Below are positions 1 through 21,013 of a stretch of 21,013 nucleotides of DNA, one piece after another (position 1 is the first letter of the stretch; each line of letters starts with the position of its first letter). The DNA lies in the IMG/VR virus record IMGVR_UViG_3300035698_016050, positions 1-21,013 of that record. One strand, 5' to 3'. The position numbers were made by a program, and so were the translations under genes. Under the pieces are notes generated by a model. The model made no database searches and had not been told where the DNA came from. It saw only the letters and a list, made by a program, of their open reading frames with translations. This stretch comes from a virus.

Positions 1-147
1 AAACATTACTGAGGCCACGACTACAACGGCAAATATCGCTAAACCGCACATTGCTATGTAGCCTACGTATTCTTTGATTGTAGATTTTTTGGGGGTAATT
101 TGTGGTTGTATATTCTGCGAATACTCACCTTGTAAATTGTTAGACAT
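1..147 (-). CDS. partial small membrane protein
   Basis: The reading frame starts at the ATG at 147 and is still open at the window edge after 49 codons, so the C-terminus is missing. Residues 1-28 are polar (many N, Q, K, T). Residues from about 29 to the edge form a hydrophobic stretch (GYIAMCGLAIFAVVVVASV) that looks like one transmembrane helix, so the N-terminus probably lies on one side of the membrane and an unseen part on the other. No family was recognised. It is the last visible member of the minus-strand block. A holin or a small envelope-modifying phage protein is possible, but nothing in the sequence shows this. The start has no Shine-Dalgarno and is preceded by A/T-rich sequence, as elsewhere in this genome. 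Confidence 0.6.
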   Translation of the reverse strand, partial: MSNNLQGEYSQNIQPQITPKKSTIKEYVGYIAMCGLAIFAVVVVASVMF

Positions 148-158
148 AATAAATAGTG

Positions 159-275
159 TTAGTTTGTTTCTGTTTCAAATTCAATCATCTCTTCGATTGA
201 TGGTGTGTATTGTTCGGTCTCGACTTGCTCCGCTAACGGTAGGCAAATGTCGATCCATGTTGTGTCGTAGTTCAT
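159..275 (-). CDS. short acidic hypothetical protein
   Basis: A 38-codon frame beginning at an ATG preceded by an A-rich tract (AAACAAAAATATAT), which resembles the other non-SD starts here. The product is strongly acidic in its second half (EQVETEQ, IEEMIEFETE) and has no membrane segment. It ends 11 nt before the next minus-strand ATG at 147, a packing typical of this genome. A longer version from a TTG at 353 is possible, but that start lies inside the hairpin at 352-368 and is less likely. No family recognised. The evidence is position and packing only, so a chance frame is a real alternative. Confidence 0.35.
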   Translation of the reverse strand: MNYDTTWIDICLPLAEQVETEQYTPSIEEMIEFETETN

Positions 276-351
276 ATATATTTTTGTTTGTTTCAGCTTA
301 AATGCTGATTGAAACAAGCGGTAGTCACTTGCTTTAATCAGTATTAAAACC

Positions 352-377
352 AACCGCTTAAGGCGGTTAGTCTTTTT
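352..377 (+). terminator. terminator-like hairpin
   Basis: AACCGC-TTAAG-GCGGTT forms a 6-bp stem with a 5-nt loop (two further outer pairs after one mismatch), followed by AGTCTTTTTC on the plus strand. On the minus strand it is followed by GGTTTTAA, a weaker U-tract. It sits just below the 22-codon frame at 382-450, so it may end or attenuate leftward transcription, stop rightward read-through, or do both. Its direction of use is inferred. Confidence 0.45.
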
Positions 378-381
378 CTAT

Positions 382-450
382 TTAGTCGCTCAATACCCCT
401 ATCGCTAGGAATATCAAGCCTGTTATTATTGTTGCTACTACTACGGGCAT
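382..450 (-). CDS. 22-residue hydrophobic membrane microprotein
   Basis: A 22-codon frame starting with the ATG at 450 in the junction TTAATATG directly after the SSB stop codon. The same stop-start junction (TTAATATG) joins genes at 4522/4524, 19099/19101 and 20276/20278, which argues that this start is used. Almost the entire peptide is hydrophobic (starts MPVVVATIITG, then LIFLAIGVL, ends in acidic SD), enough for one transmembrane helix. No family can be assigned to so short a peptide. A chance frame after ssb is the alternative. Confidence 0.45.
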   Translation of the reverse strand: MPVVVATIITGLIFLAIGVLSD

Positions 451-451
451 A

Positions 452-826
452 TTAAGCCATCATGTCATTCATAGCTTGATCAAGATCAGGCAGGTCGTTG
501 TTTGCGTCTGCTGTCTTTTCTTGTTTGGTACTAAGTAGTTCTAGACTCTTAATGTTGCAGACAATCTTACTTCGCTTTTGGCCGTCTCTCTCCCAGTTCT
601 CTTGTTGGAGGTTTCCAGAGATTCCGATTTGCTTTCCCTTGGTTGTGTACTGTTGAAGCACCTCTGCAAGGCCTTCCCACGCTTGGCAGTCAAGATACAT
701 AGTTGACTTGTTCTTGCCGTATCCTGTGCTTACTGCTATAGTGAAGTTTGCGACTTTCTTTTGTGATGATGTAGTTTTGATGATTGGATCAGCTGTAAGC
801 CTTCCGATCGTGGTGTAAGTATTCAT
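452..826 (-). CDS. ssb: single-stranded DNA-binding protein
   Basis: A 124-residue OB-fold SSB that coats single-stranded DNA during phage replication and recombination. The N-terminus has the usual SSB layout: MNTYTTIGRLTADP (strand 1 and the G-R-L-xx-DP motif, residues 1-14), KKVANFTIAVS (about 23-33), MYLDCQAWEGLAEVLQQYTTKGKQIGISGNL (about 43-73; W50 and the K-G-xx-I-x-I-x-G-x-L motif) and a basic QENWERDGQKRSK segment. The last 20 residues are acidic (DLPDLDQAMND), but the protein ends in MMA and not in the DDDIPF-type tip used by bacterial SSBs to recruit partners. It follows the annealing-protein gene with only 2 nt between stop and ATG, so the two are almost certainly translated together. 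Family assignment is firm; the meaning of the altered tail is inference. Confidence 0.93.
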   Translation of the reverse strand: MNTYTTIGRLTADPIIKTTSSQKKVANFTIAVSTGYGKNKSTMYLDCQAWEGLAEVLQQYTTKGKQIGISGNLQQENWERDGQKRSKIVCNIKSLELLSTKQEKTADANNDLPDLDQAMNDMMA

Positions 827-828
827 AA

Positions 829-1413
829 TTAAATAGTAGTTTGCTTTAGTGTTGCGATTGCTTTCACGAGAAAGTTGGTCATATGTTCGTATTGCTCAAG
901 ACTTAGATCTTTTGAAGATTCAATATTATAAGCGCTGTAAAGCCATTTTTTGGTTTCATCTAAGTTCTTGTCTTTGAGGGTTGTGAACTCTCCGATTATT
1001 GCGTGTAGTCTTGTTAGTTGTGGCTGTGTAGGCTTAGCAAGCAAGGGCTTAGTCGGCTCAACTTGCGTAGGCTCTTTGATTTGTTCTTTTATGAACTCTT
1101 CCATTTCTTCCGCTGATGCTATTGATCCATCAATTGAGAATCCTAAGTACGCTAATGCTCTACCTACCGCAACTGTTTCTAGTTTCTCAAATGCTTTTAC
1201 ACCTCTTAGAGTTCCGTATGAGCTGGCTGAGTAAATTCTAGTAGGGTTTGCAACATCTGGTGTAACTATTGCTTTTACAAAAGCCACCTCTCCTGTTAAG
1301 TTAGGTTCTGTTATAATCGAACCGTTTGGATATTGTGAATGAAAAGCCTTGAGCCTGTCATTTACTTGGGCATAATCCTTTCCCTGTAATTTGATTGTTT
1401 TTACTTGTGACAT
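829..1413 (-). CDS. Rad52/Erf-like single-strand annealing protein (probable)
   Basis: A 194-residue protein. The N-terminal half (about 10-105) resembles the Erf/Rad52-fold phage annealing proteins: a VNDRLKAFHSQYPNG segment, a beta-rich part with FVKAIVTPD, then FEKLETVAVGRALAYLGF (about 76-93), matching the conserved phage motif of the type E-T-x-A-v-G-R-A-L-a-x-l-G, followed by SIDGSIASAEEMEEF. A proline/threonine-rich linker (about 112-130) separates this from a helical C-terminal domain (about 131-190). Such proteins anneal complementary single strands in phage recombination and usually sit beside SSB, as here. No exonuclease partner is visible in the window. The assignment rests on motif memory and context. 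A related but functionally different DNA-binding protein is possible. Confidence 0.68.
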   Translation of the reverse strand: MSQVKTIKLQGKDYAQVNDRLKAFHSQYPNGSIITEPNLTGEVAFVKAIVTPDVANPTRIYSASSYGTLRGVKAFEKLETVAVGRALAYLGFSIDGSIASAEEMEEFIKEQIKEPTQVEPTKPLLAKPTQPQLTRLHAIIGEFTTLKDKNLDETKKWLYSAYNIESSKDLSLEQYEHMTNFLVKAIATLKQTTI

Positions 1414-1439
1414 ATCTCAGTCTATAATTAGTGAATAGT

Positions 1440-1856
1440 TTATTTATTCTTTAGTTTGATCGTTGGCTTAGTTGAGCTCTGTGAGTAGAACATTGACTTA
1501 ATAACGTCTGTTATATATTCGTCTTGCTCTTTCTTGCTGAGATCATCTATCTCTTCTCTCTGGGCTTTAGTCAGTATGTTACTGTATACGTATTGCTTAA
1601 GCCTTTGATTATCCATTGCGAAGCGTTCGGTTGATTTGTAAGTTACTAAGTAGTTGCCCACTTGCCCTTCTTCTTCCCCGTTTAAAGCTTCTAAGATTAA
1701 CTGCTCTCTCAGCTGTAATATCTTCGCATATTCAGTCTTAATGAAGCGTTCGACTTCTAATTTAAGAAAATCAATTTGGGCAAAGTCGTCTGACTCCCTT
1801 ACTTTGACTGCTTCCATTTCAAGCATTTTTAGGATCTTTTCTAATTGTGGATTCAT
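1440..1856 (-). CDS. hypothetical helical protein
   Basis: A 138-residue charged, mostly helical protein. Residues 1-60 look like an amphipathic or coiled-coil region (LEKILKMLEMEAVKV, IDFLKLEVERFI, LREQLILEALNGEEE). A short segment GNYLVTYKSTERFAMDN (about 67-83) is reminiscent of the small strand-turn-strand element near the C-terminus of some phage nuclease and recombination accessory proteins, but this is too weak for a call. The C-terminus is basic (KPTIKLKNK). It lies 26 nt upstream of the annealing-protein gene and starts 2 nt after the stop of the preceding gene, so it belongs to the same recombination/SSB operon. An accessory role in recombination or replication is inferred from position only. 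Confidence 0.75.
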   Translation of the reverse strand: MNPQLEKILKMLEMEAVKVRESDDFAQIDFLKLEVERFIKTEYAKILQLREQLILEALNGEEEGQVGNYLVTYKSTERFAMDNQRLKQYVYSNILTKAQREEIDDLSKKEQDEYITDVIKSMFYSQSSTKPTIKLKNK

Positions 1857-1858
1857 AG

Positions 1859-2086
1859 TTAGTTATAGATTGCGTTTTCGATTCTTTCTTTATCTTGAGT
1901 AGAAGCTTTGCGAATCAGCTCCGCTAGTTCTTTGAATTTTCCGTCTTTGAGTAATTGCTTTGCTTTGTTAATTTGTGACATAGTGTGAGGATATAAAGCC
2001 CAATTCTTAATGTGAGTCGGGCGTTGGTTGAGTTGACTGTTCCATTTTGGAAGTCGGAGTTTGGGGGTTACGTTAATAATCTGCAT
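1859..2086 (-). CDS. small hypothetical protein
   Basis: A 75-residue frame whose ATG at 2086 lies 3 nt after the stop of the upstream gene, the tight spacing typical of this operon. The N-terminal 35 residues are rich in proline and basic residues (TPKLRLPKWNS, NQRPTHIKNW); residues 36-75 form a charged helix pair (INKAKQLLKDGKFKELAELI). An internal ATG at 1981 would give a 40-residue version containing only the helical part (MSQINKAKQ). The long start is preferred because of the spacing. No family recognised. Confidence 0.6.
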   Translation of the reverse strand: MQIINVTPKLRLPKWNSQLNQRPTHIKNWALYPHTMSQINKAKQLLKDGKFKELAELIRKASTQDKERIENAIYN

Positions 2087-2089
2087 AGC

Positions 2090-2443
2090 TTAAAGTTCGT
2101 TAATGACTAATCTTAGACAGTTCAGTACTCCATGAGTCAAGAACAAGTGAGCAATAAACGGCTCTTGCTTTTTGGTGGGGTTAGAGTGTAGGATTCCTTC
2201 CATCGCATTCCAGCTGGGTAGTGATATATAATCAATGTTGCGTTGTAGCATATCACTGTAATAACTCAGCTGATCTTCTAACATGTAGAGTTTATCTTCG
2301 TTCATTAATCTGAATGTTAAGAGCATAGTATCAAGCGAATCGTCTGCGAATGAATCAACGAATGATTCCATTGCTTCGAGTACTTGATCTAGCTCTTCTT
2401 TTGACTGAGTTTGTTTTGTGTAGTTAGTTAAAGTAGTTGACAT
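2090..2443 (-). CDS. hypothetical protein, first gene of the left operon
   Basis: A 117-residue protein starting at the ATG at 2443 (MSTTLTNYTKQ). The frame extends further upstream to a TTG at 2530, but that part lies in a leader rich in inverted repeats and is unlikely to be translated. The body is helical and acidic (EELDQVLEAMESFVDSFADD, LEDQLSYYSDMLQRN), with a more hydrophobic C-terminus (FIAHLFLTHGVLNCLRLVI) that may be a buried amphipathic helix and not a true membrane segment. No family recognised. It is the first gene after the strong promoter at 2710-2738 and its about 260-nt leader, so it is probably an early gene. Confidence 0.7.
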   Translation of the reverse strand: MSTTLTNYTKQTQSKEELDQVLEAMESFVDSFADDSLDTMLLTFRLMNEDKLYMLEDQLSYYSDMLQRNIDYISLPSWNAMEGILHSNPTKKQEPFIAHLFLTHGVLNCLRLVINEL

Positions 2444-2470
2444 AGTAGTAGAGTTACTGTGTCGATAGTA

Positions 2471-2490
2471 AGAGGGGCGTTGACCTCTCT
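2471..2490 (-). promoter_or_regulatory. leader hairpin AGAGAGG/CCCCTCT
   Basis: On the minus strand AGAGAGG-TCAACG-CCCCTCT forms a 7-bp stem with one A-C mismatch and a 6-nt loop. It ends 27 nt before the ATG at 2443. A very similar hairpin lies 29 nt before the first gene of the opposite operon (3764-3794). Read on the plus strand the stem is followed by TTTTTT, but no plus-strand gene precedes it. Confidence 0.5.
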
Positions 2491-2500
2491 TTTTTATCGG

Positions 2501-2512
2501 CACAAATTTGTG
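2501..2512. promoter_or_regulatory. perfect 12-bp palindrome
   Basis: CACAAATTTGTG is a perfect dyad in the leader of the left operon. It could be a binding site for a dimeric regulator acting after transcription has started, or part of a leader structure. There is no other copy in the regions inspected, so its role is open. Confidence 0.3.
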
Positions 2513-2709
2513 TAAAAATTGCACCTTCAAAGGGTTTAGCCCTTATCTGGCGGTATTGGTGGGAACCAGCGTGAGCCAGTCCCCGAAACTAAGTGAATTG
2601 AATATGTAGCGTGTATTGATACTGCGTACAGTGACAATCACTTAGTGTTTTGAGGTTTCCAGCTGTTAATTTGTAGAAATTAGAGTGGTTACTGAATTTC
2701 TATATTACA

Positions 2710-2738
2710 AGTATATATTTTTTGTAATGTTTTGTCAA
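2710..2738 (-). promoter_or_regulatory. strong sigma70-type promoter of the left operon
   Basis: Reading leftward: TTGACA (2733-2738), a 17-bp A/T-rich spacer, then TATACT (2710-2715). This is the best promoter match in the window. Expected start is near 2703. It drives the 2443-to-452 block of small proteins, annealing protein and SSB. It lies 120 bp beyond the terminator of the preceding minus-strand gene, consistent with an independent transcription unit. Confidence 0.75.
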
Positions 2739-2858
2739 CTAAAACTTAAGATTTAAACACGCAGCCCTTTCTCTAAAGCACAAAGCCATTAAATAGCTGT
2801 CTTGCTTTGACAACTAAATGATAATGCCAAACTTTGTTAGCACCCTTACAAAGCTCAC

Positions 2859-2881
2859 AAAAAAAGACCCTGATACAGGGT
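2859..2881 (-). terminator. rho-independent terminator of the 2911-3444 gene
   Basis: On the minus strand ACCCTG-TAT-CAGGGT (6-bp stem, 3-nt loop) is followed by CTTTTTTT. It lies 30 nt beyond the stop codon at 2911 and separates that gene from the left operon promoter. The stem closely resembles the TTACCCTG/CAGGGTAA palindrome in the control region. Confidence 0.8.
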
Positions 2882-2910
2882 GCTATTATGTACTTTATAT
2901 TACAGGTAAG

Positions 2911-3444
2911 CTAGTCGCTTAGATCAAGAAACCCTTGCATGTCGCTGAACCATGGAGTTTTTAGTAATGCGACACCGCTCCTAACAAGCTCATTATGTGT
3001 GCCAAGCTTGAACTTAGCTTGTTTAGAGTAGAAGAAAGTATATCTCTTTTTACCGTTTACGTTTTCTTGTTTAAGCCCAATTTTATATATAAAAGCACAA
3101 AGATCACGGTACCTTTCTACTTCTTCGGCGTATACGTTACCCTCTTGATTAGATCGGAAATACCCATCTTCAACATAGTTATAGAATCCTTGCTTCGAAA
3201 GATAAGGCTCGAGGTATAATTCAAACGCATTATTGCGAGTAAGTGATCTCCAATCTCTAGGTATTTCTTTATAATTTTTCTGCATAGACAGACGAAACGA
3301 TTGGAGTACGTTTTTAGTCTGTGCGCTCGTGTAGTCGATGTCAGTCATTTGTAGATGTTTTATTAATTTTTTAGCCAGTTTTGGAACTGATAGGATATAC
3401 CTATAGTGCCTTTGGACAGTTTTAAATCTTCTATTTTGTATCAT
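2911..3444 (-). CDS. hypothetical basic protein facing the KilA-N gene
   Basis: A 177-residue, strongly basic protein (MIQNRRFKTVQRHYRY, KLAKKLIKHLQ, QKNYKEIPRDWRSLTRNN). It is rich in aromatic residues and probably mixed helix and strand; the C-terminal part (VNGKKRYTFFYSKQAKFKL) looks like paired strands. No catalytic motif or known DNA-binding fold was recognised. It is a single-gene unit with its own promoter (3524-3552) and terminator (2859-2881), transcribed away from the KilA-N/replication operon across a shared control region. In many phages this place is held by a regulator; a regulator of the divergent promoters is therefore an inference, supported only by position and basic charge. 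A nucleic-acid-binding early protein is the main alternative. Confidence 0.75.
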   Translation of the reverse strand: MIQNRRFKTVQRHYRYILSVPKLAKKLIKHLQMTDIDYTSAQTKNVLQSFRLSMQKNYKEIPRDWRSLTRNNAFELYLEPYLSKQGFYNYVEDGYFRSNQEGNVYAEEVERYRDLCAFIYKIGLKQENVNGKKRYTFFYSKQAKFKLGTHNELVRSGVALLKTPWFSDMQGFLDLSD

Positions 3445-3523
3445 ATCTTTAGGAATTTGTCAATATATCGTTTATCTTTACATCGCGCATTAAGATTGTA
3501 AGCAAACTTATGTAAACTTTTAC

Positions 3524-3552
3524 AACCTAGTTTAGTTGTTTATTGTTGTCAA
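3524..3552 (-). promoter_or_regulatory. leftward promoter of the divergent control region
   Basis: Reading leftward: TTGACA (3547-3552) embedded in TTGACAACAA, a 17-bp spacer, then TAGGTT (3524-3529), a weak -10. The start would be near 3517, leaving a leader of about 70 nt before the ATG at 3444. The -35 is the mirror image of the rightward one at 3566-3571. Confidence 0.5.
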
Positions 3553-3565
3553 CCTTAAATTTATC

Positions 3566-3594
3566 TTGACAACAACCTTTTATTTTATTACCCT
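3566..3594 (+). promoter_or_regulatory. rightward promoter of the divergent control region
   Basis: TTGACA (3566-3571) within TTGACAACAA, 17-bp spacer, then TACCCT (3589-3594), a poor -10 that lies inside the palindrome at 3588-3607. GTTGTCAA (3545-3552) and TTGACAAC (3566-3573) make an 8-bp inverted repeat with 13 nt between, so both -35 elements share one dyad. A weak second candidate is TTGAAT (3614-3619) with ATTATT (3637-3642), whose spacer holds another TTACCCTG. Confidence 0.5.
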
Positions 3595-3607
3595 GTAATC
3601 AGGGTAA
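3588..3607. promoter_or_regulatory. operator-like palindrome TTACCCTG-TAAT-CAGGGTAA
   Basis: Perfect 8-bp arms around a TAAT spacer, overlapping the rightward -10. A further half site TTACCCTG lies at 3624-3631. The arrangement fits a dimeric repressor site controlling the KilA-N/replication operon. The protein that binds it is not known; the KilA-N protein or the 2911-3444 product are candidates. TTACCCTG also occurs inside two genes (11764-11771, 19559-19566), so a single half site is not significant by itself. Confidence 0.5.
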
Positions 3608-3647
3608 GTTTTGTTGAATTTTCTTACCCTGCATTTATTATTTAGAC

Positions 3648-3662
3648 GTTACACATTGTAAC
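3648..3662. promoter_or_regulatory. small inverted repeat GTTACA-CAT-TGTAAC
   Basis: A 6-bp dyad with a 3-nt spacer in the leader of the rightward operon. It may be a second, different operator half or a small RNA hairpin. The weight of evidence is low because such short dyads arise by chance. Confidence 0.25.
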
Positions 3663-3763
3663 ACTTTGATTCCAGATAACAAGCAAATCTTCTCTATTGT
3701 CACTCAGTCGCTTTGTTATTGGTGTAGGTGAAAGCCCTACTCAATCAATTTTGTTGGTTTACA

Positions 3764-3794
3764 AGAGGGGTGTCAATTCATAAGTTACCCCTCT
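3764..3794 (+). promoter_or_regulatory. leader hairpin AGAGGGGT/ACCCCTCT
   Basis: A perfect 8-bp stem with a 15-nt loop (begins GTCAA), ending 29 nt before the KilA-N ATG. There is no T-run, so it is not a terminator. Its stem and the TCAA in its loop match the minus-strand leader hairpin at 2471-2490, which ends 27 nt before its own gene. Confidence 0.6.
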
Positions 3795-3796
3795 CG

Positions 3797-3816
3797 TAAG
3801 TCAATTAAATGACTTA
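3797..3816 (+). promoter_or_regulatory. second leader hairpin TAAGTCA/TGACTTA
   Basis: A perfect 7-bp stem with loop ATTAAA immediately after the AGAGGGGT hairpin and 7 nt before the ATG at 3824. In a gene without a Shine-Dalgarno sequence it leaves only AAAACTT single-stranded ahead of the start, so it could influence initiation. Confidence 0.5.
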
Positions 3817-3823
3817 AAAACTT

Positions 3824-4522
3824 ATGAACGATAATACTAAAACCCTAAGTACAACAGATATTTTTGAAGTAATTGATGGAAGAGTCAATTTAACTAAACT
3901 TGCCGTGTCAAAAAGCAAAGACATCAGAGAATGGTTGAGAAACAAATCAACGTCCGCATATATTAAAGCATTAGAGGAAGCTAGGGGGAATTGCCCACAG
4001 CTCAATGTTATTAATGGAGTTGGAACATTTGGAACACGTGAAGTAGCGATCAAGCTTGCTCAGTGGATAAGTCCAGAATTTGAAGTGTACTGCACTTCTA
4101 AGCTTGATGAGCTATTTTCAAAAGGCTACACGCAATCTAAAGAGCTAACCAGAAAGCAATTACTATTATTAGCACTTGAAGCTGAAGAGCAATTAGAACT
4201 ATTGCAAAAAGAGAACAAACAACAGCAACGAGTAATTGAAGATCAGAACATTTTACACGGCTCACTAATTAAACTCAAAGCAACTGAGACTAGAACAGCC
4301 CTGAAAGCCCTCAAAGATGATTTAGGGGCAGAGATTAATAGATGTGTCTATAAGCTCTTTGGTAATATCGAAAGCTTCAGGCAACGCCACGTATCAGCTC
4401 ATGATCTATACAAGCGAATGACGGGCAAAACATACCTCGGAGCAAAGAACTCAAGCTACGAATCAAAATGCGATTACCTCGAGTTCTTGAAGACACAAAT
4501 TAACAGACTAGAAAGCAATTAA
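3824..4522 (+). CDS. KilA-N domain protein
   Basis: A 232-residue protein. The N-terminal 100 residues match the KilA-N DNA-binding domain of phage and DNA-virus proteins: an opening hairpin (FEVIDGRVNLTKLAVS), a helix with DIREWLRNKST (about 33-43), then GVGTFGTREVAIKLAQWISPEFEVYCTSKL (about 65-94), including the hallmark G-T-x-x-x-x-x-x-A-x-x-x-A-x-W-x-S-P-x-F. A charged coiled coil follows (LEAEEQLELLQKENKQQQ, about 119-136) and a C-terminal domain (about 150-232) that ends at INRLES. Proteins of this type are phage antirepressor or regulator candidates. It is the first gene of the rightward early operon, so it could bind the palindrome upstream and autoregulate; this is inference. The junction TTAATATG couples it to the next gene. 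Confidence 0.85.
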   Translation: MNDNTKTLSTTDIFEVIDGRVNLTKLAVSKSKDIREWLRNKSTSAYIKALEEARGNCPQLNVINGVGTFGTREVAIKLAQWISPEFEVYCTSKLDELFSKGYTQSKELTRKQLLLLALEAEEQLELLQKENKQQQRVIEDQNILHGSLIKLKATETRTALKALKDDLGAEINRCVYKLFGNIESFRQRHVSAHDLYKRMTGKTYLGAKNSSYESKCDYLEFLKTQINRLESN

Positions 4523-4523
4523 T

Positions 4524-4973
4524 ATGATCCCACTTACAAAAAATTATCAAATAGACGAGCAAGACACCACACCAATGAATAATATCCGCTCATTCAATAG
4601 CTTAATGCAAAAATGCTCAGAAGGCAATGATATTAATCTACAAGCCACATCTATGGGATTTGCTTATTACCAATCATACAAAGACAATAAAGACTATCAA
4701 AACGTCGTTAAACTTGATTCTAACGCAATGACGCTCTACTTCACCATAAAGAGCTTAGTCGATGATATAAGCCACAACCTTAAGCAGAAGGCTGAAGATG
4801 AAGTAGACATGAACAAAAGAAAAGCACTAGCAAACATCATTAAGTCTCATGAAGACAGGATTGATGAGTACTCAGGTATTTACAACCGAACACTTCAGCA
4901 ACTAGAGCAGGATGGTCAAGAGTTTGGCTACCAGTATTTTAATAAACAATTACCAGCAATCAGATATGTCTAA
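4524..4973 (+). CDS. hypothetical early protein
   Basis: A 149-residue, acidic, largely helical protein without recognised motifs. The middle (about 70-110) looks like a coiled coil (IKSLVDDISHNLKQKAEDEVD). It begins one base after the KilA-N stop (TTAATATG) and its last codons overlap the start of the replication initiator by 8 nt (ATGTCTAA), so it is coupled on both sides and must be co-expressed with them. A helper in replication initiation is conceivable from position only. Confidence 0.75.
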   Translation: MIPLTKNYQIDEQDTTPMNNIRSFNSLMQKCSEGNDINLQATSMGFAYYQSYKDNKDYQNVVKLDSNAMTLYFTIKSLVDDISHNLKQKAEDEVDMNKRKALANIIKSHEDRIDEYSGIYNRTLQQLEQDGQEFGYQYFNKQLPAIRYV

Positions 4974-5778
4974 AATAAAACGATTCAACAAAGGATGGAC
5001 ATCAGTCCCTAATGAATTATTAAACGATGATAGCATATCTTTTAAAGCAAAAGGACTATACGCATTTCTTAATTCTAAGCCAGATGAATGGGATTTCTCA
5101 GTTGATAGAATTGCATTGCAAAGCAAAGACGGCAAAGATGCGGTACGTAATGCTCTTCAAGAGCTACAAGCAAAAGGCTGGGTGCTAAGGACACCTGCTA
5201 AAAACGCTGACGGAACATTCAACGGCTACGATTATTGGATTAATGATACACCTAGAAAAGCAAAACCGTCGACGGGTCAACCGTCCTCGGGAAATCCGTC
5301 GACGGTAAACCCCGTCACCATTAGTAATAAAGAGAATAGTAAAAAAGAAGAAGTAAAAAAGAAGCAGGAAGAGCCTACAGCATCACCTTTTATAGAAATG
5401 AAGGAAGATAAAAAACTTGTGCAGTCTGAACGTGATGAAATTATTAATTTAATCAAACAACTTGTTCCCTCTCTCATGGAATATCCATCAATCGTTAAGA
5501 TCATAGAAGCGATCGAAGACAAACCAACAGATCAACGAGAAGGTTATATCAGATTTGTGATCCAAACAAAGAAGCCTAGTAAATTATATGAAGTACGAGG
5601 ATGGAAAGATTGGTTCTGGGCTGATTACTACGCAAAGGAGCGTAGCAGTGAGGAGGAAGGGAAAGTGTTAGTCCATACAAAAGAAGACTTAGCAGACTTT
5701 GAGCGTTTGAACTTGAACCCCTACGGTAGAGGAAAATGGGCAGATCAATTTAAACTTAACTCTAATAATTTAGTATAA
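4966..5778 (+). CDS. phage replication initiator with helix-turn-helix domain
   Basis: A 270-residue protein starting at the ATG at 4966, which overlaps the previous stop (ATGTCTAA); the frame is open further upstream but that part overlaps the previous gene. Residues 1-95 form the winged-helix domain typical of phage O/DnaD-like initiators: RFNKGWTSVPNELLNDDSIS, FKAKGLYAFLNSKPDEWDFS, ALQSKDGKDAVRNALQELQA, KGWVLRTPAKN. Residues 101-117 are a low-complexity linker (PSTGQPSSGNPSTVNP), encoded by three 15-bp units, followed by a lysine/glutamate-rich stretch. The C-terminal domain (about 150-230) is helical, with a conserved-looking EVRGWKDWFWADYYAKE motif. The likely role is to bind the origin and load the host helicase. 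No helicase or helicase loader gene is visible in the window, so the C-terminus may recruit the host enzyme. Confidence 0.82.
   Translation: MSKIKRFNKGWTSVPNELLNDDSISFKAKGLYAFLNSKPDEWDFSVDRIALQSKDGKDAVRNALQELQAKGWVLRTPAKNADGTFNGYDYWINDTPRKAKPSTGQPSSGNPSTVNPVTISNKENSKKEEVKKKQEEPTASPFIEMKEDKKLVQSERDEIINLIKQLVPSLMEYPSIVKIIEAIEDKPTDQREGYIRFVIQTKKPSKLYEVRGWKDWFWADYYAKERSSEEEGKVLVHTKEDLADFERLNLNPYGRGKWADQFKLNSNNLV
5266..5374. other. candidate replication origin inside the initiator gene
   Basis: Three consecutive 15-bp units at 5266-5280, 5281-5295 and 5296-5310. Units 1 and 3 contain the perfect palindrome CCGTCGACGG and unit 2 the variant CCGTCCTCGG; a degenerate fourth (CCGTCACC) follows. They are conspicuously GC-rich in an AT-rich genome. 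Immediately to the right (about 5327-5374) the top strand is almost only A and G, an easily melted tract. Iterons with dyads in the linker part of the initiator gene, followed by an A-rich tract, is the layout of the lambda origin in gene O. Established for lambda; inferred here. Confidence 0.55.
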
Positions 5779-5781
5779 AAT

Positions 5782-5949
5782 ATGACTATATCCCTATTTT
5801 TCATCTTATCAGTATCACTAGTAATCGCACTACTGCAGACCTTCGCAATGCTAGTGATCGCATACAACACGTATAAACTTAACCATAAACTTAATGACTC
5901 AAGAGGAACAAGCCCGCTTACAGATTTTATTAATTACATTAATGATTAA
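5782..5949 (+). CDS. small single-pass membrane protein
   Basis: A 55-residue frame placed 3 nt after the initiator stop and 2 nt before the next ATG, the packing used throughout. Residues 3-28 are hydrophobic (ISLFFILSVSLVIALLQTFA), giving one transmembrane helix. The remaining 27 residues are polar and probably cytoplasmic (YKLNHKLNDSRGTS). It is not close to a lysis cassette. Its position between replication genes suggests membrane tethering or exclusion functions, but nothing shows this directly. No family recognised. Confidence 0.7.
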   Translation: MTISLFFILSVSLVIALLQTFAMLVIAYNTYKLNHKLNDSRGTSPLTDFINYIND

Positions 5950-5951
5950 TT

Positions 5952-6365
5952 ATGAACATACTCTACATTAACCCCACTTACAAGCATTTATTCTTCGCTA
6001 TTGAGAAAGCAGGATTCAAACGCAAGCGAAGAACTCAGAGCGCATACAAAAGACATTTGATAGCCCTTAGTGAGAATAATATTGACCCGAACGATCACGT
6101 TATGAAGTTCTTCACAGGTGATGAGTCCGTTGTGATAGTACCCTCTGAATACCCCTACGCTCTACCTAGTGCATTTAGGCACCATATTATGTGTATAAAG
6201 GGGAAAGTATCCAGTGAGGAAATAAACGAGGCTGTAAATCGGTTCTATGAGACCGAGAATATAGAAGTTGTAGCAGTGTTTACAAATGAGTTTACTAAAA
6301 GATCAGTCAAACAAGTAAACTATGCTCACATATTTTTAGATACACTTGAACAAATATATGATTAA
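5952..6365 (+). CDS. hypothetical protein
   Basis: A 137-residue protein. The N-terminal third is basic (KAGFKRKRRTQSAYKRH), followed by an alternating strand/helix part with VVIVPSEYPYALPSAFRHHIMCIKG (about 59-83), then SSEEINEAVNRFYETENIEVVAVF and a C-terminal strand-helix. The PYALP...HH/C segment is distinctive and slightly reminiscent of DUF3605-type proteins, but not enough to claim membership. The start is 2 nt after the membrane protein stop (TTAATTATG), and the last 8 nt overlap the nuclease start (ATGATTAA). Function unknown. Confidence 0.75.
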   Translation: MNILYINPTYKHLFFAIEKAGFKRKRRTQSAYKRHLIALSENNIDPNDHVMKFFTGDESVVIVPSEYPYALPSAFRHHIMCIKGKVSSEEINEAVNRFYETENIEVVAVFTNEFTKRSVKQVNYAHIFLDTLEQIYD

Positions 6366-6711
6366 GCATAAGTACAACGCAACTAAAACGAAAATAGGAG
6401 GAATTACGTTTGATTCGAAATTAGAGGCTAACTGTTTCAAGTTCCTAGGGGATAAGATAGTTGAGTTACAGCCTAGCTTTGAATTACAACCCAAATTCAG
6501 AGATATGCAGGGCAATAATATCAGAGCAATCAAATACATTGCTGACTTCATGATTCTGCACAATCGCAAGATCATCGTGATAGACGCCAAAGGCTTCCCA
6601 ACTGACGTGTATAAGATGAAAGCCAAAATGCTAGCATTTCATCACCCATTTCTGGAGTTTTACGCCGTCAAATCAGTTAAGCAACTTAAAGAATTATTAG
6701 AGACTCTATGA
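6358..6711 (+). CDS. DUF1064-type nuclease (PD-(D/E)XK-like)
   Basis: A 117-residue protein from the ATG at 6358, which overlaps the previous stop (ATGATTAA); the frame could begin at a TTG at 6346 but the coupled ATG is preferred. It carries the DUF1064 signature: FDSKLEANCFKFL (18-30, with Glu23), FELQPKF (41-47), YIADFMI (60-66, Asp63) and IVIDAKG (73-79, Asp76 and Lys78), an E...D...DxK set as in restriction-nuclease-fold enzymes. Such phage proteins are thought to act as resolvase-like or recombination nucleases. It sits between replication and nucleotide genes, which fits processing of replicating DNA before packaging. Family call is firm; the exact substrate is inference. Confidence 0.85.
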   Translation: MIKHKYNATKTKIGGITFDSKLEANCFKFLGDKIVELQPSFELQPKFRDMQGNNIRAIKYIADFMILHNRKIIVIDAKGFPTDVYKMKAKMLAFHHPFLEFYAVKSVKQLKELLETL

Positions 6712-7256
6712 TACTAAGCAGAAAAGCACTACTACAAGCAATTCAAGATAATAAGATACTAACCTCAGACTTTAGAGATGAGCTAATTAATAATCAGTCT
6801 ATTGACGTAAGATTAGGCAGATGGGTGTATATCCAGTCAGATGGAATACATCCGATGAAATATTGGCATGATCTAGACGTAGCACCACTAGAGTGCCACA
6901 AAAATAAGTTTTATTTAACTCACACAGAAGAGTTTATCGGAACCGCGCCAAATAGTGATATATTACCAAGCTTCAAACTTAGAAGCTCAGCGGGCAGACA
7001 CGGCATAATACACACACTAGCAGGCCACGGGGACGTAGGGTTTATGAACCGATGGGCAATGGAGTTTATAGCCGCCAAACCTATAACGTTAGAACGTTAC
7101 ATGAAGATAGGTCAAATCTATTTCACGCTAGCAACAGAATCAGGATCATACAGTGAAGAGACGGGCAATTATCAGTCAACAAGTGATTTTGAACTATTAC
7201 AAACAAATTGGGATAAGCTTGATCTGCTTCCAAAACCGCTAAATAAAGTTATATGA
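6708..7256 (+). CDS. dcd: dCTP deaminase / dUTPase family enzyme
   Basis: A 182-residue protein. Motifs of the dCTP deaminase branch: MILSRKALLQAI at the N-terminus, QSIDVRLG (30-37), FKLRSSAGRHGII (89-101; Arg92-Ser93-Ser94 and Arg97), GHGDVGFMNRWAMEF (106-120; Glu119 in the place of the catalytic Glu138 of E. coli Dcd), then KIGQIYFTLATESGSYSEETGNYQ (about 131-154). The enzyme would convert dCTP to dUTP, or hydrolyse dUTP, and so supply thymidylate precursors or keep uracil out of phage DNA. The sequence does not decide between the two. ATGA overlap with the nuclease gene. Confidence 0.82.
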   Translation: MILSRKALLQAIQDNKILTSDFRDELINNQSIDVRLGRWVYIQSDGIHPMKYWHDLDVAPLECHKNKFYLTHTEEFIGTAPNSDILPSFKLRSSAGRHGIIHTLAGHGDVGFMNRWAMEFIAAKPITLERYMKIGQIYFTLATESGSYSEETGNYQSTSDFELLQTNWDKLDLLPKPLNKVI

Positions 7257-7297
7257 GTAAGCACATACATAACTACATAAAAGAATACACACTATGA
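7253..7297 (+). CDS. 14-codon linking mini-ORF
   Basis: ATG at 7253 overlaps the deaminase stop (ATGA), and its own TGA overlaps the terminase small subunit start (ATGA at 7294-7297). It would encode MSKHIHNYIKEYTL. Without it, the terminase gene would be separated from the deaminase gene by 37 nt in a stretch without a Shine-Dalgarno sequence. It may be a translated bridge that hands ribosomes on, not a functional peptide. Double ATGA coupling by chance is possible. Confidence 0.4.
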   Translation: MSKHIHNYIKEYTL

Positions 7298-7716
7298 AAC
7301 TAAATGATAGACATAGAAGATTCGTTGACGAATACCTCACCAACAGCATGAACGGTTATCTTGCGTATATATCAGTCTACGGTAAAAAGAAGAACCGCAA
7401 CACTGCGGAAGTGTGTGCACTGCAGTTACTAAGAAAACCTCATATCGCGGAATACGTTAAAAAAAGGCAAAAAGAGCTGAAAGAACAAACTGAAGTTGAC
7501 TTCAAATGGATTACTGAACAGCACTTGAATCTGTACAACTTAGCACTGATTCAACAAAAGCAATCAGTCACTGGTGAAGTCTTCTCTAAGCCCGACTTAA
7601 GTAATGCAAACAAGACGCTTGATCAATTGAGTAAGCTGCATGGACTATATGCCCCAGACAAAAAAGAAATAACAGGCGATTTAGGGATACATATAGATAT
7701 AGATCTCAATGATTAG
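7294..7716 (+). CDS. terS: terminase small subunit
   Basis: A 140-residue protein resembling the Terminase_2 family: KLNDRHRRFVDEYLTNSMNGYLAYISVYGKK (2-32) and AEVCALQLLRKPHIAEYVKKRQ (37-58) form the N-terminal helix-turn-helix that recognises the packaging site; DFKWITEQHLNLYNLALIQQ (about 70-89) is the oligomerisation helix region; the C-terminus (LHGLYAPDKKEITGDLGIHIDIDLND) is the linker to the large subunit. It recruits phage DNA to the packaging motor. It overlaps the large subunit gene by 8 nt (ATGATTAG), the standard order. Confidence 0.9.
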   Translation: MKLNDRHRRFVDEYLTNSMNGYLAYISVYGKKKNRNTAEVCALQLLRKPHIAEYVKKRQKELKEQTEVDFKWITEQHLNLYNLALIQQKQSVTGEVFSKPDLSNANKTLDQLSKLHGLYAPDKKEITGDLGIHIDIDLND

Positions 7717-9103
7717 GGTAAAATACAAACCATCTACAGCGTGGAAGAAGTTTTATAGTAAAGAGTGGAATATTGCCATACTCATAGGAGGTCGTGGAGC
7801 TGGTAAGACGTTCGAAGCTGGCAACTATACAACTATAGAGCATTTACGAGATCAGTCATTTAGAACCCTACTACTTCGAGACGTAGGGCTTTCAATTAGT
7901 CAATCTATATTACAGAATATCCGCAGTAGGTTTGAGAAGGCAATATCGCAAGCCCCTATACTTCAAAGCGTATATGAGGTGCAAACCACAGGGGTAAAGA
8001 ATGTTACTAATGATAATCAACTAATCATCACGAAAGGATTCAGAAAGTCTAGAGTAGAACAAAAAGCTGACTTGAAGGGTTTCGAAGATATCGACTTAGC
8101 GATAATAGAGGAGGCTGAAGACATCAGAGATGAAGAGCGTGTCAACTCCTTACTTGATACACTAAGAAAAGAAGGTCACAAAGTTATAATCATCCTCAAC
8201 ACTCCAGATCTTGAACATTGGATAATAAAACGCTATTTTGACTTTGAAGCGAGCGAGTACAAAGACTACTATAAATTAATTCCAAAAACGATCGATGGGG
8301 TCTGCCAAGTCTTTGTCACGTACAAAGACAATGAACACTTACCCGAGCAAACAAAAAAACAATATGATAGCTACAACGACGCTACAAGCCCTAGCTATAA
8401 CCCAGAATATTATGCAGGGCAGATTTTAGGCTTAGCGAGTGAATCTCAGCACTTAGCACGTAAGTTTGATCTTGACATGTTGGCTAATCTTAAACCAATT
8501 AAGCCTATTCAAACGACTGATGAGATTAAACTATTCAAACTTCCAGAAGCTAATCAAATCTATTCAATAGGTATTGACCCTTCAAGCGGACTAGGTAACG
8601 ACTGGACCTGTATCACCATGAGAAACTTTTACACAGGTGAATTAGTCGCACAGATGAAAGCAAAGGTTCGGGAAAGAGAAACGGCGATCAGGGCGGTTAA
8701 CCTTGCGACGTATTACAACTCACCAGGGTCAATCACGTACATAGCCTGCGAAGTCAACGGCTTAGGGCGTGCGGTGCAAAACATGATACAAGATAGGTAT
8801 GATGAGAAGTTTATCCACAAACGCTATATTCAAGATATTACGAAGCAAACAGACGCACTTCTTCCCGACCTAGGATTTCAAACAACGGCTAAGAATAGGG
8901 ATCTGATTATTAATAACTTTGTCTATGCATTCCAAGACGGGAAGCTGGACATGATTAATCAGGATGAGATAGACGAGGCTAAAACATTTATTTGGAGAGT
9001 AGAAAAGCAGCGATACGAAGCACAAGGGGGGTTTAACGATGATCTACTTTTCTCTGATTTTATCTGCTATAATAACTTCGAGTATATCCGCATGTACAGT
9101 TGA
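7709..9103 (+). CDS. terL: terminase large subunit
   Basis: A 464-residue packaging motor of the Terminase_3/PBSX type. ATPase domain: Walker A GGRGAGKT (27-34), Walker B DLAIIEEAED (129-138, catalytic Glu in the EE pair), coupling motif around ILNTPD (about 162-167). Nuclease domain (RNase H fold): GIDPSSGLGNDWT (288-300, first catalytic Asp290), a middle part with EVNGLG, and DDLLFSD near the C-terminus supplying further acidic residues. It translocates DNA into proheads and cuts concatemers. Length is normal for the family. It is coupled to terS and followed 31 nt later by the portal gene. Confidence 0.95.
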   Translation: MIRVKYKPSTAWKKFYSKEWNIAILIGGRGAGKTFEAGNYTTIEHLRDQSFRTLLLRDVGLSISQSILQNIRSRFEKAISQAPILQSVYEVQTTGVKNVTNDNQLIITKGFRKSRVEQKADLKGFEDIDLAIIEEAEDIRDEERVNSLLDTLRKEGHKVIIILNTPDLEHWIIKRYFDFEASEYKDYYKLIPKTIDGVCQVFVTYKDNEHLPEQTKKQYDSYNDATSPSYNPEYYAGQILGLASESQHLARKFDLDMLANLKPIKPIQTTDEIKLFKLPEANQIYSIGIDPSSGLGNDWTCITMRNFYTGELVAQMKAKVRERETAIRAVNLATYYNSPGSITYIACEVNGLGRAVQNMIQDRYDEKFIHKRYIQDITKQTDALLPDLGFQTTAKNRDLIINNFVYAFQDGKLDMINQDEIDEAKTFIWRVEKQRYEAQGGFNDDLLFSDFICYNNFEYIRMYS

Positions 9104-9134
9104 CAAATCACGTTATTAACAGGACGTTTTGTGT

Positions 9135-10643
9135 ATGAAACACACCCTTAAAAAAGGACGGGAGGAAAATGCACGTGATTATGAATTAAAAAAAGCCGTC
9201 TATTCAGGTGAGTATTATAGCCATTTTAACGTAAACGAATTTGATTACAAAGTACACAGTTACGAGTACATAACAAGTGACATGTTCAGAAGTGCCGTGT
9301 CTATCATTGTTGATTTAGTCAAGATTGGACAGATGGAAGTGGACTTTGGTAATGGTGCGCTCAACGAAAAAATCCAAGAGATACGCGATGTTAAATCATT
9401 TTATGCACGGCTTGAGAAGTTTGTTGAGAACGCTAAAGTCTACGGATCAAGCTATGTCCAATTAAGCCAAGAAAAGGATGATATTCATATCTATAACATA
9501 TCACCACGGATCACTTATGCTCAGTATAATCCAGAGAATCCGCAGGCTGAGCCAGAATACTTTTACACACTCATTGAAAAAGAAATAGGATCGAATACCT
9601 ACACACTAAAAACTATCTATTCAGATGAAAGTATCATCTATCTTGCATACGTTGACTATGCCCAAGAAAGTCAAAAGCAGGTAGACGCTAAGAAGTACTT
9701 TGAAGTTCCAGAAGCTACAAAGGTTGAAGAAGACGGTTTGTCATACTCACTCATCACTGATCTGGAATACAATGTATTTCAGGGGGTGCAGTACAACGTC
9801 AAAGATGATTGCTACTACGGGCAAGGCGATCTATCAATGCCTATTCTTTCTAAGCTTAATTATTACAATCGGTTGATTAACCTATGTGATGTAATATTCA
9901 CTTACAACGCCTTCCCTAAGTTTCAAGGTTCGGAGGAAGTAATGAAGCTGGTCAACCAAGCAAAAGAAGAGACTAATGCAAGACCAACAGAACAGCTTGC
10001 AACGCCGTCAACGTTCATGAACGAATCGCCACGGGTCAACGCATTTCTACATTCAGCGTCTTATGCATTCACTAGCGCATTCAAGAAAATGCGGGATAAA
10101 TTATATATATTCCCAGCTGGTAGAGCAGGGGGCGATAATAAGTATATCATTAATGAGTATAACATGAACTATCTATTTGATGAGCGTGCCACCATCAAGC
10201 AAGAATTATTCGACGAAATGTATATCTCAAAGATGTTCTACGACGCTCAGATGAACACGGGGCAGATGTCAGAAGTAGCAATGAGACGATTAATGCAGAA
10301 GACTATTAACCATGTAGAGGATTTGCAATACCTTATTGAATCACCACTTCAAAAGATATTCTATAACATAGCGAATACAAAGTTCGGATATACTGGCTCA
10401 CTTCCCAAAATAAAATGGGCAGGTATTGTCTTAGAAGACACAAAAGCTGCTATTGAAAACCTTGCAAAAGTGGACGCTATTAAGAACAGATACCTAAAGA
10501 CAAAGGCAGGTGCGATGACGTTAGACGTACCAGAAAGCGAAGTAGCGAGAAGCCTAGGTGTTGATATTGTTGAAGAAGTTGCGACCGCCCCACGATCCTT
10601 AGAGGTGGCTAATAATCTAATGACTGCTATAAGCAATGTTTAG
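9135..10643 (+). CDS. portal protein
   Basis: A 502-residue protein from the ATG at 9135; a TTG two codons upstream is less likely. AGGA at 9121-9124 is one of the few Shine-Dalgarno-like sequences before a start here. Sequence and position match siphovirus portal proteins of the SPP1 gp6 kind: an N-terminal domain (YEYITSDMFRSAVSIIVDLVK), a long stem and clip region in the middle, a helix-rich crown with MSEVAMRRLMQKTINHVEDL (about 377-396), and a C-terminal helical tail. The dodecamer it forms is the entry door for DNA and the attachment point of the tail. Neighbours terL and the minor head protein support the call. Confidence 0.87.
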   Translation: MKHTLKKGREENARDYELKKAVYSGEYYSHFNVNEFDYKVHSYEYITSDMFRSAVSIIVDLVKIGQMEVDFGNGALNEKIQEIRDVKSFYARLEKFVENAKVYGSSYVQLSQEKDDIHIYNISPRITYAQYNPENPQAEPEYFYTLIEKEIGSNTYTLKTIYSDESIIYLAYVDYAQESQKQVDAKKYFEVPEATKVEEDGLSYSLITDLEYNVFQGVQYNVKDDCYYGQGDLSMPILSKLNYYNRLINLCDVIFTYNAFPKFQGSEEVMKLVNQAKEETNARPTEQLATPSTFMNESPRVNAFLHSASYAFTSAFKKMRDKLYIFPAGRAGGDNKYIINEYNMNYLFDERATIKQELFDEMYISKMFYDAQMNTGQMSEVAMRRLMQKTINHVEDLQYLIESPLQKIFYNIANTKFGYTGSLPKIKWAGIVLEDTKAAIENLAKVDAIKNRYLKTKAGAMTLDVPESEVARSLGVDIVEEVATAPRSLEVANNLMTAISNV

Positions 10644-11232
10644 TGAATACACACAAGAAGAACTACAAGCATACTCAGACGCTGTGGGCCAATACTTAGA
10701 TCAAGCTGTATATATATTCAACGAGCAATATGGGACTGCGACTGATCCAGAAGAATTAAACAACTTCGCCTTGCTTTACCTTGTAGCGGTTTTGTATGGC
10801 ACGTCAAAAGCTCTCAGTATTCCAGGCTCTAAAGGCAATAAAGATATAATTAAGAAATACTTTGACGGTGGGTACAAAGGCGTAAATGCAACCAGCACAC
10901 GAGAGTTCGCCAGCCTCGCCAAAGGTAAACAACTAAGTAAACAACAGATACAAGAGTTCCTGGCAAAGAGAGGCGTTGAGATTAACGAAGGCCTACGAAC
11001 AGGGGTTGTCCAGCTGACACAAATGAAGCTTGCGGAAGGCGCAGGGTTTAGCTTCGTTGGTGCAATATCCCGCATGGATGCAAGAGTGAGGCCAACTCAT
11101 AAAGAACATAACTATAAGGTTTGGAGTATGAGTGCTAGTTATGAGCCTATGTTTGATTTTGGTTGTAGGTGTACATATAGATATTTTACGAGCTTAAAAG
11201 AGGCGGAAGAAGCAGGATACAACCCTTTGTAA
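10636..11232 (+). CDS. minor head / head morphogenesis protein (Mu F, SPP1 gp7-like)
   Basis: A 198-residue protein. The C-terminal part has the family signature SRMDARVRPTHKEHNYKVW (about 149-167) and DFGCRCTYRY (about 178-187). The N-terminal part is helical (YTQEELQAYSDAVGQYLDQA). Proteins of this family bind the portal and are packed in the capsid interior in few copies. The start overlaps the portal stop by 8 nt (ATGTTTAG). It is shorter than many family members, which often have an N-terminal extension, but the core is complete. Confidence 0.85.
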   Translation: MFSEYTQEELQAYSDAVGQYLDQAVYIFNEQYGTATDPEELNNFALLYLVAVLYGTSKALSIPGSKGNKDIIKKYFDGGYKGVNATSTREFASLAKGKQLSKQQIQEFLAKRGVEINEGLRTGVVQLTQMKLAEGAGFSFVGAISRMDARVRPTHKEHNYKVWSMSASYEPMFDFGCRCTYRYFTSLKEAEEAGYNPL

Positions 11233-11256
11233 CTTGACAATATGTAATCATATACT
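11227..11256 (+). promoter_or_regulatory. possible promoter for scaffold and coat genes
   Basis: TTGTAA (11227-11232), 18-bp spacer, TATACT (11251-11256). A TTGACA at 11234-11239 lies in the spacer, and an ATATG-TAAT-CATAT dyad covers 11240-11253. The 91-nt gap before the scaffold gene is the longest since 3823, which supports a promoter here, but the -35 is imperfect. Confidence 0.4.
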
Positions 11257-11280
11257 TACTCATTTGTATATCTAGTGATA

Positions 11281-11318
11281 CAGCTCGCCACTGTAGAAAC
11301 TACGTAACCAAGCGGCTG
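11281..11318 (+). promoter_or_regulatory. leader hairpin before scaffold gene
   Basis: CAGC-tc-GC pairs with GC-g-GCTG around an inner GTAG-AAA-CTAC stem. The whole element ends 5 nt before the scaffold ATG, which has no Shine-Dalgarno sequence. The pairing is interrupted, so confidence is limited. Confidence 0.3.
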
Positions 11319-11323
11319 AATAT

Positions 11324-11935
11324 ATGGATGAAGACAAAATACAAGACGTTACTGATAAAGTAACACAAGATACAGTAACACAAGATACAGTAGATCAATC
11401 AGATGATAATACATCTGGTAACTCGACTGACAACATATCTCGTATTCGTGAAATGCGTAAAGCTTTCAAAGAACAAGGAGCAAAATTAAGAAAATACGAA
11501 GAGGCGGAAGCTAAACAGGAAGAAGCTAAGAAGCTCGAACAAGGTAAATACGAAGATGTATTGAACGCACAGAAATCTCAACATTTAGAGACACTCAATA
11601 AATTAAAGGACGTTACCACCACTCAAGCAATCGAAGCTGAAATCGCACTGGTTAAACCTCAATGGAAGAACTTAATGGCTAAGGAAACGAAAGCCCTGCT
11701 TGAATATGATGATAGTGGTGAAATTACTAATTTGTCCGAAGCTATAGATCAAGTCAAAAGCAATTACCCTGACGCTTTTCGATCTAATGATAAATACATC
11801 CCAGCGCCTCAGTCGACTACAGGTGAAGGTGGTGTAAAAATATCAAAAGAGCGTGCATTGGAAATACTCAATTCTGGAGATAACAGAATGTATGTAAGAC
11901 ACGAAGCGGAGATTCTCGAAGCTCTCAAGTCTTAA
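11324..11935 (+). CDS. capsid scaffolding protein
   Basis: A 203-residue acidic protein just ahead of the coat gene, the normal place of the scaffold. The first 40 residues are low complexity and disordered (VTQDTVTQDTVDQSDDNTSG), including an exact 15-bp tandem duplication. Residues about 45-105 are a charged coiled coil (MRKAFKEQGAKLRKYEEAEA, KQEEAKKLEQGKYEDVLNAQ). The C-terminus contains a helix (SKERALEILNSGDNRMYVRH, about 170-189) resembling the coat-binding end of scaffolds. It would guide coat assembly and then leave or be degraded. No protease gene was found near it. Confidence 0.82.
   Translation: MDEDKIQDVTDKVTQDTVTQDTVDQSDDNTSGNSTDNISRIREMRKAFKEQGAKLRKYEEAEAKQEEAKKLEQGKYEDVLNAQKSQHLETLNKLKDVTTTQAIEAEIALVKPQWKNLMAKETKALLEYDDSGEITNLSEAIDQVKSNYPDAFRSNDKYIPAPQSTTGEGGVKISKERALEILNSGDNRMYVRHEAEILEALKS
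11360..11389 (+). repeat. 15-bp exact tandem duplication in scaffold gene
   Basis: GTAACACAAGATACA is repeated twice head to tail, encoding VTQDT VTQDT in the disordered N-terminus. Being in frame and identical at the DNA level, it looks like a recent replication slippage. Confidence 0.85.
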
Positions 11936-11958
11936 TAAGCAAGATTAGCAACTTATTA
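11933..11958 (+). promoter_or_regulatory. hairpin before the coat start
   Basis: TAATAAG (11933-11939) pairs with CTTATTA (11952-11958) around a 12-nt loop. The left arm contains the scaffold stop codon and the right arm ends 4 nt before the coat ATG. AU-rich and weak, but in a start region with no Shine-Dalgarno sequence it may matter for coat expression. Confidence 0.4.
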
Positions 11959-11962
11959 TTAT

Positions 11963-12928
11963 ATGGCTATCACTACAAACGCATCTATTGCACAAGCACA
12001 AACTACACTATTAGCAAATCGTTTGCTCAAACAACTTACATTCAGTAACGTACTCAAACAGTTTGTACGATCTGATACAACTTTCGCAACTGACACAGGC
12101 GCGTACCAAAGAGGTCAAACTCTTTCAATCCCAGTTGTCCCCGCGATTACTACTAACATTGTTACATCCACAGGTGGAGCGGTTACCTTTCCTAAGCAAA
12201 CGCTTACTAATGTAACTCTTACACTTGACTCAATCGCTTCAACTCCATTCTCGTTGAACGACGCAGATGTTACTCTTGCTAACGTTAACCCATCTAGCGA
12301 CATTCTCGTTAATGCAGCTAACGAACACGGAAACAGCATTGAATCTCAAATGTTGCTTGGTACTTTCAACAGTGCAGACCTTATTGGGAACGCAGTTGGA
12401 TCAACAGCAACGGCTGGTAACTACAAATTACTCGCTACACTCTGGCAGAGCTTCTTTGATGCTAAGGTTCCTGAAACCCAAACTAAAGTTGTTGTTCTCC
12501 CAGGGGACATCTATGGAGAGTTACTACAGGATGAACAGGTTGCAAGACTTGCTAACCCTGATCAGTCCTCAACTCTAGCTAACGGCGTTATTCTTTCAAC
12601 TCTTAACATGATCATCATCCCTTCGGCTGCGACACGTGTTGGAACTGATTACACACTTAACACTGACCTTGCAGCTGTATCTACTAAGGTAGGTTACGCT
12701 TTCACTACTGACTCAATCGTTGCAGCAGTCCGTGAACTTCCAATTGAAGGAGTCGGCGTGGAACAAATGACCGTTAGAAATAACGATGTTAACCTTGCTA
12801 CTCGTTTGACAATATCTTACAACGCTAACGTAATCGGAGGCGATAAGAACTACCATATGGAAACTCTATTTGGAACTAAGATCTACAGACCTACAACTGT
12901 ATTACCAGTCCTCGGTGGAGTTGCATAG
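11963..12928 (+). CDS. major capsid (coat) protein, P22 gp5-like
   Basis: A 321-residue protein rich in A, T, N and V with few charged residues, as usual for coats. The opening MAITTNASIAQAQTTLLANRLLKQ, the early part GQTLSIPVVPAITT (about 52-65), VTLTLDSIASTPFSLNDADV (about 87-106) and SSDILVNAANEHGNSIESQML (about 112-132) resemble the P22-coat-type HK97-fold proteins of many siphoviruses. A later part (VVVLPGDIYGELLQDEQVARL) matches the A-domain region. No N-terminal cleaved delta domain is apparent, consistent with a separate scaffold. It lies between scaffold and a strong terminator. Confidence 0.87.
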   Translation: MAITTNASIAQAQTTLLANRLLKQLTFSNVLKQFVRSDTTFATDTGAYQRGQTLSIPVVPAITTNIVTSTGGAVTFPKQTLTNVTLTLDSIASTPFSLNDADVTLANVNPSSDILVNAANEHGNSIESQMLLGTFNSADLIGNAVGSTATAGNYKLLATLWQSFFDAKVPETQTKVVVLPGDIYGELLQDEQVARLANPDQSSTLANGVILSTLNMIIIPSAATRVGTDYTLNTDLAAVSTKVGYAFTTDSIVAAVRELPIEGVGVEQMTVRNNDVNLATRLTISYNANVIGGDKNYHMETLFGTKIYRPTTVLPVLGGVA

Positions 12929-12950
12929 TCAACCACATACATACATAGAG

Positions 12951-12978
12951 AGAGGGGGAGACGTCCCCTTCTTTTTTT
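12951..12978 (+). terminator. strong rho-independent terminator after the coat gene
   Basis: AGAGGGGGA-GACG-TCCCCTTCT forms a 9-bp stem (one G-U) with a 4-nt loop, followed by a run of seven T. It lies 22 nt beyond the coat stop codon and is the strongest terminator in the window. Confidence 0.92.
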
Positions 12979-12984
12979 GTACAT

Positions 12985-13013
12985 TTGACTACTCAAGTTG
13001 TTTACACTATTCT
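12985..13013 (+). promoter_or_regulatory. promoter for the neck and tail genes
   Basis: TTGACT (12985-12990), 17-bp spacer, TATTCT (13008-13013), placed 6 nt beyond the coat terminator. The expected start near 13020 begins directly at the 9-bp hairpin at 13022-13058. Confidence 0.6.
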
Positions 13014-13021
13014 ATAACTAA

Positions 13022-13058
13022 CCTACAGGCTTTTAATGCTAATCTTGCAGCTTGTAGG
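13022..13058 (+). promoter_or_regulatory. leader hairpin CCTACAGGC/GCTTGTAGG
   Basis: A 9-bp stem with one G-U pair and a 19-nt loop, at the predicted 5' end of the neck/tail mRNA and 17 nt before the next ATG. A 5'-terminal stem can protect an mRNA from decay or influence initiation; which applies is unknown. Confidence 0.55.
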
Positions 13059-13075
13059 GCATACTAAAACATTTT

Positions 13076-13369
13076 ATGTACGATATAACTTTCAAAATAG
13101 GCGATAGGGTAAGACCGCTACAGCCAACGCTCAAGAAAGGCAAGGAAACCAAAACTCCAGCTTTTATAATCACTACAATCAAGATCACTGAAGAAGGCGT
13201 ATACTACTTTACGAATGCAAATAATATACTTTATACAGCCGATCAATTAGAAACTACTAACTTAACATATGAACGATCAAATAAACTACCTCACGTTGCA
13301 GGAACTGACGAACCGAAGAGATCCGCAAGCAAGTCCAGTGATAGAAAAATGGCTGATGAAGGCGAATAG
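13076..13369 (+). CDS. small hypothetical protein after the coat
   Basis: A 97-residue frame. Residues 1-64 look like a compact beta-rich fold, with KIGDRVRPLQ (6-15), FIITTIKITEEGVYYFTNAN and LYTADQLE. This resembles small capsid-associated proteins but belongs to no recognised family. Residues 65-97 are low complexity and basic/acidic (RSASKSSDRKMADEGE) and are encoded by the 101 nt that overlap the next gene. Either the tail is real or it is tolerated. Position between coat and connector suggests a head decoration or head completion role, as inference. Confidence 0.65.
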   Translation: MYDITFKIGDRVRPLQPTLKKGKETKTPAFIITTIKITEEGVYYFTNANNILYTADQLETTNLTYERSNKLPHVAGTDEPKRSASKSSDRKMADEGE

Positions 13370-13931
13370 GCAAGTTGACAGCGTAATATCAATCTTCTTA
13401 CTTAACTCACCATTTGCTAAAGCTTATACAGGTGTGCAGTTATTTGAAGGCGTAGTCTTCACAGCTACAACGGCAACGCTTCCAAGTAATTCAGATCAAA
13501 AGAACTTTTACCAAAACTGTGTTATTCGTATAGAAAACGGAGCTTTGAAAGGCCTTGCGATATATATTGACTCATCAGATAACGGCGTACTAAACTTCAC
13601 CTCCACAGTTAACCCCACAGGGACTTTTAAGTGTTCAGTGTATCAACAAGCTAAGATCCCTAGAAAGTGCGATGTGAGTTACTTTAATAACGAAATACAA
13701 AAGATAATACCCGAGTTTATAAAACAGGCAATCGAATTACAATATGATTGGATTGAAAACACTCAAGACGCTATCCCTACAAGCAATATACAATCGCTGG
13801 GGTATACAGTAGCGAAGGATAGTTATTCAGAGCGTTTTGACTCACAAAGATTAGACTTAACAGATAGAATCAATCCAGACGCACTTGATTTGTTGAATAG
13901 CTACGGGGTAATTGGTACAAGCATAGGATGA
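13269..13931 (+). CDS. head-tail connector (adaptor) protein
   Basis: A 220-residue protein. The opening YLTLQELTNRRDPQASPV and a helix with IEKWLMKANRQVDSVIS (about 25-41) match the helical start of HK97 gp6/SPP1 gp15-like adaptors. The middle is a beta insertion (FTATTATLPS, GNGALKGLAIYI-like strands) and the C-terminal half is helical (NNEIQKIIPEFIKQAIELQYD). The first 33 codons overlap the previous gene. A shorter start at the ATG at 13353 would remove the typical opening helices and is not preferred. Followed by an ATGA overlap with the closure protein. Confidence 0.72.
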   Translation: MNDQINYLTLQELTNRRDPQASPVIEKWLMKANRQVDSVISIFLLNSPFAKAYTGVQLFEGVVFTATTATLPSNSDQKNFYQNCVIRIENGALKGLAIYIDSSDNGVLNFTSTVNPTGTFKCSVYQQAKIPRKCDVSYFNNEIQKIIPEFIKQAIELQYDWIENTQDAIPTSNIQSLGYTVAKDSYSERFDSQRLDLTDRINPDALDLLNSYGVIGTSIG

Positions 13932-14251
13932 TACCACAACTAAACCAAACCGTAACTCTGTATAGAACTATCACAGCAAATAGGAGAGGAGATCGCACCG
14001 CCTCAAACCCTACCGTAATTAAAGGGCGTTTATCCACTGGCCAAAAAACTGAGTATAATCAAAGGGGGCAAGATCAAAGCTACAACGCAAGTTTGCATGT
14101 AGGACCATTCGTCATTATTCAGAAAGGCAATCTTGTAAGTTATGCAGGCGAACTTTACACCGTTGCCAATGTAACAGCAACACGTAGCCTAAACGGGCAA
14201 GTATTGTTTCAGTGGTGTCAGCTACAAATCGAAGGGGGCGTAAGTATATGA
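13928..14251 (+). CDS. head closure / head-tail joining protein
   Basis: A 107-residue beta-rich protein of the SPP1 gp16/HK97 gp7-like joining family: QLNQTVTLYRTITANRRGDR at the start (the usual 'V-x-L-Y-R' strand), a long loop with QNQRG-type polar residues, VGPFVIIQKGNLVSYAGELYTVANV (about 59-83) and a final strand with QWCQLQIEGG. It forms the ring that closes the portal channel and joins head to tail. ATGA overlaps on both sides. Confidence 0.75.
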   Translation: MIPQLNQTVTLYRTITANRRGDRTASNPTVIKGRLSTGQKTEYNQRGQDQSYNASLHVGPFVIIQKGNLVSYAGELYTVANVTATRSLNGQVLFQWCQLQIEGGVSI

Positions 14252-14628
14252 TGAGTGCCGAGATAGACGTGAATGCAGCGTTGGAAAAAATCAATAAATC
14301 TCTGAGTCAAAAGAGTGCAATGCGTGCAATACGTTCTGGGTTTCATAGAATAGGGAAGCAATTACATCAAGACTCTAAGACACGAGTGCCAAATGATACA
14401 GGGGAACTCTACGATTCTTTTAATTACTTAATTGACGGTGATACATTAGAAGCTGGTTTTAATACTGAATACGCTATGTATCAACACAGAGGAATGAGGG
14501 CAGATGGAAGCCATATCATTGAGAACAGACCAGCGGGCGGTGAAACTGGCTTCTTAAATAATACATTAGAAAGCGAGATCGGAGGATACATTGATATTAT
14601 ACAAGACGAATTTAAAAAAGCTTTATGA
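14248..14628 (+). CDS. HK97 gp10-like neck / tail completion protein
   Basis: A 126-residue protein from the ATG at 14248, which overlaps the preceding stop (ATGA). The frame extends upstream but only into the previous gene. It shows the HK97-gp10-like pattern: an N-terminal helix (VNAALEKINKSLSQKSAMRA), KTRVPNDTGELYDSFNYLI (about 44-62, with the conserved P-x-D-T-G-x-L motif), EAGFNTEYAMYQHRGMR (about 67-83) and FLNNTLESEI. It takes part in joining tail to head. Confidence 0.85.
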   Translation: MMSAEIDVNAALEKINKSLSQKSAMRAIRSGFHRIGKQLHQDSKTRVPNDTGELYDSFNYLIDGDTLEAGFNTEYAMYQHRGMRADGSHIIENRPAGGETGFLNNTLESEIGGYIDIIQDEFKKAL

Positions 14629-15032
14629 ATTACATACTAGACGCAATTGCAGACTATTTAGAGGAAAAAGGATACACAGGAGTATATGTTGATTATGCTT
14701 ACTCACCAACTGATACAAGCTTGGAAGAAAGCCGTATAGTAATCATGAGCAATACAGGAAGCACACAAGATAATAATTCAGCTACCCAAAACTTTGCTTT
14801 CTCTATCTATGTAAGAGATACTAACAGAACAAACGCAGGGAATAGAGCAATGGCTATATATAATGAGTTAATGAATAAGACCTTCCAGACTCCAGATAAC
14901 ATTACCATCATGGATATACAAGGCAGACCTCCTTATTTCTGGGGGCTTATACCAAACACTACAAACGTCAGTGAGTATGCAATGAATATGCAGGTTATGT
15001 ATACAAATGATGACGCTAAGCTGTACAATTGA
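14625..15032 (+). CDS. tail terminator protein
   Basis: A 135-residue protein, ATGA-coupled to the previous gene. ILDAIADYLEEKGYTGVYVDYAYSP (3-27) and SRIVIMSNTGS, then AFSIYVRDTNRTNAGNRAMAIYNELMN (about 61-87), match the alpha/beta fold of tail terminators (minor capsid protein from bacteriophage / lambda gpU and SPP1 gp17 kind). It caps the finished tail tube and fits it to the neck. Its position before the major tail protein is standard. Confidence 0.72.
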   Translation: MNYILDAIADYLEEKGYTGVYVDYAYSPTDTSLEESRIVIMSNTGSTQDNNSATQNFAFSIYVRDTNRTNAGNRAMAIYNELMNKTFQTPDNITIMDIQGRPPYFWGLIPNTTNVSEYAMNMQVMYTNDDAKLYN

Positions 15033-15064
15033 CAAGGTATGATTAAAGAAGTTGCCTTCAGATA

Positions 15065-15122
15065 GGCAGGCTAAACCCGTCGCCTGCCCATCTTATACAT
15101 ATATTTTGATAAGATAACGGGT
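15065..15122 (+). promoter_or_regulatory. pseudoknot-capable leader of the major tail gene
   Basis: Two perfect 7-bp hairpins: GGCAGGC (15065-15071) with GCCTGCC (15082-15088), loop of 10 nt; and ATCTTAT (15090-15096) with ATAAGAT (15109-15115), loop of 12 nt. The first loop contains ACCCGT (15075-15080), exactly complementary to ACGGGT (15117-15122) after the second hairpin. The major tail start is at 15134 with no Shine-Dalgarno sequence. There is no T-run, so this is not a simple terminator. Confidence 0.6.
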
Positions 15123-15133
15123 ATTCAATAATT

Positions 15134-15739
15134 ATGTCATCACCATCACCAGTTACTCAAAAAAACATTGACGCAGTTGCGAACCTCAAAGTAGCAATTT
15201 ACATTGACGGTCTCTTCATCGGAATCTCAGACGCAGGGGAACACCCACTTGAGATCAACACATCAGCAACTCCAACAGGTTCAGCCCTCTCAGGAGAAAA
15301 CGGAGCATGGCTTTCAGTTAGCCAAGGCGGGCACATTATGTTCACCCCAACTATTCAAGGTCTCGACAAGAATGTACTCAATAAGATTGACCCTCGCATG
15401 TTTACAGCCGAAGAGGTTGGACAGGCTCTTGTGCCAACAAACCCATTTGCGGGACGTGTAACACTTGAATCAAATCCAGACATTCTGGATACTTACCCAC
15501 TTGTAATTAAGCCTTTCTTTGTTGAGAAATCAACAGGAACTAATTGGGGAACTGAGGTAGGCAATCCTTTGACTATTCTCTTATCTAGAGCTGCACACGT
15601 TGAGTCAATCTCAGTGCCTAACGCTGTTGGTGAGATTGTAAAGATTCAGTATACTTTTAGAGGTCATGTTGATTTACTCAACGATAATCGATTCGCGATT
15701 ATGGGACCTGGCATTGATACCGATGGAACTATTACCTAA
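15134..15739 (+). CDS. major tail (tube) protein
   Basis: A 201-residue protein with the composition and position of a siphovirus tail tube subunit: located after the tail terminator and before the tail assembly chaperone and tape measure. It is beta-rich (LKVAIYIDGLFIGISDAG, SVSQGGHIMFTPTIQGLD, GRVTLESNPDILDTYPLV), with repeated strand-turn motifs, and ends in YTFRGHVDLLNDNRFAIMG. It polymerises around the tape measure to form the tube. No immunoglobulin-like C-terminal extension is seen. Separate strong expression is suggested by its own structured leader. Confidence 0.8.
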   Translation: MSSPSPVTQKNIDAVANLKVAIYIDGLFIGISDAGEHPLEINTSATPTGSALSGENGAWLSVSQGGHIMFTPTIQGLDKNVLNKIDPRMFTAEEVGQALVPTNPFAGRVTLESNPDILDTYPLVIKPFFVEKSTGTNWGTEVGNPLTILLSRAAHVESISVPNAVGEIVKIQYTFRGHVDLLNDNRFAIMGPGIDTDGTIT

Positions 15740-15745
15740 TAAATT

Positions 15746-16033
15746 ATGAGAACTATAAAACTATCATACGAAGGAATCGGAGAAGTAGAAGTACAGCTTG
15801 CTGTAGGTAAGAAAATGCTTGAACTTAATAAGCTATCTAACAAGCTTGTAGGTGAAAAGGCTACTGACCAGCAACAAGAAGACGATCTTAACGTTATGTG
15901 TGAGATCGTCTCTAAGTGTACTAAATACACGCAAGAAGAAGTCTTAGATATGTTTGCGCAGTTTGAACTCTTAGAGCTGGTTAAAGTTATTAATGGAGAT
16001 CGTGAATCAATAAAAAAAGCGACTGGCTCGTAG
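15746..16033 (+). CDS. tail assembly chaperone, short (gpG-like) form
   Basis: A 95-residue protein located between major tail protein and tape measure, the position of the lambda G/T chaperones. Residues 1-40 are beta (TIKLSYEGIGEVEVQLAVGK), the rest is helical and acidic (EDDLNVMCEIVSKCTKYTQEE, MFAQFELLELVKVINGD). The frame ends at a TAG at 16031-16033 within a hairpin that follows a slippery A7 run, so a fraction of ribosomes should shift into the -1 frame and make the longer form. It keeps the tape measure soluble and recruits tail subunits. No sequence family was recognised; the call rests on position and frameshift. Confidence 0.78.
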   Translation: MRTIKLSYEGIGEVEVQLAVGKKMLELNKLSNKLVGEKATDQQQEDDLNVMCEIVSKCTKYTQEEVLDMFAQFELLELVKVINGDRESIKKATGS

Positions 16034-16326
16034 ATTATTACGAGCTTAGACTTTTAGGATTTAGTGCTAGCGAGATTGAAGAATTTACAAACAAAGACTT
16101 ACAAGCAATTGATCTCGCACGCTCTAACATACTCTACCATAACAACACAATTGATATATTGCTTGAGAATTACTCATTCTACCTTAATAACGATCCAAAC
16201 AACCGTAATAGAAAGGAGATCCTAGATCTCTTAACAGGAAAGGAAGAAAGTAAAAAGCAAGTAGCAAAAAGCGTATATGAAAGCTTAGATATAGACATTG
16301 AAAAGACGGGGGAAACTTTTAACTAA
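15746..16326 (+). CDS. tail assembly chaperone, frameshifted long (gpGT-like) form
   Basis: Expected product of a -1 shift, joining 15746-16018 to 16018-16326: 91 codons of the short form plus 102 codons in the -1 frame, 193 residues. The extension begins SDWLVDYYELRLLGFSASEI and ends EKTGETFN. It contains no methionine codon, so it cannot easily be translated by itself, and it is open for its whole length to a TAA that overlaps the tape measure ATG (TAATG). The domain would correspond to lambda gpT, which binds the tape measure. Standard gene callers would miss this product. Confidence 0.85.
16012..16045 (+). promoter_or_regulatory. -1 programmed ribosomal frameshift signal
   Basis: Slippery heptamer A AAA AAA (16012-16018) in the correct phase, a 7-nt spacer, then a perfect 7-bp stem GCTCGTA (16026-16032) with TACGAGC (16039-16045) and loop GATTAT. 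The zero-frame stop TAG lies in the stem and loop. Heptamer, spacing and stem all fit the established signal for bacterial and phage -1 shifts. Confidence 0.88.
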
Positions 16327-17957
16327 TGTTCGACAAAGGAGCTGTAACAATTAAAATAAAAGCTGATACAAAACCGTTAGCGACAGGGCTTAGTGCGGTT
16401 CTCAAAGATATTAGTAGCTTTGCGAAAAGTTCAAAAAGATATTTTGAACAGGTTGCAAGCAGTACAAAGGGTGTACGGGACGCATTCTCAAGCATTGGTG
16501 GGGCAATTAAAAATCTAGCGGGCAAAGCATTCGATCTTGGTAAAACACTCACTGTAGGGCTCGTAGGGGCGTTTACGGCGGTGAGTGCGTACGGACTCAA
16601 AATGGGTAATAGTATCCAACAAACATCTATTGCCTTTGATACAATGCTCGGCGATCCAGATGCACGCCGCAAGCTAATGCAGGATATTACAGATTTTGCT
16701 AAGACAACACCATTCGAGCGTTTTGAATTGATTGACGCTTCCAAGCAATTGCTGGCAATGGGTGTTGGTGCTAAAGATATAATCCCTACAATGCAAATGC
16801 TGGGAGACGTTTCAGCAGGCGTATCAACGAGCGTTCAAGAAACAGCTTTTGTATATGGACAGGTTAGAGCACAGGGTCAAGCTTATACTCAAGATCTTAA
16901 CCAGTTCGCCAGCCGTGGAATTCCTATCTACGAAGAAATTGCGAAAGTATTAGGGGTTACTGTTGCACAGCTTCGAGACGGCATGGGCACAAGTAAGATC
17001 AAAGTAAATTTTGCCACTGTTAATACAGCTTTTGCGAACATGACGAAAGAAGGTGGAAAGTTTAACAACCTGATGGATAAACAATCTCGATCACTGGGGG
17101 GAATCTTCTCCAACGTGAAGGATGGGATTGATAATATGATACTTAGTTTTATGGGTATAACATCAGAGGGCGATGTTAAATCAGGGTCATTTTTTGATCT
17201 TGCTCAGCAAAAAGCTGCAGGCTTTCAAGAATGGTTATCTGCTAATGAAGAGACCATTAGCCAGTGGGGGGCTAGAACATTCGGGGCTATTGCACGAAGT
17301 ATTGACATAGCATGGTCACAAGTTATTGCACCAGTACTGAGAGCGTTGCAGGACTGGTTTAACAATGGAGGAAAAGAGTCAATCAAAGTATATTACGAAG
17401 CGTGGAAACCTCTAGTTCAGCTCTTCAGATACTATGGATATCAGCTATGGCCAGTCGTCAAAAAAGCTTTTCAACAGCTTATGGAATACATGGCAAGCGA
17501 GCAGTTTAGAAATGATCTGAGAACAGTTGCTAGCATAATACAATCGATTGCGGACGCTCTGTATAGAACCGTTGACGGTCTGATTGCAGTTTACGACAAC
17601 TGGAAGAAAACCGAGTCGGCTATATCAAAAGGTCTCAATCACTCTTCGAGCACAACTAAGGACTTTTTCGCCTCGGACTTTTTCGCCTCGAGCACAATTG
17701 GAGGGTTGTTTGCACCCGTTGGTCGCAGGGCAAACGGTGGACCAGTTGAAGGCGACAACATGTACGAAACGGGAGAGTTTAACCGTCCAGAAATTCTAGA
17801 CGTCAAAGGCAAACAATACATGATTCCAGGAAATGACGGACGAGTGATGAATCAAAATCAAATTAAAGGCGAGACTAAGACAGTGAAAAACGTAACCATT
17901 AACCAATATGGCACACCTCAAAAAATATTCACACAATCTAACTACGTATTCTCATGA
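16326..17957 (+). CDS. tape measure protein
   Basis: A 543-residue protein. The N-terminal part carries the tape-measure domain: a hydrophobic segment (GLVGAFTAVSAYGLKMG, about 78-94), then FDTMLGDPDARRKLMQDITDFAKTTPFERFELIDASKQLLAMG, a long helical region with SAGVSTSVQETAFVYGQVRAQGQ and DLNQFASRGIPIYEEIAKVLGV. The C-terminal 130 residues contain a low-complexity stretch with a tandem duplication and a GRRANGGPVEGDNMYETGE segment of the kind found near the ends of many tape measures. By length it predicts a fairly short tail, perhaps around 80 nm at 0.15 nm per residue (rule of thumb). No peptidoglycan hydrolase domain seen. Confidence 0.87.
   Translation: MFDKGAVTIKIKADTKPLATGLSAVLKDISSFAKSSKRYFEQVASSTKGVRDAFSSIGGAIKNLAGKAFDLGKTLTVGLVGAFTAVSAYGLKMGNSIQQTSIAFDTMLGDPDARRKLMQDITDFAKTTPFERFELIDASKQLLAMGVGAKDIIPTMQMLGDVSAGVSTSVQETAFVYGQVRAQGQAYTQDLNQFASRGIPIYEEIAKVLGVTVAQLRDGMGTSKIKVNFATVNTAFANMTKEGGKFNNLMDKQSRSLGGIFSNVKDGIDNMILSFMGITSEGDVKSGSFFDLAQQKAAGFQEWLSANEETISQWGARTFGAIARSIDIAWSQVIAPVLRALQDWFNNGGKESIKVYYEAWKPLVQLFRYYGYQLWPVVKKAFQQLMEYMASEQFRNDLRTVASIIQSIADALYRTVDGLIAVYDNWKKTESAISKGLNHSSSTTKDFFASDFFASSTIGGLFAPVGRRANGGPVEGDNMYETGEFNRPEILDVKGKQYMIPGNDGRVMNQNQIKGETKTVKNVTINQYGTPQKIFTQSNYVFS
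17661..17690 (+). repeat. 15-bp exact tandem duplication in the tape measure gene
   Basis: GACTTTTTCGCCTCG occurs twice head to tail, encoding DFFAS DFFAS. The block is flanked by another near repeat, TCGAGCACAA, at 17645-17654 and 17687-17696. The in-frame, identical copies suggest recent slippage in the low-complexity linker near the C-terminus. Confidence 0.88.
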
Positions 17958-19099
17958 TCTCCGACAAGGTAATATTCCAATATGGCAATGCTAATGAACC
18001 CAACTATATCTTTTACAAGAATAAGTTTGAGGGTCAACTTGCTAATGGAGTAAAGCTTCAAAGAAGCGAATCAGCATTAAGCGATGGCTCACAAAGACTT
18101 AATGGAGCTAATCGTAACAAGCGCGCTGATTATCTATTTGAATACTCATTTAGTAATCCTTTCACTTCTATTTTCACTACTGACTTTGTCAACAGGGTAT
18201 TCTTTGGACCGCCACGGCTTACGTTCTGGTATCAAGTGAAGCAACTCTCAGAAGATAGAAACTATATCAGACCGCCAGAAAAATGGTTTTATAACATAGC
18301 GGACTGCACTATACCCCCTACAATCAAAGAGGGACAGTTTGAAAACAAGACAATGGCAGACCAAGATTATACGGTGGCGCTTACTTTAGAAAAACCTTAT
18401 TTATATGACTGTTCAGCGGATATAGAATACGTTGACCTCGCTAATTATATCTCAGGGCTTACTGTTTGGGGTTCGTTCTTATACTTAGCTGCTGCGTGGG
18501 GTTCCTCATTTGCACCCGTCAATATTAACACGATAACAGACGCTCAAAAGCAAGCGTTCTTCACTGGCTTAGGGGTTGAGAATATTAATTACTTTGTATA
18601 CTTACGGGATAGATTTTTTGAGCGAGATGTAACTCAAACAAATAGAATGTATGTTTTGAATAACATGCTATCAGCAAGCGCTACTAATGATTATCTTCTT
18701 TCAGATGTTACAAGCGGAGGCAATACTTACAGCTTTAAAGATTCACCAGCTGAGAACCAAATATATAGGTTAGAGATTTCACAGCTTACAATTGGTAAAA
18801 GTGTAACTCTTCAAAACCTAAATAATGGATCTGGCATTAGAATAAAGTGGCTTGACAGTGTGAATAGCCCTACTAATCTGGTGTATAACTCATACTACAA
18901 CAGACTCTATTCGGGAAGCTTAGAGGTTGAAGTAGCGACAGGTAGGTACAATGTTGAAGCGGTTGGAAGTAGGGGACTTTACTTCTCAGGGCTTCTTAAT
19001 CCTAGACCCTTTGAGACTATAACCAACGAGACTATTCGAGTCACAAATAACGGCACAGGATCAGTCACTGTTAAGATAGACAATCTATTTACGTATTAA
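17954..19099 (+). CDS. distal tail protein-like (Dit) protein
   Basis: A 381-residue, beta-rich protein, ATGA-coupled to the tape measure gene: the position of the distal tail hub in siphoviruses. The N-terminal 150 residues (FQYGNANEPNYIFYKNKFEG, ADYLFEYSFSNPFTSIFTTD, YTVALTLEKPYLYDCSADI) look like the tube-like ring domain with its final 'x-V-x-L-x-L-x-K-P-x-x-Y' strand. The C-terminal 230 residues are a second, beta-rich domain (LRISQLTIGKSVTLQNLNNG-like strands near 275-300), possibly a carbohydrate-binding or galectin-like addition as known in evolved Dit proteins. Family not certain. Confidence 0.6.
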   Translation: MISDKVIFQYGNANEPNYIFYKNKFEGQLANGVKLQRSESALSDGSQRLNGANRNKRADYLFEYSFSNPFTSIFTTDFVNRVFFGPPRLTFWYQVKQLSEDRNYIRPPEKWFYNIADCTIPPTIKEGQFENKTMADQDYTVALTLEKPYLYDCSADIEYVDLANYISGLTVWGSFLYLAAAWGSSFAPVNINTITDAQKQAFFTGLGVENINYFVYLRDRFFERDVTQTNRMYVLNNMLSASATNDYLLSDVTSGGNTYSFKDSPAENQIYRLEISQLTIGKSVTLQNLNNGSGIRIKWLDSVNSPTNLVYNSYYNRLYSGSLEVEVATGRYNVEAVGSRGLYFSGLLNPRPFETITNETIRVTNNGTGSVTVKIDNLFTY

Positions 19100-19100
19100 T

Positions 19101-20276
19101 ATGATTATACATTTGTTTAACCTTGCTACTTTTGAGAATACGGCACTGATAGATCATATTAATGGTGACGTTGGAAGCTTGTACATAATGTTAAACTTGC
19201 GAGCACCGCACCAGCTTAATATCAGTATAAACTCAAAGTTCTCCAGAATAAATGACGTTATAAGACGTAACGATTTCGGGATAAGAATACAAGAAAGCAA
19301 TCAAGACCTCTTATTTATATTTGAAAGTAGAGAGGTCAAAGACGATTATACAGTCGAGCTTAAAATGCTTAGCTACTCATACAAACTACAACTCAAGAGA
19401 TTAGACAACATGGATCGGGATTTACGTGGCTACTCACTTGCTACATTCTTAGGAGAGTTAGATCAAGAGTTTGAATTTGAGCCTATATCTGGGGATCGTG
19501 ATATTCAATTGATCACAGGTGCGGAGAATGATCTAAAACTATTAACAGAGGCTATCACTTACCCTGAGTTCTGGGATTGGACTGACGGAGGCCTTGTAAA
19601 CGTAGGTGGACAGTTAAAGCCTTCAATTCTCTATGGAGATTTTAGGAAAGGTGTGGCATACTTTGATTCAACAGGAGACGCACGGCTCGCACCGCAAAGA
19701 TTCTCAAACATAACTACAACTGATAATATTAACTCTAGTGACACTTTCTTAACATCAGCAAGCGTCAAAGACGGCGGTGTTGGTTATAGATTCATATTCC
19801 CATACGTGAACAATGGGCAAGGGTTCGCACAGTCAACATCCATCAGGCTAACTAGAAATAATTACTCATTTATTAATCCGCAATTCCCTGTTGTCAAATT
19901 CACTTCACCAATTACTTTGCAAGACTATTACTGTGTTGTTAACCCCTTCTCGCAAACAAATGACAACATGAAAGTATACGACTTGCAAGAACCTTCAAAC
20001 ACTGAAGATCAATCAGGTGAAAATACAACAACCGTTGATATTACGGAGGAAGTTCTCTACAGGAGAACAATATCTTACATACAGTCTTTGCAATCTAAAC
20101 CAGTACTGGAAGTAGTGCCACAGTTTAAAAATATTGTATTAGCGGGGGCAACCGCAGTCGTAAAGTATACGCAAGAGCTGAAAGGGTACGACGGCTCAAT
20201 TCTGTATAGTCAATGCTTTGACGGTGATTACATCCTAGACAACTTGCAATATAATCTTAGCGACTTCGTATCTTAA
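19101..20276 (+). CDS. tail hub / baseplate-like protein
   Basis: A 391-residue protein, joined to the Dit-like gene by TTAATATG. The N-terminal 180 residues have alternating strands and helices (HINGDVGSLYIMLNLRAPHQ, LLFIFESREVKDDYTVELKM, YSLATFLGELDQEFEFEPIS, DLKLLTEAITYPEFWDWTDG). This pattern is similar to tail-associated (Tal/gp27-like) hub proteins, which bind underneath Dit; the tilted segment LLTEAITYPEFWDW is typical of the minimal-hub fold. It lacks a C-terminal peptidase or receptor-binding region, so host attachment must come from later genes. Call rests on order and general pattern. Confidence 0.6.
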   Translation: MIIHLFNLATFENTALIDHINGDVGSLYIMLNLRAPHQLNISINSKFSRINDVIRRNDFGIRIQESNQDLLFIFESREVKDDYTVELKMLSYSYKLQLKRLDNMDRDLRGYSLATFLGELDQEFEFEPISGDRDIQLITGAENDLKLLTEAITYPEFWDWTDGGLVNVGGQLKPSILYGDFRKGVAYFDSTGDARLAPQRFSNITTTDNINSSDTFLTSASVKDGGVGYRFIFPYVNNGQGFAQSTSIRLTRNNYSFINPQFPVVKFTSPITLQDYYCVVNPFSQTNDNMKVYDLQEPSNTEDQSGENTTTVDITEEVLYRRTISYIQSLQSKPVLEVVPQFKNIVLAGATAVVKYTQELKGYDGSILYSQCFDGDYILDNLQYNLSDFVS

Positions 20277-20277
20277 T

Positions 20278-21013
20278 ATGCTTTCTGCTCAACTCATCCC
20301 CATTGATACACCTAATCAAAAGTATAAGGATCCACAGGTTAGGTGGGTTGATGAAGTTAATAGTAGACTGTTCAACAACAAGCCCTCAAACGTTGCAAAC
20401 ATTGCTACTTTATCCCGTCAAATATATAAGGAGTTCTTTGTTGAGTATAATAATCCATCAAATGGAGCTGTACGAGGAGTATGGCCAGAGTATACTTTAT
20501 TGCCGAAGCCAACTACTAATTATAGAGTAAATAACATTAATTCTTTGATCTTCACGTTATCATGGATTGTAGAAATTCCTGGTACAGCAGGGTTTGCAGG
20601 ATTCCCCACAGGTGACAGCAATTGGAGCGTTGACTTCTATGTTTATTTTACGTTACGCAATCCTGTGACGGGCAACTTCTTTAATCAGCCGACACCTGAT
20701 CCGCAAGCAGTTTGGCAAGTAAAGTATACAGTTAACTATGTATATAATGCTGGGGATCCTGACCCGTTTGGCTTCACCATGACTAGTCCATATAGAGAAT
20801 ACAATCTTTTTGATACGATAACAGATAGACCAACAGGATCAACAACAATTGTAGTGTTTGACGGTATCAATGATGACAAAGTAACGCAAGGGACTTTGAA
20901 CCGCTTATTGCGAGAACCTAATTCTCTTAGGTTTACGTTCGCAGCTAATAAGGCTCAGTATGACGCCCTATCAAGTGCGAATAAAATGCAGTTCCTCGAA
21001 CTCTTCGGCTCAC
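20278..21013 (+). CDS. partial tail-tip protein of unknown function
   Basis: A frame starting at the ATG at 20278 in the TTAATATG junction after the hub gene and open to the window end (245 codons visible). Rich in N, T, P, Y and F, mostly strand-like (NSLIFTLSWIVEIPGTAGFA, SVDFYVYFTLRNPVTGNFF, VWQVKYTVNYVYNAGDPDPF), with one later helix (ANKAQYDALSSANKMQFLEL). The composition fits an extracellular tail-tip or receptor-binding protein. No family recognised. Direction and coupling place it in the tail operon. Confidence 0.75.
   Translation, partial: MLSAQLIPIDTPNQKYKDPQVRWVDEVNSRLFNNKPSNVANIATLSRQIYKEFFVEYNNPSNGAVRGVWPEYTLLPKPTTNYRVNNINSLIFTLSWIVEIPGTAGFAGFPTGDSNWSVDFYVYFTLRNPVTGNFFNQPTPDPQAVWQVKYTVNYVYNAGDPDPFGFTMTSPYREYNLFDTITDRPTGSTTIVVFDGINDDKVTQGTLNRLLREPNSLRFTFAANKAQYDALSSANKMQFLELFGS

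Follow-up and report, generated by a model that had tools for sequence, protein, structure and literature searches.

The window analysed here is a single IMG/VR virus record of 21,013 bases, in which divergent gene sets are separated by a control region of approximately 1.4 kb that itself contains one leftward gene (2911-3444). The leftward genes of the window comprise that for a single-stranded DNA-binding protein (SSB; 452-826) and four others, and the rightward genes encode a KilA-N protein, a replication-initiation protein, dCTP deaminase, terminase, portal, capsid and tail proteins. The terminase, KilA-N protein and SSB have weak matches, among them cyanophages, Planktothrix phage PaV-LD and an Acaryochloris plasmid. 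For two neighbouring proteins, the AlphaFold models were of too low a quality for searching (mean pLDDT 47 and 52). The features discussed below are listed in table 1.

Table 1. Genes and leader structures of the two divergent operons, and terminator-like sites of the window.
Feature	Position	Strand	Details
First gene of left operon	2090-2443	-	117 aa, without family match
First gene of right operon	3824-4522	+	KilA-N domain protein, 232 aa; Pfam PF04383, E 1.5e-15
Right long hairpin	3748-3810	+	Inverted repeat in KilA-N operon leader; 24-nt arms, 79% complementary; 15-nt loop
Candidate pseudoknot, stem 1	3764-3794	+	AGAGGGGU (3764-3771) / ACCCCUCU (3787-3794), 8 bp
Candidate pseudoknot, stem 2, 5′ strand (inside loop)	3777-3786	+	UUCAUAAGUU; exact reverse complement of 3819-3828
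Candidate pseudoknot, stem 2, 3′ strand	3819-3828	+	AACUUAUGAA; includes KilA-N start codon 3824-3826
Filler hairpin between pseudoknot strands	3797-3816	+	UAAGUCA/UGACUUA, 7 bp (3797-3803/3810-3816), -6.2 kcal/mol
Probable leader RNA, left operon	2443-2703	-	Downstream of TTGACA-N17-TATACT (2738-2710), promoter match 11/12
Start-codon hairpin, left operon	2438-2463	-	GACA-C-AGUA/UACU-A-UGUC; 3′ arm includes U and G of AUG
Left long hairpin	2458-2504	+	Core AAGAGGGG-CGTTGA-CCTCTCTT, 2470-2491; outer stem GTGTCGATA/TATCGGCAC
Terminator-like site	349-371	both	Past end of left operon
Terminator-like site	2885-2865	-	Behind 2911-3444 gene
Terminator-like site	12950-12973	+	Behind capsid gene; also with AGAGGGG

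Good pairing to the anti-Shine–Dalgarno sequence is found at one of the 29 gene starts in the window (that of the gene at 16326), with hardly any Shine–Dalgarno sequence elsewhere, and the same 29 starts are less structured than random sites. For mRNAs that lack a Shine–Dalgarno sequence, an unstructured start codon region has been proposed to be both necessary and sufficient (PMC3121790), and the scarcity of such sequences in the window, together with the low structure of its gene starts, fits initiation by exposed AUGs (PMC3121790).

The 70-nt region upstream of the KilA-N start is the most stable among the 29 gene starts (-21.0). The long hairpin of this leader computes to -23.5 kcal/mol and contains a perfect stem of 8 bp (z -3.8) that forms part of the longer repeat with arms of 24 nt. 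The loop stretch TTCATAAGTT (3777-3786) is an exact reverse complement, over 10 nt, of AACTTATGAA (3819-3828) around the ATG, and this complementarity, absent from the original prediction, could form a second stem of 10 bp over the start codon. Stem 1 and the pairing between loop and start would together give a compact H-type pseudoknot with GUCAA as loop 1, in which the AUG would be hidden; nearly the whole of the linker is occupied by the filler hairpin, leaving few bases unpaired. The window holds a single pseudoknot with a first stem of at least 8 bp and a second of at least 10 bp; an equal one turned up in 3 of 400 shuffled genomes (either strand), and a second stem of 10 was reached in 25 of 20,000 shuffles in which stem 1 was given, figures that concern a structure noticed post hoc.

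The two folds of the right leader are mutually exclusive, because the filler hairpin draws on the same bases as the lower part of the long hairpin. Standard folding without pseudoknots favours the long hairpin. By a rough estimate the two folds may lie close in energy, with -18.5 kcal/mol for stem 1 plus the filler hairpin and -8.8 kcal/mol for the stem 2 duplex alone, before any pseudoknot penalty. The motif AACTTATG is present in three copies in the window, all of them within 3505-3826 (the third at 3505) and none outside the control region; as an alternative to start-masking pairing, these copies would be compatible with a DNA-binding motif. BLAST matched 3503-3547 to part of a tail gene in the IMG/VR record L003, a likeness ascribed to chance. 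Rfam returned weak matches only, under the gathering score, mostly between the long right hairpin and eukaryotic miRNA families.

The left operon is preceded by a leader that as a whole is strongly structured (fold z -5.4), with leftward transcription inferred to start near 2703 from the best promoter match. Its start-codon hairpin has a computed energy of -6.6 kcal/mol alone and appears in the predicted folds of the leader. The long hairpin within this leader is stronger when read in the opposite direction: the full structure folds to -25.8 kcal/mol (z -6.8 against shuffles) on the plus strand and to -17.3 kcal/mol (z -4.5) on the minus strand, a difference of 8.5 kcal/mol that arises because the two positions of imperfect pairing form G·U pairs on the plus strand and A·C mismatches on the minus strand. 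When the whole window was folded in sliding segments, this hairpin and the right one both ranked among the ten strongest places. The 7-nt stem of the left hairpin is unexceptional alone (-6.1 kcal/mol, z -1.8, equalled in 13 of 200 shuffles).

On the plus strand the core of the left hairpin resembles a terminator, since AAGAGGGG CGTTGA CCTCTCTT is followed directly by TTTT, and terminator scans pick out a stable short-loop stem followed by a T-tract, as in intrinsic terminators. A second scan gave four terminator-like sites in the window that we judge to be clean, the left hairpin among them; the other three all lie behind genes or operons. Immediately upstream of the left element, no open reading frame of 50 aa or more ends on the plus strand, from which we infer an insulating role against antisense read-through. 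No plus-strand gene or promoter that would need a terminator at 2491 was found, which counts against a terminator there. Elsewhere in the left leader, 2522-2650 holds more strong hairpins without an Rfam match, and for one of them (about 2562-2585) full pairing is confined to the minus strand.

The original prediction held that one and the same hairpin stands before both operons at nearly the same distance from the ATG. Its positions and spacing are borne out, as the left repeat stops at 2471, leaving 27 nt to the ATG (2443-2441, minus strand), and the right repeat stops at 3794, leaving 29 nt to the ATG at 3824. The analysis supports structured leaders ahead of both operon-heading genes, and the inverted repeats are present, each running further than had been described (table 1). 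A GAGG/CCTC stem occurs in both and is perfect over 8 bp on the right, but the left 7-nt stem (AGAGAGG/CCCCTCT) carries an A·C mismatch on the sense strand; the AA said to precede both is found before the left repeat, and the 8-bp stem on the right follows CA. What the leaders share is one 7-nt stem and TCAA. The loops differ in size (6 and 15 nt), and a local alignment of the 80-nt leaders is equalled by 52% of shuffles in the operon sense and by 12.5% when both are taken on the plus strand.

The joint occurrence of like hairpins at like distances, defined as a hairpin in both leaders with arms at least 6/7 alike and distances no more than 5 nt apart, was seen in 25 of 6000 shuffles, and in 1 of 6000 when 7/7 arms were required and either strand was allowed. 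Among the 406 pairs of gene leaders in the window it occurs twice, the other pair being AT-rich. Given two 8-bp hairpins, the arms agree at 7/8 positions in 0.5-1.8% of pairs. The pattern AAGAGRGG-N2-18-CCYCTCT, which was derived from these two sites, has no other occurrence in the window (0.00 expected). The likeness is thus suggestive and modest, at approximately 1 in 250 post hoc and before allowing for the free choice of the original reader. The motif CAAWTTTG lies a short way upstream of both hairpins, which is curious, although the window is expected to hold three matches by chance.

Our preferred reading, which we hold tentatively, is that the two hairpins are different cis elements, the right one a leader that would mask a start codon and the left one a rightward terminator, with the G-rich stem common to both repeats owed partly to chance. 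This reading must put the like stems at like distances down to chance, which counts against it. On the right, the loop would base-pair with the 10-nt stretch surrounding the KilA-N start codon to form the pseudoknot and thereby control translation; alternatively, the stem's 3′ flank would pair with its 5′ flank to form the long hairpin, freeing the AUG from loop pairing. In a phage with almost no Shine–Dalgarno sequences, exposure of the AUG should decide initiation, and the two folds would therefore represent off and on states. Candidates for shifting the balance between them are a protein (possibly the KilA-N protein itself) or ribosome supply. On the left, the element would act mainly as an intrinsic terminator on the plus strand that keeps rightward transcription out of the control region, and the leftward transcript would read through it in its weaker orientation. 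On that strand it resembles intrinsic (rho-independent) terminators, such as that behind the capsid gene, in having a G+C-rich stem, a 6-nt loop and a T-tract, and differs in lying antisense inside the leader of the leftward operon and in having a second, outer stem.

Leader pseudoknots with a role in translation are known from other systems. In the rpsO leader, pseudoknot and hairpin are alternative folds at the initiation region, and a like alternation is what we propose for the right leader; rpsO differs in being a ribosomal protein gene with its own ligand. The translational operator of Escherichia coli rpsO (S15) contains a pseudoknot (PMC3014915), as does the mRNA leader of gene 32 in phages T4, T2 and RB69, where the structure serves translational autoregulation and, in T4, lies 67 nt upstream of the start and nucleates SSB binding (PMC3014915). 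The gene 32 leader is likewise that of a phage early gene, with a possible pseudoknot near the start codon and proposed translation control being the points of likeness, but in the present case the start codon itself would form part of the second stem, the gene would be a KilA-N regulator rather than SSB, and the two leaders have no sequence relation. The likeness to gene 32 and rpsO would lie in how the right leader could work, and we claim no family membership beyond the pairing. Were the right leader to work in this way, it would add a phage leader pseudoknot that captures the start codon itself, and initiation without a Shine–Dalgarno sequence would be switchable by masking the AUG alone; if not, the locus would hold an ordinary pair of phage leader hairpins.

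It is unlikely, in our estimation, that the repeats instead form a shared DNA operator, in which inverted AGAGGGG half-sites in both leaders are bound by one dimeric regulator that acts as a roadblock or repressor. AGAGGGG occurs four times in the window versus 1.1 expected, with three of these at the two repeats, and an imperfect left half would be tolerable in a DNA site. The half-sites are spaced 13 and 24 bp apart, start to start, and the difference of 11 bp is close to one helical turn and would place them on the same face of the DNA, an argument that is weak because there are only two sites. An operator would, however, leave unexplained the long outer arms of both repeats and the complementarity between loop and start, and the sites are downstream of the likely promoters.

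Equally unlikely is that these are plain 5′ hairpins that stabilize or insulate the mRNA, have no specific partner and resemble one another by chance. Both are 27-29 nt from an ATG, and a strong hairpin also precedes another gene that follows a gap, g24 (15134), whose upstream 70 nt fold to -18.6 kcal/mol. The sole strong left promoter is nevertheless more than 200 nt upstream, so the left hairpin would not be at the 5′ end, and the 10-nt complementarity between loop and start would be unaccounted for. In the hairpin ahead of the 15134 gene (15059-15122), the loop sequence ACCCGT complements a downstream ACGGGT, possibly a second leader pseudoknot found by eye.

Still more doubtful is the original proposal of one shared RNA hairpin (AAGAGRGG, a loop with TCAA, then CCCCTCT), through which a single phage factor would control translation or antitermination of both operons. 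The joint match of stem and distance, its rarity among leader pairs in the window and the restriction of the pattern to both leaders all favour it. Against a single RNA-binding factor, however, stand the differing loops, the sense-strand mismatch and the better folding of the left element on the antisense strand; the leader alignment is at chance level, and no boxA or Rfam match was identified. Lambdoid nut/boxB and HK022 put sites, which serve antitermination, likewise place hairpins in both leaders of a divergent pair of phage early operons, but the loops here are not of a conserved size and no protein resembling N was identified. Least probable of all is a composite in which one regulator reads the AGAGGGG inverted repeats of both operons and also sets a bistable right leader whose loop captures the start codon, thereby coupling the operons in a phage that lacks Shine–Dalgarno sequences.

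As the original prediction had proposed, a covariance model was built from both leaders; it detected no additional copy in the window, among the IMG/VR relatives L002-L005 and L010, or at the other loci (L006, L007 and L009). The single remaining match with a credible score is in L012, inside a coding sequence that had been fetched by the same motif, and there was one weak match besides (E 2.3); the copy of the left core in L012, which came from a pattern scan of IMG/VR, belongs to a phage without detectable relation and is taken as chance. DNA pattern scans of IMG/VR returned zero copies of the right loop/start pattern. No relatives with this early region or its leaders were found in IMG/VR or the genome collection. 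IMG/VR was queried with the KilA-N protein, the large terminase, the capsid, the 829-1413 protein and the first left gene. Through the capsid, L002-L005 were reached (69-76% at the amino acid level), and their compared sequence matches none of the window's early genes; the 829-1413 protein led to distant phages only, and the remaining three queries to nothing, as did capsid and terminase alignments in the genome collection.

Other elements were observed in the control region and beyond. At 3588-3641, the palindrome TTACCCTGTAATCAGGGTAA and a further half-site TTACCCTGCA overlap a promoter-like TTGAAT-N16-TATTAT on the plus strand and are likely to serve the right operon as a repressor operator; their ACCCTG/CAGGGT core is also present in the terminator-like repeat at 2867-2881. 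TTGWCAA has five copies in the control region (2732-3572) and 11 in the window, versus 5.2 expected. A Bacteroidota-type promoter (TTTG-N19-TANNTTTG) is not above chance. Ahead of the tape-measure-like gene, two short open reading frames in different frames (15746-16326) might encode a frameshifted tail chaperone, to judge by position only. Inside the replication-initiation gene, the palindrome CCGTCGACGG occurs twice at 5267-5308, where it forms the strongest fold of the window and is a candidate origin.

Follow-up and report, generated by a model that had tools for sequence, protein, structure and literature searches.

A candidate replication origin of 15-bp dyad repeats and an adjoining purine-rich tract lies within the initiator gene of a phage

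The window, that is, the whole stretch of 21,013 bases that was analysed, carries an array of 15-bp repeats inside a replication initiator gene. This array is an element of the DNA itself: it lies in the initiator's own gene, immediately after the segment encoding the DNA-binding domain, and it is conserved in relatives. Probably, positions 5266-5374 serve the phage as an origin of replication, alone or alongside others, and would be bound by the initiator whose gene contains them (Table 1). The window is a separate virus record in its database. Its late region is siphovirus-like, with terminase subunits, scaffold and tape measure, and its early region encodes SSB, a KilA-N protein, DUF1064 and a dCTP-deaminase-like protein.

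Table 1. Features of the initiator gene and of the candidate origin within it (positions in the window).
Feature	Position	Strand	Basis or remark
Replication initiator gene, 270 aa, HTH_36	4966..5778	+	ORF; PF13730 E=6e-7; PHROGs 186/270/428 E ~1e-15 to 1e-16
N-terminal winged-helix DNA-binding domain, residues 1-96	4966..5253	+	AlphaFold2 pLDDT mostly >90; fold neighbours
Disordered linker, residues 97-152	5254..5421	+	pLDDT ~40-60 over most of linker
Iteron unit 1, CCGTCGACGG dyad	5266..5280	+	Sequence CCGTCGACGGGTCAA; perfect dyad
Iteron unit 2, degenerate CCGTCCTCGG	5281..5295	+	Sequence CCGTCCTCGGGAAAT; two mismatches
Iteron unit 3, CCGTCGACGG dyad	5296..5310	+	Sequence CCGTCGACGGTAAAC; perfect dyad
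Possible fourth half-site CCGTCAC, 16 bp past unit 3	5312..5318	+	Read from sequence; tentative
Candidate unwinding element: A/G-rich tract of low stability bearing TAGTAA repeats	5320..5374	+	Purine fraction, stability, TAGTAA tract in clade relatives, family-wide word excess
Helical C-terminal domain, residues 153-266	5422..5763	+	AlphaFold2, low to moderate confidence

The array was characterized first at the level of the window. Tandem Repeats Finder reported a 15-bp array at 5262-5309 (3.2 copies, 69% matches), confirming the array described in an earlier note on this DNA; of the three dyad units counted there, only the outer two are perfect, the middle one having two mismatches. Exact copies of CCGTCGACGG number two in the 21,013 bases, both of them in the array, and with up to two mismatches allowed there were 7 matches against 1.87 expected, a number reached in 1 of 100 shuffles. 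The array had also been described as the most GC-rich short block, which is true at 50 bp: the segment starting at 5265 has a GC content of 0.64, the maximum of the whole record. Under the phage's codon usage, the chance of both PST units being spelt CCG TCG ACG is 4.3e-7, and of both fitting CCGTYRACG 2.3e-5, for a motif picked after viewing the window and three relatives. A general tandem-repeat test on the window alone, which allows for the repeated peptide, gave p=0.083, so the window's case rests on the motif and on the relatives. Near matches to DnaA boxes numbered 35 against 27.7 expected, none of them within the origin block. One more sequence that fits the iteron motif, CCGTTGACGG, lies in the tape-measure gene (17569-17578) and may be chance or a second weak site; SPP1 has oriR as a second site.

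The protein encoded around the array was assigned by profile and fold. HTH_36 (PF13730) is its only Pfam match over the cut-off (29.6 bits against a curated cut-off of 25); neither a lambda-O-named Pfam family nor, at E<=0.1, RepA_N (PF06970) matched, and the C-terminal domain, which presumably contacts host machinery, has no Pfam match over the cut-off. Its strongest PHROG matches are to DnaD-like loaders and to initiators of replication (DnaD-like PHROG 186 at 2.6e-16), with weaker matches to 'O-like' PHROGs (678 at 1.2e-5, 391 at 0.02). AlphaFold2 places the array where the earlier note had it, between the DNA-binding and C-terminal domains: the linker peptide (PSTGQPSSGNPST...), also as given there, forms residues 101-115 in a low-confidence stretch between the first domain and the helices that begin at residue 153. 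Among the matches listed for the model of the N-terminal domain, the closest folds are primosomal DnaB (Z 10.1) and RepA_N (4pql, 8.3; 4pt7, 7.8), followed by a Rep-DNA complex (5kbj, 7.6), 4pta (7.5) and DnaD (2v79, 7.5). Z values near 8 are common for winged helices, so these neighbours support a class and do not prove kinship. A Foldseek search gave no match at E<=0.001, and lambda O is absent among the VIA fold matches listed, an absence that excludes nothing. Overall, the kinship of the initiator points to a TP901-1/DnaD/RepA_N-like winged-helix group.

In phage lambda, ori-lambda is embedded in the O initiator gene, and the window had been described as lambda-O-like. This description holds for the arrangement, an in-gene array followed by an easily melted tract, and is not supported for kinship: the initiator has an HTH_36 domain with DnaB/DnaD/RepA_N fold neighbours and no lambda-O Pfam match, and the nearest characterised relative found is TP901-1 Rep, whose N-terminal domain is related (tblastn E=3e-7, 32.7% over residues 2-114). 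TP901-1 ORF13 (Rep) and Tuc2009 Rep (Rep2009) are reported to bind direct repeats inside their own genes, which serve as ori (PMC8965321); the window likewise has direct repeats in its own initiator gene, and in TP901-1, as in the window, they follow the N-terminal domain. In the TP901-1 gene (L002), CCAGATGTGG units recur at 15-bp intervals at the site of the window's array, where the window instead has CCGTCGACGG, and its C-terminal part belongs to another BLAST group than the window's. SPP1 gp38 binds oriL within gene 38 (PMC6316719); the direct repeats of SPP1 come with an AT-rich unwinding region, an arrangement like the window's. In-gene origin binding has been suggested for 80alpha ORF20 (PMC5499656). 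With TP901-1, Tuc2009, SPP1 and lambda on record, the in-gene phage origin is already known, and the window adds a probable case. The RepA_N initiators of pSK41 and pTZ2162 resemble the window's protein in winged-helix fold, at a level near that of common winged helices (Z 7.5-8.3), and have an ori inside rep that encodes the linker, whereas the window's protein has no RepA_N Pfam match. In pSK41 this linker region is dispensable as protein, and plasmid pPR9, in which a pfam13730 domain together with the origin region belonging to it stands in place of the pSK41 domain, replicates (PMC5703833); the pPR9-type Rep shares its Pfam domain with the window and differs in being a plasmid protein with a staphylococcal (pSK41-type) C-terminus. 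The iterons of the RepA_N initiators are described as inverted repeats of 8-9 bp that converge towards a poly-A tract, a further difference from the window (background on RepA-type initiators in PMC7145576 and PMC7157519).

Single-protein searches of viral contigs found no close relative of the initiator, nor of the terminase, and an alignment search and DNA patterns were therefore used. Phage records matching the domain at E<=0.01 numbered 285, all below 60% identity, of which 11 were fetched; the alignment search of viral contigs added 80 loci, and linker arrays were viewed for 61 of these. Of the records examined, which also included the window and the loci from a viral motif scan (below), 197 matched the domain and 13 did not. 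The 197 fell into 108 clusters at 80% domain identity, one of them too short, leaving 107 for the repeat test (58 protein-first and 49 DNA-first). In four records (L292, L293, L294 and L295) the major capsid protein shares 69-76% identity with that of the window and the portal only ~25%, a sharp mosaicism; an initiator matching the window's is absent in these records, which does not fit the origin reading, though they are fragments or mosaics.

The tract on the 3' side of the array had been described as almost pure A/G, and it is: 5326-5374 is 88% purine and the most purine-rich 49 bp of the record (4 of 20,965 segments of this length are as high), and the duplex stability of the tract is within the weakest 5-6% of 50-60-bp segments. 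For the family, words were counted in the 75 nt past the last iteron of the 103 clusters with a tract and compared with the expectation under synonymous recoding. ACTA was found 142 times against 43 expected, AGTA 122 against 33, TACT 120 against 31, and CTACTA 23 against 3.9. Control counts, taken from the domain and from a position 150 nt farther downstream, were flat except for AGTA in the domain (34 vs 22, z 2.8), and the protein-first subset (54 clusters) showed the same. By this measure, with ACTA, AGTA and TACT at 3-4 times the synonymous expectation, the tract constitutes a second element at the level of the DNA. A[CG]TA is present in 80 of the 103 clusters, CTACTA in 20 and TAGTA in 18; members of the window's clade (L013, L014, L015, L109, L118, L207) have TAGTAA repeats in the tract, and the tracts of L207 and L109 are read in different frames. 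DnaD is described as binding TnnT pairs on one strand of the B. subtilis unwinding sequence, CTACTATTACTTCTACTA (PMC10201434). As in the basal unwinding sequence of B. subtilis oriC (DnaA-trios/DnaD recognition element), CTACTA-type repeats adjoin GC-rich double-strand sites in some relatives (the 20 clusters above). Unlike in oriC, the TAGTAA repeat of the window's clade is on the other strand with opposite polarity, and the origin block has no DnaA-box match; the resemblance is a lead, not a demonstration.

We infer origin activity of the following kind. The winged-helix N-terminal domain, probably as dimers, would bind CCGTYRACGG dyads repeated every 15 bp; the assembled array would open the adjoining A/G-rich, TAGTAA-bearing tract; and the C-terminal domain would then recruit host helicase-loading or primase machinery. 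The protein linker would be a passive translation of origin DNA. Recruitment from the host is proposed because none of the proteins scanned (Pfam, PHROGs) was recognisable as a helicase or a polymerase. A helicase loader was likewise not recognised among 20 neighbour proteins, a part of all ORFs; the downstream genes scanned, those at 5952-7256 beyond a small ORF between 5783 and 5950, gave weak or no matches, DUF1064 and dCTP deaminase, and no loader, P-type or other.

It is also conceivable, if rather unlikely, that the iterons are an operator through which the initiator or a repressor controls expression or copy number, the origin lying elsewhere, for example in the divergent intergenic region at 3445-3823. 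A site within the gene could serve autoregulation, and the intergenic region is AT-rich, contains operator-like inverted repeats and includes the purine-skew minimum of the record (3795), where gene orientation flips. A GC-skew switch near 5.3 kb, predicted in the earlier note, was not found either; in this record, probably a fragment, the cumulative GC-skew minimum is base 66. No repeat array is present within 2500-4200, however; throughout the family the iterons adjoin an A[CG]TA tract that is easier to reconcile with opening than with repression, and the TP901-1 and Tuc2009 repeats were reported as ori. The inverted repeats of the intergenic region comprise TTACCCTGTAATCAGGGTAA with a further half-site TTACCCTGCA (3588-3633) and GTTACACATTGTAAC (3648-3662).

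A second alternative is that the linker is a proline-rich protein spacer repeated for structure, with the DNA repeat as a by-product. In its favour, the peptide is itself repetitive (PSTGQ/PSSGN/PSTVN), and on the window alone the repeat test reached only p=0.083. For the relatives, the tandem repeat in the 150 nt past the domain was compared with that obtained when codons were redrawn for the same peptide with each record's own usage. The linker repeat exceeded synonymous recoding in 43 of the 58 protein-first clusters at p<0.05 (27 at p<0.01), and the best repeat period was 15 bp in 48 of the 58, whereas control tests gave 2/58 for the DNA-binding domain and 1/58 for other ORFs. These values argue against a spacer and bear out the earlier suggestion that the linker peptide is shaped by the function of the DNA. 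The remaining 15 clusters were not significant. Relatives that keep the linker and have no repeated dyads, the kind named in the earlier note as counting against an origin, do exist but are few: in four of the 58 (L015, L061, L064 and L072) a pair of CC-N6-GG dyads at repeat spacing is lacking, as is a significant DNA repeat. The 16-bp units of L083 are repeated in the DNA (p=0.003) and not in the peptide, which a repeated protein spacer would not explain.

For a search that is independent of the protein, viral contigs were scanned for two CCGTYRACGG with 4-7 bp between them. This DNA-only scan yielded 118 stretches, 105 of them in an initiator ORF past the domain (median 33 nt), and these 105 are distributed over all three codon phases (91/9/5). 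Depending on phase, the same DNA is translated as PSTEN (phase 0), VDGK (phase 1) or SRQR (phase 2), as seen among 80 of the 118 stretches. When clusters found by motif are included, 63 of the 108 have the motif in the linker, in frame 0 only in 50, in frame 1 only in 8 and mixed in 5; in three genes (L079, L112 and L180) all three phases occur together, because their units are 16-17 bp apart. At least 11 phase changes are needed on the domain tree, a weakly supported tree of a short domain. Since the same motif is read in all three frames, it is the DNA and not the peptide that is conserved, and a structural spacer becomes very improbable. The expectation that iterons would be retained while linker amino acids drift is thereby exceeded. 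A stricter 15-bp version of the motif found 81 stretches in bacterial genomes, 66 of them inside such initiator ORFs; the sources were Bacillota (Clostridia, Bacilli, Negativicutes), Pseudomonadota (Alpha- and Gammaproteobacteria) and one Chloroflexota (Anaerolineae) record, with 7 of unresolved phylum. Functionless slippage, a recent duplication of a 15-bp unit, is the least credible explanation: short tandem repeats do arise in this way, and the window has two other 15-bp tandem repeats by Tandem Repeats Finder (11354-11392 in the scaffold gene and 17660-17690 in the tape-measure gene), but the units vary in centre and spacer with the dyad kept, and position and motif recur in these phyla and in phages of several hosts.

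The step at the dyad centre is YR (TG, CA, CG or TA) in 225 of 307 units, and a dyad with such a centre would suit a dimer that bends DNA. In 46 protein-first clusters, silent Pro wobble covaries with the opposite half-site (Fisher p=1e-5); only two independent pairs are supported on the tree, and the covariation is therefore taken as no more than suggestive. As a possible confounder, GC content averages 0.47 in G-C clusters and 0.42 in the others, with overlapping ranges. Covariation between recognition helix and iteron was judged by eye, gave no clean rule and is not claimed. The C-terminal parts of 98 clusters fell into 43 BLAST groups, and Pfam matches among 50 members were DnaB_2 in 5, Phg_2220_C in 4 and DUF6017 in 1; with so many groups, the domain and its site look like a cassette joined to changing C-termini.

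A wider reading is that a single origin code, in which CCGTYRACGG recurs at intervals of 14-17 bp ahead of an A[CG]TA tract, has spread across phages and prophages of several phyla as a portable cassette of DNA-binding domain and cognate site with many unrelated C-termini. Selection on the DNA would be so strong that any frame is tolerated, and the linker would thus be nothing but translated origin; the tract would be a strand-specific, trio-like single-strand element for DNA opening and host helicase loading without DnaA. We advance this tentatively, the chances lying somewhat against it. Neither the three-frame rule nor the CCGTYRACGG/A[CG]TA pair as a family-wide code was found in the open-licence literature searched. 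If the wider reading were true, the family would provide ready natural data on protein-DNA recognition, the reader domain and the site it targets being carried by one and the same gene. A common annotation ('HTH DNA-binding / replication initiation protein', with a PxTEN-like repeat linker) could become a locator of a probable origin to ~100 bp from sequence alone. The linker would also be a clean case of a protein segment dictated by DNA function that survives frame changes, and through the tract, iteron origins might be connected with the trio-type unwinding sequences found in chromosomal origins, a connection open to test.

Motif stretches were also detected outside recognised initiator genes. 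Among the 13 of 118 viral stretches without a domain match, L125 and L170 have the appearance of truncated relatives, and nine others (GC 0.53-0.68) seem to be unrelated; L093 and L210 make up the rest. In L093 (~11900-12050) an array and tract are present with no open frame, either a remnant or an array working without coding. In L291 (~7040-7200) a stop codon follows the first unit and five units lie beyond it, which may be decay or, again, an array that works without coding. The 15 of 81 genome stretches outside initiator ORFs are mostly GC-rich. Three Clostridia MAG contigs (L239, L249 and L265) carry arrays of CCGTCAACGG-type 15-bp units outside recognised initiator genes, possibly a dispersed element or decoy sites; the arrays of L249 and L265, from different MAGs, are very similar.
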